From: a bacterium
Lineage (GTDB): Bacteria > Electryoneota > JAOADG01
Reading direction: 5' to 3'
Length of the DNA stretch: 62,308 bases
NCBI GenBank assembly: GCA_026417415.1
Contig: JAOADG010000016.1
Span: 1-62,308, forward strand
Shown one piece after another: positions 1-62,308 of this stretch. The notes beneath the pieces are model-generated. The model was not told where the DNA came from, made no database searches, and saw nothing but the letters and a program-made list of their open reading frames with translations. Within the stretch, counting starts at the first letter, position 1; every line of letters starts with the position of its first letter. A program made the translations under genes and the position numbers.

Positions 1-171
1 TCAGTGTATGATATTCAAGGTAGAGAAGTAGCCCAATTAACCAAAGCGAGATTAAATGCAGGGAAGTACAGTGTGAACTTTAATGCAAAGGATCTACCCA
101 GTGGAATCTACTTTGCAAAACTTACTTCCAATGGAATGACAGTTACACACAAATTGACATTGATGAAATAG
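1..171 (+). CDS. C-terminal end of a T9SS cargo protein (type A sorting domain), 5' partial
   Basis: The first 56 codons of the window are open and end at TAG 169-171. The peptide begins SVYDIQGREV and contains LPSGIYFAKL and a basic end (THKLTLMK). This is the conserved pattern of the type A Por-secretion tail found on proteins exported by the type IX secretion system: a V.D..G..V strand, a LPxGIY..L strand and a K-rich last strand. The tail is normally removed after passage through the outer membrane. The catalytic or adhesive part of the protein lies upstream of the window and cannot be named. A strong terminator follows 20 bases downstream. Confidence 0.85.
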   Translation, partial: SVYDIQGREVAQLTKARLNAGKYSVNFNAKDLPSGIYFAKLTSNGMTVTHKLTLMK

Positions 172-186
172 CAAAAGAAAGTCATA

Positions 187-220
187 TAAAAATGGGCGGT
201 AGCGACCGCCCATTTTTATT
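187..220. terminator. Bidirectional rho-independent terminator
   Basis: Stem ATGGGCGGT (192-200) pairs with ACCGCCCAT (205-213) across an AGCG loop. It is flanked by an A-run on the left and a T-run on the right, so it can end transcription from both sides: the T9SS cargo gene on the plus strand and the nucleotide-sugar operon ending at 237 on the minus strand. Confidence 0.9.
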
Positions 221-236
221 GTAGTGAAACGAGCAT

Positions 237-1169
237 TTAGAGAAATAATTTTTTCCGGAAATATTCAATGGTATGTTTAAGCCCTTCATGTAAACTTACA
301 GTAGGCCTCCAGTTCAAAACATTTTTTGCAAGTGTGATGTCAGGACATCGTTGTTTGGGATCATCTTCAGGTAATGGTAGAAATGTAATTTCAGAATGAC
401 TTTCGGTAAGTTCCAAAACCAACTTTGCAAAATCAATCATCGTAAATTCATCTGGATTTCCTAAATTGAGAGGAGTATGTAAGTTTTCAGTTTCCATCAA
501 TTGGACTAAACCTCGAATTAAATCATCTACATAACAAAAGCTCCGAGTTTGTTGACCTGTTCCAAATACGGTTAAAGGTTTTCCACGTAATGCTTGTAAG
601 ATAAAGTTTGAAACCACACGTCCATCATTTTCTGCCATACGAGGTCCATACGTATTAAAAATCCTTGCGATACGCGTATCTACAGAATTCTGTCGGTGAT
701 AATCCATCATTAAACATTCAGCAGCACGTTTTCCTTCATCATAACAGCTTCTTGGACCAATTGGATTTACATTTCCCCAATAAGTTTCTGGTTGAGGATG
801 GATGAGTGGATCACCATATACTTCCGAAGTGGATGCAAGTAAAATTCTTGCTTTTGTACGCTTGGCTAAACCCAACATATGAATGGTGCCCATAATGTTG
901 GTTTTGATGGTTTTCACAGGATTGTAGCGATAATGTACTGGAGATGCAGGACAAGCCAAATGATAGATTTGATCAACTTCTAAAAGGATGGGCTCTACAA
1001 CATCATGACGAATCAACTCAAAGTGATAATTTGTAAACAGGTGTTGAATATTATCTTTAGAACCAGTAAAAAAATTATCTAAACAGATAACATCATGCCC
1101 TTGCATGAGTAGGTATTCACATAAGTGTGAACCTAAGAAACCTGCTCCACCCGTGACCAATATTCTCAT
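237..1169 (-). CDS. UDP-glucuronate decarboxylase (UDP-xylose synthase)
   Basis: Cytosolic short-chain dehydrogenase/reductase of 310 residues that converts UDP-glucuronate to UDP-xylose using bound NAD+. It shows the N-terminal GGAGFLGS dinucleotide motif (about 7-14), a TSEVYGD segment (about 114-120) and the catalytic YxxxK as YDEGK (Y143, K147) followed by [11 protein letters not shown], the signature of the UXS branch. The open frame extends 22 codons further upstream, but those codons lie inside ugd. The ATG at 1169 overlaps the ugd stop as ATGA and is the natural start. It is the last gene of the operon, directly downstream of its substrate-producing enzyme Ugd, and is followed by the terminator at 187-220. 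Confidence 0.9.
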
Positions 1170-2494
1170 AGTAAATTTTTTCTTCCTATGGATAAATAAC
1201 GAAAACCGTATTTCCCAACTTTGGACAAATCCCACAAATTGCGACCATCAATGATGGTTTGTGGAGATTTCAATCTTGACTTTATTTTTTCAAAATCAGG
1301 ATCCCGAAAATCATTCCACTCCGTAACGATGATTAAAGCATCAGATTGATTCAACACATCATATTGATCTTGTACTAATGTTACACTATTACCCCAACTT
1401 ACTTTAGATAGTCGTCGTTTTGCTTCATTCATAGCGGCAGGGTCATAAGCTAGAATTTTCGCACCTCGTTTGACTAACTCTTCCATGATAGTTAAAGATG
1501 GTGCTTCTCGCATATCATCGGTTCTTGGTTTGAAAGAGAGTCCCCACAACCCAAATTGCTTGCCACTTAACTCTTCACTATACAAGGAATAAATTTTTTG
1601 TAAGAATCGATATCGCTGTTCTAAGTTTACTTTTTGTGCTGCTGAAACTACTTGTAGAGGAACATCAATGTCCGATGCAGTTTTAATGAGTGCACGCACA
1701 TCTTTCGGAAAACATGAACCACCATATCCTACACCAGGAAATAAAAATGCTGTGCCAATACGTTTATCACTACCTATACCCAATCTCACTTTTGTAATAT
1801 CACCACCAACTTTTTCACAAAAATTTGCCATCTCGTTAATAAAACTGATTTTAGTTGCTAAAAACGCATTGGCGGCATATTTAGTAATTTCTGCAGATTT
1901 TACATCCATTGTAATTACAGGATGGCCTTGTCTTACAAAGGGTGCATAAAGATCTTGCATAATTTCTTTTGCTTGTTCACTATCTGCACCGATAACTACG
2001 CGATCAGGTCTTAAAAAATCTTCAACAGCAGCACCTTCTTTTAAAAATTCTGGATTTGAAACCACATCAAAAGGATATGAAGTGAACTTAGAAATTTCTT
2101 TACGAACCAAATCCGCAGTTCCAACAGGGACTGTAGATTTATCTACGATTACTTTGTAGCCGTTCATAAATTTTCCAATTTGTTGTGCTACTGCAAGAAC
2201 GTGCTGGAGATCTGCCGATCCATCTTCATCAGATGGTGTTCCTACAGCAATAAAGATAACGTCTGCAAATTGAACGGCTTTTGCAAAATCTGTGGTAAAC
2301 GACAAACGACGTGCATTAACCGATTTATCTACGATTTCTTTAAGGCCAGGTTCATAAATAGGAATAATGCCCTGGTTGAGCATTTCAATTTTAGATTGAT
2401 CATTATCTACGCAATAGACGTCATGACCGGTTTCAGCAAGACAAGCGCCTGCTACAAGGCCGACGTAACCGGTTCCAATAACAGCCAACTTCAT
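1166..2494 (-). CDS. ugd: UDP-glucose 6-dehydrogenase
   Basis: Oxidises UDP-glucose to UDP-glucuronate with two NAD+. The 442 residues begin with the Rossmann motif GTGYVG (7-12). VGTPSDEDG (about 84-92), a central dimer domain and the catalytic cysteine C261 in [10 protein letters not shown] are all present, followed by the C-terminal UDP-binding domain with LWGLSFKP. Length is normal for the bacterial family. The start ATG has GGAG about 8 bases upstream. The stop overlaps the start of the UDP-xylose synthase, so the two steps UDP-Glc to UDP-GlcA to UDP-Xyl are translationally linked. Confidence 0.95.
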
Positions 2495-2511
2495 AAGTTA
2501 ACTCCGTAAGG

Positions 2512-3246
2512 TTATAGGTTAGAAAAGAAAGGTGTTTTGCATTGTAATGCAAGCTCGCTTGCTTTACGAAGCGATTCAAATGTTCCTGCATCCGTCCACC
2601 AACCTCGCATTACATCAGCTTGTAAGGTACCTTTCTTCAAGTAAGCATTATTCACATCGGTGATTTCTAATTCGCCACGATGGGAAGGTTTCAAGGTACG
2701 AATGATATCAAAAACTTCTGAATCATAACAGTAAATTCCTGTTACAGCAAAATTGCTTTTTGGATGTTTTGGTTTTTCTTCTATGGAAAGTACTTTTCCA
2801 CTGTCAATTTCTGCAACACCAAAGCGATGTGGGTCTTCAACTTCTTTTAATAGAATTCTTGCACCTACCTTTTGTGTTTGAAAGTGTTCAACCATTTTTA
2901 CAATTGAATCTTCAAAGATATTATCGCCCAAGATTACTGTCATTAAATCACCATGCACAAAATTTTCTGCTAATCCGAGTGCTTGTGCAATACCACCAGC
3001 AGTATCTTGAACTCGATAGGTAAAACGTGCACCAAATTCTCTACCCGAACCTAAAAGATTGACAACAGCACCCATATGTTCAACACCAGTTACAATTAAA
3101 ATCTCTTCAATCTTTGCTTCTACCAATTTCCAAATTGGATAAAAAATCATCGGAACATTTCCAACTGGAAGCAAGTGCTTATTGGTTACTTTGGTCAGTG
3201 GGTACAATCGGCTTCCTGTGCCACCTGCAAGAACAATTCCTTTCAT
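2512..3246 (-). CDS. RmlA-like sugar-phosphate nucleotidyltransferase
   Basis: A 244-residue nucleotidyltransferase with the N-terminal signature GIVLAGGTGSRLYPLTKVTN and metal-binding ILGDNIFED. It resembles glucose-1-phosphate thymidylyltransferase but lacks the roughly 45-residue C-terminal extension of classical RmlA (about 290 residues), so it belongs to the short form. The exact nucleotide and sugar cannot be fixed from sequence. The start at 3246 is chosen because it has AAGGG 6 bases upstream and overlaps the previous stop as ATGA. The open frame continues 18 codons upstream without such support. It probably supplies activated hexose for the glycan clusters in this window. Confidence 0.85.
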   Translation of the reverse strand: MKGIVLAGGTGSRLYPLTKVTNKHLLPVGNVPMIFYPIWKLVEAKIEEILIVTGVEHMGAVVNLLGSGREFGARFTYRVQDTAGGIAQALGLAENFVHGDLMTVILGDNIFEDSIVKMVEHFQTQKVGARILLKEVEDPHRFGVAEIDSGKVLSIEEKPKHPKSNFAVTGIYCYDSEVFDIIRTLKPSHRGELEITDVNNAYLKKGTLQADVMRGWWTDAGTFESLRKASELALQCKTPFFSNL

Positions 3247-4142
3247 AAATTCCCTTTTGAATTTGCTTGAACTTTTGTTGCGGGTTGTCGTGTTTTCCAA
3301 TACTCAATCCGATCCATCAATGGTTGGAGTAGTTCATCAGGAACATTCAAGTTCCCAAGACCTTTACCGGGTTGTAATTGACCATCAATTGGGCCGTGAA
3401 AATCACTACCACCTGTAACGATGAGACCAAACTCCATCGCATATCGTTCTAATCTACGTCGTTGACTTGTAGTATGTTCCGAATAGTACGCTTCTATTCC
3501 ATCTACACCGTTTTCTTTTGCAGTACGGACGAGGCGTTTTAATCCATATGCTTTAATAAATGGATAAACGAAAGGATGGGCAAGGATTGCAGCGCCACCC
3601 GATTCGTGAATGAGTTGAACACCATCTTTTAATTCCATTCTAATTTTATCTACATAAGCAGGTCTTCCTTCTGCCAAGTAAAGATCAAACGCTTCATCTA
3701 CACTTTTCACCACACCAATTTTAACCAATACCCGAGCAAGGTGAGGCCTACCAATTTGACCACCATTTGCTTCGGCTAAAACATCGTTCATTTGAATCGG
3801 AAACCCCAAATTCTGTAGTTTCTCAACCATTTTTGGATTTCGTTCAGCTCGCCAACGTTGAATTTCATTTTTCACAATGCTATTCAATGGTTCAGGTTGT
3901 TCTTCTAAAAAGTATCCCAACAGATGAACGGATTCATTTCCGATTAAACAAGAAAGTTCAATACCTGATAAACAACACATTCCAATTCTTTTTGCTTCAT
4001 CAATGGCTTCTGCAACTCCTTCATTGGTGTCGTGATCGGTAACAGCACAAGCAGAGATTTGAAGCGAATGAATGTAACGGACCAAATCTTTTGGAGTTAA
4101 AAGACCATCTGATGCAGTGGTATGAAGATGAAGATCAATCAA
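3243..4142 (-). CDS. PHP-domain phosphoesterase (RNase AM / YciV-like)
   Basis: A 299-residue PHP-superfamily protein. The N-terminal metal motif DLHLHTTASDG, then VTDHDT (about 36-41), the central GRPHLARVL and AHPF motifs, and C-terminal GSDFHG supply the expected metal ligands. The closest family is the YciV/TrpH group of 5'-3' exoribonucleases and 3',5'-nucleotide phosphatases. The start codon is TTG (4140-4142), preceded by GGAG, 3 bases after the glmS stop. It sits inside a glycan-precursor operon with no obvious functional link, as is common for housekeeping enzymes of this type. Confidence 0.85.
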   Translation of the reverse strand: MIDLHLHTTASDGLLTPKDLVRYIHSLQISACAVTDHDTNEGVAEAIDEAKRIGMCCLSGIELSCLIGNESVHLLGYFLEEQPEPLNSIVKNEIQRWRAERNPKMVEKLQNLGFPIQMNDVLAEANGGQIGRPHLARVLVKIGVVKSVDEAFDLYLAEGRPAYVDKIRMELKDGVQLIHESGGAAILAHPFVYPFIKAYGLKRLVRTAKENGVDGIEAYYSEHTTSQRRRLERYAMEFGLIVTGGSDFHGPIDGQLQPGKGLGNLNVPDELLQPLMDRIEYWKTRQPATKVQANSKGNL

Positions 4143-4145
4143 GGA

Positions 4146-5972
4146 TTACTCCACGGTGACTGATTTAGCTAAATTACGAGGTCGATCTACATTCAAGCCC
4201 AACTGAACGGCAATTTCGTAAGCCAACAGTTGAAGTGGAATGACTGATAGAATGGGTGCCAATTGTGGCAATGTTTGTGGGATTTCAATTACTTCATTTG
4301 AAATGGAACGAATATCTTGATCATTAGGGTTACATACGGAAATGACGATCCCTTTTCTTGCGCGAACCTGCTCGATATTGGAAATGAGTTTTGATCGTAG
4401 TGGATCCCGAGGTGCTAAAAAAACAACCGGCATATTTTCATCAATGAGTGCAATGGGTCCATGTTTCATTTCTGCGGCAGGATACCCTTCTGCGAGAATG
4501 TAAGAGATCTCTTTGAGTTTTAGTGCACCCTCTAAAGCAACTGGAAACTGATAGCCACGTCCTAAGTACAAAAAGTTTCTAGCTTGTGAAAAACGTTGAG
4601 CAATGGCTTTGATTTGGTCTCTTAATTCTAAAATTTCGGACACTTTACTCGGTAATTCATTCATAGCGTTTACTAAATCAAAAGCTTCTTCATGGGATAG
4701 TTTTCCTCGTAACCGACCCAATTTAACAGCGAGCATAGCACAAACTAACACTTGAGAAGTAAATGCTTTGGTTGATGCAACACCAATTTCTGGACCTGTA
4801 CGCAAATAAGTACCTGCATGTGTTTCACGAGCGATGGTAGAACCAACAACATTCACAATTCCAATGGTAAGTGCGTTTTTTCTTTTGGCTTCTCGTATTG
4901 CAGCTAGGGTATCTGCAGTTTCACCCGATTGTGAAATGGCAATGGCTACCGTACCATCTTCTATGACAGGATTGCGATAACGAAATTCACTAGCGTATTC
5001 TGTTTCTGCGGGAATACCTGCTAAATCTTCAAATAGATGTTCTCCTAATAAACCTGCATGCCAAGCGGTACCACAACCTAAAAAGATTGCACGTTTCATT
5101 TTGACCAATTGTTCCATAACATCACGAAGACCACCTAATTTGACATCCCCTTCCTTTAACATCAATCTACCACGCATCGTTTCTTCTAAGGTTTGTGGCT
5201 GCATGTAAATTTCTTTAAGCATAAAGTGATCAAATCCACCACGTTCAATTTCTTCTAAACTATAAGCCAAAGTTTCAAACTCTTTGGTAATCATTTTACG
5301 TTGTTTTTTAAATTTGATTTCATTGTGTTTTACTACCACCATTTCACCGTCATTTAGGAATGCTACATCGCGTGTAAATTCTAAAGTTGCTGCAGGATCA
5401 GAAGCAACAAAATTTTCATCAGTGCCTTTTGCAACAATTAAAGGAGAACCCATTCTTGCAGCAACAATTTTATCCGGTTCATCAGAATGAATCACAGCAA
5501 TTCCATAAGCACCATCCACTTGGCTTAATGCATCTTCTACGGCACTTTCCAAATCGCCTCGATACAAAAATCCAATCAGTTTTGCTAATGCCTCAGTATC
5601 GGTTTCTGATTCAAATTGTATTCCTTCTTTTTCCAGCATTTTACGAATGCTTTGATAATTTTCAATAATACCGTTATGAACCAAAGCAATTTTTTTTGAA
5701 GCATCAAATTGTGGGTGTGCATTCACAGTGCTGGGATCCCCATGTGTAGCCCATCGTGTGTGTCCAATCCCTAAATTTCCATATAAATTTTTATTCTTAG
5801 TTTTTTGTTTTAATACTTCTATTCGACCAACGGATTTTTCCACCAATAAGGAACGATTGTTCACAATTGCCAAACCTGCAGAATCGTATCCCCGATATTC
5901 CATTCTTTCTAATCCACTGAGTAGAATGGGCAATGCTTCTTTATTTCCGATGTAACCGATAATACCACACAT
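4146..5972 (-). CDS. glmS: Glutamine--fructose-6-phosphate aminotransferase (isomerizing)
   Basis: Makes glucosamine-6-phosphate from fructose-6-phosphate and glutamine, the entry step to UDP-GlcNAc. The 608 residues carry the Ntn glutaminase domain with nucleophile C2 (MCGIIGYIG), GHTRWATHG and HNGIIENY. Two SIS sugar-isomerase domains follow (SQSGETADT, GPEIGVASTKAF), with the catalytic lysine K603 near the end in LAKSVTVE, matching the enzyme's normal length. AGGAG lies 5 bases before ATG. It is 8 bases downstream of rlmN and 3 bases upstream of the PHP gene, in the same operon. Confidence 0.97.
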   Translation of the reverse strand: MCGIIGYIGNKEALPILLSGLERMEYRGYDSAGLAIVNNRSLLVEKSVGRIEVLKQKTKNKNLYGNLGIGHTRWATHGDPSTVNAHPQFDASKKIALVHNGIIENYQSIRKMLEKEGIQFESETDTEALAKLIGFLYRGDLESAVEDALSQVDGAYGIAVIHSDEPDKIVAARMGSPLIVAKGTDENFVASDPAATLEFTRDVAFLNDGEMVVVKHNEIKFKKQRKMITKEFETLAYSLEEIERGGFDHFMLKEIYMQPQTLEETMRGRLMLKEGDVKLGGLRDVMEQLVKMKRAIFLGCGTAWHAGLLGEHLFEDLAGIPAETEYASEFRYRNPVIEDGTVAIAISQSGETADTLAAIREAKRKNALTIGIVNVVGSTIARETHAGTYLRTGPEIGVASTKAFTSQVLVCAMLAVKLGRLRGKLSHEEAFDLVNAMNELPSKVSEILELRDQIKAIAQRFSQARNFLYLGRGYQFPVALEGALKLKEISYILAEGYPAAEMKHGPIALIDENMPVVFLAPRDPLRSKLISNIEQVRARKGIVISVCNPNDQDIRSISNEVIEIPQTLPQLAPILSVIPLQLLAYEIAVQLGLNVDRPRNLAKSVTVE

Positions 5973-5980
5973 AAAAACTC

Positions 5981-7081
5981 CTAATCAAAGTATTGAATGC
6001 TTTGTAGATGTTCATAAGAGATTTTTGTTCCCGTTGGGGTAAATTGTTGTACTACCAATTGTCCGCATGCAGCGTTGATTTCGTCTCCTCTGGATAATCT
6101 ACGGGTAACAGGTCCAGAAAATTTTTTTTCTAACTCTTTGATAAAGTTCTCTGTTCGTTCAAGTGATGTTTTTTGGAATTTAGAATTTGAAATTGGGTTA
6201 TACGTTAAGACATTCACTTTTGATGGAACACCTTTTAAGAGTGAAACCAACATCTGAACATCTTGCAATGAATCATTAACCCCTTCTATTAAAGTATATT
6301 CAATCGTGACGTAATCATCAAATGCCACAGTCCATTCTTTTGCTGCCAGCATTAATTCTTTCAGGGAAAAACGTTTTGTTACAGGCATCAATTCTGCACG
6401 AACATCTTCTTTGGGTGAACCCATTGAGATTGCTAAACGGCAAGGTAAACGATCCTCAATCATTTGATAAATTTTAGGAACCCATCCTGCTGTGGAAACT
6501 GTAATGTGTTTTCGTCCGATAGCAAATCCTGTAGGATCATTAAGGATGCGGACACATTTTGATGTTTCACGGTAATTGTGTAACGGTTCTCCCATTCCCA
6601 TAAAAACAATGTGTGTTACAATCAACTGATCAATACAACGAACATACCATGCTTGCGATAAAATTTCACCCGCAAGTAAATTGCGGTGCAATCCCATTGT
6701 TCCAGTAGCACAGAATTTACATCCAAGCGCACAACCCACTTGTGAGCTAACACACAACGTAGAACGATTTTTTTCTGGGATCCATACTCCTTCTATCATC
6801 CGTTGGTCATGTAAACGATAAAGATATTTGTTAACCCCTGAGATGGTGGACTGTTTTTTTAATGAAAGTTCAATGATGTTCCATTCAAACTTTTGGTTTA
6901 GCCATTCACGAAAGGGTTTGGGTATGTCGCTATAGTGTAACGGATTGAGAATTCCTCGTGCGTACATCCATTTGTACAATTGTTCTTTACGATAAGTGGG
7001 CACATCACCATATTCTGAAATGGCAGCGGCAATTTCTTGACGTTCTAAACCAAAAAGAAACGGTTTTTGGCACACACTCAT
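5981..7081 (-). CDS. rlmN: 23S rRNA (adenine2503-C2)-methyltransferase, radical SAM
   Basis: Methylates A2503 of 23S rRNA (and A37 of some tRNAs) by radical SAM chemistry. The [4Fe-4S] motif CALGCKFCATG (CxxxCxxC), MGMGEPLHNY and the C-terminal RGDEINAACGQL region with its methyl-carrying cysteine are present. At 366 residues it has the normal family length. It is the first gene of the minus-strand operon running to 237 and is divergent from the MoxR operon across 150 bases. No strong ribosome site is seen before its ATG. Confidence 0.95.
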   Translation of the reverse strand: MSVCQKPFLFGLERQEIAAAISEYGDVPTYRKEQLYKWMYARGILNPLHYSDIPKPFREWLNQKFEWNIIELSLKKQSTISGVNKYLYRLHDQRMIEGVWIPEKNRSTLCVSSQVGCALGCKFCATGTMGLHRNLLAGEILSQAWYVRCIDQLIVTHIVFMGMGEPLHNYRETSKCVRILNDPTGFAIGRKHITVSTAGWVPKIYQMIEDRLPCRLAISMGSPKEDVRAELMPVTKRFSLKELMLAAKEWTVAFDDYVTIEYTLIEGVNDSLQDVQMLVSLLKGVPSKVNVLTYNPISNSKFQKTSLERTENFIKELEKKFSGPVTRRLSRGDEINAACGQLVVQQFTPTGTKISYEHLQSIQYFD

Positions 7082-7178
7082 AAATCAATAAAGATATCTT
7101 TCTAAGTTGAAGCCCTAATTGATAAATATAAATTAGTGAATTGCATAATTCTTTTGTAAACTAAAATGTAAGGGAACA

Positions 7179-7196
7179 GTTTGTTGTTAAACAAAC
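7179..7196. promoter_or_regulatory. Inverted repeat in the rlmN/moxR divergent region
   Basis: GTTTGTT (7179-7185) and AACAAAC (7190-7196) form perfect 7-base arms around GTTA, 36 bases before the MoxR TTG start. There is no T-run after it, so a terminator is unlikely. It could be an operator or a 5' leader hairpin. No confident promoter hexamers were seen in the 7082-7231 spacer. Confidence 0.3.
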
Positions 7197-7231
7197 GTAT
7201 AAGTTAAAGGTATGTACAATAGGGAGGTGGT

Positions 7232-8227
7232 TTGAGCGACCGCGAAATGCTTTATCAACTCGCAGAGGCGAGCCAAAAATTAACTCAAGAAGTATCTAAA
7301 GTCATTATTGGTCAAAACGAAATCGTAGAAGGAATATTGCTTTCTTTACTTACCCGCGGACATTCTTTATTGGTGGGCGTACCGGGTTTAGCCAAGACCT
7401 TAATGGTAAGAACCATCGCAAGATTGTTGGATTTGGAGTTTTCAAGAATCCAGTTCACACCAGATCTTATGCCTTCGGACATTACAGGTACAGAAATTTT
7501 AGAAGAAGAACACGGTACCGGAAGAAAACATTTTCGCTTTATTAAGGGGCCACTGTTTGCACAAATCATCCTTGCAGATGAAATCAACAGAACTCCCCCG
7601 AAAACACAATCGGCATTGTTAGAGGCGATGCAAGAGCATGCCGTTACTGCTGGTGGGCAGACCATGAAATTAAAAGAACCCTTTTTTGTTTTAGCGACTC
7701 AAAACCCCATTGAACAAGAAGGTACTTATCCATTACCGGAAGCACAATTGGACAGATTTTTGTTTATGCTAAAATTGGATTATCCATCGTTTGAAGAGGA
7801 AGTTGAAATTGTTAAGAAAGATTCGACAAATGTGTTACAAAATTTGCAACCTATTTTGAATAGTGAAACACTAATCCAATTACAAGCATTTACTCAAAAA
7901 ATTCCGGTTGCAGAAAATGTAGTTCGTTTCGCGGTACAATTAACACGCAACACCAGGCCCGATTCACCTGACATCACTCCAGAACTCAAGTCATGGATTA
8001 AATGGGGAGCTGGTCCAAGAGCGAGTATCGGTCTTATCCAAGCAGCAAAAGCAAGAGCCGCAATGAATGGAAAGCCTACGCCTGAGATTGAAGATGTCTA
8101 TCACGTAGCCCCTGCAATTTTAAGACATAGAATTGTATTGACGTTTAACGCTGAAGCGGATGGAAAAAATGCAGATGATGTGATTGATCAAATCTTTAGG
8201 ATTATGAAAGTTGGGGACAAAAGATGA
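7232..8227 (+). CDS. MoxR-family AAA+ ATPase
   Basis: A 331-residue MoxR/RavA-type AAA+ ATPase: Walker A GVPGLAKT (49-56), Walker B IILADEINR (112-120), sensor 1 ATQNP (about 155-159), then the AAA lid domain. These ATPases act as chaperones that mature or remodel partner complexes, usually with vWA-type DUF58 proteins such as the one encoded at 9711. The start is TTG at 7232, fixed by a strong AGGGAGGT five bases upstream and by the family's N-terminus. The stop overlaps the next ATG as ATGA, so it is co-translated with the first DUF4097 gene. Confidence 0.92.
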   Translation: MSDREMLYQLAEASQKLTQEVSKVIIGQNEIVEGILLSLLTRGHSLLVGVPGLAKTLMVRTIARLLDLEFSRIQFTPDLMPSDITGTEILEEEHGTGRKHFRFIKGPLFAQIILADEINRTPPKTQSALLEAMQEHAVTAGGQTMKLKEPFFVLATQNPIEQEGTYPLPEAQLDRFLFMLKLDYPSFEEEVEIVKKDSTNVLQNLQPILNSETLIQLQAFTQKIPVAENVVRFAVQLTRNTRPDSPDITPELKSWIKWGAGPRASIGLIQAAKARAAMNGKPTPEIEDVYHVAPAILRHRIVLTFNAEADGKNADDVIDQIFRIMKVGDKR

Positions 8228-9036
8228 ATGTAAGATACATTGGGTATTTGGTTATACTGGGTTGGATTGTTTCAAAGTCAATTGGTGCAGAAGTAGAAGA
8301 GTTGTATCAAAAAGAAATTTCTGCTGAAGGAACTCAAAAATTTATCCTTACCAATACCAATGGCAACCTCTTGATAAGTGCTTCAAATCAAGAAAAGATT
8401 ACTGTGAAAGCGAATAAAAAAGCTTCAGGTCCTACAAAAAGCGGTTGCGATGAAATTCTTTCCGAGTTAACGATTACTGTGACGAAAGAAAATCAAAATT
8501 GTATAGTAAATACCAATTTTCCAAAAAAATGGAAAACGATGTATAGTGTTTCAGTAGATTATGATATTTCCGTTCCAAAACGATTGTTCGTTGAATTAGA
8601 AACAACCAACGGTTCCATTGAAGTCAATGGAGTAGAAGGAGAAATCCGTGGGAATACCACCAATGGCAAGATTAAAGGGATCGGTGTGAAGAGTAAACTG
8701 TTTGCTGAAACAACCAATGGGGATATTGAAGTAGAGGGAACAGTGGACCATTTGAAACTGGAAACTACAAATGGTGATATCCAAATCCATTCCCATCTTC
8801 TTAAAAACGCATTGTTGTTTGTAGAGACGGTCAATGGTTCTATTCAACTCTCTATACCGTCTAAAACCAATGGTAGAGTGAAAGCCGAAACGGTGAATGG
8901 CACGGTAACAATTTCTCCATGGGACGCAACGTATAACAAACGAAAAAATCAAGCCAGCGCTGTCTTGGGTTCTGGTGAAGGAACGATTCAGTTAGAAACT
9001 ACAAATGGGAACATTAGGGTTATAGGGTACAAATAA
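8224..9036 (+). CDS. Exported DUF4097-type beta-repeat protein
   Basis: 270 residues with an N-terminal hydrophobic signal segment (about 5-21, ending near GAEV). The body is a ladder of short beta repeats, each marked by T(T/V)NG. Copies lie near residues 44, 127, 145, 163, 181, 203, 224 and 259, spaced about 18-22 residues. This is the pattern of the DUF4097/putative-adhesin fold, a right-handed beta-solenoid. No catalytic residues are apparent. Location is probably periplasm or cell surface. Overlap with moxR and proximity to a second DUF4097-like protein and a DUF58 protein suggest it is a client or partner of the MoxR ATPase. Confidence 0.8.
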   Translation: MNVRYIGYLVILGWIVSKSIGAEVEELYQKEISAEGTQKFILTNTNGNLLISASNQEKITVKANKKASGPTKSGCDEILSELTITVTKENQNCIVNTNFPKKWKTMYSVSVDYDISVPKRLFVELETTNGSIEVNGVEGEIRGNTTNGKIKGIGVKSKLFAETTNGDIEVEGTVDHLKLETTNGDIQIHSHLLKNALLFVETVNGSIQLSIPSKTNGRVKAETVNGTVTISPWDATYNKRKNQASAVLGSGEGTIQLETTNGNIRVIGYK

Positions 9037-9061
9037 AAATAATGGAACAAGGAGTATAACC

Positions 9062-9676
9062 ATGAAAACAATACACTCTTATTTCTTAATCAGTATCCTT
9101 TGCTTGTTTTCGGTGGTAGTAAATGCGGAAGAAAAGTTAACAAAAGATAGATTTTACCAAGAAATCCCGATCAAAGAAAAAAAATTGGTATTGGTTATCA
9201 ATCAAAGTGGAACTGTTGTGATTAATACAACCAACACCAACACCATCCAAATTGCTGCCACTCGGACAATACAAAACGATAGACAAGAGATTTCAAAACG
9301 ACTTTTACAGACGCATCCGATAGAAGTAATTCAATCTGATCATCAAGTTGTGATTCAATCTAAAATTGAAAAAGCAATTCCTTTCAACTATACAACCAAT
9401 TTTACCATCACTATACCGAAAGATCTTAAAATTGATGTACACACCACAAATGGCCAAATCATCTACAATTCAGACAAGTTGCCATATATTGTTGCTGCTG
9501 ATCCAAAAGTAGATGTATCCATAGAAAATCTTACCGTTATTTCATCAGAAAAAGAGATCCAAAGACATTCGGAATCTTTGCAAAAATCTAGATACTACAA
9601 GTGGGGTGGGATTTCTATCTATCCGATGATTAAATGGTGGAAATCATTAAAAGACGAAATTCCAATCCAATGGTAA
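9062..9676 (+). CDS. Exported DUF4097-like protein, shorter paralogue
   Basis: 204 residues with a clear signal peptide (hydrophobic 8-20, cleavage probably after VVNAEE). The middle resembles the preceding protein (VVINTTNTNTIQI, TTNFTITIPKDLKI, VHTTNGQIIYN) but keeps only about three TTN-type turns. The C-terminal 40 residues are basic and tryptophan-rich (YKWGG, IKWWKSL) with no homologous part in the neighbour. AAGGAG lies just upstream of ATG. It is probably a diverged duplicate of the 8224 gene. The function is unknown. Confidence 0.7.
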   Translation: MKTIHSYFLISILCLFSVVVNAEEKLTKDRFYQEIPIKEKKLVLVINQSGTVVINTTNTNTIQIAATRTIQNDRQEISKRLLQTHPIEVIQSDHQVVIQSKIEKAIPFNYTTNFTITIPKDLKIDVHTTNGQIIYNSDKLPYIVAADPKVDVSIENLTVISSEKEIQRHSESLQKSRYYKWGGISIYPMIKWWKSLKDEIPIQW

Positions 9677-9710
9677 TCCAAAACATCACTTGGAAAAAGT
9701 AGAATAACTG

Positions 9711-10604
9711 ATGTACGTCGCATTAAGGCCTGATGTCGTTAGGCAATTAGAAAACATCCAATTGCGAGCACGTGCAGTTGTGGAGGGTTTTTTAACAGGT
9801 TTACACCGTTCTCCCTATCATGGTTTTTCTGCAGAATTCGCTCAACATCGTCAGTACCATCCCGGTGATCCATTGCGGTTGATTGATTGGAAAGCATATG
9901 CCAGAAGTGAAAGGTTAACCGTAAAGCAATTCCAAGATGAAACCAATTTGAGAGCGAATATCATTTTGGACATTTCCAATTCAATGAATTTTTCTTCACC
10001 TGTAGCAAAAGGGGTCACCAAATTACAATATGCGTTGGATTTAGCGGCAGCATTATCATTTTTAATGATTCATCAAAGAGATGCCACTGGTCTTATTTTA
10101 TGTAGTGATATCATTCGAGAGATTCTTCCATCACGTGCTACTTTAAGCCACCTTAAAGTCATTTTATCCAGTTTAGAAAAAGTAAAACCTGAAGGTCAAA
10201 CTGCTTTAGGAAATGTATTGCACCGTATTGCTGAAACTGTTAAAAGAAAAGGGTTAATCATCCTATTATCGGACTTATTGGATGATCCAAAAGAAGTTTT
10301 AAAAGGACTATCCCACTTTCGTTTCAATGGACACGAAGTATTGGTGTTTCATATTTTGGATCAGTGGGAAAGAGATTTTGAGTTTCCGAAAGATGGAATT
10401 TTTATTGATTTGGAAACGGGCGAACAAATTCAAACCCGATCAAAACAAATTGCTCCATTTGTAAAAAAAACCGTATCTGAATTCTTCCAAAGTTTTTATA
10501 GAGAAGCCATGAATCAAAGGATTGAAATTGTTCCTTTGACTACTCTTGAACCCTACGATCTGGCACTTCTAAGATATTTGTCTAAACGCGAAAAATTAAG
10601 TTGA
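9711..10604 (+). CDS. DUF58 (vWA-like) protein
   Basis: 297 residues of the DUF58 family, the usual genetic partner of MoxR ATPases. It shows the family core HRQYHPGDPLRLIDWKAYAR (about 46-65) and a MIDAS-like DISNS motif near residue 86 followed by the vWA fold with LLSDLLDD. It has no transmembrane segment, so it should be cytosolic. Downstream Bat-type genes found in many MoxR loci are absent: transcription runs into a dead T9SS tail. The operon is therefore a reduced MoxR-DUF4097-DUF4097-DUF58 set. Confidence 0.88.
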   Translation: MYVALRPDVVRQLENIQLRARAVVEGFLTGLHRSPYHGFSAEFAQHRQYHPGDPLRLIDWKAYARSERLTVKQFQDETNLRANIILDISNSMNFSSPVAKGVTKLQYALDLAAALSFLMIHQRDATGLILCSDIIREILPSRATLSHLKVILSSLEKVKPEGQTALGNVLHRIAETVKRKGLIILLSDLLDDPKEVLKGLSHFRFNGHEVLVFHILDQWERDFEFPKDGIFIDLETGEQIQTRSKQIAPFVKKTVSEFFQSFYREAMNQRIEIVPLTTLEPYDLALLRYLSKREKLS

Positions 10605-10912
10605 TATTTCATTTTCCCATTCACCTGATCATTTTTCAAATGGTTTTAAGTCCCTTTGCACTATTGAAGAATTCTCCTAATCCGTTAAAAAACACTACCA
10701 CCATAACTTACACGTTTTCACAAACTTCACTGGTGAAACGATCGCTTGATGATGTCCGTGGCATGAAGTTGCTTCCTTAGTTAAAATCAACATCTAAAAA
10801 GGGTCGCTATACAGTTAGTTTAGACGGGAAAAAATGATTTAATGGAATTAATTACCTAAACCTTCAAACAAGCGAGTTTACCGAAACCAAATAAGTAATC
10901 TTTTTGAAGTGA
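10604..10912 (+). pseudogene. Decayed T9SS type A sorting domain
   Basis: One reading frame from about 10604 to TGA 10910-10912 still spells a degraded sorting tail. It contains FALLKNSPNPLKNTTTITYT, a relic of the common linker ALxQNYPNPFNPTTTI. SLDDVRG follows, then GRYTVSLDG, then GINYLNLQTSEFTETK and IFLK before the last stop. Three in-frame stops interrupt it (TAG 10778-10780, TGA 10835-10837, TAA 10892-10894), with no frameshift. The passenger domain has been deleted, since the remnant begins at the DUF58 stop. It is the trace of a former secreted protein gene. Confidence 0.8.
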
Positions 10913-11050
10913 TTGTTAACCCAAATGATTGTCTATAATGAAGGTTTTTTCGTATTGTCAAGTCAAATTGTGAAGTCAAAAGATATCAACACAATGAAAT
11001 ACTCTAAAAAGGTGAATGATTTACACTATTGCCCATTGTTATTTTAATCA
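10913..11050. other. Non-coding remainder after the T9SS relic
   Basis: No open frame with a ribosome site, RNA-like fold or repeat was recognised in these 138 bases. They may be more of the decayed locus. Confidence 0.4.
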
Positions 11051-11052
11051 AT

Positions 11053-11080
11053 AAAAAAAGGTAGCCCAACGCTACCTTCT
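11053..11080 (-). terminator. Rho-independent terminator of the polyamine operon
   Basis: Read on the minus strand, GGTAGC and GCTACC (11060-11065 and 11071-11076) pair across a 5-base loop and are followed by a run of seven T. It lies 25 bases beyond the arginine decarboxylase stop. Confidence 0.85.
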
Positions 11081-11102
11081 TATCATGATTACCTACTCCT
11101 TT

Positions 11103-11588
11103 TTATATCGTCCACAATACTACTGCAGCAATAATTCCAGCAATTTTTTCTACTTTGTGTTCAACTGAAATAGATTCAATGGATTTAATCGCACGATGAC
11201 GAGTTTCCATTCCACGTTTTGCCATTTCTCGAACATGCTCTTCAATATCTTGTTTTGTGCCTCTCCCTTCGTATTCCATAATCAAGCCCGGTAATTGTTC
11301 GTCTTCGGGTATTGCGACGGCAACAGCAGCAGCGATGCGTTCACCCGGTTCTGCGCTTGTGTAAGCCGCATATGCTACGGGCACCAATGCTCCATAAGGA
11401 AGTTGAAAAGGTTGAATGGGTTTGCAAGCAGGAGGTAAAATAGACGACATCTTTACCAAATTGACATCACCTATTCCTGCTGCCAATAATGCACCATCAA
11501 AAGCATTGAGAGCAGTCCAACCCTCTGAAGCTCCTGCTGCAAGAAAGAAAGCATTCGGTTGTGGCAATAAAGTTTGAAGTTCTTTCAT
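11103..11588 (-). CDS. pdaD: Pyruvoyl-dependent arginine decarboxylase proenzyme
   Basis: Converts arginine to agmatine, the first step of polyamine synthesis by the agmatine route. The 161-residue proenzyme cleaves itself at a Ser-Ser bond to form the pyruvoyl cofactor. The expected site is S48-S49 in [28 protein letters not shown] (about 18-35) and the GLIMEYEG region match the archaeal/bacterial PvlArgDC family. The ATG overlaps the AdoMet decarboxylase stop as ATGA, so the two pyruvoyl enzymes are co-translated. Confidence 0.93.
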
Positions 11589-11992
11589 TCGTGTTTATCC
11601 CCTACTTGTTGGGGTTTGTGTGTAAACTCAGTTACACCAACATTACTTAAAATTCCGCGTTTCATCTCTGTTATTGAAAAACTTTTGCTTTTCAGTGCCG
11701 CTTGCAGATAATGAAAACACGGTTCAGGTAAAATGGTATCACCGCAAGTAAACAAATCTACTGCAGCATAACCATATTCAGGCCAAGTATGAATAGCTAA
11801 ATGCGATTCCGCAATCACCACCACACCAGATACACCATGTGGTGAAAAATGGTGAAATGTTTTTTCAACGATGGTGGCGCCTGCAATTTCAGCTGCTTGT
11901 TCCATATGGCTTTCAATAGCATTTACATCGTTTAGAATTTCAGGATCGCAGTGATACAACTCTACGAGTAATTGCTGACCTAATGCTTTCAT
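11585..11992 (-). CDS. speH: S-adenosylmethionine decarboxylase proenzyme (short prokaryotic type)
   Basis: Makes decarboxylated AdoMet, the aminopropyl donor for spermidine. The 135 residues include the self-cleavage site E62-S63 in [13 protein letters not shown], catalytic H68 and C83 (FTCGD), positions typical of the SpeH-type enzyme. A strong GAGGAGGT precedes the ATG. It is followed by pdaD and preceded by an XRE-cupin regulator. Spermidine synthase itself is not in the window. Confidence 0.95.
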
Positions 11993-12080
11993 TCTCTTTA
12001 CAACCTCCTCAAGGTAAAAATCAATTAGTTAAGAATTTTGTTTACTTTAATAAACTACCGCTTTTGATAATTCCTCTTTT

Positions 12081-12112
12081 GAGTTCAATATACTAAACTC
12101 GCAGAGTGTAAA
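12081..12112 (-). promoter_or_regulatory. Possible promoter/operator of speH-pdaD
   Basis: An imperfect 20-base palindrome (12081-12100, arms GAGTT and AACTC with further matches inside) lies next to TTTACA (minus strand, 12112-12107), a possible -35. The matching -10 (TATTGA) is weak. A site for the adjacent XRE-cupin protein is plausible but untested. Confidence 0.3.
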
Positions 12113-12140
12113 GAACCACTGATTTCCCGTTTACCTTCTT

Positions 12141-12692
12141 TTAAAAATTCGGTGGACAAGTGATCCATAAAAATTTCACTTCAACCGAACCCGGATTAGA
12201 AAAATAGTGCTTATGATTCGCTGAGAAAAAGAACGATTCACCCGCTTTCACCAAGTATTCCAAATTACCCATATGGACCAACAACTTTCCTTGCAGTACA
12301 TAACCAAACTCGTCGCCATTAAACGGCTTTTCAGGGGGTGTCTTTTCGTCCGGTTTCAGAGTAATCAGTGCTGGCTCCATAGACCGATTGGCAGCCCCAG
12401 GTACTAAAAGAACAAATTTATCATATCCTTCCCGTTCAAGTTCGGTTGCATCTTCTTCACCGTATTGTACCTTTTCTTGAACAGGTGTTGAAAAAAATTC
12501 AGTAAGCGTTACATTCAAAGCAGCAAGAATTGCCTCTAAATTTTCAATAGAAAGATTCGATAAACCTCTTTCCACTTGGCTGATAAATCCTTTAGACAAT
12601 CCAGCGCGCTCTGCTAATTCTTCTTGCGTCAGTTCTGCTGCTTGTCTAAGGTCTTTAATCCGCTCACCGATTTGTACTTTTAAATTGTTCAC
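12141..12692 (-). CDS. XRE-family regulator with C-terminal cupin domain
   Basis: 183 residues. An N-terminal helix-turn-helix (about 9-62; ELAERAGLSKGFISQVERGL) is followed by a cupin sensor (about 105-180; GDEFGYVLQGKLLVHMGN and HKHYFSNPG). Relatives such as PuuR sense polyamines or amino acids. It is co-directional with, and 148 bases upstream of, the two polyamine decarboxylases, so it is a likely controller of them. The start is GTG (12690-12692). It lacks a nearby ribosome site of its own, but a 24-codon ORF with a good site ends across it (GTGA), so translation is probably coupled. Confidence 0.88.
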   Translation of the reverse strand: MNNLKVQIGERIKDLRQAAELTQEELAERAGLSKGFISQVERGLSNLSIENLEAILAALNVTLTEFFSTPVQEKVQYGEEDATELEREGYDKFVLLVPGAANRSMEPALITLKPDEKTPPEKPFNGDEFGYVLQGKLLVHMGNLEYLVKAGESFFFSANHKHYFSNPGSVEVKFLWITCPPNF

Positions 12693-12763
12693 GGTAAATT
12701 ACCGAATAATGTCTCCCTAATACGAAATGGAAATAACACTTTACAAAACAATTGAAAAAACAT
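12689..12763 (-). CDS. 24-codon leader ORF coupled to the XRE-cupin gene
   Basis: ATG at 12761-12763 follows GGAGG with an 8-base gap, the best ribosome site in this region. The ORF runs 24 codons, is rich in Phe and Leu (begins MFFQLFCKV), and its TGA stop overlaps the GTG start of the regulator by the GTGA arrangement. It lies downstream of the canonical promoter at 12817-12845. It could act as a translational-coupling or regulatory leader. The peptide itself is not recognised. Confidence 0.55.
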   Translation of the reverse strand: MFFQLFCKVLFPFRIRETLFGNLP

Positions 12764-12816
12764 CACTACAACCTCCAATTTCATTTTATCAAACTTCTTG
12801 TTTCATAATATGAATA

Positions 12817-12845
12817 AATATACGTATCATATCTACGAATGTCAA
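12817..12845 (-). promoter_or_regulatory. Canonical sigma-70 promoter of the XRE/polyamine unit
   Basis: Minus strand TTGACA (12845-12840), 17-base spacer, TATATT (12822-12817). Transcription should begin near 12810, leaving a leader of about 118 bases that contains the 24-codon ORF. The spacer holds an inverted repeat CGTA-N7-TACG (12823-12837), a possible autoregulatory site. Confidence 0.75.
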
Positions 12846-12846
12846 G

Positions 12847-12879
12847 TAAAAAAGTTGGTTTGTGAAATTCGTAACAAAC
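12847..12879 (-). terminator. Weak terminator-like hairpin after the KOW protein gene
   Basis: Minus strand GTTTGT and ACAAAC (12879-12874 and 12863-12858) pair across 10 bases and are followed after four bases by six T. The -35 of the next promoter begins directly beyond it. The stem is short and A/T-rich, so termination would be partial. Confidence 0.35.
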
Positions 12880-12981
12880 AGTTAAAAAAAGAATAATTAC
12901 ACTATGAACTTAAGATAGAGGAATACAGTGGATAAGGACGCGAGTTATTTTTCAGTACAACTGAATGATAGAGATTTCAGA

Positions 12982-14103
12982 TTACGATTCAATGATTTCT
13001 ACATTTGCTCTTGGAATCAAAACTTGTTCACCATCAAGATCAACAATCATAATTCTTACTTTGGCCTCTGATTCAACCACTTGAAGTTCTGAAGGTAATG
13101 AAATCACTTTTCCAATTCTGCCAAAGTAAGGTTCACGAATCACCCGTACCGTGTCTCCTGGTTCAAGCCCCTTGATTGTATGCTTCGATTCTGCAATTTC
13201 TAAAGTGTGTGGTATAACAACTTCTGGACGTATCACACCTGCACGGATTTGCGTAGCCCCATTGATGGATGCTTTGTAGCCATTGTACTTTTTTAACAGT
13301 TGATAAGTACGGTCCGCCATTGTTATCGATCCGAAACCTTCTGTTAAAATTAATGTTAACCCAATTTGTTCAGTTCCGGTAATAGCAACACCTTGTTCAT
13401 AACCAAGCAATTCTTTTAATTCATGATTAGAAAATCCACCCGTTACAAACCCGCATGCACCATTTTTTATAGCCAACTGTAAAGCTTTCAGTGTGACTAA
13501 GGCACCACCTACCAAAACTTGACCGTCACAGTTGGATGGAATCTGTTTTTCCGTAATCACTTCGTTTGGAGAGTTTGATATAACCTGAATGGTTCCAACG
13601 GTCTCACCACCGACACCGAATATTCCTTGAATAAAGACGCCTTTGGTTTCTATTGAAACCACTTTATCATCTGTAATTTGAACCACTTGGCCATCCACAT
13701 ATGCATTTAATTCAATCGGGATAGGTGGTTCACGTAGCATCAATTGACCTGTTACAGCAGATACACTTTCTATTGAACCATGGATAGGTGATTTCACTTG
13801 AGATTTGAACAGTCCAAACAACCCTTTGGACTCTGCAATCACTTCATCTTTGGTAATCTGATCGCCTTCTTTTTTGAGCAATAGGGACGGTACATCTTGA
13901 GGAGAAACTTGTAAAAGATTGGCTACATTAAGCGGAACCACATTCCCTGCAAGCTCGCTTCGTAAAACGATATCTGTAGATTTCACCTTTTGTCCTACAG
14001 TGACCAATACGTGGGTCTTTGATGGTTCAGTGGGAAGTTGACGCTCTTTTATGATGGTGGTGAATTCAGTAACACGTAAACCCGGGGTATAACTGTGAGC
14101 CAT
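12982..14103 (-). CDS. Barrel-sandwich (RnfC-like) and KOW-motif protein of unknown function
   Basis: 373 residues, soluble, no signal peptide. The N-terminal 150 residues look like repeated lipoyl/RnfC-type barrel-sandwich elements (VLVTVGQKVKSTDIVLRSEL; SPIHGSIESVSAVTGQL). The middle (about 170-290) has an alternating beta/alpha pattern with VGGALVTLKALQLAI and GFVTGGFSNHELKELLG. The C-terminus (about 318-373) is KOW/SH3-like (PGDTVRVIREPYFGRIGKVI). No catalytic motif was recognised and no lipoylation lysine motif is evident. Ribosome site AAGGAC lies before ATG. It is divergent from prmA. The function is unknown; binding of RNA or a scaffold role is only suggested by the KOW part. Confidence 0.75.
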   Translation of the reverse strand: MAHSYTPGLRVTEFTTIIKERQLPTEPSKTHVLVTVGQKVKSTDIVLRSELAGNVVPLNVANLLQVSPQDVPSLLLKKEGDQITKDEVIAESKGLFGLFKSQVKSPIHGSIESVSAVTGQLMLREPPIPIELNAYVDGQVVQITDDKVVSIETKGVFIQGIFGVGGETVGTIQVISNSPNEVITEKQIPSNCDGQVLVGGALVTLKALQLAIKNGACGFVTGGFSNHELKELLGYEQGVAITGTEQIGLTLILTEGFGSITMADRTYQLLKKYNGYKASINGATQIRAGVIRPEVVIPHTLEIAESKHTIKGLEPGDTVRVIREPYFGRIGKVISLPSELQVVESEAKVRIMIVDLDGEQVLIPRANVEIIES

Positions 14104-14221
14104 ATTCGTCCTTGTTTTGAATCAGAGTTTGTACTACTTTACTTTCCTTACATCTAAATAAGTTAAAAAGAACTTAGAACTTTTTCAACTCAATAAGACA
14201 AAGGGTTCAATAGGGTAAAAA

Positions 14222-15163
14222 TTGAAAAAATCCAACTATTACATAGAAGTTCGCATCACAGGGACTGCACCTTTGGCAGAATTACTGGGTGCTGAATTGT
14301 TTGATTTGAGTGCTGAGGGAATTGAAGAACGTGCAGACGGGGAAACGGGTGAAATTGATGTCACTAAGGATTATGGTATAGACGAATGGAACACGGAACC
14401 ACCCATTTTGCCATCTACCAAGCGCTTATTGTTGTGTACCTTTGAAGATGTGGTTTGGGATGAAACCTTACCCAAGTTGGATCAACTTGTTCATTCTTTC
14501 CGTAACCTTATTCCCGATCTGTCTTTTACTTGGGAAAGGTTACCTTATATCAATTGTGTGGCTAGATGGAAAAGTGATCTGAAACCAGTGGTACTATCAG
14601 AACGGATAGGAGTGGCTCCCACAAAAAATCATATTCCAAAGGATCATCGCATCTGGCTGGTTATACCGCCTAAAATGGCATTTGGTACAGGTGAGCATCC
14701 CACCACAAGAATGGCTGCAAATTTAGTTTCCCAATGGGTACAAAAAGGGGATCGTGTATTGGATGCTGGTTGTGGTACTGGCATTTTAGCATTAGTGGCG
14801 TTGGCACTGGGTGCTGAGCATGCTACAGGTGTGGATATTGATGCGGATGCGATCCGTGAAGCCAAATGGAATGCAAAACGAAATCATTTGAATCACCGTT
14901 CTAAATGGATATGTGGTTCAATCCACGATTTAGAATTTTCTAAAAACTCATTTGATTTAATCGTTGCCAATATTCATTTAACCCCTTTGAAACTGTGGTG
15001 GAAACATATTCCCAATTTATTGACTCCCAAAGGAAGATTGATTGCAACTGGCTTATTGATCGGTCAAGGAAACCGTTTGGGTAAATCTTTAGGAAAAGCA
15101 ATGGTTAGAAAAACAATGGGACCTTGGCTGCTTTTGGGTTATCGTATTGAAAAAGGGACTTAG
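14222..15163 (+). CDS. prmA: Ribosomal protein L11 methyltransferase
   Basis: SAM-dependent methyltransferase that modifies L11. The 313 residues begin with the PrmA N-terminal ferredoxin-like region (YYIEVRITG, DLSAEGIEE). AFGTGEHPTTRMA (about 154-166), SAM motif I VLDAGCGTGILAL (about 180-192) and VANIHLTPL in place of the usual NI(L/H)ANPL segment follow. The start is TTG at 14222, with only a weak AGGG upstream. It is divergent from the barrel-sandwich/KOW gene. Confidence 0.88.
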   Translation: MKKSNYYIEVRITGTAPLAELLGAELFDLSAEGIEERADGETGEIDVTKDYGIDEWNTEPPILPSTKRLLLCTFEDVVWDETLPKLDQLVHSFRNLIPDLSFTWERLPYINCVARWKSDLKPVVLSERIGVAPTKNHIPKDHRIWLVIPPKMAFGTGEHPTTRMAANLVSQWVQKGDRVLDAGCGTGILALVALALGAEHATGVDIDADAIREAKWNAKRNHLNHRSKWICGSIHDLEFSKNSFDLIVANIHLTPLKLWWKHIPNLLTPKGRLIATGLLIGQGNRLGKSLGKAMVRKTMGPWLLLGYRIEKGT

Positions 15164-15187
15164 CCAATCTATGAATGATTGTACAAG

Positions 15188-15216
15188 TTGACAAACATTG
15201 AAAAATACACTATACT
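15188..15216 (+). promoter_or_regulatory. Canonical sigma-70 promoter of the glycan cluster
   Basis: TTGACA (15188-15193), exactly 17 bases, then TATACT (15211-15216). Transcription should start about 15223, some 34 bases before the deacetylase ATG at 15257. This rules out the longer reading frame that begins with TTG at 15179. Confidence 0.85.
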
Positions 15217-15256
15217 CTGCAACTTCAAACGCAAAAACCTTTTTAACGAAACAACA

Positions 15257-16258
15257 ATGAAAACACAGATTCGAAAATTGTATTCCATTTTATCGGTTAA
15301 AAGCGGTCTAACAAAAATGATGCGCAAAATCAATAAACACGAAGGTGCGATCATTTTTGTGGGACATCAAGTAAATGAAACAAACGACAATCGTTTGGAA
15401 CCGTTACCACCAAAGTACCTTGATGAGCAAATCGCTTACCTCAAAAAGCATTTTCAATTTTTGTCCCTATCTAAATTGTTAGAGTGCTATGAATTCAATC
15501 AACCAATTCCCCCTAAAACAGTGGTTTTAACTTTTGATGATGGATTTCGAGATAACTACACGTACGCATTCCCAATTTTGCAAAAGTACGGGGTGACTGC
15601 CACCATTTTTTTAACTACCGGATGCATAGATTCAGGTGAATTCCCTTGGTCCCAACGGTTGGGATATATGATTACCAATACAACGGTTAAAACCATTCAT
15701 TTGCCACAATATCAAATTTTTCAATTCAATCTTGAAAGCGAAACCAATAAAACTTATGTATTTCGTACTTTAGCTAAGGTATTGTCGGAAACCCCTTTTA
15801 TTGAAAGGGAACAACTGTTAAATCAATTTCAACAAGTATTTCAAGTAATTCCACCAAAAGATCGTATGTTAACGTGGGATATGATCCAAGAGATGAAACA
15901 AAATGGGTTTGAATTTGGAGGGCATACCGTTTCACATCCACATCTAACCAAAATTCCCCCGCAGGAAGCAAAACAAGAAATTCGCAATTGTTTAGAAACA
16001 ATTCGTTTAAAATTAGGTGTAGAAAATCCTCCTTTTGCTTTTCCTGCAGGAAAGTCAAATGATGATTTGGTTGAGTATGTGAAGTTGATAGGATTTCGTA
16101 GTTGTTTCCGTTCTTCTTACAAAAGAAGGTACAATACTTTGTCCAACAGTAATCCGTTTCGTTTATCCCGCCTTGGTTTACCCAATGCACCAGCAATCTT
16201 TTTAGAAGCAGAAGTGGATGGATTGCTTTATTGGGTAAGGAAGTCGGTTCAAAAATAA
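15257..16258 (+). CDS. Polysaccharide deacetylase family protein
   Basis: 333 residues of the NodB/CE4 carbohydrate-esterase fold. Motif 1 is LTFDDGFRDNY (catalytic Asp pair), motif 2 the zinc-binding GGHTVSHPHL (HxxxH), and a FAFPAGKSNDD segment follows. CE4 enzymes remove N- or O-acyl groups from sugars. No signal peptide is seen, so a cytosolic or membrane-face role on a lipid-linked glycan is likely. The start ATG 15257 is selected because a strong promoter lies within the possible N-terminal extension. First gene of the glycan operon. Confidence 0.85.
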   Translation: MKTQIRKLYSILSVKSGLTKMMRKINKHEGAIIFVGHQVNETNDNRLEPLPPKYLDEQIAYLKKHFQFLSLSKLLECYEFNQPIPPKTVVLTFDDGFRDNYTYAFPILQKYGVTATIFLTTGCIDSGEFPWSQRLGYMITNTTVKTIHLPQYQIFQFNLESETNKTYVFRTLAKVLSETPFIEREQLLNQFQQVFQVIPPKDRMLTWDMIQEMKQNGFEFGGHTVSHPHLTKIPPQEAKQEIRNCLETIRLKLGVENPPFAFPAGKSNDDLVEYVKLIGFRSCFRSSYKRRYNTLSNSNPFRLSRLGLPNAPAIFLEAEVDGLLYWVRKSVQK

Positions 16259-16267
16259 AGGATTCAA

Positions 16268-18157
16268 ATGGCAGGCCTTTTTGGTTCCACCCACCCTTAC
16301 CTTCAACTCTTGGATATTGAAAAGTATGCTAACCGCTTAAAGCATACTCCACGCATTCAATACAAGTTGCTCCCATCATCATTTACTCCCAGTTTGGGAG
16401 TGGTGTATTTTGAACAAAATCCAGAGGAAGCTGTTTTTATTGAAAACGAACTATGTGCCATCGTATTATGCGGGATCGCTTACCAAGGAAAAAAGCGTTG
16501 TACTGTTGAAAATCTGTTGCATTTTTTTTGTACCCAAGGGTTACAAACATTATGGGATTTGGATGGTACTTATACGATAGCAGTCAAAGATAAACAAGCA
16601 AATTTAGTTACCATTTTTACCGACCCTTACTGTACCCAAAATGTGTATTACACTCATACAAATGGTATTTTTTCTTTTGCACCTGAAGCAAAACTGTTGT
16701 TCCCATTAAGCGGGCTCAAACCGCGTGTATCTGTTGATGGCGTGATGCAAATTCTAAACAACAAATACACTTTTGGGGAAACAACCATGTTTGAGGAGGT
16801 AAAACAATTAGAAGCGGGAGTAGCGTTACAATACCATCTTAACGGGAATTGTTTCAAAACCGTACGATATTGGGATCTTGTTTTTGACTATTCCAAAATG
16901 TCACTAAAAGATGCTGTAAATCTTGTGAGACAAGAAGTCCTTGAAGCCCACCAAATCCATTTTCAAGATATTACCCCAAAGGATAAGTACTATCTTTTTT
17001 TAACAGGTGGACTGGATTCACGTGCAAATTTAGCGATTGCGTCGCAAATCCATCAAAAGCCCACCAAAACATTATCATGGGGAGTACGTGAAGATATCCC
17101 TCAATCTGATCCCTTTATTGCTCGACAATTATCAAATTTAGCGGGAGTAGAATTTCAGTTTTGTCAGTATGATGAATCCACCTTTCTAAACCATGTAAAG
17201 AAGTGGCTCTACATTTCAGAATTGCGTAGTTTTAATATGGGAAGTTTCGCTGCTGGGGAATTGTATTTTGCTCAGCAGGGGGTTGATGATGGCAAATTTG
17301 TTGTGATTGGGGATCACATTTTTGGGGCCGGTGGATATGCAGAAAATGTAAATGATGCAATCTATCATACGGTCCGCGTACCTAAAAACTTTTTATTACC
17401 CCAGTTAGAGGGATTATTCATTCATGAAGCAAAAGAAGAGTTAGTGAAGCAATATCAAACAAAATTGTTTCAAGTCATAAACAATTGTAAAAATACTAAT
17501 TTTAAGGATATTCAAGATTATCTTAATTTTCATGTCGTCACTACCAGATGGTTATTTGCTCCCGGAAATTTCAAAGATCCCGTTTTGCCTGTAAGAAGAC
17601 CTTTTATGCTGAAAAACGTGATCCAGTTGGTTCAACAATTACCCCCTTTTTTACGAATTGATAAAAAAGCTTTCTACCAAATGATGAAAGTAACCTTTCC
17701 AATGTACATGAAAATTCCATTTCAAGCAGCAGATAGTATTATTGATTGGAAAACAGCGATTATCAAAAACCAATCCATTCAGGAATATCTTAAATTCTAC
17801 TTGAATAGAGAACACTTAAAACTTACTCCCATTGGTACGATGATTAACTACCCACGTTTTCAAAATTTTATTGAGACCTATTTTCGTGTTAAGAAAAATG
17901 AGGGATCAACAAAATACACAAGAATGAGATTACTATACGATTTACGAAAAATGGTTACTGTAAATCCACTACTTGGAAAAATGGCTAAAATTGCAGAACC
18001 TATCGTGGTTAAACTTACACGGTTTAAGACCAGTGAAACAGAGAATAACCCCAGTGAGTTGATCTTGAAAGTAGCCCTAATCTCTATTTTTTCTGAACTT
18101 GTAAACAATGGTACTTTTGAAACGGGTTGGCAAAATACTACTCTGCTTGAGGAATAA
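16268..18157 (+). CDS. Asparagine synthase-like protein without the glutaminase cysteine (glycan cluster)
   Basis: 629 residues with the two-domain AsnB layout. The N-terminal Ntn-like domain (about 1-200) starts MAGLFG, so the Cys2 nucleophile is replaced by Ala. A synthetase domain follows with the PP-loop TGGLDSR (246-252). It should still activate a carboxylate with ATP, but it cannot hydrolyse glutamine. It would use ammonia, an amino sugar or another amine, as in beta-lactam synthetase or lasso-peptide cyclases. GGA precedes ATG by 6 bases. It is paralogous to the protein at 26884-28770, with the PP-loop at exactly the same position. The substrate is probably a sugar acid or amino group of the surface glycan (inference). 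Confidence 0.85.
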   Translation: MAGLFGSTHPYLQLLDIEKYANRLKHTPRIQYKLLPSSFTPSLGVVYFEQNPEEAVFIENELCAIVLCGIAYQGKKRCTVENLLHFFCTQGLQTLWDLDGTYTIAVKDKQANLVTIFTDPYCTQNVYYTHTNGIFSFAPEAKLLFPLSGLKPRVSVDGVMQILNNKYTFGETTMFEEVKQLEAGVALQYHLNGNCFKTVRYWDLVFDYSKMSLKDAVNLVRQEVLEAHQIHFQDITPKDKYYLFLTGGLDSRANLAIASQIHQKPTKTLSWGVREDIPQSDPFIARQLSNLAGVEFQFCQYDESTFLNHVKKWLYISELRSFNMGSFAAGELYFAQQGVDDGKFVVIGDHIFGAGGYAENVNDAIYHTVRVPKNFLLPQLEGLFIHEAKEELVKQYQTKLFQVINNCKNTNFKDIQDYLNFHVVTTRWLFAPGNFKDPVLPVRRPFMLKNVIQLVQQLPPFLRIDKKAFYQMMKVTFPMYMKIPFQAADSIIDWKTAIIKNQSIQEYLKFYLNREHLKLTPIGTMINYPRFQNFIETYFRVKKNEGSTKYTRMRLLYDLRKMVTVNPLLGKMAKIAEPIVVKLTRFKTSETENNPSELILKVALISIFSELVNNGTFETGWQNTTLLEE

Positions 18158-19165
18158 ATGAAAGTTCTTATTGCAACCAATATGTATCCAACTCAAAAAA
18201 ATCCAAAATCTGGAACCTACATTGAACAACAAATTTCAAGTTTAATTGCCAATGGAATAGATGTAAAAATTGCTTTGTATAACCGTGTGGACAACGGTTG
18301 GAAAGAGTATTACAAAGGGCTCTTTACGTTTAAGAATGTAGTAAAAAAAGAAAAACCAGATTTGGTTCACATCATGTATGGGGGAATTTTAGCCGCATCA
18401 CTTACCTGGCGTACGTTATATGTTCCTACCCTTATTTCATTTGGGGGCTCTGACTTGATACCCAGTCCGGTTGAAAATTTGTGGGTTAGGACTAGGTTAC
18501 GTGTGGGGAGATGGGGGTCCTATTGGGCATTGCGTAAAGCCCAAGGTGCTATCGTGAAAGCCAAATGCATGCTTGAGTATATACCACCTTGGTTTCCAAA
18601 AGAAAAAGTATGGGTGTTACCCAATGGTGTGAATTTACAAAGGTTTTTCCCTATGGATAAATTGGAATGTCGTAAAAAGTTGGGTTGGAACGAACATGAG
18701 TTTTGTATCATGTTTTCTCTTAACGAAATCAACCGACGTTCAAAGGGAAACGAGATTGCAGAAGCTGCTGTACAGGAGCTTAAAAGGCGTGGCATTCCTG
18801 CTGTCTTGAAAAAACCCAATCGAATCCCACATTCTGAAATGGCGGTTTGGATGAATGCTGCGGATGTATTTTTGTTAACATCGGAACACGAAGGATCCCC
18901 CAATGTGATTAAAGAAGCACTGGCTTGTAATACTCCCGTGGTATCTACAGACGTAGGTGATGTAGCGGAAAGGATTGAGGGGATTAAAGGGTGTTATTTA
19001 ACTGAAAGAAATGCTATTGATGTTGCCAATGCATTAGAAAAGGTGTATCGTACTCCAATTCAGATACAAAGTAGACAAAAAGTAGAAAATGAGGTGTCGC
19101 TGGAGAAAATTGCGAAAAAGTTAATTGAAATTTATCATAACTTCATTCAAAATTCAGAAAAGTAG
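18158..19165 (+). CDS. GT4-family glycosyltransferase
   Basis: 335 residues with the GT-B fold. MKVLIATNMYPTQKNPKSGTY opens the N-terminal domain. The C-terminal nucleotide-sugar domain has VLPNGVNLQRF and HEGSPNVIKEALACNTPVVS with the catalytic E-x7-E pattern typical of GT4. It starts directly after the preceding stop, with GAGGAA overlapping that gene's end. A retaining transferase adding one sugar of the surface glycan; the donor is not predictable. Confidence 0.9.
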   Translation: MKVLIATNMYPTQKNPKSGTYIEQQISSLIANGIDVKIALYNRVDNGWKEYYKGLFTFKNVVKKEKPDLVHIMYGGILAASLTWRTLYVPTLISFGGSDLIPSPVENLWVRTRLRVGRWGSYWALRKAQGAIVKAKCMLEYIPPWFPKEKVWVLPNGVNLQRFFPMDKLECRKKLGWNEHEFCIMFSLNEINRRSKGNEIAEAAVQELKRRGIPAVLKKPNRIPHSEMAVWMNAADVFLLTSEHEGSPNVIKEALACNTPVVSTDVGDVAERIEGIKGCYLTERNAIDVANALEKVYRTPIQIQSRQKVENEVSLEKIAKKLIEIYHNFIQNSEK

Positions 19166-19171
19166 TATAGA

Positions 19172-20410
19172 ATGCATATTCTGTATTTACATCAACATTT
19201 TTCGTTACCCAATGGTACCACTGGTGTTCGTTCTTATGAATTTTCTCGTTTTTTAGTTCAAAAAGGGCACAAAGTAACGGTAATTACCGGTTTGCATGAA
19301 TGGTCCGGTATAAAAAAGACCACTCATCGTATCATAGAAATCCAAATCATTGATGGGATTCAAGTGATCATTGTGAATGTGCCTTATGGTCAAAAAATGA
19401 ACTATCTACGGAGAATCTTTGCTTTTCTTAGTTTTCTTATATGGGCTACCATTGCTGCTATCAAAGTGAAACAAGTGGACCTAATCTATGCTACTTCTAC
19501 TCCCATAACCATTGCTGTTCCCGGGATGATAACTGCTTTTTTGAAAAGGAAACCGTTTCTTTTTGAAGTCCGTGATGTTTGGCCCGATATTCCGCTTGAG
19601 ATGGGGATTATTACCAATCCCATCATTATCTATTTAACCAAGTTATTGGAAAAATTCACGTACCGTTTTGCAAAGCACATTGTTGCATTATCTCCAGGAA
19701 TGAAAAGCCGTATTGTTCAAAAAGGCATTCCTGATCAAAAAGTGACCGTTATTCCCAATGCAAGTGATTTACTGAAAGAATGGACATCACCTACAGAAGC
19801 AAAGGAATTTGTTCATCGTCACTATCCTTATTTAGTGGATAGGCCTTTTTTGGTTTACATTGGTACCTTTGGTCTGGTAAATCGAGTTGATTACTGCGTA
19901 GAATTAGCTAAACGGACATTGGATATAAACCCCAATTTTGCGTATTTACTTATTGGAGATGGAAAAGAAAAAGAAAATGTTCGGCAGGCAGCACAAGAAG
20001 CAAAAGTGTTAAATAAAAACTTGTTTATAGAAGATGCCGTGCCGCGGCACACCATACCATACATTTTAGGTGCATCTACCATTATCGCCAGTTTTGTCTC
20101 TCCAATAAAAGTGTTAGAAGATAATTCTGCCAATAAATTTTTTGATGCTTTAGGTGCCGGTAAACCTGTTCTGATTAATTATGGAGGATGGCAAGCCGAT
20201 TTATTGCTTGAAACAGGCGCGGGTGTTGTTTTAGATCCTTATGACCTTGATCATGCTGCGCATCAGTTGATAGAAAAAATAAATAACCCTGAATGGTTAC
20301 AAAACGCATCATCCAAAAGTTTTGAATTAGCCAAAACCAAATTTCATCGTAAACTACTTGCAGAACAATTAGAAACCATCTTTTTGGAGCAAGTGGGTCA
20401 GAAAAAATGA
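19172..20410 (+). CDS. GT4-family glycosyltransferase (WcaI/WbuB-like)
   Basis: 412 residues. The N-terminus MHILYLHQHFSLPNGTTGVRS and the FEVRDVWPDIP segment (about 130-140) are hallmarks of the WcaI/WbuB subgroup, which often adds an N-acetylated aminosugar in O-antigen or capsule assembly. VIPNASD, IGDGKEKEN and DALGAGKPVLINYGG mark the donor domain. A hydrophobic stretch near residues 78-95 and another near 112-128 suggest membrane association. It overlaps the next gene as ATGA. Confidence 0.9.
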   Translation: MHILYLHQHFSLPNGTTGVRSYEFSRFLVQKGHKVTVITGLHEWSGIKKTTHRIIEIQIIDGIQVIIVNVPYGQKMNYLRRIFAFLSFLIWATIAAIKVKQVDLIYATSTPITIAVPGMITAFLKRKPFLFEVRDVWPDIPLEMGIITNPIIIYLTKLLEKFTYRFAKHIVALSPGMKSRIVQKGIPDQKVTVIPNASDLLKEWTSPTEAKEFVHRHYPYLVDRPFLVYIGTFGLVNRVDYCVELAKRTLDINPNFAYLLIGDGKEKENVRQAAQEAKVLNKNLFIEDAVPRHTIPYILGASTIIASFVSPIKVLEDNSANKFFDALGAGKPVLINYGGWQADLLLETGAGVVLDPYDLDHAAHQLIEKINNPEWLQNASSKSFELAKTKFHRKLLAEQLETIFLEQVGQKK

Positions 20411-21093
20411 GCTTAGACAAATTTCGTGATGAATTTGAGATACCTGAAAATTACTTTCCAAATCTACCAGTAAAAGAGTATTTTGGGAAACGAATTCTTG
20501 ATTTTCTTTTAACAATGATTGCTCTTTTCTTTGCATTACCAGTGATGGGGATTATTGCAATCTTAGTTGCTTGGAAAATGGGCAGACCAATTTTATTTTG
20601 CCAAAAGCGACCGGGATTATTAGGAAAGGGGTTCTGGATGTTCAAGTTTCGAACAATGAATTCAAAACGGGACGCAGAAGGAAAGTTATTACCTGACGGA
20701 GAACGTTTAACTCCATTAGGAATCTGGTTAAGAAGAACCAGTTTAGATGAATTACCCGAGTTATTGAATATCTTAAAAGGAGATATGTCTATAGTGGGTC
20801 CAAGACCCTTACTTTTTCGTTATATGCCTTATTTTACCACGGAAGAACGAAAACGTTTTTTGGTTCGGCCGGGGCTAACCGGATTGGCACAAATTTCTGG
20901 TAGAAACTTATTGAATTGGGATAAACGGCTTGCCTGTGATGTTGAATACTATGAAAAGCAGTCACTATTCTTAGATTTAAAAATTATCTTTTTAACATTT
21001 AAAAAATTTTTAATTCGAGAAGGGGTTTCTCCCAATGTAGATGAAGTAGAAACTTGGTTAGATGAAGAGCGCAAGGATCAAAAGCAAGTATGA
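20407..21093 (+). CDS. Sugar transferase (initiating phosphoglycosyltransferase, short PglC/WcaJ-type)
   Basis: 228 residues. One N-terminal hydrophobic segment (about 30-53) leads into the catalytic domain with KFRTMNSKRDAEGKLLPDGE, RRTSLDELPELLNILKGDMS and VGPRPLL. Enzymes of this family transfer a phosphosugar from a UDP-sugar to undecaprenyl phosphate, starting repeat-unit assembly. This is the committed first step of the cluster. Its ends overlap both neighbours by ATGA, so it is translated in register with them. Confidence 0.92.
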   Translation: MSLDKFRDEFEIPENYFPNLPVKEYFGKRILDFLLTMIALFFALPVMGIIAILVAWKMGRPILFCQKRPGLLGKGFWMFKFRTMNSKRDAEGKLLPDGERLTPLGIWLRRTSLDELPELLNILKGDMSIVGPRPLLFRYMPYFTTEERKRFLVRPGLTGLAQISGRNLLNWDKRLACDVEYYEKQSLFLDLKIIFLTFKKFLIREGVSPNVDEVETWLDEERKDQKQV

Positions 21094-22157
21094 AGCCAAT
21101 TGCTGAACTCATATCATCGTCAGATCCACGTTGGAATGAAATCCTTAAACGATGTCCACACGACTTTTATTCCTTACCCAATTATTGTGAAGTAGAAGCC
21201 AAACGAATGGGTGGGACTTCAGCAGCGCTTTACCTTGCAAAAGAAGACCAGGTATTTCTTTTACCGATCATCATTCGTCAACTTCCAAACCAATTCTCCT
21301 TATCATTAGATTGGTTAGATGCAACTTCACCTTATGGCTATTCAGGTATTGTTACGAACCTCTTGGAAAACGAACTTCAATTGTTTTTGGAAGATTTGAA
21401 AGATTTGTGTTTTGAAACACTTCAAAAACACAAACTTTGCACTATATTCGTCCGTTTGCATCCTTTACTTAATCCATATTCAGATTTACCTTGGGGGTGT
21501 TTTAGACGGCACGGAGATGTGTATTGGATAGATTTAATGAAATCTTCCCAAGAATTAAATCAAATGGTAAGATCAAGATTTAGAAGCTATATCCATGCGA
21601 CTATAAAATCGGGTGCGAAAGTTAGAATTGATGAACAGTTTGAACACTATGATACTTTTATTCAATTGTATTACAATACTATGGAAGATGTAGGCGCTGA
21701 AGATTGGTATTTTTTTTCTAAAGAATATTTTTACCAATTAAAAGAAGCATTAGGAGAAGTATTAAAATTGGTCCTGGTAGAAATTGAAGGAAAAATTTAT
21801 GCCGCGGGTTTGTATACTGAATGCAACGGGATTGTAGAGTATCATTTATCTGGAAAACATAAATCGGAAGATTGGGCACATTTAACCAAATTGATGATGG
21901 TTTCTATGCGTGATTGGGGTAAGGCAAGAGGAAACCGATACTTTCATTTGGGTGGAGGTGTGGGAGCATCCCAAAATTCCCCATTGACCTTCTTTAAATC
22001 TGGTTTTACAAAAACGACAAGCCCTTTTTGTTCTTGGAGAATTGTTACTGATCAAGAAGTTTATCAATGGATGATTCAAAAATGGGAATCTATAACTCAA
22101 CAAAAAGCAGATGGAATAGAAGGGTATTTTCCAGCTTATCGTAAAGGTATCATGTAA
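21090..22157 (+). CDS. FemAB/GNAT-like acyl- or aminoacyl-transferase
   Basis: 355 residues resembling the FemAB-related GNAT proteins of exopolysaccharide loci. The N-terminal half carries the DWLDATSPYGYSG pattern. The C-terminal half has AAGLYTECNGIVEYHLSG and RYFHLGGGVGASQNSPL, typical of the lipid II peptide-bridge and glycan-modifying group. It could add an amino acid or acyl group to an amino sugar. No transmembrane helix. It overlaps the preceding gene by ATGA. Confidence 0.75.
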   Translation: MKPIAELISSSDPRWNEILKRCPHDFYSLPNYCEVEAKRMGGTSAALYLAKEDQVFLLPIIIRQLPNQFSLSLDWLDATSPYGYSGIVTNLLENELQLFLEDLKDLCFETLQKHKLCTIFVRLHPLLNPYSDLPWGCFRRHGDVYWIDLMKSSQELNQMVRSRFRSYIHATIKSGAKVRIDEQFEHYDTFIQLYYNTMEDVGAEDWYFFSKEYFYQLKEALGEVLKLVLVEIEGKIYAAGLYTECNGIVEYHLSGKHKSEDWAHLTKLMMVSMRDWGKARGNRYFHLGGGVGASQNSPLTFFKSGFTKTTSPFCSWRIVTDQEVYQWMIQKWESITQQKADGIEGYFPAYRKGIM

Positions 22158-22188
22158 AAAAAATTAATCAATCTGTCAAAGGTTTTTT

Positions 22189-23337
22189 ATGAATAAAAGT
22201 AAACGACTGTATCTTTCGCCGCCTCAGATGTCCGAGGAAGGGTATGAATTACAGTACATTCAAGAAGCATTCGCATCTAATTGGATCGCCCCTCTGGGTC
22301 CACAGGTAGATGCTTTTGAAAAAGAGTTTGGTGAATATATTGGTGTACCTTATACCTTGGCACTATCATCAGGAACAGCTGCATTGCATCTGGCACTTTT
22401 GGTTTTAGGAGTTGAAACGGGAGATGAAGTCGTCTGCAGTTCATTTACTTTTGCTGCCTCTGCAAATGCAATTACTTATGTAGGAGCAAAACCAATTTTT
22501 GTGGATAGTGATGAAGAAACGTGGAATCTCTCACCTTACTGGTTAGAAGTTCTTTTAAAAGAAAAAGCGAAAAAAAATCAATTACCTAAAGCAATTGTTG
22601 CTGTGGATATATTAGGACAAAGTTGTCATTACAATCCTATCTTAAAATTGTGTGAAGAATATCAAATTCCTTTGATAGAAGATGCTGCGGAAGCATTAGG
22701 TGCTGAATATTATGGAAAAAAATGTGGCCAATTCGGTGTGATTTCTGCATTTTCCTTCAATGGCAATAAAATTATTACCACTTCTGGTGGTGGAATGTTG
22801 GCTTCCAACAATAAAGAATACATTGATAAAGCAAGATTTTTATCTACCCAAGCACGGGATCCAGCCCCACATTACCAACATTCCACAATTGGGTACAATT
22901 ATCGCTTGAGTAATATTTTAGCAGCCATCGGTAGAGGTCAACTCAAAGTTTTGCCAAAAAGAATTTTACGAAGGAGAGAAATTTTTCGTACTTATCAAAA
23001 AGGTTTTGAAAATGTCCCTGGAATTACTTGGATGCCAGAACCTAAAGAGTTTTATTCTACCAATTGGTTAACCTGTGCATTAATTGATCCAAAAGTGTTT
23101 GGGGCGACGCGAGAAGATATACGATTGAAATTAGAAGAGCACAATATTGAATCACGACCCTTATGGAAACCTATGCATTTACAACCAGTTTTTCAAAATT
23201 GTGAGTACTATGGTGAAAATGTATCGGAAAAACTGTTTGAATTAGGGATTTGTTTACCTTCTGGAGGTGCGATGACCAAAGAACAACAAGATTTTATTAT
23301 TCAAGAAGTCATATCTTTATCTAAAAATAAATTGTGA
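22189..23337 (+). CDS. DegT/DnrJ/EryC1/StrS sugar aminotransferase
   Basis: PLP-dependent transaminase of 382 residues that aminates a 4-keto (or 3-keto) nucleotide sugar. SSGTAALHLAL (60-70) binds the cofactor phosphate, and DAAEALGAEYYG and the PLP lysine K194 in FSFNGNKIITTSGGGM follow. It is closest in style to PglE/PseC-type enzymes making UDP-4-amino sugars. The partner dehydratase is not in the cluster. AAAGG precedes ATG. Confidence 0.92.
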   Translation: MNKSKRLYLSPPQMSEEGYELQYIQEAFASNWIAPLGPQVDAFEKEFGEYIGVPYTLALSSGTAALHLALLVLGVETGDEVVCSSFTFAASANAITYVGAKPIFVDSDEETWNLSPYWLEVLLKEKAKKNQLPKAIVAVDILGQSCHYNPILKLCEEYQIPLIEDAAEALGAEYYGKKCGQFGVISAFSFNGNKIITTSGGGMLASNNKEYIDKARFLSTQARDPAPHYQHSTIGYNYRLSNILAAIGRGQLKVLPKRILRRREIFRTYQKGFENVPGITWMPEPKEFYSTNWLTCALIDPKVFGATREDIRLKLEEHNIESRPLWKPMHLQPVFQNCEYYGENVSEKLFELGICLPSGGAMTKEQQDFIIQEVISLSKNKL

Positions 23338-23344
23338 TGCTATC

Positions 23345-24640
23345 ATGATAAGCCAAGCACAAACACTACAACCATCGTATTCAAGACACATTCACGAAGA
23401 ACGAGTACCAACGCTCGTCCGATTCTTTGCTTATCTGTTTTTCATTAGTTTGCCTTTCAATCAATTTACAGTAAAAATTCTTACTCCTACAGATAACATA
23501 ACCAAATATACTGGTTTTTTACTAATAATCGTCTTTTTTCTTGCCTATCGGTTTCATTTTGGGTTTTACACGAAAAGTTCAAAATGGTTTTTAATTTACT
23601 TTATTTATACTTCAGCATTAGAATTAATCCGTTATATGTATATTGACCCATTTTATGAACGATCGCTTTTATCTGCTGCGTTTCAACATGTTCAAGTGGC
23701 TGGGCTCTTTTTTGTATTTGCAAATATTACCCGTGACAAGAAAGTCGTTTATAGAATTTTCGATTTGTTTATCATTATCAATCTGATTAAAGCAATAATT
23801 TTAACGTTTAATATCCGTATGTTTATGACTGGTTTTGAGCGCGAAACGGGAAGGTTTGGAATTTTAGGAGAGAATCTTAATCAAACTGCAATACTATTAA
23901 GTGTAACATTTGTAATTATATTAGCAAGAACACTGAATCGTAGAAAGTTTGATATTCAAGTATTTCTATATTTTCTTTCAATGGCATTAATTGTTTTTTC
24001 TATTGTTAAAACAGGAAGTCGTGGAGGAGTTGTGGTTTTAACCACGGGAACTTTATTGACTTTGATCAAACACTTTAATACACAAAACTTGTTCAGAAAT
24101 ATTCTATTAATTATTACTATTGTTTATTTTACGATTACCTTTTTATCTGAGACACCACTTTATCAGAGAATGTTAAGTGCAATTCAATTGAAAGAAACGG
24201 GGTATCGTTGGGAATTGGTCACTGCCAGTTTTGAACTTTTAAAGACAAATTATTGGCTTGGATATGGTTCACATTACCCAGAAATTTTAGGGAACTATTT
24301 AGGTAAAACCAGAATCCAAGCACACAATACCTATTTACAGTTAATTTTATCTTTTGGAATAATTGGTTTCTTATTATTTATGGTTTCTTTTGCTTTATCG
24401 TTCAGAGACCTTTATAGAAATCAATATAATTTAATAGGAAGTTCGTCGTTAATTATATTTGTGTCATTTTTAATATCTTTTGCTAGCACTGGTTTGGCAG
24501 TAAACAAAACCTTATGGGTATTTATCGCAATTTTTTCAAATATTGCGATTTGGAACTATTCAAAAGAATCCGTACCGAAAGTAAAAGAAGTCGAACCGAT
24601 TGAAAGTAGTGCCTTAGAAGCTGGTAAGCAATATGCCTGA
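23345..24640 (+). CDS. O-antigen ligase/polymerase family membrane protein
   Basis: 431 residues with about ten transmembrane segments and a larger outer loop near residues 275-330 (ETGYRWELVTASFELL, GYGSHYPEILGNYLG, RIQAHNTYLQLILSFG). The TGSRGG motif near residue 220 and the H-N-x-Y-L-Q pattern match the Wzy_C/O-antigen ligase superfamily. It either polymerises the repeat unit or ligates it to a lipid acceptor. Sequence alone does not decide. It overlaps the following glycosyltransferase by 8 bases, and by eye is more A/T-rich than the housekeeping genes. Confidence 0.85.
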   Translation: MISQAQTLQPSYSRHIHEERVPTLVRFFAYLFFISLPFNQFTVKILTPTDNITKYTGFLLIIVFFLAYRFHFGFYTKSSKWFLIYFIYTSALELIRYMYIDPFYERSLLSAAFQHVQVAGLFFVFANITRDKKVVYRIFDLFIIINLIKAIILTFNIRMFMTGFERETGRFGILGENLNQTAILLSVTFVIILARTLNRRKFDIQVFLYFLSMALIVFSIVKTGSRGGVVVLTTGTLLTLIKHFNTQNLFRNILLIITIVYFTITFLSETPLYQRMLSAIQLKETGYRWELVTASFELLKTNYWLGYGSHYPEILGNYLGKTRIQAHNTYLQLILSFGIIGFLLFMVSFALSFRDLYRNQYNLIGSSSLIIFVSFLISFASTGLAVNKTLWVFIAIFSNIAIWNYSKESVPKVKEVEPIESSALEAGKQYA

Positions 24641-25760
24641 AAAGTTAAAGATTGCTTATTTAATCGGTGGTTTAGGTGCTGGCGGTTCTGAAAGACAACT
24701 TACTGAATTGGCTTCACTTATGAAAAATCGTGGCCATACGGTTGAAATTAGTATCTATAATAACTTTACATCTCCTTATGAAGAGCTTTTAATAGAAAGA
24801 CAGATTCCGTTAAATAAATTTGAAGGGCGAAATCGGCTCCATAAAATTCTTTTGATTCGGAATTGGCTAAAAAAATTTCAACCCGATATAGTACACGGTT
24901 TTATGAAAAAACCTTCAAATGTCGCTATCTTAGCAAGTTTAGGAATTAAATCATTTGCTATAGTCGGGTCGGATTTTTCAGGAGCAACCTATAGTAAAAA
25001 TAGAAAACTGCTTTGGACCTCATTGGTTTTATTTCAACTTGCGGATGCTGTGGTCACGCAGACCCATATGAACAAAGGAAATATAGTAAAAAAGGCACCT
25101 TTCTTAAAGCATAAAGTTCATATAATCAGAAATGGTGTTGATACTCGTCGTTTTCAGTACGTTCCAAAAGAAAAAACCATTCCTTTTCGCTTTTTAACCG
25201 TAGCAAATGTAAAAAAGATAAAAAACCCAATAGGCACTATTGAAGCAATTTATAAACTTAAACAATTCACAGATATTCCTTTTACCCTTACGTGGGCAGG
25301 TTCTTATCAAAATGCGAATGGGATTGAACCTGAATATCAAAAAGCAATTGAACTTATTCAAAAATATCATTTAGAAAATGTCATCCATTTTATCGGACCT
25401 GTATCTAACATTTCAGAAGAATACCAAAAGGCACACGCATTGGTTCATACATCTATCCAAGAAGGTGTTTCTAATGCTATTTTAGAAGCCATGGCAAGTG
25501 GTTTACCCATAGTTGCCAGCGATATTGCAGACAATCGCTTTTTTGTAATAGAAAAGAAAAATGGGTTTATTTGTAATCCTCATTTAGTCGATTCAATTGT
25601 GGATGCAATGGGTAAAATGTTAAAACTTTCAGAAAAAGAATGGAAAGAATTTGGCAAAAATTCTCACCTTATTGCAGAAGAAATGTTTGGGATGGAACGA
25701 TTCGCAAATGAATACGAAAACTTGTATTACAATCTATTAACAAAGAGGGGTAAAAAATAA
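24633..25760 (+). CDS. GT4-family glycosyltransferase
   Basis: 375 residues, GT-B fold. IAYLIGGLGAGGSERQLTELA forms the N-terminal acceptor domain. RNGVDTRRF and VHTSIQEGVSNAILEAMASGLPIVAS form the donor domain, with the glutamates expected in GT4. Third GT4 enzyme of the cluster, so with the initiating transferase the repeat has at least four sugars if each adds one. The stop overlaps the next start as TAATG. Confidence 0.9.
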   Translation: MPEKLKIAYLIGGLGAGGSERQLTELASLMKNRGHTVEISIYNNFTSPYEELLIERQIPLNKFEGRNRLHKILLIRNWLKKFQPDIVHGFMKKPSNVAILASLGIKSFAIVGSDFSGATYSKNRKLLWTSLVLFQLADAVVTQTHMNKGNIVKKAPFLKHKVHIIRNGVDTRRFQYVPKEKTIPFRFLTVANVKKIKNPIGTIEAIYKLKQFTDIPFTLTWAGSYQNANGIEPEYQKAIELIQKYHLENVIHFIGPVSNISEEYQKAHALVHTSIQEGVSNAILEAMASGLPIVASDIADNRFFVIEKKNGFICNPHLVDSIVDAMGKMLKLSEKEWKEFGKNSHLIAEEMFGMERFANEYENLYYNLLTKRGKK

Positions 25761-26887
25761 TGAATGTGGAGTTTATCAAAAAGGTAAAAGAATTAACTCC
25801 ACATTGGCTGAGAAATTTAATCCAGTCTAAAAATTCTTTGGTTAAGTATAAAATTCGGATTAACGAAAGTGAAAATCCATATCGCCATGTGACCGAAAAT
25901 TTAAACAATCCTCGCCATTATCCCTTTTGCATAGGGATTTTTAGAAATATCGCTAGTTATCATAAATACTATATTGCGGCTTGTGAAGAGTTACAAGTTC
26001 CCTATAAAGTGCTTGACCTCTTTTCCAATGATTGGTTACACATTGTAAAAAATAGTCAATGTGATGTTTTTTTAGTTTGGCCCGATGCGATGATTTCTAT
26101 ATGGAATGAAGTGATCACAGAACGAGTAAAAGTTTTAGAGCAAGATTTAGGATTATTTGTGTACCCTACTTATAAAGAAATTTATATGTATGAAAACAAA
26201 CGTAGATTATCCTATTGGCTTACAGCTCACAATTACCCAACCCCCCAAACATGGATTTTCTATAATGAAGATGAAGCATATGATTTTGCGAAGAAATGTC
26301 CATTACCCATTGTCCACAAAACCAATTTCGGCTCTTCCGCAAAAGGCATAAGAATATTAAAGACCCGTAACGAAGTTCAATCAACGATAAAAAAAGCATT
26401 TCAAAGCGGGCATGTACCTTTAGGTTATGATTTAAGAGATAAAGAATGGGGAACTATCCTTTTTCAAGAATATTTAGAAAATGTCAAAGAATGGCGATTG
26501 GTGCGTGTGAATGAATCATACTTTTGCAGAGAGAAATTTCGTATCGGTGATTTTCATAGTGGTTCCGGTAAAGTAGGGTGGGCTTTTCCCCCCGATGGAT
26601 TATTGGATATTACCAAAGAAATTACGGATACTTTTGGCTTTACTAGTATGAACATAGATTTTTTCGAAACGAAAGACGGAAAATTCTTAATCAATGAGCT
26701 TCATACTGTGTTTGGTGCGATTTTAGAGAAAAATTTAAATTTGAACGATAAATACATGGGACGATGGACGTTCAATTCCCAAACTAAAACGTGGGAGTTC
26801 GAACACGGGTACTTTTATCAAAATGCCTGTGCGAACCTTCGGATAGAATACCTTATCCAATTTCTTCTAAAAACAAAAAGAAATTAA
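25760..26887 (+). CDS. ATP-grasp ligase of the glycan cluster
   Basis: 375 residues. The ATP-grasp fold is visible as VHKTNFGSSAKGIRIL (glycine-rich ATP loop, about residue 195), ILFQEYLENVKEWRLVRV and the metal-binding NIDFF/FLINELHTVFGA segment (about 297-320). These enzymes join a carboxylate to an amine or thiol through an acyl-phosphate. In this context it may attach an amino acid to, or amidate, a sugar acid. The same chemistry is expected of the adjacent AsnB-like proteins. No close named family was recognised. Its TAA overlaps the stop of the opposite-strand AsnB-like gene (TTAA). Confidence 0.8.
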   Translation: MNVEFIKKVKELTPHWLRNLIQSKNSLVKYKIRINESENPYRHVTENLNNPRHYPFCIGIFRNIASYHKYYIAACEELQVPYKVLDLFSNDWLHIVKNSQCDVFLVWPDAMISIWNEVITERVKVLEQDLGLFVYPTYKEIYMYENKRRLSYWLTAHNYPTPQTWIFYNEDEAYDFAKKCPLPIVHKTNFGSSAKGIRILKTRNEVQSTIKKAFQSGHVPLGYDLRDKEWGTILFQEYLENVKEWRLVRVNESYFCREKFRIGDFHSGSGKVGWAFPPDGLLDITKEITDTFGFTSMNIDFFETKDGKFLINELHTVFGAILEKNLNLNDKYMGRWTFNSQTKTWEFEHGYFYQNACANLRIEYLIQFLLKTKRN

Positions 26888-28770
26888 CTCTTCCGATCGT
26901 AATCTGTTTGTGGTTGATAGTGGACCACAGGATTCCAAAAATGATTATCTGGTTTATCTTCAATTTCTCTACAAATCAATTCAATGGTAGCCATCCGCAA
27001 GATGAGTTCGGCTTTTCTTTTCCACAATGCAAGATCTTGCTCAAGAACCTCTTTTATAAACTCTGGTTTATATAAATTCCTTGTTAACATTTCGCTGGGT
27101 CTCATCATTTCGGTAAACTCTGTAGTCAAACATGGGGTAAAAGTATCAAAATGTTTAGATGGGGTAATTCCAGAGTAAAGTTTTAATTTTACTCGATAAA
27201 CTTTACGAATAAAGTGTTTAGCATCTTTTAATCGTTTGTTAATGGCCATTGGAAATGTTTTAAACGAAAGAGGAGCAGCATATCCACCATAGATTGTTTT
27301 AATCATTGCAGCACGTGGACACATCCGATATTGTACACGGCAAAGTAAGTCATGACCTATACGATACTTCAAAGGAATTTGAAAAGAAAAATCAAAAAAA
27401 CGCCTTCCACGAAGTGGGCTAATAGCTGGCATCGTATGGGCATTAGAGGAAATAAACAGAGAAGAAAAGCTTGCAACATTTCGCCAATTAAAAGCAGCGT
27501 CCAATTGTTGACCAACTTTTAAGTTGGGTTTTGCAGTGTAAAGGTTGTAAATCCTATCTTCTAAGTAACAATTATACCCATCCATCCAGTTTACATTGAA
27601 ATTGCTTTTTTGGACAGATACATCTTGGTAAAAGCGATACTCAAGTTGTTTTTTAACACTGGCAAGTGCAACTTGATGAATACGCCAATATTCTTGGCCA
27701 AATGAGAAATCTCGTATATTATCCAAACCACCACCACCTAAATGAAAAGCGAAATCTTTGCTGTTTTTCAGTCGAGATGACATTTGACGAAGAATAGCGT
27801 TAAACTTTATATCGCCATTGGTATAATAGATTAACTGTTTAGTTAACTGAGGTGTCACTTCTGTGGGATAACCTTCAGTTTGTCGGTTAAATCTTAGTTT
27901 CCAGTTCATTATTTTTGAAACTTCCATGCTCACTTTTACATCCGGGTCTTCATCCATCCCATTTACAGTGACCTCGAAAGGAAGACCTAAAAAATGCAGT
28001 GTAGAAGCCACCAATCGTGAATCGTAACCACCTGTCAAATCTGCAATCATACGAGGATCTAATAAAGCTAAGCGATTAAAAATATCAAGAATTAGAGCTT
28101 GGGTATCGGTAGCAACTTCATCTTTATTTTTATATTGATCGGTATGAGTTTGATAGGGTTCCCAATAAGTAAGAATTTGAAAGGTATTTTTAGAAAATTC
28201 CAATAAAGTACCCATATCTAAACGAAATAGGCCTTCAAACATGGTATGAGGAGCTAAAATAGTACCTCGCATTAACAAATGAGCAGCGCCCCACGCATTT
28301 AATTTTAACCCTAAATGCTTAGCTAAAGCCAACGCTAGAGTACCTACAAAAATACCGTTCGGAGTAGGGTAATAGTAACTGTTCCTTTGAATAGCAACAT
28401 CACTGGACAAATATCCAATACCTTTGGTATCATTCCAAAACGATATTGAATAGCAACCTTCTAAATCATAAAAAGGTTGTTTAGAGCCGGAGGATAAAAC
28501 TTGATATAATTGTGAAAAATCAATTTTTGCTTCACGTCCAACGGTATTGTAAGCAATCCCAGCAATAGCAATCCAACCGTCAGGAAATTGGACAAACTGA
28601 ACCTGCTTTTGGTTAATAGTAGGAATGAAGACGACGGATCGTTTTGTACGATGAACTTTTCCACTTTCTATCACTTGAATAGAGTTTAAGTGGTTAGAGA
28701 TCTTTTCAAATAATTGATAAACAGGTTCAATCTCTTCGTTTTTGGAGAAATAAGCGAGGTAATGAGGCAT
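26884..28770 (-). CDS. Second asparagine synthase-like protein lacking Cys2
   Basis: 628 residues, paralogue of the 16268 protein and within one residue of its length. The N-terminus is MPHYLAYFSK, so there is neither Cys2 nor a usual Ntn start. The PP-loop TGGYDSR again lies at 246-252, with PLRGRRFFDFSFQIPLKYR near the C-terminal substrate region. The glutaminase activity should be absent. It faces the glycan operon tail to tail, with a 4-base overlap of stop codons and no room for a terminator. ATG is preceded by GGAAAG. Probably an adenylating amide- or lactam-forming enzyme of the same glycan pathway. Confidence 0.82.
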   Translation of the reverse strand: MPHYLAYFSKNEEIEPVYQLFEKISNHLNSIQVIESGKVHRTKRSVVFIPTINQKQVQFVQFPDGWIAIAGIAYNTVGREAKIDFSQLYQVLSSGSKQPFYDLEGCYSISFWNDTKGIGYLSSDVAIQRNSYYYPTPNGIFVGTLALALAKHLGLKLNAWGAAHLLMRGTILAPHTMFEGLFRLDMGTLLEFSKNTFQILTYWEPYQTHTDQYKNKDEVATDTQALILDIFNRLALLDPRMIADLTGGYDSRLVASTLHFLGLPFEVTVNGMDEDPDVKVSMEVSKIMNWKLRFNRQTEGYPTEVTPQLTKQLIYYTNGDIKFNAILRQMSSRLKNSKDFAFHLGGGGLDNIRDFSFGQEYWRIHQVALASVKKQLEYRFYQDVSVQKSNFNVNWMDGYNCYLEDRIYNLYTAKPNLKVGQQLDAAFNWRNVASFSSLFISSNAHTMPAISPLRGRRFFDFSFQIPLKYRIGHDLLCRVQYRMCPRAAMIKTIYGGYAAPLSFKTFPMAINKRLKDAKHFIRKVYRVKLKLYSGITPSKHFDTFTPCLTTEFTEMMRPSEMLTRNLYKPEFIKEVLEQDLALWKRKAELILRMATIELICREIEDKPDNHFWNPVVHYQPQTDYDRKS

Positions 28771-28884
28771 ACTTTCCTTTCAGTTATTTGGTACTTTACG
28801 ACCCAACAAACTAATCCACCAGTTGGTTGAAGTCAAGCAACATTAGTACATTGGTCAACAGAAAATTTTTAGATTTGAGGTTCT

Positions 28885-30126
28885 ATGTTCACATCAGAAT
28901 TTTACTTTTATTTAATTCTTACAGTATTAACACTGGACTTTCTGTTAGAAAACTTAGCCAAATTACTCAATTTATCCCGTTTGAAACTGCCATTGCCTGA
29001 GGAATTTCAAGATATTCATTCAGAAGAATCTTATCGGATAAGTCAAGAGTACTCGCGAGAAAAAACAAAATTGTCTCTATTGAGTTCATTTATCCTTTTT
29101 CCTCTCCAAATTTTATTTATTGTAATGGGTGGTTTTCAATGGGTCGATCAATTAGCGAGATCTTTTGGCTTTCAAGAAACAGCAACTGGATTAATTTTCT
29201 TTGGCGTTCTTTATCTCATCATGAAGCTAATTTCGTTGCCTTTTTCTATCTATTCAGTTTTTGTGATTGAGGAAAAATATGGTTTCAATCGTACCTCTTG
29301 GAAAACGTTTGTGATTGATGAAATCAAAGGTATAGTTCTCACTCTTTTTCTTGGTGGTCTCACATTAACCATAGTGATTTGGTTTTTCGGTACATTCGGA
29401 CCCAATGCTTGGCTTCCAGTTTGGTTTATCATTATCGTCATTGCTTTAGTGATGATCTTTCTTTATCCAATCCTATTTGCACCTCTATTTAACAAATTTT
29501 CACCTTTATCAGATGGTGAATTAAAAACTGCCATTGAGAAATTATCGGATCAATTGCAATTCAAAAGGCAAGGTTTATTTACCATGGATGGATCCAAGCG
29601 ATCAACTAAAACCAATGCATATTTCACTGGTTTTGGGAGATTCCGAAGAATTGTTCTTTTTGATACCTTAATTGAAAAACACCCTATTCAGGAATTGCTT
29701 GCTGTATTAGCACACGAAATTGGACATTACAAAATGAAGCATGTGGTCTATTCTATGCTGAAATCTTTTGTTATCATGGGCTTTTGGCTTTGGCTATTTT
29801 CAAAATTTCTATACAATCAGCCATTGTTTGAGGCCTTTCAAATGAAACAAATATCAGTATATGCTTCCCTTGTGTTCTTTTCTTTTTTAATGTCACCGAT
29901 ATCCACTTTACTTGGAATTTTATTGAATTGGATTTCAAGGAGAAATGAGTTCTCTGCAGATCGCTTCGCAGCAATGCATACTAATGCAGTGGATATGATT
30001 GCTGCATTAAAAAGGTTATCCAAAGACAATTTATCTAATCTAACTCCTCACCCACTTCTTGTGTGGTTAGATTACGACCATCCGCCAGTTCTTGAAAGAA
30101 TTAAAGCGTTGAAACAGTTACAATAA
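28885..30126 (+). CDS. M48-family (Ste24-like) membrane zinc metallopeptidase
   Basis: 413 residues. Several N-terminal and central membrane helices surround the zinc motif HEIGH (about residue 274) and the third ligand region RRNEFSADRFAA (about 351-362). This is the CAAX prenyl protease/Ste24 layout with the N-terminal M48_N-type region, normal in length. It probably degrades misfolded or damaged membrane proteins. TGAGG precedes the ATG. It converges on the histidine kinase at 30133 with only 6 bases between stops. Confidence 0.9.
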   Translation: MFTSEFYFYLILTVLTLDFLLENLAKLLNLSRLKLPLPEEFQDIHSEESYRISQEYSREKTKLSLLSSFILFPLQILFIVMGGFQWVDQLARSFGFQETATGLIFFGVLYLIMKLISLPFSIYSVFVIEEKYGFNRTSWKTFVIDEIKGIVLTLFLGGLTLTIVIWFFGTFGPNAWLPVWFIIIVIALVMIFLYPILFAPLFNKFSPLSDGELKTAIEKLSDQLQFKRQGLFTMDGSKRSTKTNAYFTGFGRFRRIVLFDTLIEKHPIQELLAVLAHEIGHYKMKHVVYSMLKSFVIMGFWLWLFSKFLYNQPLFEAFQMKQISVYASLVFFSFLMSPISTLLGILLNWISRRNEFSADRFAAMHTNAVDMIAALKRLSKDNLSNLTPHPLLVWLDYDHPPVLERIKALKQLQ

Positions 30127-30132
30127 TATGGT

Positions 30133-31320
30133 CTAAGAATGTTCTTCTGAATTCTCTGTGGACTTAGAAAGTGGAATTTCAATACGAAAAGTAGATCCCT
30201 CGCCGACAACACTTTTTACAATATCAATTCTGCCATGGTGTTGATCTTGGATGATTCGTTTTGATAAGGAAAGACCTACCCCCCACCCTTTTGTTTTCGT
30301 TGAATACCCTGTACGAAAAGCGTGGCTCTTTTCAAATGCAGTCATACCTTTGCCATTATCGGAAACATCAATAATGCCATATTTTTCTGAACGATAGATT
30401 TTAACTTCAATTTTACCATGGGAATGTTGGATAGCATCAGCAGCATTGCGTAAAAGATTTTCCAATACCCAACCGACCAATTCGGGTCGCATTTTCACAT
30501 AAACTGCTGAGGGAGCATCAAATACAATTTGAATATTTTTCGATTTTTGCGGAAGACGTCGTTCCATATAGTTTAAGATTTCTTGAGCGACCTCCACAAC
30601 GTTGGCATCAATGAGTTCTTCGTCACGTCCCATCGCAGAAAATCTGTTCAAGATATTTCTTAAACGATTGATATCTTTTTCAATTTCTGATAAAATAGGT
30701 TCGTTGGGATACTTTTCTTGAAGCAATTCTAACCAACCCATTAAACCACTGATTGGAGTACCAAATTGGTGTGCAGTTTCGCGCGCAAATCCGATCCAAA
30801 TGGCTCGCGATTCTGATAACCGAACGGCAGTAAGTCCATAGTATCCTACTAAAGCAAGTAAGACGAAAGCGCCTATACCTAGCCACGTTAACAGTTTCAA
30901 TTGGGAAATTAGTTCTTCATTGCTGTAATGAAAGTATTGATAAACACCATGAGATAATTCTAATGCTATTGGGGTGTTGCCCTGTTCATCAAAACGTTTG
31001 ATGTACTTTTTCAAAATTTGAATCGCTTCTGGACTGCGATTATTGGAAGCAATACTTAGATTTTTCCAAAAGAGAGGTGTTCCATTAGCATCGGCAAGGA
31101 TAATGGGAAAATCAATTTGCTCAATGATTTTCAGTGCAGGTTCAGGATTATCGCTAAGTAGAAAATCACGATAACGCTCAACGATGAGTGTGAGCTGTTT
31201 TCTGGTAACCGATCGAATTTCATCCATCAAGCGAAATGAAAACAATAAGATTGCTGCGATTAACAAGATACCGCAGATAAAAAGACCTGCACGAAGATTG
31301 GTAATAGTGGTCGGTTTCAC
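30133..31320 (-). CDS. Membrane sensor histidine kinase, candidate PorX partner
   Basis: 395 residues: TM1 (about 11-30), a periplasmic domain of about 110 residues, TM2 (about 142-162), then a DHp domain with the phosphoacceptor H184 in ETAHQFGTPISGL. The catalytic ATPase domain follows, with NLLRNAADAI, VSDNGKGM and GWGVGLSLSKRII. There is no HAMP or PAS domain between TM2 and the H-box. It is the last gene of the minus-strand run containing porX and overlaps the YfhO gene as ATGA. The topology resembles PorY, the kinase that controls T9SS genes through PorX. Pairing is inferred from context. Confidence 0.85.
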   Translation of the reverse strand: MKPTTITNLRAGLFICGILLIAAILLFSFRLMDEIRSVTRKQLTLIVERYRDFLLSDNPEPALKIIEQIDFPIILADANGTPLFWKNLSIASNNRSPEAIQILKKYIKRFDEQGNTPIALELSHGVYQYFHYSNEELISQLKLLTWLGIGAFVLLALVGYYGLTAVRLSESRAIWIGFARETAHQFGTPISGLMGWLELLQEKYPNEPILSEIEKDINRLRNILNRFSAMGRDEELIDANVVEVAQEILNYMERRLPQKSKNIQIVFDAPSAVYVKMRPELVGWVLENLLRNAADAIQHSHGKIEVKIYRSEKYGIIDVSDNGKGMTAFEKSHAFRTGYSTKTKGWGVGLSLSKRIIQDQHHGRIDIVKSVVGEGSTFRIEIPLSKSTENSEEHS

Positions 31321-33734
31321 AATGGTTGTTTAGATTTACGTTTCCAAAAAATTCCTAAAACAATAATCACCACCGATAATAGGGAACTGATGACTGTTAA
31401 CCACAATCCTTTGTAAAATACTTTGTATTCTTCATACTGCCATTCAATTTTGCTTTTTCCTTCTGGAACAAGGACACCACGCAGTAACCCGTTGACAGTT
31501 AACGCTTCGGCTGGTTTTCCATTGACCAGTACAATCCAATGAGGTGCCATAATTTCAGAAAGGACCAATACACCGGGTGAATTCCGAGACGCTTTCATCT
31601 TAATATAATCGGGTTTCCACTCAACCATTTCAACACTTGCTGTAGTATCTTCGTCTTGTAAGATATTTTTTCCTTCTATAATGGTGACTTCACGGGGATG
31701 CCAAGTAGGTGTTGCCATTGTATCATATGCTGCTGAACGATTGGGTACCGTTATGGTGCGTTTTCCAAAGTAGGCGCGTGGCATTACATCGCTCATTTTG
31801 TAGAGATAACCTTCTTGGTCACGTGCTACTTCACTTAGCCAAGGTGATGGAATGGGTCGTTCAGAAGTAACGTACTCAATATTCAATGCAGACCACACAG
31901 AAGGATTTCGGAATGCAGAATGCTTTTCAAGCGCATCCCAATTTCCCAATTTTACGCCAGAATAACCTGAAGCGTTTTGAATACCATGACTACTCCACCA
32001 ATTGATACTTCTATTGCGATCGGTTGGAAGTACCCGAAAATGCCCACTTTGTTTAAGAAGGTACTGAACCCGTTTGGTAGGAGAAAAGTAATTGTCTAAT
32101 TCACTTGAACTGATAAATCCAATCAAAGGTCGAACTTTGTTGTGAATGAGCGGAAAGAAATCAACTACAACAGCAATGATTAAAATCAAAAAAAGAAGTC
32201 GTCTTGTGATTGTATTTTTTACAAACAACCACAAAAAGAACACAATCAAAGCTAACAATAGAAAACTGCGAAGCCCTCCAATAAATACAAAAGACCACAT
32301 TTCCTTGGAAAGTTGTTCCAAAGCGCCAGCATCTTTAACTTGAGAACTCATTTTTTCCACGTATGCTGTTTGAATATCATTGGACATCATGAAAGAAAGA
32401 ACAATGAACAATCCTAATAAAATACCCCCACCAATGACCAATCGTTGAAATGTTTTAGTTATCGCAGGTGAGGATTGTTCAGCCAATTTTAACACGGCAC
32501 CATAGCCACGCGCCGATAAAACGATCATACTTAGTTGTGTGAGAATTAAAATGAGGGAAGGTACTCGAAACTTGTTGAACATAGGTAAGTATTCAAACAA
32601 TGGCTTAAAGAGGATGGGAAAAAATTTTCCAAACGAGATCACCCAAGCAACAATGGCTAATCCAAAGAGCATCCAAGTTATCCGATCGCGTTGGAATACA
32701 ATAGCCAAGATGCTACCTACCAATGCAACGATACCAAATGTCAAAGCCATATCCGTAAAGGGCATATGTCCCCAATAGGTATAGCCGCCAAATCCATAAA
32801 AGGTGGGCCAGAGAAAAGTAATGGTTTCTTTTGGATGAAAAGACCAATTGGTTGCATATTCCCAATCAACACCACCACCCGTTGCAGCACCGCGACTAGA
32901 GACCGAAGCAAAATCAAGAACAGGCAAAGAAAGAACCATACTAATCCCAACACCGATTAACCCTGCGAGAAGGATTTTAAGGGCGAGAAAAAAGGTTTCT
33001 TTGTAACGTTTATCGTAAAGGGTGAAGCCCAAATACCACAATGTGACCCATCCAAGAAGCATAAAACCATAGTAAGTGATTTGAGTATGTAAAGATAAGA
33101 TTGAAAGACCTAAAATGATTGCCAATACACCCACATAGGTCCAATCTGAACTGCGAACAACTTTTAAACTGCCCCACAATATCCATGGTAGCATAGCAGA
33201 ACTCATTAACTTAGAACCATGTCCGACATCAGGCAACACAATCAAGGAAGGTAGCCAAAGCCAGATTAAGCCAGCAATGAACCCTAACGATTTTCTTTCA
33301 CCAAGTTCACGAACTACTGTATAGATACCAATCGCACCAAGCCACATATAAACAAAAATAACAGCATAGCCACCACCAAATAGAAACGAAACCAATTTCG
33401 ACAAGTACCATATAGGATTTACAAAAAGCCCAAATTGATAGGCAGAAAAAAGTGGCATGCCACTAAAGATGTAAGGATTCCACAAAGGTAAATCGGATTG
33501 TTTAAGGACCAACTGTGCAGTTCGGTAAAGGGATTCTGCAGCAATGCTATCAGGAGATAACGTTAAAATTTGATTTAAGAAAAATAGTGGGTAATACAAA
33601 ATTGCCATTGCTGCATAAAAACCCAGAAATACCAATAAATCTGCTTTCCAACCGTTCATTGGATACAAATGGTTCACTTTTTTTTCATTACGAACAGACG
33701 AGGATGTTTTGGATTGTGATTGATGCTTTTTCAT
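31317..33734 (-). CDS. YfhO-family multispanning membrane protein
   Basis: 805 residues with about a dozen transmembrane segments and a periplasmic domain after about residue 530. Typical YfhO features are NPYIFSGMPLFSAYQFG near the N-terminus, a central GFGGYTYWGHMPF region, RVLPTDRNRSINWWS, and the C-terminal ILVNGKPAE-like beta domain. It belongs to the GT-C superfamily of lipid-phosphosugar-dependent glycosyltransferases and probably modifies cell-envelope polymers or glycoproteins. GAGGAA precedes the ATG. It lies in the same run as a flippase, consistent with lipid-linked sugar transfer. Confidence 0.85.
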   Translation of the reverse strand: MKKHQSQSKTSSSVRNEKKVNHLYPMNGWKADLLVFLGFYAAMAILYYPLFFLNQILTLSPDSIAAESLYRTAQLVLKQSDLPLWNPYIFSGMPLFSAYQFGLFVNPIWYLSKLVSFLFGGGYAVIFVYMWLGAIGIYTVVRELGERKSLGFIAGLIWLWLPSLIVLPDVGHGSKLMSSAMLPWILWGSLKVVRSSDWTYVGVLAIILGLSILSLHTQITYYGFMLLGWVTLWYLGFTLYDKRYKETFFLALKILLAGLIGVGISMVLSLPVLDFASVSSRGAATGGGVDWEYATNWSFHPKETITFLWPTFYGFGGYTYWGHMPFTDMALTFGIVALVGSILAIVFQRDRITWMLFGLAIVAWVISFGKFFPILFKPLFEYLPMFNKFRVPSLILILTQLSMIVLSARGYGAVLKLAEQSSPAITKTFQRLVIGGGILLGLFIVLSFMMSNDIQTAYVEKMSSQVKDAGALEQLSKEMWSFVFIGGLRSFLLLALIVFFLWLFVKNTITRRLLFLILIIAVVVDFFPLIHNKVRPLIGFISSSELDNYFSPTKRVQYLLKQSGHFRVLPTDRNRSINWWSSHGIQNASGYSGVKLGNWDALEKHSAFRNPSVWSALNIEYVTSERPIPSPWLSEVARDQEGYLYKMSDVMPRAYFGKRTITVPNRSAAYDTMATPTWHPREVTIIEGKNILQDEDTTASVEMVEWKPDYIKMKASRNSPGVLVLSEIMAPHWIVLVNGKPAEALTVNGLLRGVLVPEGKSKIEWQYEEYKVFYKGLWLTVISSLLSVVIIVLGIFWKRKSKQPL

Positions 33735-33741
33735 GATTTCC

Positions 33742-35004
33742 TCATTTCAATATTGTGTTCCAACGTTTCCATAAAGAACTTCCATTCAGAAGAATTCCAC
33801 CGATGTATCCGAATGCCATTGAAGAGGCACCACCTTCTGAACCCCATATGTGTACCGCGAAACCAGAAACGATCCAGAATCCAATCCACAGAGGAATAGC
33901 CCGTTGAAACAATTCTCGTTCTCCACCACAGGCAAACAATGTATTTTGTGAAATTGAATAGATGCCTTCCAATACAGTTAAAAATAAAATCGCATTCAAT
34001 AAACCATATATCGCAAATTCTGCTGTCTTCAATTTATTTCCATAAACAAATGGCAACCAAAGGTCTTTTGTGATTGCGCAAAAAAGGATGATTATGAAAA
34101 TAAACAAAGCATAACCGGCTGAAAGTTGAAGTGTACGTTTGCGAATGAATGCGATTTTTTTATCTTCCCACATTTTAGAAAAAGTAGGAAGGAGAACCAT
34201 ATTAAGAGCAGAACTTAATCCTTCAAATGCACGCAGAATTAGCCGCACTGCAGCATATTTTCCAATCTCTACAGGATTTGTAAACAAACTAAACCACATC
34301 GTATCCGCTTGAGATAATGCAATATGCAACAGTGAACCCGGTCCAGATAATTTACCGATTCGAATCACTTCAATAAAACCATTTTTCCACTCTTTTCCAT
34401 TCCAAACAATCAATGGCTTACAAAGGAACCAAGCGGTGATGGTAGATATGGTCATAAATACTAGCCAATTCAAAAGCAGTGTGACTGCATTCCAAGGAAT
34501 ACCAAATGGATCAAAACAAAGCAAAGAAAGAGCCATTCCACCAAAAAAAATGAATTCAATCAAAGCAGTTGATCTTGTTTCACGTTCACTTAGTAATACA
34601 AATAAAAAAAACTCTCTAAAGGAAGCCAAAGCAGTTAAATACGGCAGAAAATAAAGCAAACGTTTGATAGGTTCCCATTCAGTACCACGCACTACTATAG
34701 AAGTAATTGCCCATCCTAAAAAGGAAACTATTACTGCTGTTATGGTACCTACAATTAATGTTCCTGCTTCGGCACCGGATACTTTTTCATTTCTTGTTCG
34801 TATTCTAACTAAAGGCATAAACAGAAAAGCACGGACCAAGAGAATTAAGAAAGCATAACCAGAAATCATAGCAGCATATTGGCCATATTCATCAATGGGA
34901 GTTTTTCGTACCGCGAGGAACAAAAAAAATACACCATAAACCATCGGTAGTGCACGAGTAATCACCGCAAAAAATAGTGGAAAAGCCCAAGTAGGTGTGT
35001 TCAT
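33742..35004 (-). CDS. Polysaccharide flippase-like (Wzx/MVF superfamily) membrane protein
   Basis: 420 residues, about 12 transmembrane segments arranged like Wzx and other MATE/MVF exporters. TPIDEYGQYAAMISGYAFL near the N-terminus and the GIYSISQNTLFACGGEREL segment in the second half fit oligosaccharide translocases. It probably flips undecaprenyl-linked units across the inner membrane. The main glycan cluster at 15-28 kb has no flippase, so this protein is a candidate for that job. It overlaps cdaA as ATGA. Confidence 0.75.
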   Translation of the reverse strand: MNTPTWAFPLFFAVITRALPMVYGVFFLFLAVRKTPIDEYGQYAAMISGYAFLILLVRAFLFMPLVRIRTRNEKVSGAEAGTLIVGTITAVIVSFLGWAITSIVVRGTEWEPIKRLLYFLPYLTALASFREFFLFVLLSERETRSTALIEFIFFGGMALSLLCFDPFGIPWNAVTLLLNWLVFMTISTITAWFLCKPLIVWNGKEWKNGFIEVIRIGKLSGPGSLLHIALSQADTMWFSLFTNPVEIGKYAAVRLILRAFEGLSSALNMVLLPTFSKMWEDKKIAFIRKRTLQLSAGYALFIFIIILFCAITKDLWLPFVYGNKLKTAEFAIYGLLNAILFLTVLEGIYSISQNTLFACGGERELFQRAIPLWIGFWIVSGFAVHIWGSEGGASSMAFGYIGGILLNGSSLWKRWNTILK

Positions 35005-35768
35005 GATTTGGTGGTTAAACCTAATACACGCTGTAGATAGGGAAGGTGTTCAATGGCATCCGCTTGAAATAAAATCCATTCACCATCTTTTGCCAAAGAA
35101 ACCTTCCCACTCTCTTCAGAAACTACAATTGCAATAGCATCTGTTTCTTGTGTGATGGTCAGTGCTGCACGATGACGCATTCCGATGGGTTGTTCAATTT
35201 CTTCTGAAACCGGTAGTACACAGCGTGCAGCAAGAATACGATCCCCATCAACAATCACAGCACCATCATGAAGAGGGGTATTAGGAGCAAAAATGTTAAC
35301 AAAAAGTTCAACTTGAATATCCGCATGCAACATGATACCACTTTCTAATAAATGATCTATCGTGTTCTTTTGACGAATAAGAATAATTGCACCCCAACGA
35401 CGTATAGACAGTTCATTGCAAGCGCGAACTAATATCTCAGCCAAACCTGCAGGTAAGCGTTTTTTGTAAAAGGGTGTTTTGCCTAAATCACTCAAAGCAC
35501 GTCTAAGTTCTGGTTGAAAAAGGATGACAAATGCAATGGCCCAAAAGGCAGAAAGGGATGCCAAAAACCAAGATAAAGCACGCAAGTTAATCAATCGTGC
35601 AATCATACCTAAGGCAAGCAACACGATGATTCCAATCCACATTCGTGATGCTCGTGTTCTTTGAGAAAGTTTCCAAATGTAATAGAATAACGTAGATACC
35701 AGTAAGATATCAACCACATCAACAATCCGTAAAGGGAACAATCCAAAATCAACAAGTACAGTATTCAT
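35001..35768 (-). CDS. cdaA: Diadenylate cyclase (membrane type)
   Basis: Makes cyclic di-AMP from two ATP. The 255 residues have three N-terminal transmembrane helices (about 20-85) and a DisA_N domain with the DGA motif in TPLHDGAVIVDG and the RHR motif in GMRHRAALTIT, both needed for catalysis. Length and layout match CdaA/DacA. It is in an overlapping run with tsaB and the flippase. No glmM or CdaR regulator gene accompanies it here. Confidence 0.93.
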   Translation of the reverse strand: MNTVLVDFGLFPLRIVDVVDILLVSTLFYYIWKLSQRTRASRMWIGIIVLLALGMIARLINLRALSWFLASLSAFWAIAFVILFQPELRRALSDLGKTPFYKKRLPAGLAEILVRACNELSIRRWGAIILIRQKNTIDHLLESGIMLHADIQVELFVNIFAPNTPLHDGAVIVDGDRILAARCVLPVSEEIEQPIGMRHRAALTITQETDAIAIVVSEESGKVSLAKDGEWILFQADAIEHLPYLQRVLGLTTKS

Positions 35769-36328
35769 AATCTTGAGGAAGAAAACTGATCGTAATACTC
35801 AGGAAGTTTTTGTGTACCCAGCCCACGTTCAGCTAAGGTTCGCATTGCCAATAGCCAATCCATCATTTGGGGATAAGAGCGTTGTTCAATAGTTGTACCA
35901 CCATACTTTTGAGGATTCATACATGGATATCCAAAAGGATTTTGAATTTCTGACAAAGGTAAAGAACGAATGGATTGATCCGAGAATAAAGCAAAAACCT
36001 CTCCTGATTTCACAGCAATAACAGAAGTAGAATGATGCGGTTTAAGAATATTGAGAATATCCCAAGCACGAATTCCAACCCACTCTAACCCTAATCCCCG
36101 TGCATATCCTTGTGCAAATGCGACACCAATTCTTGTTCCAGTATAACTACCCGGTCCTGTATCCACTATCACTTGTTGGATTGGTTGATTGTGTACCAAA
36201 CGATGGACAATTAGTTGAATAAGTTCACCAGTTTGTTGAGCATTAAACACTTCATATTGATTTCTATCATCTATAGAAACGAGGACTCCACATTCAAGTT
36301 GACTGGTACTAATACATAGAGAATTCAT
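35765..36328 (-). CDS. tsaB: tRNA threonylcarbamoyladenosine biosynthesis protein TsaB
   Basis: Scaffold partner of TsaD in synthesis of t6A at position 37 of ANN-decoding tRNAs. The 187 residues show the ASKHA-fold segment VDTGPGSYTGTRIGVAFAQG (about 57-76), diagnostic of the family. It is slightly shorter than the usual 220-230 residues because the C-terminal part is reduced. ATGA overlaps join it to tsaE upstream and cdaA downstream. Confidence 0.9.
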   Translation of the reverse strand: MNSLCISTSQLECGVLVSIDDRNQYEVFNAQQTGELIQLIVHRLVHNQPIQQVIVDTGPGSYTGTRIGVAFAQGYARGLGLEWVGIRAWDILNILKPHHSTSVIAVKSGEVFALFSDQSIRSLPLSEIQNPFGYPCMNPQKYGGTTIEQRSYPQMMDWLLAMRTLAERGLGTQKLPEYYDQFSSSRL

Positions 36329-36777
36329 TCAATTTTTCCGACTTGGATTTTATGAAACTGGTCTTCAATGGTAAAATAGAGAAAAAGGGTAGATGTAGGT
36401 AAACGCTCAATAAATTTATCTGCCCATTCCACCACTATACGATCGTAATTGTCTAAAATTTCATACCATCCTAAACGATCTATTTCATTTAAGGTTTCAA
36501 TTCGATACCAGTCGCAATGGATAAGCGGTTTAGGTCCGCTATAAAGATGGATTAAACCAAACGTGGGAGATGAAACTTCATCTGTACATTGTAAACCTTG
36601 TGCAAGACCCTTAACAAAAGTTGTTTTTCCAGATCCTAAATCACCGCATAATCCTAGTACCCAAGGAATGGGAAGTTGGGAAAAATCAATTCCGACTTTT
36701 ATCATTTCGTTTTCAGAATAGCAAAGATATTCATGAAATAAATGAAAGGTCATGTTTGTTGGTGAAATCAAAGTCAT
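36325..36777 (-). CDS. tsaE: tRNA threonylcarbamoyladenosine biosynthesis ATPase TsaE
   Basis: 150-residue P-loop ATPase that resets the TsaB-TsaD complex. Walker A GDLGSGKTTF lies at about 45-54, with LQCTDEVSSPTFGLIHLY and the HCDWYRI segment typical of the family. The frame starts ATG at 36777, overlapping the porX stop. A second Met eight codons in is also possible. Confidence 0.93.
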   Translation of the reverse strand: MTLISPTNMTFHLFHEYLCYSENEMIKVGIDFSQLPIPWVLGLCGDLGSGKTTFVKGLAQGLQCTDEVSSPTFGLIHLYSGPKPLIHCDWYRIETLNEIDRLGWYEILDNYDRIVVEWADKFIERLPTSTLFLYFTIEDQFHKIQVGKIE

Positions 36778-38330
36778 TGTTTTGGCAAAAGCGTAACAAT
36801 CGGAAGTACTTGCTCTTCTAAAGAAATTCCACCGTGTTGAAAACTGTCTTGAAACATCCGAGCATACTGGTTGCTATTTGTAGGATATACAAAAAAGTAA
36901 TCTTCACGAGCAATTAAATAAGTTGTATTCAAACCACGTTTGGGAAGATAAAAATCTTCTGGGCGATCAATATAGAGTGCGGCTTTTCTATCGCATTTTA
37001 GGTTGCGGCCATATTTGTACCTCAAACCAGATGATGCTTCTTTATCTGCCATAACTTTTGAAGCTCTTTTCCCACGTGTACTTCCGTGATCACTGGTTAA
37101 CACAACGACAGTACCTGATTTAGCAAATATTTCAAGCAAATTGGGAAGTTGGCTATGACGATACCAATTTCTAACGATATCGCGGTAAGCCGATTCTGTT
37201 GGAACCATTTCACGCATTACAGCCACTGCGCTACGCGAATGTGCAACTTGATCAACAAAGTTAAAGACGAATGCTGACATTTGAAAGGAGGAAAATGAGC
37301 TTAAACGCCGTTCAAGTTGGACCGCATCTTCAGGGCTACTGCTTTTTAGATAAACTAATTCATGTTGCAATTTTATACCTAAATGCTGCAACTGAACCTC
37401 TAAAAATTCCTTTTCAAAACGATTTGCAGAAAGGTCGTCTTCATCTTCTAATGAAAACAGTTGTGAATAGGTTTTTTCTAATTCAATTGGGAACATTCCA
37501 GTAAACAACGAATTCCTTGCATAAGGTGTCGCAGTGGGTAAGATACCTAAGTACAATTGTCGTTGAACGTCAAACAATTCACGAACAAAAGGTTCAATTG
37601 CCATCCATTGATCCAAGCGTAAACAATCAATAACAATGAATGCTACTGCTTTGTTCTTTTCTAAATGTGGAACCACATATTCAGCAACAATATGAGGAGA
37701 CATTACAATTGCATCTTGTTCACGAATGACATCACGGTAATTCCGTTCTATGGATTTACAAAAATCCACATTAGCTTGCTTGCGAAGTTCTTCAAGGGTA
37801 GATTGGACGGCGGTATCTGCTTTTAATTCATCAATTAAAGTAATTTCCCACTTTGTCAACTCATTGTGAAGGTCAAACCACTCTTCAAATGAATTGGAAG
37901 GAGAGATTAAGTTTTGTAACCGATTGAATTCTGAAAGATATTCTTGTTGGGAGCGAGTTCTTGCCAATTCTCTACTTTCTAAAATTCGTTTGAGTACTGC
38001 TAAGATCTGACTTCCACGGATAGGTTTAACCAAAAAGTCACTGACTTGTAAAGCAAAAGCATGTTCAATAAGATCCTCATCTTCGGATTGTGTAACCATA
38101 ACAATCGGAACATTCGGTTTGGTCTCTCGGATCGTGGGTAGAATATCTAAACCACTTTTTCCAGTCATCATTTGATCTAAAAGAATAGCATCAAAATTTT
38201 GTTCTTTCAGACGAACAATACCATCCTCAGGATTTGAAGCGGTTTCCACTTCATAACCACGCTCCTGCAAGAAATAGATGTGAGGGCGCAACAGTTCAAT
38301 TTCGTCATCAATCCATAATAGCCGATACAT
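36774..38330 (-). CDS. porX: PorX-type response regulator with PglZ effector domain
   Basis: 518 residues. The N-terminal receiver (1-120) has acidic D8/D9, phospho-acceptor D52 (ILLDQMM) and K102. The C-terminal PglZ domain has alkaline-phosphatase-like motifs FIVIDCLRLDQW and VVLTSDHGSTRG. This architecture defines PorX, which controls and supports the type IX secretion system in Bacteroidota and relatives. The presence of T9SS tails in the window supports the call. The start overlaps the previous gene by 23 bases. A kinase in the same run (30133) may phosphorylate it. Confidence 0.92.
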   Translation of the reverse strand: MYRLLWIDDEIELLRPHIYFLQERGYEVETASNPEDGIVRLKEQNFDAILLDQMMTGKSGLDILPTIRETKPNVPIVMVTQSEDEDLIEHAFALQVSDFLVKPIRGSQILAVLKRILESRELARTRSQQEYLSEFNRLQNLISPSNSFEEWFDLHNELTKWEITLIDELKADTAVQSTLEELRKQANVDFCKSIERNYRDVIREQDAIVMSPHIVAEYVVPHLEKNKAVAFIVIDCLRLDQWMAIEPFVRELFDVQRQLYLGILPTATPYARNSLFTGMFPIELEKTYSQLFSLEDEDDLSANRFEKEFLEVQLQHLGIKLQHELVYLKSSSPEDAVQLERRLSSFSSFQMSAFVFNFVDQVAHSRSAVAVMREMVPTESAYRDIVRNWYRHSQLPNLLEIFAKSGTVVVLTSDHGSTRGKRASKVMADKEASSGLRYKYGRNLKCDRKAALYIDRPEDFYLPKRGLNTTYLIAREDYFFVYPTNSNQYARMFQDSFQHGGISLEEQVLPIVTLLPKQ

Positions 38331-39189
38331 TCATTCCCTCCAATGTTTGTTGAATCTTTTGTAACTGTTGCAATTTATCGTAAGGCACTCCTTTATGAAG
38401 AAGATATGTGGTCAGATATTGTACGTAACCAATATAAAATTTCAATAGGTGAGGTCTGGTTTGTAAAAATTCAAGTGACATCTGAACAAACTCTAAGTCA
38501 CCGCGCGCAATAGGACCTGTAATAAGAGGATGTATCGTATCTGTAGTAATAGAATCGAAAACTTGATTCATCATTTGCTTGATGGCAGGAAACAGAATCT
38601 CGTGTGAGATCTTGGTTTCTTGTCCTAGTTCAAGTGCAGCTGCAAACAAGGCATAGGGGACATTTGCTGCGAATTGACAAAGTAAATGCAATGTTTTTTT
38701 ATCCGCTTCGGAAACGATGAATGAATGAGCACAAATGAATTTTGCCGCCATTTTTCCAAACTCTATTCCACCATCTGTACCACAAAGTGAAACATAAGCA
38801 TTCTTTAGATGAGTCGCTTTTGGTTGTATAGAAACCATTGGGTGAAAGGATAACCAATCCCCTTTTTCAATCACAATCGGTTCTAAAATTTTTGGTGAAT
38901 GCCAGCCGGAGGTGTGGATCGCAAGATTGGCTTTTACATTCAAGTCAGCAAGTTCTTTCAAAATAGAAAAATAGGTGTACTCTGGTGTACAAATCCAAAT
39001 GCGATCAACCGTGGAGGTAAAAAAAGTTTGATAAGTTTTTATATATGTTTCTTTATCACCAATTGAAACAATTCGTTCTTTAGAAGTTTTAGTAAATACC
39101 ATTACAATGGATGACAATTGTTGCTCAATTGCATACACCAAATGTCCAACTCGACCAAACCCCACAATCCACACATTGGACATACTCAT
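38308..39189 (-). CDS. Rossmann-like DUF2520 oxidoreductase-type protein
   Basis: 293 residues. The N-terminal Rossmann fold with VWIVGFGRVGHLVYAIE is followed by an all-helical DUF2520-like domain (FAANVPYALFAAALELG). Relatives resemble 6-phosphogluconate/pyrroline-5-carboxylate dehydrogenases, but the substrate is unknown. The G-x-G-x-x-G motif is kept, so NAD(P) binding is likely. It abuts the selD stop with no gap and overlaps porX. Confidence 0.75.
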   Translation of the reverse strand: MSMSNVWIVGFGRVGHLVYAIEQQLSSIVMVFTKTSKERIVSIGDKETYIKTYQTFFTSTVDRIWICTPEYTYFSILKELADLNVKANLAIHTSGWHSPKILEPIVIEKGDWLSFHPMVSIQPKATHLKNAYVSLCGTDGGIEFGKMAAKFICAHSFIVSEADKKTLHLLCQFAANVPYALFAAALELGQETKISHEILFPAIKQMMNQVFDSITTDTIHPLITGPIARGDLEFVQMSLEFLQTRPHLLKFYIGYVQYLTTYLLHKGVPYDKLQQLQKIQQTLEGMNVSAIMD

Positions 39190-40230
39190 CTACCTTATGA
39201 TTTTTATTTGAATTTCACTACCAGTCAATTCACCAATCATAGCAGCAACTTCATGATTTTCAAGCAATGTTTGCACCAATTGATTTACACGGTCAGAGGG
39301 AACTGAAAGAAGAAGACCGCCGGATGTTTGTGGGTCAAATAGTAATGAAAGTAAACTATCATCGTGAAAATTGATATGGATTTTCGATTCAACAAATAGA
39401 CGATTGCGATATAAACCTCCAGCACGATTTTTGGTGTCTTTTGCAAGTTCATATGCGTGGGGTAAAATAGGGATTTGTTCTGCGTAAAGTGTAATACCGA
39501 CTTTACTCTGTTTTGCAATATCTAAGCAGTGTCCTATTAATCCAAACCCTGTAACGTCGGTAGCACAACGCACTTCAAATTGTTTAGCAAGTACCGATGC
39601 TTGACGGTTCAAATGCACCAAAGATTGATGTAAAATCGTTTCAGCGTCTTTACTTAAAACTCCTCGTTTTGCTGCGGTAGCTAAGATACCTGTACCAATG
39701 CCTTTGGTCAGAACCAATACATCCCCTTCTTTACCTTTTGATTTCATCATCAGGGTTGATTCAGATACTATACCTGTTACCGAAAAACCGAATTTTAACT
39801 CTTTATCTTGAACGGTATGTCCACCAAGCAATTCACAACCTGCCTCTTGCAATTTATCTTGTGCACCTAAAAAAATTTCTTTAAGCACCTCAGTTGGTAA
39901 TTGTTGAATTGGAAGGCAAGCGATGGTAAGTGCAGAAAGCGGGTCGCCGCCCATAGCATAGACATCAGAAAGTGCATTTGCAGCAGCAGCAGCACCGTAA
40001 ATGTAAGGATCGTCTACGATAGGGGTAAAAAAATCTACCGTTTGAACCAGCAGATCGCCGCTGGGAGAACGAATTACACCCGCATCATCAAAGGCAGATA
40101 GACCCACGACCACATTTTGATCAGGTTTTGAGGAAAATCCGCTACCGAGTAGTTCGACCAGCTCCGCAGGTCCCACTTTAGAAGCTCAACCGGCACAATC
40201 TGAAAAACCAGTGAGGCGGATTTTATCCAT
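39190..40230 (-). CDS. selD: Selenophosphate synthase, itself a selenoprotein (in-frame TGA = Sec15)
   Basis: Makes selenophosphate from selenide and ATP. Conventional reading starts at GTG 40176 and yields 328 residues without the active site. Upstream, the frame continues through one TGA (40186-40188) to ATG 40230, giving 346 residues. The new N-terminus reads GFSDCAGUASKVGPAEL, where U15 and K18 fall exactly where SelD has its catalytic Cys/Sec and conserved Lys. A second in-frame ATG (40251) would add 7 residues. The rest shows VQTVDFFTP, NALSDVYAMGG, GGHTVQD and DPQTSGG, normal for SelD. First gene of the run ending at 30133. Confidence 0.9.
40160..40188 (-). promoter_or_regulatory. Candidate bacterial SECIS element next to the selD TGA
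   Basis: Starting at the A of the TGA, AGCUUC (40186-40181) can pair with GGAGCU (40165-40160), one G-U pair, around a 15-base loop containing GGGACC. Size and position suit a bacterial SECIS, though the stem is short. Confidence 0.45.
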
Positions 40231-40268
40231 TTCTTTTTTCTCTTTTTCCATCAGACAAGATGAGTAAA

Positions 40269-40284
40269 TTTCGTTAAAACGAAA
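40269..40284. promoter_or_regulatory. Perfect inverted repeat between selD and the DUF2723 gene
   Basis: TTTCGTT (40269-40275) and AACGAAA (40278-40284) are perfect 7-base arms around AA, in the 140-base divergent spacer and 39 bases before the selD ATG. There is no T-run in either direction. An operator serving one or both genes is likely. Confidence 0.4.
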
Positions 40285-40370
40285 GATATTGACCAAAATG
40301 CAAATTTACCAAGCGGTTGCAATGAATAGGTACACTTCGTTACTTTGCTATCAAGAATAGAGGAGTTCAT

Positions 40371-42161
40371 TTGAAAAACCAAAAGCCCTTCATTGTAGCC
40401 ATTGTAACCTTTGTTCTGTACGTATTCACGTTAACCCCGGGTTTGCCACCAGTCGATGCAGGCGAACTAATTGGATGTGCAGTGACTTTCGGAATCCCGC
40501 ACCCTACAGGTTATCCTTTGTATTTATTGTTGTCACGAATTGTGACCATATTGCCCATTTCGCCTTTATTGATGTTATCGTTGTTCTCTAGTATAGCAAT
40601 GGCAACAGCAACCTATTGGATAGCACGGTGGTTTCAAGATGAATTTCCACATCCTCTTATACCATTTGTAGCACTCTTGTTTCCTATTGCAAACTTGGTT
40701 TGGGAAAGTGCAATACGACCTGAAGTGTATGCATTGTATGTTGCTATCATTGCAATGGTGATTTGGTCTGCAGCACGGGTATGGAAAGGGACTGAACGTT
40801 CAGAAATCATTTTTGTATATGTTTCTGCTTTGGCACTTATTGCACATCTTTCAAGTGTTTATACTTTATTGCCTTTGTGGGTTGGTTTACTCTTAAGATC
40901 AGAATCCAGACGAGTGCTTCTTCAGCCAATTTTACTATTTGTCGCTCTACTTCCCATTACACTTCATTTGATTTTACCAATACGAGAGATCTACGGTAAA
41001 CCACCTTATAGTTGGGGCGATTTTACTACCTTGGATGGTTGGTGGAGACATGTTTCTGGATGGCAATATCGGATTTGGTTCTTTGAATCGAGCAAAGCAT
41101 GGTGGAACAACTTAAGTCAATTCTTTGCATCCCTACCAAAGAATACCGCTTGGATCGGACTTCCCCTTATGTTCATCGGAATCTATCAAGCATTCAAAGG
41201 TTCTAAGCAACAAACAATATGGTTGCTTGCTACAGCACTGTTTTCTATCGTGATGGTAAGTGGCTACAATATCCCTGATTTAGAAGCTTACTATATCCCA
41301 TCTTTGATTGTTTTCCTTTGGTTCAGCGGAGTGGGTACGACATACCTCTTGAAAAAGATAAACAATCCTTTTTGGTTAACTTCAATTTTTGCGATGGTAT
41401 GGATAGTCCTTGCATTCGTTTTGGCTCCTCGCGAATCGAGAAAAATAGATTTGCGGCAGTTAGTTTATGCGCGCGCTTTGGTAAAACAACTGCCATCTCC
41501 ATCAATTTTAATCACTGCCAATTGGCCTAATGTGGCTGGTCCCTTAAGTGGTTTACAAGCAATGGGTGAAAGAAAAGATGTGGTAGTGATTGATCAAGAA
41601 TTGATGAGAAGATCTTGGTACATTCGTTTTCTGATGCGACGATATCCGAATGCAATCAAAGGTTGTGAACGAGAATTTGAAGATTTGATACCAGCATTGT
41701 TAAAATTTGAAAGAAGAGAACCAATTTCAGCTCAAGAACTAGAAAGAAAATATCGTGCTGCAATTCATTCGCTGATCTTGAAAAATATTCCACGAACAGC
41801 GGTATGTGTTACTGAAGAGATTAACACTCCACAATCCATAGCAGGTTCCACGCTTTATAGAATTCCGTTATTGTTATTTAGCCGACTTTTATTTTCTGAA
41901 GTGAATTACAATGCTGTTCCTGAAGGATTAGAAATTGATGAACTATTTGAACCACCTGTGGATAATCCATTTGATAAGCAGTTAAGAGAAGCAGTAGCGT
42001 ACAGTTTTGCATTACGTGCAAACTATCTTTTTAAAAAACCTGATTTTCGTGAAGAAGCATTTACTTTAATTCAACTAGCAAAAAGAATTCAACCACCAGT
42101 TGGTGGACATGCCGATGTGCTTATTCAATTGATAGAAAAAGAGCAAGGAAGAAAACAGTAA
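40371..42161 (+). CDS. DUF2723-family membrane protein (GT-C-like)
   Basis: 596 residues. TLTPGLPPVDAGELIGCAVTFGIPHPTGYPLY near the N-terminus is the DUF2723 signature, with an acidic residue in the first outer loop as in protein O-mannosyltransferase-like GT-C enzymes. About ten transmembrane helices run to residue 350, then a soluble C-terminal domain. Probably a lipid-phosphosugar-dependent glycosyltransferase of the envelope. The start is TTG with GAGGAG 6 bases upstream. Its stop directly abuts the stop of the opposite-strand MscS gene. Confidence 0.85.
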   Translation: MKNQKPFIVAIVTFVLYVFTLTPGLPPVDAGELIGCAVTFGIPHPTGYPLYLLLSRIVTILPISPLLMLSLFSSIAMATATYWIARWFQDEFPHPLIPFVALLFPIANLVWESAIRPEVYALYVAIIAMVIWSAARVWKGTERSEIIFVYVSALALIAHLSSVYTLLPLWVGLLLRSESRRVLLQPILLFVALLPITLHLILPIREIYGKPPYSWGDFTTLDGWWRHVSGWQYRIWFFESSKAWWNNLSQFFASLPKNTAWIGLPLMFIGIYQAFKGSKQQTIWLLATALFSIVMVSGYNIPDLEAYYIPSLIVFLWFSGVGTTYLLKKINNPFWLTSIFAMVWIVLAFVLAPRESRKIDLRQLVYARALVKQLPSPSILITANWPNVAGPLSGLQAMGERKDVVVIDQELMRRSWYIRFLMRRYPNAIKGCEREFEDLIPALLKFERREPISAQELERKYRAAIHSLILKNIPRTAVCVTEEINTPQSIAGSTLYRIPLLLFSRLLFSEVNYNAVPEGLEIDELFEPPVDNPFDKQLREAVAYSFALRANYLFKKPDFREEAFTLIQLAKRIQPPVGGHADVLIQLIEKEQGRKQ

Positions 42162-43238
42162 TTAAGAACTAAGCGTTAGATTCGGAAGTACCTGAACTGT
42201 GCGCGTTGGATATGCGAACTTTACTCCTAATTCACGAAATCGTTCTACAATTTTAAGATTAATTTCATGATGGATATGAACAAAAAGTTGAAAATCTCTA
42301 TCCGTTATGAAGTATGCTGTTTCAAATTGAAAAGCGTGCTCACCTAAATTCCGAAGTCCGCAGTAATCAAATTTGGTTTGTCCGTGTTCATCAATGATCT
42401 TCTTGATTTCCATAGGAATTTGTTCTAACAGTTCTTTCGGTGTAGTGTACTCCACATTAAAAGTAAATTGAACTCGCCGTTCTTCCATTCTACGAAAATT
42501 CTGGATTCGAGAATCGATTAGGTTTGAATTAGGGATAATGATTTCTTCACCGGAGATACTCCGCAGCCGTGTAGTTTTAAGACCAATTCGTTCCACTCGC
42601 CCTCGGAATTCATTAATCACAATAAAATCACCAACTTCAAACGGTTTATCAAACACAATGATGAATGAACTAAAGATATCTCCTAGGATCTTTTGAGTGG
42701 CTAAAGCAATCGCAATTCCACCAACACCAAGCCCTGTGATGACAGCAGTGATGTTGACACCAAGATTGCTTAGCATAATGAGTAAAACCACACTCCAAAC
42801 CACCAACTTTGCTACAAAGCCAATGATTCCAAAAGTGGTTGACGTGACGACCGTATCTGTTTGATTCTTTTTACGTTCGTAGAGGAAGAATTCTATTAAT
42901 GCATTTCCCCAAAGGATAATCTGTAGTGAGAAAAAAACGACAAAGAAACGAAATAAATACAATTCTACTTTAGGTGTGAGAATGAGAAACTTTGAACCGA
43001 AATAAAGACCAATTAGTAAAAGAAAAAATGGTTTTGTTTTTTGGATTAGAAGTACAATTCCGTCATCAAATTTTGTATCTGTTTTTTTCGCAAGACGATG
43101 AATTCGGCGGATCGTTAGAGATTTTGCGATTTGAAGGACTAACCAAAGGGTAATACTAACCACTAAGGCGGTTACCCAAACGCTGAGTTTATTTCCTAAA
43201 TAAACTTTATCAAGCCCGATTACTTTTGTTGTGTCCAT
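42162..43238 (-). CDS. MscS-family mechanosensitive channel
   Basis: 358 residues with about five transmembrane helices. The pore-lining helix region VTGLGVGGIAIALATQKILGD is followed by the beta domain with FDKPFEVGDFIVI and RTTRLRSISGEEIIIPNS-like sequence. It releases solutes on hypo-osmotic shock. Length fits the medium-size MscS group. It follows the M28-like peptidase by 8 bases in a four-gene minus-strand unit. Confidence 0.9.
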   Translation of the reverse strand: MDTTKVIGLDKVYLGNKLSVWVTALVVSITLWLVLQIAKSLTIRRIHRLAKKTDTKFDDGIVLLIQKTKPFFLLLIGLYFGSKFLILTPKVELYLFRFFVVFFSLQIILWGNALIEFFLYERKKNQTDTVVTSTTFGIIGFVAKLVVWSVVLLIMLSNLGVNITAVITGLGVGGIAIALATQKILGDIFSSFIIVFDKPFEVGDFIVINEFRGRVERIGLKTTRLRSISGEEIIIPNSNLIDSRIQNFRRMEERRVQFTFNVEYTTPKELLEQIPMEIKKIIDEHGQTKFDYCGLRNLGEHAFQFETAYFITDRDFQLFVHIHHEINLKIVERFRELGVKFAYPTRTVQVLPNLTLSS

Positions 43239-43246
43239 AGTAATGT

Positions 43247-44104
43247 CTAAATCTGCTTTTTAGAAAGTGAATAATGGTTAATTAGTCGTATCAGTAAATC
43301 AGTTATATCTTGAATATCATTTAGATAAACTTCTTCATTTGCACAGTGGTAAGGATAAATTGCAGGTTCAAGTGCGATGGAAGGAATTGAAAATGGTGCA
43401 AATTGCTTTCCATATTCTAAATAATCGTTGGTGTTGTTATACAATTGAATACTAGGATACAATTTTCGTATCTGATTCTCTAATTGTACAGTTTTTCTAA
43501 TTAATGTTTTGGAAGGAACAATAGAATTTAATTCCCAATGACGGCTATAAAGGGCTATACCAGGTTTTCCTCGAAACAATGGTGTTGTATCAATCGTAAT
43601 AAACAGTTGTGGAAAAAGTTGGTTTTTAATTAAATAAGCAGATAACTTTTGTGCACCAATTCCATGTTTCAATCGTTTTCCATGGTTTCTTAGTAAATGT
43701 GGTGTTTTTTTTAAACCAGTGCTCTCTTCCATTTCAGAAAATAGTAGATACAGTGGTGGATGTGGAAACGAGTGGGCGATCGATCCAATGTATAATAGAA
43801 TACCAACACCCACCGCATCATCTAACAATCCACATAGTTTCTGTTCGCTAAGTTGTACTTTTAATTTTCTTTTGATGTCTTTTCCAAAATGGTTGATTTT
43901 ATCCAAGTGTGCGGTTAATGCGATAGGTCGCCCTTTTGCGGTAGCTGGAATGGTAAGCAAGAGATTTCTGGTATGAATGATTTTGATAGATGCTTGAATC
44001 TGTTTATTTGCACGAAAAATCAAAGGGTGCAATCGTTCTTCAAAACTGCTAAAAGAAGGGATCTCTGCAACTTTTATAACCCAATCAAGAACAGATTTAC
44101 CCAT
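43247..44104 (-). CDS. M28/M42-like zinc aminopeptidase family protein
   Basis: 285 residues with the ordered metal ligands of the M20/M28/M42 clan: TAHLDKINHF (His and Asp), CGLLDDAVG (bridging Asp), FSEMEESTGL (catalytic Glu pair), TIDTTP (Asp) and a terminal YPYHCANEEV (His). The two-zinc site therefore appears intact. It is shorter than usual (350-500 residues) and has no signal peptide or lid domain. Substrate unknown. Confidence 0.75.
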   Translation of the reverse strand: MGKSVLDWVIKVAEIPSFSSFEERLHPLIFRANKQIQASIKIIHTRNLLLTIPATAKGRPIALTAHLDKINHFGKDIKRKLKVQLSEQKLCGLLDDAVGVGILLYIGSIAHSFPHPPLYLLFSEMEESTGLKKTPHLLRNHGKRLKHGIGAQKLSAYLIKNQLFPQLFITIDTTPLFRGKPGIALYSRHWELNSIVPSKTLIRKTVQLENQIRKLYPSIQLYNNTNDYLEYGKQFAPFSIPSIALEPAIYPYHCANEEVYLNDIQDITDLLIRLINHYSLSKKQI

Positions 44105-44146
44105 GTATCGCTCGTAATAAAAAAATTGTAAAAATTGTTTAACTTT

Positions 44147-44962
44147 TCATTCGTTCAAATCAATTTGTGAAAGATAGCGACTTGCTGAAGTGGCAAATAA
44201 AAAAATTCCTGTTGCTACAGATGCATTCAAACTTTTTTGTTTACCACTTGCAACAATAGATACCAATTGATCTGAATGTTTTTGAAAAAATGGAGAAACA
44301 CCCTTTTCTTCTGAACCGATGATCCAAACAATCCGATTAGGAATTTCAACATCATAAATGGAAATGGTAGAATGTTCTGAAGTTGAATAAATCCAAAATT
44401 GATGATCTCGAAGTTGTTGAACCAACTCTTTTTGAGAAATATATTTCACCAACGTTGTATGAAATAATGTTCCTGAAGATGCTTTAATCGTAGAAGAAGA
44501 TAGGGGCGGGTGACGTTGACTAATAAGTACTGCTGCAGAAAAAAAAGTAGCAGTGCGGCAAATCGCACCGAAATTTCCAGTATCTGATATTCCATCTAAC
44601 AAAACTGCAGTAACATACATTTCATTTTTTACAGACCTTAGCCAATCGTAGAAATCTAAAGGTACAATAGAAGAAATTCTTGCTGCTACACCTTGATGGG
44701 TTTGATTTCCAGCATAGCGATCAATTGCTGCTTTAGGAACTAAATCAATAGGAATTTTTAGTTCTTTGGCTCGTTTTCTAAGAATTTGAATTTGGTTTCC
44801 GGTTGCTTCTTGGCTAATGTAAATTCTTTCCAGATGAATTCCGGCCTCCATTGCTTCTAAAATAGAATGCCGACCAAATAACCAATCAGATGGATTAGGG
44901 GGTATCGCTGGAAGATTCATTTTTCTGTTGGCTTGGTAAATAGATGTTTGTGTACCACTCAC
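44147..44962 (-). CDS. rlmB: SpoU/TrmH-family rRNA 2'-O-methyltransferase (RlmB-like)
   Basis: 271 residues. WLFGRHSILEAMEAG begins the L30e-like substrate domain. The SPOUT domain follows, with DGISDTGNFGAICRTA (motif 1), GSEEKGVSPF (motif 2) and LNASVATGIFLFA (motif 3), forming the knotted SAM site. RlmB methylates G2251 of 23S rRNA. The start is uncertain: the GTG at 44962 lies inside the preceding gene, and ATG 44920 (MNLPAIPP) is an equally good choice that leaves the methyltransferase intact. Confidence 0.85.
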   Translation of the reverse strand: MSGTQTSIYQANRKMNLPAIPPNPSDWLFGRHSILEAMEAGIHLERIYISQEATGNQIQILRKRAKELKIPIDLVPKAAIDRYAGNQTHQGVAARISSIVPLDFYDWLRSVKNEMYVTAVLLDGISDTGNFGAICRTATFFSAAVLISQRHPPLSSSTIKASSGTLFHTTLVKYISQKELVQQLRDHQFWIYSTSEHSTISIYDVEIPNRIVWIIGSEEKGVSPFFQKHSDQLVSIVASGKQKSLNASVATGIFLFATSASRYLSQIDLNE

Positions 44963-46130
44963 GCAAGGTTACCCAAACAGTTGCTGTGACTGGAACTGCA
45001 AAGATCATGCCTAAAAATCCAAACAGTTGAGCACCAATAGCGATAACCACGATGGTAACGAAATCAGACAAACCGACCGCACGTCCCATAATTTTAGGAG
45101 TGACGAAATTCCCCTCAATAAATTGAATGGCAACGTATACAATCAGAATACGGATTAGAGTCCAAAGATCGCCGCCACTTGTAAAGCCGACCAGCATCGC
45201 AAAAGCTAAACTTATGATTAGTCCCACATAAGGCACAAAAGACAAAACTGCTGTTAAAATTCCAATCATAAGCGAGTAATCTACACCAATTAGCCATAAG
45301 CCAAAAGATGTAGAGACCCCTAAAAAAGCTGCGACAAAAATTTGGCCACGTAACCAGCGTGAAAGGATAGAAGAGATGTTATGTACAGTGGTGGTGGTAA
45401 GTTCACGTTTTTCGGGTGGGACTATTTTAATAACTTTTTCAAATAAGGTTTCTTGATCTAAAAGTAAATAAATAGTCAGGATAGGAATAAGGATGAAATT
45501 CAGTAGTTGATTAATCAAATTTCCAATTTTACTTACAATATCGCTACCAAGTGATGCTGTAGTAGAAAGAATTTGTTTTATCCATTGGAGAGCATTTTCT
45601 TTCAATTGATCCAATTCAATCTCATTGATATAGGGAAAATTTTGGATGGTTGGGATCACTCGTTCAACGATAAACCGAGATAAACGATCATAATAAACAG
45701 GAACCAGTTTGGCAAAAAAGGTGATTTGTTTGATTAAAGCAGGAATAAATAAAGATATCAACAAAACCAACGTACCAAAACTTGCTATGAATACTACAAC
45801 GACGGCTATCCAGCGTTTCCAACCTTTTGTAACAAGAAAGTTCACTAACGGGCGAAGTAATAGATTAAATAATAATGTAATGATAGCGACAGGAAGTAAA
45901 GGTGCAAGTGTATAGATGCAGTATATCGCAAAAAGAAATGAAAGTATGGTCCATAAAATCGGTACACCTTCCCAGCGGCGGTATTTCCAAAAAAAGATAC
46001 TTAAAGAAACGTATAAAATAGGGACTGTCAATACAGAACGAATTGACCAAATGTACCAACCGAAAAGACCGATGAATAACAGAATAACGAAAGAGTGTTT
46101 ACTGATAGAAAAATCTTCTTTTGTATTCAT
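44895..46130 (-). CDS. AI-2E transporter family (PerM/TqsA-like) membrane protein
   Basis: 411 residues with seven to eight transmembrane segments and the family pattern: paired N-terminal helices, a charged amphipathic middle region, then GVSTSFGLWLIGVDYSLMIGILTAVLSFVPYVG and FIEGNFVTPKIMGRAVGLSDFVTIV. Members export AI-2 or act as Na+/H+ antiporters; the substrate here is unknown. ATG 46130 is preferred to the TTG 42 bases upstream, although neither has a strong ribosome site. It overlaps the rlmB-like gene. Confidence 0.87.
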   Translation of the reverse strand: MNTKEDFSISKHSFVILLFIGLFGWYIWSIRSVLTVPILYVSLSIFFWKYRRWEGVPILWTILSFLFAIYCIYTLAPLLPVAIITLLFNLLLRPLVNFLVTKGWKRWIAVVVVFIASFGTLVLLISLFIPALIKQITFFAKLVPVYYDRLSRFIVERVIPTIQNFPYINEIELDQLKENALQWIKQILSTTASLGSDIVSKIGNLINQLLNFILIPILTIYLLLDQETLFEKVIKIVPPEKRELTTTTVHNISSILSRWLRGQIFVAAFLGVSTSFGLWLIGVDYSLMIGILTAVLSFVPYVGLIISLAFAMLVGFTSGGDLWTLIRILIVYVAIQFIEGNFVTPKIMGRAVGLSDFVTIVVIAIGAQLFGFLGMIFAVPVTATVWVTLREWYTNIYLPSQQKNESSSDTP

Positions 46131-46281
46131 ATGAATGATGTCTATTGGGTTTAAGATGGATTGACGTACCAATGTAATATGCTATCAATTTCAGTTATTT
46201 CAAAGATAGAAAAATGGATTTGAACAATCACTAACTTTCTAATAACTTACCCACTTCAATTGCTGCAAGGAGTATCAAAAA

Positions 46282-47409
46282 TTGTCTTTGCAAATTGTAC
46301 CTTATGAACCTGAGCACATTCCGATGGTAAAAGCGTTTAATCAACGCCTTTTACAATTTACCAATGAATATCATTTCCCTGAAAGCCCCGTTTCCACTTG
46401 GTTACCTAAGGTAGAGGAGAGAACCCTGTACGAACAAATGTATTTGGTGCTGGAAAATCAAATGGTACGAGGTGGTTACATCTTAAAATATCAAGATTTT
46501 TATCTTAACGATACCCTGATACCCATTATTGATTTCAAATCTCCCATTTCAGAAGGAATTATCAATTCAACATATTCCATGTTAGGGCTTCTAATGTTGA
46601 AAGATGCCATGAATAAAGAGCCCATGATGTATGGATTAGGAATGGGAGGTTGGAATGTACCGATTGTTCGTTTACTCAAAGCTTTGAAATGGTATCTTTG
46701 TGAGATTCCTTTTTATTTTCATGTGATCCATCCATTTCAATTTCTAAGAGGAATTGAGTTTTTACGCAAAGACCTCAAAAAAAGAGTGTTACTTGATGGG
46801 TTAGCATATACTGGAATTGGTGCTATAGGAAGCCACCTGTTGTTTACCTTTCAGAGATTGAAGTATCAAGATGAAACGGTTTCTTTAAAAGAGATCCATT
46901 ATGAAAAAGTACATGATTGGGAAGATTGGGCAAATGAGATTTGGGAACAAGGAAAAACAAACTACCGTTGTACAGCAGTTCGTAATCAGACAGTTCTAGA
47001 AATCCTTTACCCAAAAGACAATTCAAGATTTCATAAAATCTTAATCCGAAAAAAGAATGAACCTGTTGGTTGGGCTGTTTTAATCATTTCCACAATGAAA
47101 AATCATAAACAGTTTGGAAATTTGAGGGTAGGCACCATTGTGGATTGTTTTGCAAAACAGAAATGCGAAGGATATGTAATCCAGTGTGCAACAAAGTACA
47201 TTCGTAATCAACATGCAGATTTAATTGTATCCAATCAATTGCATCAAGATTGGGTAATTGCTTTACAAAAATGTGGTTTTATCAAAGGTCCATCAAACTT
47301 TTTATTTACTGCATCGCCTGAACTTACTCGCGCATTGCAACCTATGGATAAAAATATTTTTCGTTGTCATTTTAATCGGGGTGATGGAGATGGTCCAATC
47401 CATCTGTAA
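46282..47409 (+). CDS. Acyl-CoA N-acyltransferase (GNAT)-like protein
   Basis: 375 residues. IVPYEPEHIPMVKAFNQRLL and the internal repeat of a GNAT-like alpha/beta pattern (RGGYILKYQDFYLND; PVGWAVLIISTMKNHK) resemble acyltransferases found beside polysaccharide genes, but key motifs are weak. A long helical insertion occupies the middle. TTG start with AAGGAG upstream. It is followed after 27 bases by a polysaccharide deacetylase, so a glycan re-acylation role is plausible. Confidence 0.55.
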   Translation: MSLQIVPYEPEHIPMVKAFNQRLLQFTNEYHFPESPVSTWLPKVEERTLYEQMYLVLENQMVRGGYILKYQDFYLNDTLIPIIDFKSPISEGIINSTYSMLGLLMLKDAMNKEPMMYGLGMGGWNVPIVRLLKALKWYLCEIPFYFHVIHPFQFLRGIEFLRKDLKKRVLLDGLAYTGIGAIGSHLLFTFQRLKYQDETVSLKEIHYEKVHDWEDWANEIWEQGKTNYRCTAVRNQTVLEILYPKDNSRFHKILIRKKNEPVGWAVLIISTMKNHKQFGNLRVGTIVDCFAKQKCEGYVIQCATKYIRNQHADLIVSNQLHQDWVIALQKCGFIKGPSNFLFTASPELTRALQPMDKNIFRCHFNRGDGDGPIHL

Positions 47410-47436
47410 ATTTCCATAGTGTAAGGAGGTATCATC

Positions 47437-48204
47437 TTGTCCAAATCCATTCAACTCATACTGATGTACCATAAAATCATTGATGAAGAAGGTATCTATG
47501 CTTTACCTCCAAAACGATTTCGTAAACAACTTGAAATCATCCAGAAGAGTACAAAACTTAGTGTGATAACCTGTGAAGAAGCATTGCATAATAAAAGCGG
47601 AATCGTTATCACGTTTGATGATGGAACAGACGACAATTACACAGCAGCATCCATTTTAGAAGAGTTTGGAATGAAAGGGACCTTTTTTGTGATTGGCAAT
47701 CGGATCAATCAGAAAGGTTTTTTGACTGCACAGCAAATCAAAGAACTTTACCAAAGAGGACACTCAATAGGAACACATACGTTTACAGAATATTTTGGAT
47801 TAGATCGAGCAGATTATCAAACCGCTTTGCATGAGTGGAAACAAGGTCGTGAAACCATTGAAGATATAATTGGGTCCAAGGTTAACTTTGGTTCAGTTCC
47901 GGGAGGATACTATTCACCAAAAATGGTTCAACCTACTTATGAAGCAGGAGTTGAACATCTCTTTACCTCTGAACCCATTTTAACAAGATGGTGTGTTAAT
48001 CATTGTTGGATTTATGGTAGGTTTACGGTCTATTCCTACAGTCCTGATGAAAGTATAAAGAAACTCGTAGAGTTATCCAAACTTGAAATAGCAAAAGATA
48101 AATTTATCTGGAACACCAAGAAAACCGTAAAAAAAGTTTTTCGAAAACAATATCTTTTCTTTTATGAATGGTACAAACAAAGTCGGATGAAATTGAACAA
48201 ATAG
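47437..48204 (+). CDS. Polysaccharide deacetylase family protein
   Basis: 255 residues, CE4/NodB fold. Motif 1 VITFDDGTDDNY, motif 2 HSIGTHTFTE (zinc His), and a FGSVPGGYYSPK motif 3 region are present. TTG start with AAGGAGG five to six bases upstream. No signal peptide. It shares little with the 15257 deacetylase outside the motifs. Probably pairs with the upstream acyltransferase-like gene. Confidence 0.87.
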   Translation: MSKSIQLILMYHKIIDEEGIYALPPKRFRKQLEIIQKSTKLSVITCEEALHNKSGIVITFDDGTDDNYTAASILEEFGMKGTFFVIGNRINQKGFLTAQQIKELYQRGHSIGTHTFTEYFGLDRADYQTALHEWKQGRETIEDIIGSKVNFGSVPGGYYSPKMVQPTYEAGVEHLFTSEPILTRWCVNHCWIYGRFTVYSYSPDESIKKLVELSKLEIAKDKFIWNTKKTVKKVFRKQYLFFYEWYKQSRMKLNK

Positions 48205-48255
48205 ATGAAAGTGACTACTCTCACACTATTTTAACGGTACCCTATTTATATTGAT

Positions 48256-48265
48256 GTATGCATAC
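48256..48265. promoter_or_regulatory. 10-base perfect palindrome upstream of the small membrane ORF
   Basis: GTATGCATAC lies 52 bases downstream of the deacetylase stop and 52 bases before the 31-codon ORF. It may be an operator, but a match this short can be chance. Confidence 0.2.
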
Positions 48266-48316
48266 CAAGAATAGAGTGCATTAGAATTTCGTGACTATTC
48301 AACAAAAGGGGTGGAA

Positions 48317-48412
48317 GTGAAACAAATTATTATTGAAATTTTAAAAAACGATTTTCTATCTGCAGCGTTCTTAGTTGCTTTAATGATTGTGGTAGTATTA
48401 ATTACTTCATAA
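48317..48412 (+). CDS. Possible 31-residue single-span membrane protein
   Basis: GTG (48317-48319), preceded by GGGGTGG, opens 31 codons ending in TAA 48410-48412. The peptide has a short polar N-terminus (VKQIIIEILKNDF) and a hydrophobic stretch of about 17 residues (AAFLVALMIVVVLI). It sits between a plus-strand deacetylase and the converging cbb3 genes. Not recognised. Small membrane subunits of this size exist in oxidase complexes, but nothing ties this one to cbb3. Confidence 0.4.
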   Translation: MKQIIIEILKNDFLSAAFLVALMIVVVLITS

Positions 48413-48441
48413 ATGTGTTCGTCGCTTTCAAAGCAATTTTT

Positions 48442-48945
48442 TCAAAAATCGTTGTGTTTTGTAAACATCAAAGGTATTCGGTCGTAATACTCGTTTTTAT
48501 CTTTCATTAAAGAAAGGATAACATTCCAATAACCGAATTTGGTATTGGGGTGAAGTTTTATCAAATAAATGGTGTCCTGTGTTTCCTGAAGTGGGAGATT
48601 CTTTTGATCAAGATACTTGTTTGATGGTCGATATAACGTTACCGAACCAGTAATTCCTGATACTTTTTGATATAAAGTATCTAAAACGATTAATTGAAGA
48701 AATATTTGCTCATTGATCTTTTGAAAAGATAGTGTGGGTCTCCAACCACTTTTACGGTTTTTTTCAAATCGCTCTTTGTAAAGCGAAATCTTTCCTGCAT
48801 CATAATAGTTCTCTTCAACCAATTGAGGTCTATTTGATTCTGCAATAACAATCAATATCAACATGATGATTGTGTTGAGTAAAAAAATTCCTCCAAACCA
48901 ATACAGCCATCGCCAACGATTTTTCGCTTTTTGTGTTGATTCCAT
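48442..48945 (-). CDS. ccoH: FixH/CcoH-family oxidase accessory protein
   Basis: 167 residues. One N-terminal transmembrane helix (about 14-35) is followed by VEENYYDAGKISLYKERFEKN, the typical FixH/CcoH segment, and a beta-sandwich domain. CcoH is needed for stable assembly of cbb3 oxidase. It overlaps ccoG by one base (TAATG). Last gene of the oxidase operon. Confidence 0.88.
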   Translation of the reverse strand: MESTQKAKNRWRWLYWFGGIFLLNTIIMLILIVIAESNRPQLVEENYYDAGKISLYKERFEKNRKSGWRPTLSFQKINEQIFLQLIVLDTLYQKVSGITGSVTLYRPSNKYLDQKNLPLQETQDTIYLIKLHPNTKFGYWNVILSLMKDKNEYYDRIPLMFTKHNDF

Positions 48946-50336
48946 TATTCTGGTGCTAAAAACTTTGCAGTTTTAGGTTGCAATGTAATCCCTTCTGTTT
49001 TGAATTGGAAGGTAATGGGTACTTCACCTCGTATCTGATTCAACGGCACTAAACCATAGATTGTGATTTGTCTTTTTTCATCTTCATTGAGCATTACGGG
49101 ATTTTCTGTAAATGACCAATTCCCATTGGGTAAGCCATCTGCTAAAATTTCAATATGTACCTTTTTACCACTGCGATTATTCAAAATTAATAGATACGTA
49201 TTGCGAAGTGTTCCATCAGCTTGGATGAGATATGGATTACCAGCAGCACGTTGTAAATGAATCTCGACCAAATCTCGCTGTTTTAATTGCAAGATTGCAA
49301 TTCCAATGAAAAGGAGCATTAACAAGCTGTATAGAACTGTTCTTAATCTAAGGATACGAACTTTGCCTTCACCTTCAAATTCAGCAGTAGATCCATATCG
49401 TATCAAACCCTTAGGCCGCTTTAACTTTACCATCACCTCATCACAAGCATCCATACAAGCAGTACATTGGATGCATTCAAGTTGCAAACCATTGCGAATA
49501 TCAATTCCAGTTGGACAAACTTGAATGCAACGTGAACAATCTACGCAGTCACCTAACTTTTGGGTAGTCCCTCTTTGATATTTTCCACGGGGCTCACCTC
49601 GAATTTTATCATAACCAATGACGATACTATACCGATCCAGCAATACGGATTGAAAACGTGCATATGGGCAAACGAATGTGCAAGCAAGTTCGCGAAAAAA
49701 ACCACCCACAAAATACATAAAAGCTGCCATGATAAACGCTGCAGCATATGCAATAGGATGGTCTGGTGAAGGTTGTAAAATCAGACGGAGAGAAGTTTCA
49801 CGACCGATAAAATAAGCAAGAAAGCAAAACGAAAATCCTAAGGAAATAACAATATAAATCGCATGTTTCACTGTTTTTAAGAGGTAATACCCTTTAGGCG
49901 TATTTCCTGCCAAATGGGTTTCATCTCTTGCTTTACGTTTTCGAAAATTTCCTTCCAAAATACGTTCTATTTGTCTGTACACACCTTCAAGAAAAACAGT
50001 TTGCGGACAAGCCCAGCCACACCAAATTCTGCCAAATAAAGCACTGAACAAAAAAAGGGCTAATACAGCGAGTAGTACAACGATAGCAAATAGAAAGAAA
50101 TCATTAGGGGCAAAAGTAGTTCCCAAAAAATGGAATTGTCGTTCTTCAATATTGAGTTGTAATATGGGTTTACCATTTAGAGTAATCCAAGGTCCAATAC
50201 AGAAAATGAATAACAAAACATATCCTACCAACTCTCGACTAAGAGTCCATTTTCCGGCAACACGATCAGGATATTGCCATTTTCTAAAACCACGATTTTC
50301 AAGTAAAGTTGTGGAAATCCGACTTTGGGAACTCAA
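48945..50336 (-). CDS. ccoG: cbb3 oxidase accessory ferredoxin-type protein CcoG (FixG/RdxA)
   Basis: 463 residues. Four to five transmembrane helices, GRIWCGWACPQTVFLEGVYR (about 106-125), then two [4Fe-4S] motifs CVDCSRCIQVCP and CIQCTACMDACD, and a C-terminal immunoglobulin-like domain. CcoG reduces copper for the CuB site of cbb3 oxidase. TTG start (50336) with AAAGGA 7 bases upstream. Confidence 0.95.
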   Translation of the reverse strand: MSSQSRISTTLLENRGFRKWQYPDRVAGKWTLSRELVGYVLLFIFCIGPWITLNGKPILQLNIEERQFHFLGTTFAPNDFFLFAIVVLLAVLALFLFSALFGRIWCGWACPQTVFLEGVYRQIERILEGNFRKRKARDETHLAGNTPKGYYLLKTVKHAIYIVISLGFSFCFLAYFIGRETSLRLILQPSPDHPIAYAAAFIMAAFMYFVGGFFRELACTFVCPYARFQSVLLDRYSIVIGYDKIRGEPRGKYQRGTTQKLGDCVDCSRCIQVCPTGIDIRNGLQLECIQCTACMDACDEVMVKLKRPKGLIRYGSTAEFEGEGKVRILRLRTVLYSLLMLLFIGIAILQLKQRDLVEIHLQRAAGNPYLIQADGTLRNTYLLILNNRSGKKVHIEILADGLPNGNWSFTENPVMLNEDEKRQITIYGLVPLNQIRGEVPITFQFKTEGITLQPKTAKFLAPE

Positions 50337-50387
50337 TGGTATTCCTTTAATTTCTTGGGTTCAGTGGTGATACTTTCGTAAGAAAAG

Positions 50388-50999
50388 TTATTTGGTCGTA
50401 TTGGACATGAATTCAGAGAGTTGCTCTTTTGAATATTCTTTTCCTTCTGGCGCTTTGCCAGGTATTTTTAAAGGAACATCTTTCAAAGTCATCACATAAG
50501 CCACCAAACCTTTCACTTTTCGTTCGCCCAAGATAGGACCCCAAGCGGGCATTCCTTTTGCAGACACACCATTAAACACCACATTGGTCAAACTTGCAGC
50601 AGTTGGTTCATGAATCCAATAATTGTCGTGAAGATTTGGACCAATTCCCCCTTCACCTTCTTGACCATGACAACTTACACAGAAATTCTTAAAATACTTA
50701 GCGCCAATTTCAGCTGGTGTAGCAGTAGCTTCTAGTTTTGCCATCATCAAGCGATCACGTTCTTCTTGTTCCAATTTGGCTTTGGCTACCGCAATTTTTA
50801 ATTCATCCTGTAATGAGGGACCAATCGCCATCATATGAAACCAAACAAAATAGAATATTGAAAAGCCAATGGTAAAAAGAAAAAGAGCAAGCCACCATCG
50901 TGGAATCGGGTTATCGGCTTCTTGTAGATCACCATCAAATACGGGTAAATCTAATTTTTCTTGTTCTTGTTCCCTTGGTTGATCAATTTTTGGGTTCAT
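50388..50999 (-). CDS. ccoP: cbb3 oxidase cytochrome c subunit CcoP, single-heme form
   Basis: 203 residues. DLPVFDGDLQEADNPIPRWWLALF is the CcoP N-terminus before one transmembrane helix (about 36-58). One cytochrome c domain follows with heme motif CVSCHG and a methionine ligand region GMPAWG. Canonical CcoP carries two heme c groups; only one CxxCH is present here. ATG 50999 is preferred; the frame is open for 22 more codons into ccoQ. The start overlaps the ccoQ end by 17 bases. Confidence 0.9.
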   Translation of the reverse strand: MNPKIDQPREQEQEKLDLPVFDGDLQEADNPIPRWWLALFLFTIGFSIFYFVWFHMMAIGPSLQDELKIAVAKAKLEQEERDRLMMAKLEATATPAEIGAKYFKNFCVSCHGQEGEGGIGPNLHDNYWIHEPTAASLTNVVFNGVSAKGMPAWGPILGERKVKGLVAYVMTLKDVPLKIPGKAPEGKEYSKEQLSEFMSNTTK

Positions 51000-51195
51000 G
51001 TTCTTTTCCATAGCGAGATGAATTTGCGACCATTTCTTGTTCTTCAGAAAGTACAATATTTGCACGTTTCAAGTATTCAGTTTTCTTTACAAAGAAAAAT
51101 TGGGAAAGAATTAGAAGAAACCCGATTAGAAATAGTATTAATGCGATAACAGTGTAAGTGGTGTCAAACGTATGAATTGCATAATCGTTTAACAT
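50983..51195 (-). CDS. ccoQ: CcoQ-like small membrane subunit
   Basis: 70 residues, one transmembrane helix (about 14-35, TVIALILFLIGFLLILSQFF) and a charged tail. Position between the fused CcoNO and CcoP and size fit CcoQ or an equivalent assembly peptide, although sequence conservation in this group is low. The start overlaps the ccoNO stop by one base. Confidence 0.7.
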   Translation of the reverse strand: MLNDYAIHTFDTTYTVIALILFLIGFLLILSQFFFVKKTEYLKRANIVLSEEQEMVANSSRYGKEHEPKN

Positions 51196-53327
51196 TACTT
51201 CTCCGCAGTTCGTATGTTTTTGATATCTGCTCCTAATCGCTGTAAATAAGCAATGAGCGCTGTAATTTCTTTATCTTCAGTATCTTTATGTCCATCTTTT
51301 GCTAAGCGATTTGCGATATCTTGTGCTTGAATTCGTAACAGTTCTTTGGCATTTTGAATTTCTTCATCGCTATAAGGTACGCCTAATGTTTGTAAGGTAC
51401 GCATTTTCGCTTCAAGGTCTTTAAGATTGTAACGATCTTGCAATAACCAAGGATAGGAAGGCATAATGGATCCGGGTGTGACGGCACGTGGATCTTTCAT
51501 ATGTAAGTAATGCCAGTTGTCTGGATATTTTCCACCTACGCGATGTAAATCCGGACCAATGCGGCGACTACCCCACTGAAATGGATGATCGTACACAAAT
51601 TCTTCCCAACGTGAATACTCGCCATAACGTACCAGTTCATCCCGTAAAGGACGAACCATTTGACTATGACAATTGTAACATCCTTCGCGAATGTAAATAT
51701 CTTTACCAACCAATTCTAAAGGTGTTAAGGGTTTGATAACAGTTTCAAAGATGGGTTGTGGTTTTCGTGGAAGAAGTAAAGGAATGATCTGTACTGCTCC
51801 ACCTACGCTGACCAATCCAGCAGCAAGTAAAGTTAGTAGTACTGGAGCATTTTCAATGAACTTATGAAAATAGGCACCTCGTTTCACAACCAGTTGATTA
51901 GGTTCTAATGCTGGTGCTTGTGCCAATTCATCTGAAAGTAAAGATTTATCGGCACTTTTCGCAGTTTTGTACAAATTGTATCCCATTAGCACAACACCAG
52001 CAAGATAAGCAGAGCCACCGATAACACGTAACCAGTAAAGAGGAATAATGGCTTCTACGGTTTCCATCCAATTCGGGTATTTTAGTAATCCTTCAGCATC
52101 AAACGCTTTCCACATTAAACTTTGGATAATTCCTGCAGTGATGATTGGGATATAGTATAAAATGAGACCTACGGTACCAATCCAGAAGTGAGTTTCAGCC
52201 AAGGTTTTACTGTATAAATTGGTTCTCCACAACCTTGGTACCATATAATACAAACTTGCAATAACCATAAAACCGACCCAACCAAGCGCACCACTGTGTA
52301 CGTGTCCTACTGTATAGTCCGTATAATGCGTGATTGAGTTGAGGGATTTGATGGACATCATCGGACCTTCAAAAGTGGACATTCCATAGAATGTTACGCT
52401 AACCGCAAGGAATTTTAGGATTGGATCAGTTTTTAATTTTTCCCATGCTTCACGTATCGTAAGTAAACCATTTAACATTGAAGCCCAAGAAGGTGCCAGC
52501 AACATCAAACTAAATAACATTCCTAAGGTTTGTGTCCATTCTGGCAATGCGGTATAAAGTAGATGATGAGGTCCTGCCCACATGTAAACAAAAATCAAAG
52601 CCCAGAACCCAATGATACCCAGTCGGTAACTGTATATCGGTCTTTGAGCTTGTTTTGGAACAAAGTAATACAACATCCCTAAAATAGGTGTAGTTAGAAG
52701 GAAGCCAACGGCATTATGGGCATACCACCATTGAACCATAGCATCTTGAACACCGGCAAAAATGCTATAACTTTTTAAAAAACTTGCCGGTAAAGCCATT
52801 GAATTTACAATATGGAGCAGTGCAATAGCGACAATAGTTGCAATCCAGTACCAAATCGAGATGTATAAATGGGGCTCTCTACGTTTCCAGATGGTACCAA
52901 AGAAGTTTATCGCAAATATTACCCACAGAACTGCAACCATTATATCCAAGGGCCATTCCAGTTCTGCATATTCTTTACTTACGGTAATGCCTGAAACTAA
53001 TGTAATTGCAGCCAATACAATTAAAATCTGCCATCCCCAAAAATGAATAGTCGCAAGTGTATCACTAAAGATTCTTGCTTTTAAAAGTCGTTGAGAGGCA
53101 TAGTACACTGCAGCAAAAATCGCATTACAAACGAATGCAAAAATCACTGCATTGGTATGTAATGGACGTAGCCGTCCAAAAGTGATCCACGGAATACCAC
53201 CATTTGCTTTCCAGTATGCAAGTTGTAGTGCAACCACAACACCAACCAGCATACCCACAATACCCCATATCACGGTAGCAATGATGAACTTTCTTACGAT
53301 GGAATCATTATAGCGAAATTGCTCCAT
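51195..53327 (-). CDS. ccoNO: cbb3-type cytochrome c oxidase, fused subunits I and II (CcoNO)
   Basis: Proton-pumping terminal oxidase core for low oxygen. 710 residues: a twelve-helix CcoN part (about 1-470) with the heme/CuB histidines (RPLHTNAVIF, QWWYAHNAVGF, GHVHSGALGW). A linker and a further transmembrane helix lead to the CcoO part with heme c motif CYNCHSQMVRPLRDE. Fusion of the two subunits is known in Bacteroidota relatives. The ATG at 53327 has GGAAA upstream; the 10-codon longer frame has no support. First gene of the operon. Confidence 0.95.
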   Translation of the reverse strand: MEQFRYNDSIVRKFIIATVIWGIVGMLVGVVVALQLAYWKANGGIPWITFGRLRPLHTNAVIFAFVCNAIFAAVYYASQRLLKARIFSDTLATIHFWGWQILIVLAAITLVSGITVSKEYAELEWPLDIMVAVLWVIFAINFFGTIWKRREPHLYISIWYWIATIVAIALLHIVNSMALPASFLKSYSIFAGVQDAMVQWWYAHNAVGFLLTTPILGMLYYFVPKQAQRPIYSYRLGIIGFWALIFVYMWAGPHHLLYTALPEWTQTLGMLFSLMLLAPSWASMLNGLLTIREAWEKLKTDPILKFLAVSVTFYGMSTFEGPMMSIKSLNSITHYTDYTVGHVHSGALGWVGFMVIASLYYMVPRLWRTNLYSKTLAETHFWIGTVGLILYYIPIITAGIIQSLMWKAFDAEGLLKYPNWMETVEAIIPLYWLRVIGGSAYLAGVVLMGYNLYKTAKSADKSLLSDELAQAPALEPNQLVVKRGAYFHKFIENAPVLLTLLAAGLVSVGGAVQIIPLLLPRKPQPIFETVIKPLTPLELVGKDIYIREGCYNCHSQMVRPLRDELVRYGEYSRWEEFVYDHPFQWGSRRIGPDLHRVGGKYPDNWHYLHMKDPRAVTPGSIMPSYPWLLQDRYNLKDLEAKMRTLQTLGVPYSDEEIQNAKELLRIQAQDIANRLAKDGHKDTEDKEITALIAYLQRLGADIKNIRTAEK

Positions 53328-53357
53328 AAAATTTCCATTTGCTAATGAATGAAACAA

Positions 53358-53675
53358 TGAAAGTCAAAGGTTGTAAGATAATGCACCAGAGACCAATTGT
53401 AAATACTCCAAGTCAATAGGTCTAAAGTATGATTTGATTGGTGACAATCTTTTGTTAAGAATAGATTACCGTTCTAGATGAGTGAAATGATCAAAACAAT
53501 CTTCTGAATGAACAAGAAAATTTGTATCTCTCAAGTTATCATTGTACGTTAAGGCAACTTGAATTTGTTCACACGTGAATCCAAAACAGTTCAGAATTTT
53601 TTTCGTGATTACACTCTTCATTATATGCACATCCATTTATCTTGGAATTTTATTTCTTTTGCGTTTATTTAATCT
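53358..53675. other. Divergent spacer between ccoNO and the 2-oxoacid operon
   Basis: 318 bases without a convincing gene, only ORFs below 15 codons. It contains the FNR-like site at 53434-53447 and an inverted repeat TTCAC-AC-GTGAA (53568-53579), about 97 bases before the next gene. No confident sigma-70 hexamers were found for either direction. Confidence 0.5.
53434..53447 (-). promoter_or_regulatory. FNR/CRP-type box upstream of ccoNO
   Basis: Minus strand TTGTC-ACCA-ATCAA matches 8 of 10 conserved bases of the FNR consensus TTGAT-N4-ATCAA. It lies 107 bases before the ccoNO ATG, where an oxygen-responsive activator would be expected. Confidence 0.4.
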
Positions 53676-54725
53676 ATGAATGTAGTTGGTAAAGTAGCAT
53701 CAACAGTTTTTCATCATACGATTTATCCTAAATTGGGTGTACCTCGTGCAGATGTACTTGTGGGTCCGAGAATAGGGACGGATGCAGCAATACTTCAAGT
53801 AGATGAACGAACCGTTTTAACCTTAACAACAGATCCAATATTCTTGATGAAAGAATTGGGTTGGGAAAAAGCGGTTTGGTTCGCGGTTCATATTTTAGTT
53901 TCCGATTCTGTAACTACAGCCATACCACCTTCTTGGATTGCATTGGATTTGAATTTACCTCTTGAATTAACGGATAATGAATTTGAAGAGATTTGGGAAC
54001 ATATCCACCAAATTTGTACTCAATTGAATCTATCTATTGTAACAGGTCATACGGGTAGATATGAGGGGTGCAGTTTTCCTACAATTGGAAGTGGTACTGT
54101 GATCGGTAAAGGATCCATTGATCAATACATTACTCCCCAGATGGTAGAAGTAGGGGATGTGGTACTCATGACAAAATATGCCGCGATTGAAACCACAGCA
54201 TTTTTAGGGAATGTTTGTTTTCGTGAAATAGCGGCTGATTGTGGAGTAGAGGTTGCTCAAGCAGCAAAAAGTCAATTTAACTCTCTCTCTGTGGTTCAAG
54301 ATGCTACTCTTGCTGTGACGGTCGGAATTCGTGGACAGGGAATCACTTCAATGCACGATGCTACTGAAAGAGGCATTCAAAATGCAATTACAGAAGTTGC
54401 AGAAGTCGCACAAAAAGGAATGTTGATTTATCGTGAAGAAATACCTATTTTAGAATGTACCAAAGTACTAAGCAATACCTACAATTTTGATCCGTATATC
54501 GCGAGTAGTGAAGGAACTCTAATTCTTACTTGTAAACCCCAGAAAGTCAAACACTTGCTTTCTGTTTTTCAAGAAAATGGTATCCCGTGTACAGAAATAG
54601 GTAAAGTTGTTCCTAAAAAAGAGGGAGTTTTTTGGGTGGATAAAATGGGTATTAGAACACCTATAGAAACTCCATTAGAAGATCCATTTTGGTCCGTGTT
54701 TGTAAAGATTCGTAACCGTAGTTAG
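53676..54725 (+). CDS. AIR synthase-related protein (PurM/HypE-like)
   Basis: 349 residues with the PurM-superfamily two-domain fold: GPRIGTDAAILQVDERTVLTLTTDP at the N-terminus (ATP-binding Asp), GHTGRYEG and the C-terminal domain with GITSMHDATERGIQNAITEVA and SSEGTLILTC. It is near HypE and the archaeal AIR-synthase-like proteins, but the HypE C-terminal cysteine tail (PRxC) is absent, so it is not hydrogenase maturation HypE. ATP-dependent activation of an unknown substrate is expected. First gene of the buk-iorAB unit. Confidence 0.8.
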   Translation: MNVVGKVASTVFHHTIYPKLGVPRADVLVGPRIGTDAAILQVDERTVLTLTTDPIFLMKELGWEKAVWFAVHILVSDSVTTAIPPSWIALDLNLPLELTDNEFEEIWEHIHQICTQLNLSIVTGHTGRYEGCSFPTIGSGTVIGKGSIDQYITPQMVEVGDVVLMTKYAAIETTAFLGNVCFREIAADCGVEVAQAAKSQFNSLSVVQDATLAVTVGIRGQGITSMHDATERGIQNAITEVAEVAQKGMLIYREEIPILECTKVLSNTYNFDPYIASSEGTLILTCKPQKVKHLLSVFQENGIPCTEIGKVVPKKEGVFWVDKMGIRTPIETPLEDPFWSVFVKIRNRS

Positions 54726-54801
54726 ACATCAGTAAAGTAAAAGACCATTTAAGTTTTTTTATTCAACAATGTAAAAGATTTCACAATCCTGTAGAGGCAC
54801 T

Positions 54802-55869
54802 ATGAAAGAACCGCTTCTGATTATTAACCCCGGCGCAACTTCCACAAAAATCGCTGTGTTTGATGGAACCAAAGAAATTTGGAAAGAATCGATCCGACAC
54901 AGCACAGAGGAATTGAAAAAATACCCTCGAGTTTCAGATCAATTAGAGTACCGTTATGAACAAATTGTTAAAAGCATTCCAAGTGAACTTAGAACGAGAT
55001 GGAAAGCAGTGGTCGGTCGTGGTGGATTGCTTAGGCCTATGGAGGGTGGTGTTTTCAAAGTAGATGAAGCGATGCTTGAAGATCTGAAAGAAGCAAAATA
55101 TGGTGAACATGCAAGCAATTTAGGTGCATTGATTGCACACCGATTTGCTAAAATGTTAGGGGTACCCGCATATATCGTTGAACCTGTGACCACTGATGAA
55201 TTTACTTATCTGTCAAGAATTAGTGGTGTTCCGGGAATTGTACGAAAATGCCGTGCCCATTCGTTGAATATCAAAGCCGTTGCAAGACGTGTAGCAAAAG
55301 AAATCGGAAAATATTTTTTAGATACAAGGTTTGTAGTGGCCCATTTAGGTGGAGGTATCTCCATTGCAAGCTTACAAGAAGGAAAAATCATTGATGTAAA
55401 TGATGGTTTGTTAGGAATGGGACCATTTAGTCCTGAAAGAGCAGGAGCACTCCCTCTGATCGGTGTGATGGACTTTGTACGTGATAAAGGATATGAAAGA
55501 ACCAAAGAAATTTTTAGTCGCGAAAGTGGTTTTGTTGGATATTTTGGGACCTCAAGTTTAGAAGAAGTTGAAAAGTTAATTGATGAAGGCAATGAAACAG
55601 CAAGATTAGTTCGAGATGCAATGGTTTATCAGATTGCTAAAGAAATAGGAGCTTATGCTACGGCTTTACAAGGAAGAATTGATGGGATCATCATCACAGG
55701 TGGTCTGGCTTATTCAAAGACCTTCTTATCTATACTATTTCCATACATTACCTATTTAGGAAAAATCTTTGTAATGCCCGGTGAAGAAGAGATGTTGGCA
55801 TTAGCAGAGGGTGCGGTTAGAGTGTTGAACAACGAGGAACAAGCAAAGGTTTATGGAGAAATGCTATGA
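54802..55869 (+). CDS. buk: Butyrate kinase
   Basis: Interconverts acyl phosphate plus ADP with carboxylate plus ATP, acting on butyrate and branched or aromatic analogues. The 355 residues carry the ASKHA motifs LLIINPGATSTKIAVFDG (N-terminal phosphate loop), VVAHLGGGISI and GIIITGGLAYS. Length is typical. GAGG precedes ATG. The TGA overlaps the iorA start by ATGA, implying coupled expression with 2-oxoacid oxidation. No phosphotransacylase gene is in the window. Confidence 0.93.
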   Translation: MKEPLLIINPGATSTKIAVFDGTKEIWKESIRHSTEELKKYPRVSDQLEYRYEQIVKSIPSELRTRWKAVVGRGGLLRPMEGGVFKVDEAMLEDLKEAKYGEHASNLGALIAHRFAKMLGVPAYIVEPVTTDEFTYLSRISGVPGIVRKCRAHSLNIKAVARRVAKEIGKYFLDTRFVVAHLGGGISIASLQEGKIIDVNDGLLGMGPFSPERAGALPLIGVMDFVRDKGYERTKEIFSRESGFVGYFGTSSLEEVEKLIDEGNETARLVRDAMVYQIAKEIGAYATALQGRIDGIIITGGLAYSKTFLSILFPYITYLGKIFVMPGEEEMLALAEGAVRVLNNEEQAKVYGEML

Positions 55870-57668
55870 TTGAAATGAACGAAAAAAAAGTATTGCTATT
55901 TGGAAACGAAGCCATTGCCCAAGGTGCGAGAGAAGCAGGGGTTTATTTTGCTGCAGCATATCCCGGAACACCAAGCACAGAAATTTTGGAAGTGTTTGCT
56001 ACGTTTCCAGGGATTTATGCCAAATGGTCACCCAATGAAAAAGTAGCATTAGAAGTCGGAATAGGGGCTTCTTTAAGTGGAACTCGGACACTGGTATGTA
56101 TGAAACATGTGGGTGTTAATGTGGCTATGGATCCATTAATGACCTTTACTTACACAGGCGTTAATGGAGGATTTGTGTTGGTCAGTGCTGACGATCCAGA
56201 ATTGCATTCTAGTCAGAACGAGCAAGACAATCGGATTTTAGGGAAATTTGCTAAAATACCAACGTTTGATCCGTCCGATAGTCAAGATTGTCTGGATTTT
56301 ACAAAACTTGGGTATGATGTTTCTGAAAAATTCAATACACCGGTTCTATTGCGTGAAACCACTAGAATTGCCCACGCAAAAAGTTTGGTAAAAATTGGTG
56401 AATGGAAAGAACCTGTCCGTGGACAATTTTTCAAAAGAGATACCTCACGATTTGTCATGATGCCCATTTTTGCGAAAAGCAGACATACTTTTGTGGAAGC
56501 AAGAACCTTAGAACTACAAAAGTTTTCCAATGAATGGGAAGGAAATCAATTAGAGTTAAAAGACCCTGAAATTGGAATAATCACCAGCGGAGTTGCTTAT
56601 CAATACATTAGGGAGTTATTGCCCAATGCAAGTTTTCTCAAAGTGGGATTAGTATGGCCCTTCCCCGATGAGAAAGCTAAAAAACTGGCTGCTTACTGTA
56701 AACGCATTTTAGTGGTAGAAGAGTTAGAACCATTCCTTGAAGATGAAGCCAAATTGATTGGAATAAAATGTGAAGGGAAAAAGTATTTTCCACGTGAAGG
56801 TGAACTCAATTTAGATAAAGTTGCTTTGGGTCTTTATGAAGCCGGTATAAAAGAAATTAAGCCCACTATCAAACGCGGTACAGAAGTGTTACCACGGCCT
56901 CCTGTCTTGTGTCCCGGTTGTCCTCATCGGGGTGTATTTATGGCCTTATCCAAGTTAAATGCAGATGTCTTTGGAGATATTGGTTGCTATACTTTGTCTG
57001 CCTTACAACCTCTTGAATCGCTTCATACCTGTTTATGTATGGGTGCTTCTATTGGAAATGCGGTGGGTGTGGCAATTACTTCCACTGAACCGAAACACCC
57101 CCCAGTTGCGGTATTGGGTGATTCTACATTTTTACACAGTGGTGTTACTGGTCTGATGGATATGGTGTACACTCAAGCAAATATGACTTTAGTTATATTA
57201 GACAACGAAATTACTGCTATGACCGGTGGGCAAGATCATCCAAGCAGTGGAAGAGATTTAATGGGTAACCCTGCACCAAAGATCAATTTAGAGAAATTGG
57301 TACGTTCAATGGGGATTGAAAAAGTTGAAATCGTGGATACCTATGATTTTGATGAAGCGTTTAAACAAATTAAGTCAGCCATAGAGTTCCCCGGGCCCTC
57401 AGTTGTGATTGCACATCGTCCATGCGCACTGTTCCCGAAAAAAGCGAAAATTAAGCCCTACTATGTGAAAGAAGAACCATGTACAGGTTGTGGTTTGTGC
57501 CTTAAAATAGGTTGTCCTGCATTGAGTGCTTCTGGTAAGAAAACCGCTAAAGGGCTTGATATTCCAGTTATTGACGCAACTGTATGCACAGGATGCACCT
57601 TGTGTGTTCAAGTGTGTAAGTTTGATGCCATTGACCCTATAACCATTGAAGAGGAGGTTACAGTATGA
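55866..57668 (+). CDS. iorA: Indolepyruvate ferredoxin oxidoreductase, alpha subunit
   Basis: Thiamine-diphosphate enzyme that oxidatively decarboxylates aromatic 2-oxo acids to acyl-CoA, reducing ferredoxin. 600 residues: pyrimidine-binding domain with FAAAYPGTPSTE, TPP-binding domain with GDIGCYTL and LGDSTFLHSG (about 375-425), and C-terminal double [4Fe-4S] domain CTGCGLCLKIGCP and CTGCTLCVQVCKF. Normal length. Stop overlaps the iorB start. Confidence 0.95.
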   Translation: MIEMNEKKVLLFGNEAIAQGAREAGVYFAAAYPGTPSTEILEVFATFPGIYAKWSPNEKVALEVGIGASLSGTRTLVCMKHVGVNVAMDPLMTFTYTGVNGGFVLVSADDPELHSSQNEQDNRILGKFAKIPTFDPSDSQDCLDFTKLGYDVSEKFNTPVLLRETTRIAHAKSLVKIGEWKEPVRGQFFKRDTSRFVMMPIFAKSRHTFVEARTLELQKFSNEWEGNQLELKDPEIGIITSGVAYQYIRELLPNASFLKVGLVWPFPDEKAKKLAAYCKRILVVEELEPFLEDEAKLIGIKCEGKKYFPREGELNLDKVALGLYEAGIKEIKPTIKRGTEVLPRPPVLCPGCPHRGVFMALSKLNADVFGDIGCYTLSALQPLESLHTCLCMGASIGNAVGVAITSTEPKHPPVAVLGDSTFLHSGVTGLMDMVYTQANMTLVILDNEITAMTGGQDHPSSGRDLMGNPAPKINLEKLVRSMGIEKVEIVDTYDFDEAFKQIKSAIEFPGPSVVIAHRPCALFPKKAKIKPYYVKEEPCTGCGLCLKIGCPALSASGKKTAKGLDIPVIDATVCTGCTLCVQVCKFDAIDPITIEEEVTV

Positions 57669-58261
57669 ACGAGAATCCAATTACCAACGTGTTAGTTGTA
57701 GGTGTAGGTGGACAAGGGGTTATTTTAGCATCCAATATTTTATGTGAAGTTGCTTTGAGAGCTGGATTTGACACAAAAAAATCAGAAGTACACGGGATGA
57801 GTCAACGCGGAGGATCGGTTACAAGTCATGTTCGTTTTGGTGAAAAAGTTTTTAGTCCTCTCATTCCAAGTGGTCAAGCCGATTCACTATTGGCATTTGA
57901 AGCTGCTGAAGCACTACGGTATTGTCATGAAGTGAAAGATGGTGGGTATTTAATTGTTTCAACGCAAAAAATTATTCCTCCTATTGCATCTGGCAGAAGA
58001 GGATTGAAATATCCTGAAAACCCAATTGAAGAATGTAAAAAAGTATGTGCTGGTCATGTGATCCCTATTGATGCTGAAAAAATTGCACTTGAACTTGGAA
58101 ACCCGCGTCTTACCAATACTATTCTATTGGGTGCATTATCAAAAAATCTAAAGATAGACGAAACAGTGTGGCGTGATACTATCGCCCAAATGGTACCCAA
58201 GAAAACTATAGAAGTAAACTTAGTTGCATTTGAACGCGGAAGAAACAGCGAAATCAAGTGA
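57665..58261 (+). CDS. iorB: Indolepyruvate ferredoxin oxidoreductase, beta subunit
   Basis: 198 residues, the gamma-type domain of 2-oxoacid oxidoreductases: VLVVGVGGQGVILASNILCE (about 9-28), SEVHGMSQRGGSVTSHVRFG (about 41-60). Partner of IorA in the same reading unit (ATGA overlap). Last gene of the plus-strand operon; no terminator is visible in the 34 bases before the converging kinase gene. Confidence 0.95.
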   Translation: MNENPITNVLVVGVGGQGVILASNILCEVALRAGFDTKKSEVHGMSQRGGSVTSHVRFGEKVFSPLIPSGQADSLLAFEAAEALRYCHEVKDGGYLIVSTQKIIPPIASGRRGLKYPENPIEECKKVCAGHVIPIDAEKIALELGNPRLTNTILLGALSKNLKIDETVWRDTIAQMVPKKTIEVNLVAFERGRNSEIK

Positions 58262-58295
58262 ATCGTTTGAAAATGTGTTCTCTGAGAGTATTCGT

Positions 58296-59072
58296 TTAGA
58301 ATTGCTTCTTTTTTGAAAACACTTTGATTTGAGTGATGGGAAGACATAAGGAGACCGTTGTTCCAACACCTACTTCGCTTGCTAAATCCACAAAACCGCC
58401 ATGTAGTTTAACTATTTCTCGGACATTGTAAAGACCAAGTCCTGTGCCTTTATTTTTAGGTTTAGTTGTAAAGTAAGGGTCAAACGCACGATCTTTCACT
58501 TCAGGACTCATTCCAAAACCATTGTCGCTAATTTTCAGAACAGCAAACATAAACGGCGCGACCTGATCTTGTTGCGCGTCCATTATGGGTGTTTGTAATA
58601 CATTTGCTTCAATATTGATTATCCCGCCGTTAGGCATTGCATCGCGAGCATTTAAAATTACATTGATAATCGCCTGTTCAATCAGATCACGATTCATTTC
58701 AATGGGAGGTAAATCTTCGGAAATGTTCAGTTGAATTGTGATTTGTTCACCTACAATGTGTTGCAAAATAAGATGGATATCTTGGAATAAGTTGTAAAGT
58801 GTGATAGGAATAAATTCATTATTTTGTTTTCTTCCAAAGTGCAGTAGTTGATAGGTTAATTGCGAAGCACGCATAACAGCACGATTGATGGACTCTACGT
58901 GTTCATTGAGATAGGGATTACCACCTATTTTCAATTCCAACAGTTTTGCTTCCCCAATAATAATCGTTAGCATATTATTGATGTCGTGTGCAACACTGCT
59001 TGCAATTTGGCCCATCAATTCAAACTTTTCACGACTTGAATCGGGATTCGGAATCATAGATTTAGGTTTCAT
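58296..59072 (-). CDS. Soluble sensor histidine kinase without input domain
   Basis: 258 residues. A DHp domain with phosphoacceptor H29 in SSVAHDINNMLTIIIGEAKLL is followed by the ATPase domain with NVILNARDAMPNGG, ISDNGFGMSPE and GTGLGLYNVREIV. No membrane helix and no sensor domain, so input must come from a partner protein. ATG 59072 is chosen because AAGGTGG lies 9 bases upstream; the frame opens 9 codons earlier at a TTG with no good site. It follows an unknown 285-residue protein and may be part of the sigma-54-linked module. Confidence 0.87.
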   Translation of the reverse strand: MKPKSMIPNPDSSREKFELMGQIASSVAHDINNMLTIIIGEAKLLELKIGGNPYLNEHVESINRAVMRASQLTYQLLHFGRKQNNEFIPITLYNLFQDIHLILQHIVGEQITIQLNISEDLPPIEMNRDLIEQAIINVILNARDAMPNGGIINIEANVLQTPIMDAQQDQVAPFMFAVLKISDNGFGMSPEVKDRAFDPYFTTKPKNKGTGLGLYNVREIVKLHGGFVDLASEVGVGTTVSLCLPITQIKVFSKKKQF

Positions 59073-59116
59073 ACGTAGAGCCCACCTTTCGTTGTTCAAT
59101 ATTCATCGGATCTAAC

Positions 59117-59974
59117 TTATGCAGCGTGTCGTTCTACATTCGCTGTTTCATTAATTTGATTTGATGAACGTACAATTTGCATTTCTACTGAATGTTCAGT
59201 GTAAACGATAACCGGTGGTAGTGGACAATCAAGCATGAAGAATAAGGTTCTGATTTCACTCGTTGCTCTACTTGTTAGATAGACAGGAACTCCCAAATAT
59301 TCTACCTGAACCACTTGCATTTCAGAAAGTACATCTAAAATCGTATTCCACTGAAAGCCAGTATTTTTTATAATTTTCTCGCGTATTTCCAAACCAAGAT
59401 TAGCGAGAACACGAATTTTTTCAAAAGGAATGGTTAACCAGGGGTCACCATCTCGATTACACCAAGCAGAAATTTTTTCTGAATACATCTTTGTTTGGTG
59501 ATCATGATAACCATTGCAAGAAATGTCAGGTAAATCATTCAGAAGTGCTCTGAGTGACATAGCGTCGTAACGCTCTTTGGGTAAATGGTAAAATTTCCTG
59601 TTCAGATATCGTTCGGTGGATTCAGCATGGGTTTCATTAGAGATCATTACGCTTAACCACCATACCAGTTCATCCATTTTAGGAAAACTGTTTGAGATAT
59701 AGTGGGATAGGAATTGCTGAATCAAAAAGTACAATCCATAGTTTTGACTTCCGACGATAGCATCTCTTTGTTTTTCTACAGATTCTTCCAATAGTATTCG
59801 GTGGATAGAATTACTGATATGTTCTAATGCTTTTAATCCTACTTCGTTAAAGTTTATCCGATGCAAGACGTTACTTTCTACCTCACGTCCGTTTCGATCA
59901 GAAAAATCCGTGACATGAAACTCTGTGGAAAGATCACCATTGGGTTGTAAACGTGTGGTTTTGATCACTTCCAT
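59117..59974 (-). CDS. Unrecognised 285-residue soluble protein of the sigma-54 module
   Basis: No known family recognised. It has no signal peptide or membrane helix. The sequence is mostly helical in the middle (ALEHISNSIHRILLEESVEKQRD; DELVWWLSVMISNETHAEST) and ends in a small beta part (VQVEYLGVPVYLTS). One short run has a cysteine and two histidines (DISCNGYHDH). ATG 59974 is selected by a perfect GGAGG five bases upstream, so the 16 extra codons are not used. It lies between a small exported protein and a soluble kinase. A role as the kinase's sensor or adaptor is only suggested. Confidence 0.75.
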   Translation of the reverse strand: MEVIKTTRLQPNGDLSTEFHVTDFSDRNGREVESNVLHRINFNEVGLKALEHISNSIHRILLEESVEKQRDAIVGSQNYGLYFLIQQFLSHYISNSFPKMDELVWWLSVMISNETHAESTERYLNRKFYHLPKERYDAMSLRALLNDLPDISCNGYHDHQTKMYSEKISAWCNRDGDPWLTIPFEKIRVLANLGLEIREKIIKNTGFQWNTILDVLSEMQVVQVEYLGVPVYLTSRATSEIRTLFFMLDCPLPPVIVYTEHSVEMQIVRSSNQINETANVERHAA

Positions 59975-59991
59975 GGTTGCCTCCATAAATA

Positions 59992-60023
59992 CTTGCAGGG
60001 TGGATGCTCCACCCATTTGCAAG
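59992..60023 (-). promoter_or_regulatory. Strong leader hairpin before the unknown 285-residue gene
   Basis: Read on the minus strand: CTTGCA, AAT, GGGTGGA, GCA loop, TCCACCC, TGCAAG. The two arms together give 13 base pairs interrupted only by a three-base bulge, G/C-rich in an A/T-rich background. It sits 18 bases before the ATG, just above the GGAGG site. No T-run follows, so it is more likely an RNA control element than a terminator. Confidence 0.6.
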
Positions 60024-60081
60024 TTAATATCTCAATGAACTTTAGTTAACGTGAACGAAACTTGGAATGCTAGTAACAATC

Positions 60082-60357
60082 CTATTCGTTTTCGACCCAA
60101 ATCACTTCACGATTCACTAATGGATAAGGCGAAATTGAAAAATCAAGAATTACTGTCCATTTTTGCATTTGCTCATCAAAATAAACATATTTTCCTTTAT
60201 CCTTTTCATGTTTCATTTCTTCACCGTCATCACCGCCGTCACGAATTATGATTTCGGTTCCATCATTCAATAACCATCTAGCTTGAGAATTTTGTGATGG
60301 TATTAAAACTAATCCTAAAACAACTAAAACTACAAAAAGTTTAAGAATGCTTTTCAT
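60082..60357 (-). CDS. Small exported protein driven by a sigma-54 promoter
   Basis: 91 residues. A clear signal peptide (MKSILKLFVVLVVLGLVLIP, cleavage probably after QNSQA) leaves about 65 residues. The mature part starts RWLLNDGTEIIIRDGG, an acidic/glycine stretch, then a lysine-rich segment and an aromatic end (YFDEQMQKWTVILDF). Not recognised. AAGGA lies 7 bases before ATG. It is the first gene after the -24/-12 promoter at 60421-60437. Confidence 0.8.
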   Translation of the reverse strand: MKSILKLFVVLVVLGLVLIPSQNSQARWLLNDGTEIIIRDGGDDGEEMKHEKDKGKYVYFDEQMQKWTVILDFSISPYPLVNREVIWVENE

Positions 60358-60420
60358 AAGATTATCCTTTCCTTTTTAGTTTTGACTATTCAAAATAAAA
60401 AACCTTTCTACAGAGAAAGA

Positions 60421-60437
60421 AGCAACTTTCGTGCCAA
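60421..60437 (-). promoter_or_regulatory. Sigma-54 (-24/-12) promoter
   Basis: Minus strand TTGGCACG-AAAG-TTGCT (60437-60421) matches the sigma-54 consensus TTGGCACG-N4-TTGCT at every conserved base, with GG and GC ten bases apart. It lies 64 bases before the start of the small exported protein, so a leader of about 53 bases is expected. An activator of the right class is encoded next to it. Confidence 0.9.
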
Positions 60438-60483
60438 CGGAATTGTGAGAAAGTTGGGCATTGAAAGATGTATTCAAATTTCC

Positions 60484-60496
60484 ATTGATAATCAAT
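60484..60496. promoter_or_regulatory. Inverted repeat upstream of the sigma-54 promoter
   Basis: ATTGAT-A-ATCAAT, perfect 6-base arms about one base, centred 55 bases upstream of the -24 element. Possibly an activator or IHF-assisted site. Confidence 0.3.
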
Positions 60497-60542
60497 TCAA
60501 TCAGTTTAAGTATAAATGATGGTGTTGAATCTGTAAAAGAAA

Positions 60543-60560
60543 TTTCTAAAAAATTAGAAA
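60543..60560. promoter_or_regulatory. Candidate enhancer (UAS) for the sigma-54 activator
   Basis: TTTCTAA-AAAA-TTAGAAA, perfect 7-base arms, centred about 116 bases upstream of the -24 element and 50 bases beyond the stop of the activator gene. Enhancer-binding proteins usually bind such dyads 80-200 bases upstream of their promoter. The A-rich spacer lets the arms also resemble a hairpin. Confidence 0.45.
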
Positions 60561-60612
60561 CATTGTTTATTTGTTATTGAGCAAGCGAGTAAAGAGATTT
60601 TACTCAGGAGGA

Positions 60613-62308
60613 TTAAAAGGAATTTTGGAATTTATTTAAATTGTACTGTTTAATCTTTTGTAACAAAGTGGGTCTACTGATACCAAGTATTTTGGAAGTC
60701 AATGTACGATTCCAGTTAGTACGGTTTAGGGTCTGTAAAATAAGTTTCCTTTCAAATTCAGAAATGGATTGTTGAAACGAATTTTTTAGTAAAGTGTTTT
60801 GATTGTTGAGAAGAATTTCTTTAGGTAAGTGGTCAACTTCAATGTAACCACTGAATTTAAGATGTAAAGTGGCGAATGTAATTGCATTTTTCAATTCCCG
60901 TACATTTCCAGGGAAGTCATAATTCATTAATACATCAAGTGCTTGTTTTCGGATGCCTTTGATATAGATTGACTTGTTTTGATTGGTTTCATTCAACTGT
61001 TTGATAAAGTGGGTCACAAGTAAAGGGATATCTTCTTTTCTTTCTCTTAAAGAAGGTAATCGGATCTCAATGACGTTGATGCGGTAATAAAAATCTTCAC
61101 GAAATTGACCATCTTTGATCAAAGTAAGAAGTTCCGGTTTACCTGCACAAATGATCCGCACATCGGTCTTTTTTAATTTTGTAGAACCAACAGGATAGTA
61201 TTCCCCTTCTTGTAGTACTCTTAACATTTTACCTTGCATAGATAAACTAATTTGATTGATTTCATCTAAAAAGATTGTCCCCGTGTTGGCTAAAGTAAAG
61301 AAGCCATCTTTGGGTTGATCGGCGCCTGTAAATGCACCTTTAGTATGTCCAAACAGTTCACTTTCAATTAAATTTTCCGGAATGGAAGCACAGTTTATCG
61401 CGTAGTAAGGTCCATTGGCTCTAGTGCTATGGGTATGGATGATTTTGGATACAAGCTCTTTACCTGTACCGCTTTCGCCTAATATAAGAACAGGGTAATC
61501 TTTACCCTTTAGTAGTTCTAATAGACCGTACACTTCTTGCATTGCCGCTGATTGTCCGATTAGTCCATAATAAGATTGTGAAACGATAGATTGATTAGAA
61601 GGAAGATACATGTTGGTTGGTAACTGATCGCTCAACAGTTCTTGAAATGGCGATTGTTCCATAATTTGCAATAGAACTTCTAAATAGGTTTCTATCCATT
61701 CTGTATTGTAGGTTTCATGTTCAAATTGAATAGTTACAACAGCAACAGGTTTATTTTGAGTTAAGATTGGAAACCCTACTGCTGTTAACCGACCTCTGCT
61801 TCCATAGTTTTCCACTTGTTTGTGTAAAAGTTGATATTTTTGTGTATGAAATGTCAATTGAGCAAGGTCGTACAATTGAAGGGGTGGTAACTCGCGTCCG
61901 TATTTTATTGTAGGTCTTTTATGGAGTGAGTTGGTTTTTTCGTTCAGTGTGAAAACCTGTCCAGTGGTAGCGCCTAATCCTAAAATGATTTCTTTTAGAA
62001 ATTTTTCTAAAAAACGATCTTTGTTTTCAACCTCGTTAAGAAGGGTTATCATTTGGCGGATAGAAGTCAAACATTGCACTAATAATGGCACTTCATTTTC
62101 CTCCTTTTCACTATCAATCGTAACCAACTCGGGAATTAAATTCTCGAAGGAAATGCCTAATTGGGAACAGAGAATTTTTGCTTCATTCCAATGAACTTTA
62201 CATTCATGGTATTTTTGTATGGAGTGTAAATAGATACCATATTGAATCAAAACCTTGATTTTCAACCAAAACGCATTCAATTTATCAAGATGATGGATAA
62301 GCATTCTA
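60613..62308 (-). CDS. Sigma-54-dependent activator (TPR-like, GAF, AAA+, Fis HTH), 5' partial
   Basis: At least 563 residues from ATG 62304; the frame is open to the window edge and the first 50 residues look like the end of a TPR array, so the true N-terminus is probably outside. A GAF-like domain (about 85-215) is followed by the sigma-54 AAA+ core with Walker A GESGTGKE (276-283), GAFTGA (323-328) and a C-terminal Fis-type HTH (TSKILGISRPTLLQKI). There is no receiver domain, so control is likely by ligand or partner binding. It lies next to a perfect sigma-54 promoter, its probable target. Confidence 0.92.
   Translation of the reverse strand, partial: RMLIHHLDKLNAFWLKIKVLIQYGIYLHSIQKYHECKVHWNEAKILCSQLGISFENLIPELVTIDSEKEENEVPLLVQCLTSIRQMITLLNEVENKDRFLEKFLKEIILGLGATTGQVFTLNEKTNSLHKRPTIKYGRELPPLQLYDLAQLTFHTQKYQLLHKQVENYGSRGRLTAVGFPILTQNKPVAVVTIQFEHETYNTEWIETYLEVLLQIMEQSPFQELLSDQLPTNMYLPSNQSIVSQSYYGLIGQSAAMQEVYGLLELLKGKDYPVLILGESGTGKELVSKIIHTHSTRANGPYYAINCASIPENLIESELFGHTKGAFTGADQPKDGFFTLANTGTIFLDEINQISLSMQGKMLRVLQEGEYYPVGSTKLKKTDVRIICAGKPELLTLIKDGQFREDFYYRINVIEIRLPSLRERKEDIPLLVTHFIKQLNETNQNKSIYIKGIRKQALDVLMNYDFPGNVRELKNAITFATLHLKFSGYIEVDHLPKEILLNNQNTLLKNSFQQSISEFERKLILQTLNRTNWNRTLTSKILGISRPTLLQKIKQYNLNKFQNSF

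Follow-up and report, generated by a model that had tools for sequence, protein, structure and literature searches.

The gene cluster described here is best explained, with a probability that we put at about one half, as a surface-glycan operon directing synthesis of a repeat unit with amide-linked amino-acid-type substituents. It lies in a window of 62,308 nucleotides (the whole stretch of DNA analyzed) from the genome of an uncultured bacterium of the candidate phylum Electryoneota. Two AsnB-like proteins encoded there, Asn1 and Asn2, have lost the glutaminase site and, as judged from their sequences, belong to a glutamine-independent class; this Cys2-less class, set apart by a single branch, is accompanied by partner enzymes of the same kinds in two bacterial phyla and again in haloarchaea. 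Should the module prove to make glycans decorated with amino acids, a class of surface modifications that now comes to light only through chemical analysis could be predicted from gene content.

Organization of the Glycan Operon

The operon spans positions 15179 to 26887, with genes that overlap or almost abut. It begins with a CE4 polysaccharide deacetylase (15179–16258, + strand; PF01522, 96.1 bits, cut-off 23.1), for which a VimE-like role is proposed, followed after 9 nt by Asn1 (16268–18157, +; 629 residues, ATG start). Then come two GT4 glycosyltransferases (18158–19165, +, PF13692 and PF00534; 19172–20410, +, PF13439 and PF13579), a polyprenyl-phosphate sugar-1-phosphate transferase (20407–21093, +; PF02397, 192.6 bits), a FemAB/VimA-like GNAT-fold transferase (21090–22157, +), a DegT/LegC-family sugar aminotransferase (22189–23337, +; PF01041, 337.9 bits; TIGR04181, 377 bits, cut-off 420), a Wzy_C polymerase or O-antigen ligase family protein (23345–24640, +; PF04932, 61.4 bits), a third GT4 glycosyltransferase (24633–25760, +; PF00534, 94 bits) and an ATP-grasp protein that we propose to be an amide ligase (25760–26887, +; CPSase_L_D2, PF02786, 21.0 bits, cut-off 19.8). 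The gene for Asn2 (26884–28770, −; 628 residues, ATG start) converges on the end of the operon, its last 4 nt overlapping those of the ATP-grasp gene. The two AsnB-like open reading frames and the ATP-grasp and FemAB-like genes are thus all present as reported in the preliminary description of this DNA. The CE4 deacetylase gene and a UDP-glucose 6-dehydrogenase gene (1166–2494, −; TuaD-like; TIGR03026, 466 bits, cut-off 189.8), both relevant, were missing from that description; the dehydrogenase, linked to the operon although outside it, is the likely source of uronic acid. The FemAB-like protein passes the PF13480 cut-off (24.0 bits against 22), is below those of PF02388 (17.7 bits; 24) and TIGR03019 (32.7 bits; 260.35), and has no relative at 1e-5 in 60 other genomes.

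The glycan is probably assembled on undecaprenyl phosphate via a Wzy-type route. The substrates and products in the following scheme, together with the catalytic competence of the AsnB-like proteins, are those that we infer from sequence. The ATP-grasp ligase would activate a carboxylate, most likely that of a uronic acid, and then join it to an amine; the CE4 enzyme would free an N-acetylated amino sugar, onto which the FemAB-like protein would then transfer an aminoacyl group. Activation of a carboxylate with ATP at the PP-loop is probably retained by Asn1 and Asn2, with the amine acceptor supplied as a substrate.

Active Site Residues of Asn1 and Asn2

The catalytic N-terminal Cys2 is replaced by Ala in Asn1 and by Pro in Asn2, whereas the PP-loop is retained from Thr-246 to Arg-252 (TGGLDSR in Asn1, TGGYDSR in Asn2) as a variant of the AsnB SGGxDS motif with Thr and Arg. 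These assignments agree with those made previously, and the loss from both proteins of Cys2 and of the Asn of the NGE motif supports the proposal that neither hydrolyzes glutamine. Also missing from both is the Glu of the E. coli AsnB GEGSDE loop, which we take to be Glu-348, together with the loop itself; its counterpart is shortened to GDHIFG in Asn1 and reads GGGGLDN in Asn2. No Lys is aligned with the catalytic Lys-449 in either protein, in a C-terminal region where the alignment is weak. With the Glu-348 loop lost and Lys-449 unrecognizable, it may be that Asn1 and Asn2 have lost catalysis. Predicted structure models (mean pLDDT 45 for Asn1 and 36 for Asn2) are too poor for active site inspection.

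Loss of the cysteine occurs in β-lactam synthetase, CarA and lasso cyclases, which share with Asn1 and Asn2 an AsnB fold with a PP-loop and the absence of a glutaminase. The comparison with β-lactam synthetase and lasso cyclases, drawn in the preliminary description, stands for the PP-loop and the cysteine but extends no further, given the loss of the Glu-348 loop and the unaligned Lys-449. The Tyr of the β-lactam synthetase Tyr-Glu dyad, which occupies the Glu-348 position, is deleted in Asn1 and is Gly in Asn2, neither protein scores above the cut-offs of the curated cyclase models, and there is no substrate context for lactam formation; the suggested lactam-type decoration is unsupported.

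A Separate Class of Cys2-less AsnB-like Proteins

When 45 AsnB homologues were placed in a tree, the 17 without Cys2 all fell on one side of a single branch (support 100/99); Asn1 and Asn2 are placed among them, and their closest relatives likewise lack Cys2. The motifs follow the same division. Nearly all of the Cys2-less proteins have the PP-loop [ST]GGxDSR and none has the G-x-G-[GSA]-D-E loop, whereas 26 of the 28 Cys2 proteins have both that loop and SGGxDS[STA]; regular expressions matched neither motif in the other two. Since the Cys2-less proteins share motif changes as well as this branch, the cysteine loss in Asn1 and Asn2 is, on alignment evidence, no chance substitution. Cys2 is also absent from 15 haloarchaeal relatives, annotated "asparagine synthase-related", and the class is therefore widespread. 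Viral relatives recovered through the AsnB alignment were set aside, being mostly canonical Cys2 AsnBs.

The haloarchaeal proteins, with SGGxDSR, have a gene for a CE4 enzyme, a FemAB/GNAT protein or an ATP-grasp carboxylate-amine ligase beside their own in six examined loci, several of them on plasmids; by contrast with Asn1, they frequently lie outside a full glycan operon, and half of the haloarchaeal loci examined have no CE4, FemAB-like or ATP-grasp gene nearby. A Cys2-less AsnB gene is also present on pHME505 of Haloferax mediterranei.

AsnB homologues in glycan clusters are usually read as glutamine-using uronamide synthases. A separate, recurring Cys2-less class indicates that this reading is wrong for many "asparagine synthase-related" genes.

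A different possibility is that the AsnB-like proteins have no catalytic activity and are subunits for binding, scaffolding or regulation, with the chemistry left to the ATP-grasp and FemAB-like proteins. The residue losses set out above, i.e. Cys2, the NGE Asn, Glu-348 with its loop and a recognizable Lys-449, are consistent with such a role, as are the long end branches in the tree. By contrast, [ST]GGxDSR is near-invariant from Electryoneota to haloarchaea, in genes that often occur in several copies, and dead domains usually lose the PP-loop. We consider this alternative unlikely, though worth keeping in view.

It is also rather improbable that Asn1 and Asn2 are ammonia-dependent uronamide or asparagine synthetases, which would use free ammonia in place of glutamine and produce simple primary amides. 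WbpS homologues do yield uronamides in glycan clusters (PMC7468200). Within its own genome, Asn1 alone passes the cut-off of the Pfam Asn_synthase model (PF00733; 26.2 bits, cut-off 21), and because no other protein does so, Asn1 could even cover asparagine synthesis; Asn2 has zero Pfam matches. However, the asparagine synthetase B model TIGR01536 (cut-off 267.1) gives 94.7 bits for Asn1 and a weak 25.6 bits for Asn2, and TIGR03108, for WbpS/XrtA-type amidotransferases (uronamide synthases), gives 71.9 and 22.1 bits against 816.9. Asn1 sits within a glycan operon, and Cys2 proteins form a separate group in the tree. In this regard, no close Cys2-bearing simple uronamide synthase was found, the nearest relatives being without Cys2 and TIGR03108 far from reached.

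The ATP-grasp Ligase and Its Relatives

The preliminary description held that four enzymes of the cluster could form amide bonds. For the AsnB-like proteins amide synthesis is putative, the Glu-348 loop being absent and Lys-449 not recognizable; the ATP-grasp protein is, from its gene context in other genomes, the best-supported candidate. It reaches no NCBIfam cut-off, e.g. 40.3 bits against 143.4 for the RimK-type ligase model TIGR00768, and its weak best matches are to RimK, carbamoyl-phosphate synthase and D-Ala-D-Ala ligase models. The ATP-grasp metal-site pattern (Asp-300, Asn-312 and Glu-313) is invariant in four relatives.

Two full-length relatives were found in the searched genomes (47% and 38%), in Ca. 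Electryonea clarkiae and in an Anaerohalosphaeraceae genome, and each adjoins a Cys2-less AsnB-like gene, at a distance of 12 nt in the latter and with a transposase pair between them in the former. Both loci also have a PGA_cap protein and a second ATP-grasp. The co-occurrence anticipated earlier thus holds in three of three loci from two phyla, and on some haloarchaeal plasmids Cys2-less AsnB-like genes occur with FemAB-like, CE4 or ATP-grasp genes; at 1e-15 the ATP-grasp was absent from 391 of 392 sampled Planctomycetota genomes, which marks the family as rare and makes three of three a small sample. Strict orthology of the AsnB-like proteins at the three loci was rejected: Asn2 matches the planctomycete protein at 27% over 126 residues only, whereas the Electryonea and planctomycete proteins are mutually close (33%). 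In the tree Asn2 pairs with L061, in a join of long branches. No viral relatives of the ATP-grasp protein were found.

In the Campylobacter capsule, glucuronate is amidated by an ATP-grasp enzyme (PMC11800379). Like the C-terminal ATP-grasp amide ligase of C. jejuni Cj1438, the protein described here is encoded in a surface polysaccharide cluster; joining of a glucuronate carboxylate to an amine is known for Cj1438 and proposed here (PMC11800379). By contrast, the Cj1438 domain is TupA-like and forms part of a fusion with a glycosyltransferase, whereas the present protein is free-standing. A further relative (34% over 319 columns) comes from an uncharacterized capsule polysaccharide locus on an E. 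coli plasmid (NZ_AP027746.1), where genes for a nucleotide-sugar dehydrogenase and an N5-(carboxyethyl)ornithine synthase lie next to it. The dehydrogenase is a point of resemblance; the synthase is a difference, and the genes listed for that locus include none that is AsnB-like. We found no direct description, in the literature searched, of a cluster with AsnB, ATP-grasp and an amide-decorated O-antigen.

Comparison with the P. gingivalis Wbp/Vim Pathway

The linking-sugar pathway of P. gingivalis employs VimE, VimA and an AsnB, with VimE/VimA aminoacylation of a sugar (PMC7468200). The two systems share a CE4 deacetylase, a FemAB/VimA-like transferase, an AsnB homologue and glycosyltransferases for one glycan, the CE4 and VimA-like genes here (15179–16258 and 21090–22157) lying in one gene run, and both hosts are rich in type IX secretion cargo proteins. 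They differ in that the AsnB-like proteins here lack Cys2 and score far under the WbpS-type model, in the additional ATP-grasp ligase, and in that no orthologue of wbpB or wbpD was identified within the window.

It might be asked whether the product of the cluster is a linking glycan similar to the Wbp/Vim sugar, with type IX secretion cargo bound to it through the C terminus of the cargo. The genome (2.2 Mb) encodes 62 Por_Secre_tail domains and 8 C25-family peptidases, and the CE4, FemAB/VimA-like and PGT genes of the cluster would suit such a role. However, apart from wbpB and wbpD, not identified in the window, and the low TIGR03019 score, other cargo-bearing Electryoneota are without this FemAB-like gene at 1e-5, and a similar kit is present in haloarchaea, which are not known to have type IX secretion. 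We regard the proposal as doubtful. Equally speculative is a broader view in which Cys2-less [ST]GGxDSR proteins would be a large unexplored bacterial and archaeal class whose members, partnered by ATP-grasp, FemAB-like and CE4 enzymes, link amines to either sugar carboxylates or aminoacyl groups with no need of ammonia; in Electryoneota the product would be a glycan that anchors type IX secretion cargo.

Modification of ribosomal peptides or secreted proteins by Asn1 and Asn2, in the manner of lasso cyclases, is most improbable: weak lasso cyclase matches and the adjacency of Cys2-less AsnB-like genes to secreted FG-GAP proteins in family f6 hint at it, but the lasso/macrolactam cyclase models NF033535 (≤29.0 bits, cut-off 525) and NF033561 (≤38.8 bits, cut-off 300) are far from reached, the operon showed neither a precursor gene nor one for a B-protein, and the neighbors are glycosyltransferases.

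Open reading frames of ~102 residues beside the f6 AsnB-like genes were considered as RiPP precursors and rejected, because most turned out to be the 5' parts of FG-GAP reading frames that an in-frame UGA interrupts. Sister families encode FG-GAP proteins that are secreted and conserve an in-frame UGA-Cys; within one of these families, the FG-GAP genes adjoin SelD, a second tRNA-Sec and AsnB-like genes.

Layout of the cluster

The genome, from candidate phylum Electryoneota (2.2 Mb in 40 contigs; completeness 100%), carries the cluster on the contig that forms the window (C33), where ORF calling places both AsnB-like ORFs at the positions first assigned to them, i.e. Asn1 at 16268-18157 (plus strand) and Asn2 at 26884-28770 (minus strand). 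From the CE4 deacetylase gene at the front of the run (15179-16258) to the end of the ATP-grasp gene (25760-26887), all genes have the same direction, with gaps of 31 nt or less and several overlaps; the Asn2 gene is convergent with the ATP-grasp gene and overlaps it by 4 nt. In addition to the deacetylase and the ATP-grasp protein, family searches assign to this run three GT4 glycosyltransferases, a polyprenyl-phosphate sugar-phosphate transferase, a DegT/LegC aminotransferase, a Wzy_C protein and a FemAB/VimA-like protein (PF13480; 21090-22157, plus strand). A UDP-glucose dehydrogenase and an SDR sugar enzyme are encoded 13-15 kb upstream in the window. Clusters for amide-decorated glycans are of an already known kind; the class of AsnB-like enzymes lacking the glutaminase Cys2 deserves biochemistry.

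A widespread class of Cys2-less AsnB-like proteins

As the preliminary description had it, the PP-loop lies at residues 246-252 (TGGLDSR and TGGYDSR), with Ala or Pro replacing Cys at the second residue. Alignment with canonical AsnB, including that of E. coli, reveals three changes. Besides the loss of Cys2, Asn1 has Cys, and Asn2 has Ala, where the NGE motif has its Asn (Asn74); in place of the loop with Glu348, GEGSDE in E. coli AsnB, Asn1 has a shortened GDHIFG and Asn2 has GGGGLDN, the following Asp being retained; and an equivalent of Lys449 is not recognisable in either protein, at a position where the alignment is weak. The ATP-site signature is retained, but any reaction of the two proteins is a proposal, because the residues that would allow transfer of the AsnB or beta-lactam synthetase mechanism are not kept. 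Asn1 is the only protein in the genome above the PF00733 cut-off for asparagine synthetase; asparagine may be made there by the tRNA-dependent route.

A set of 45 AsnB homologues, drawn from relatives, from viral contigs and from a single plasmid, divides into 28 with Cys2 and 17 without it. The G-x-G-[GSA]-D-E loop is missing from all 17, nearly all of which have DSR after the PP-loop glycines; the loop together with DS[STA] is found in 26 of the 28 Cys2 homologues, neither motif being matched by regular expressions in the other two. One branch (support 100/99) parts the two groups, and the phylogenetic placement proposed earlier as a check puts both AsnB-like proteins on its Cys2-less side. 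In this tree, which is flagged for long branches, Asn1 has no finer position and Asn2 pairs, unsurely, with L061, another compared locus (98/98). Asn1 and Asn2 did not arise by a recent duplication of one gene.

A tblastn search of plasmids with Asn1 led to haloarchaeal 'asparagine synthase-related' proteins, one of which, used as a lead, gave 15 plasmid records. Since Cys2 is absent from all 15 haloarchaeal proteins examined (SGGxDSR in 13, the motif being unmatched by the regular expression in two), the Cys2-less class is widespread and, as sequence, not new; no account of its function was found in the literature searched. Raw tallies of neighbours in the haloarchaeal plasmids place a CE4 deacetylase near the Cys2-less gene in L137, L139 and L146 and a FemAB-type GNAT in L103, L140 and L141; L142 and L144 have AsnB genes in tandem or in pairs. 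The Cys2-less gene of L146 overlaps at its end with that for an ATP-grasp 'carboxylate-amine ligase', which is related to the second ATP-grasp protein of L058 and L079 and has no detectable relationship to the ATP-grasp protein of the window. In several other haloarchaeal plasmids, 5-7 kb around the gene contain no neighbour of any of these kinds.

The ATP-grasp protein and proposed amide formation

The window ATP-grasp protein is rare: searches gave one full-length relative in Ca. Electryonea clarkiae (47%) and another in an Anaerohalosphaeraceae genome (38%), the latter being the only one with a relative among 392 Planctomycetota genomes. The neighbourhood survey that had been suggested for co-occurrence shows that both relatives adjoin a Cys2-less AsnB-like gene, separated by 12 nt in the planctomycete and by a transposase pair in Electryonea; both loci also encode a PGA_cap protein, a second ATP-grasp protein and a 381-aa protein without a family match. 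A further relative is encoded in a capsule locus on an E. coli plasmid (NZ_AP027746.1), present in 2 of 5,426 E. coli genomes, together with N5-(carboxyethyl)ornithine synthase, a nucleotide-sugar dehydrogenase, an epimerase and a flippase. This context suggests a ligase that would couple a uronic acid with a carboxyethyl amino acid. IS91 elements flank the capsule locus.

Four relatives share the same metal-site residues without variation, and in a Campylobacter capsule an ATP-grasp domain has been shown to link glucuronate through an amide (PMC11800379); because of both, the ATP-grasp protein is the best-supported candidate amide former of the cluster. The initial observation is borne out and strengthened. 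The initial interpretation, that the glycan carries amide-linked decoration made without glutamine hydrolysis, is half supported: the loss of the glutaminase site and the adjacency of Cys2-less and ATP-grasp genes stand, and the AsnB-like reaction is a proposal. In P. gingivalis the amino acid placed on a sugar is set by VimA (PMC7468200), and the CE4 deacetylase and FemAB-like protein of the window match the VimE/VimA pair in outline.

A possible link to type IX secretion

The 2.2 Mb genome encodes 62 Por_Secre_tail (cargo-type C-terminal) domains and eight C25-family peptidases, a very high load of type IX cargo that makes a link between the cluster and this secretion system possible. At 1e-5, however, the FemAB-like gene has no match elsewhere in Electryoneota, and this speaks against a cargo anchor shared by the whole phylum.

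Candidate selenoproteins near Cys2-less genes

In Electryoneota family f6, arrays of FG-GAP proteins with type IX secretion tails lie near Cys2-less AsnB-like genes. A single in-frame TGA interrupts these proteins at a homologous position, and in all copies read the next residue is Cys (e.g. SVSYG-UGA-C-IGATPRIVDWNEDG), and family f2 has G-TGA-C at the same site in about 30-35% identical proteins; such secreted proteins occur across f6 and f2 at L059, L062, L063, L065, L105, L120, L123, L125 and L126. Read-through is very likely, because a signal peptide precedes the TGA and the tail domain comes after it, and the proteins probably form a new extracellular selenoprotein family. A short CCAC/GTGG hairpin 3' of the TGA has a folding energy not below that of shuffles, and the word FG-GAP is absent from a 2026 review (PMC13188914).

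A tRNA-Sec scores above cut-off in all six genomes tested, with two copies in each of five f6 genomes, the second being of distinct sequence with a UCA anticodon (L059:9640-9732, L062:17477-17569, L063:13374-13466, L065:15853-15945 and L105:9178-9270). An earlier survey reported two tRNA-Sec genes in eight bacterial genomes (PMC5330540). In four f6 genomes the second tRNA-Sec is directly beside selD, in a cluster that also holds UGA-containing FG-GAP and Cys2-less AsnB-like genes. The selD gene of the window is called at 39190-40176 (minus strand), and an in-frame TGA lies just upstream at 40186-40188, in the motif CAG-UGA-ASK; the true start of the gene is probably at 40230 or 40251, and SelD is probably a selenoprotein itself.
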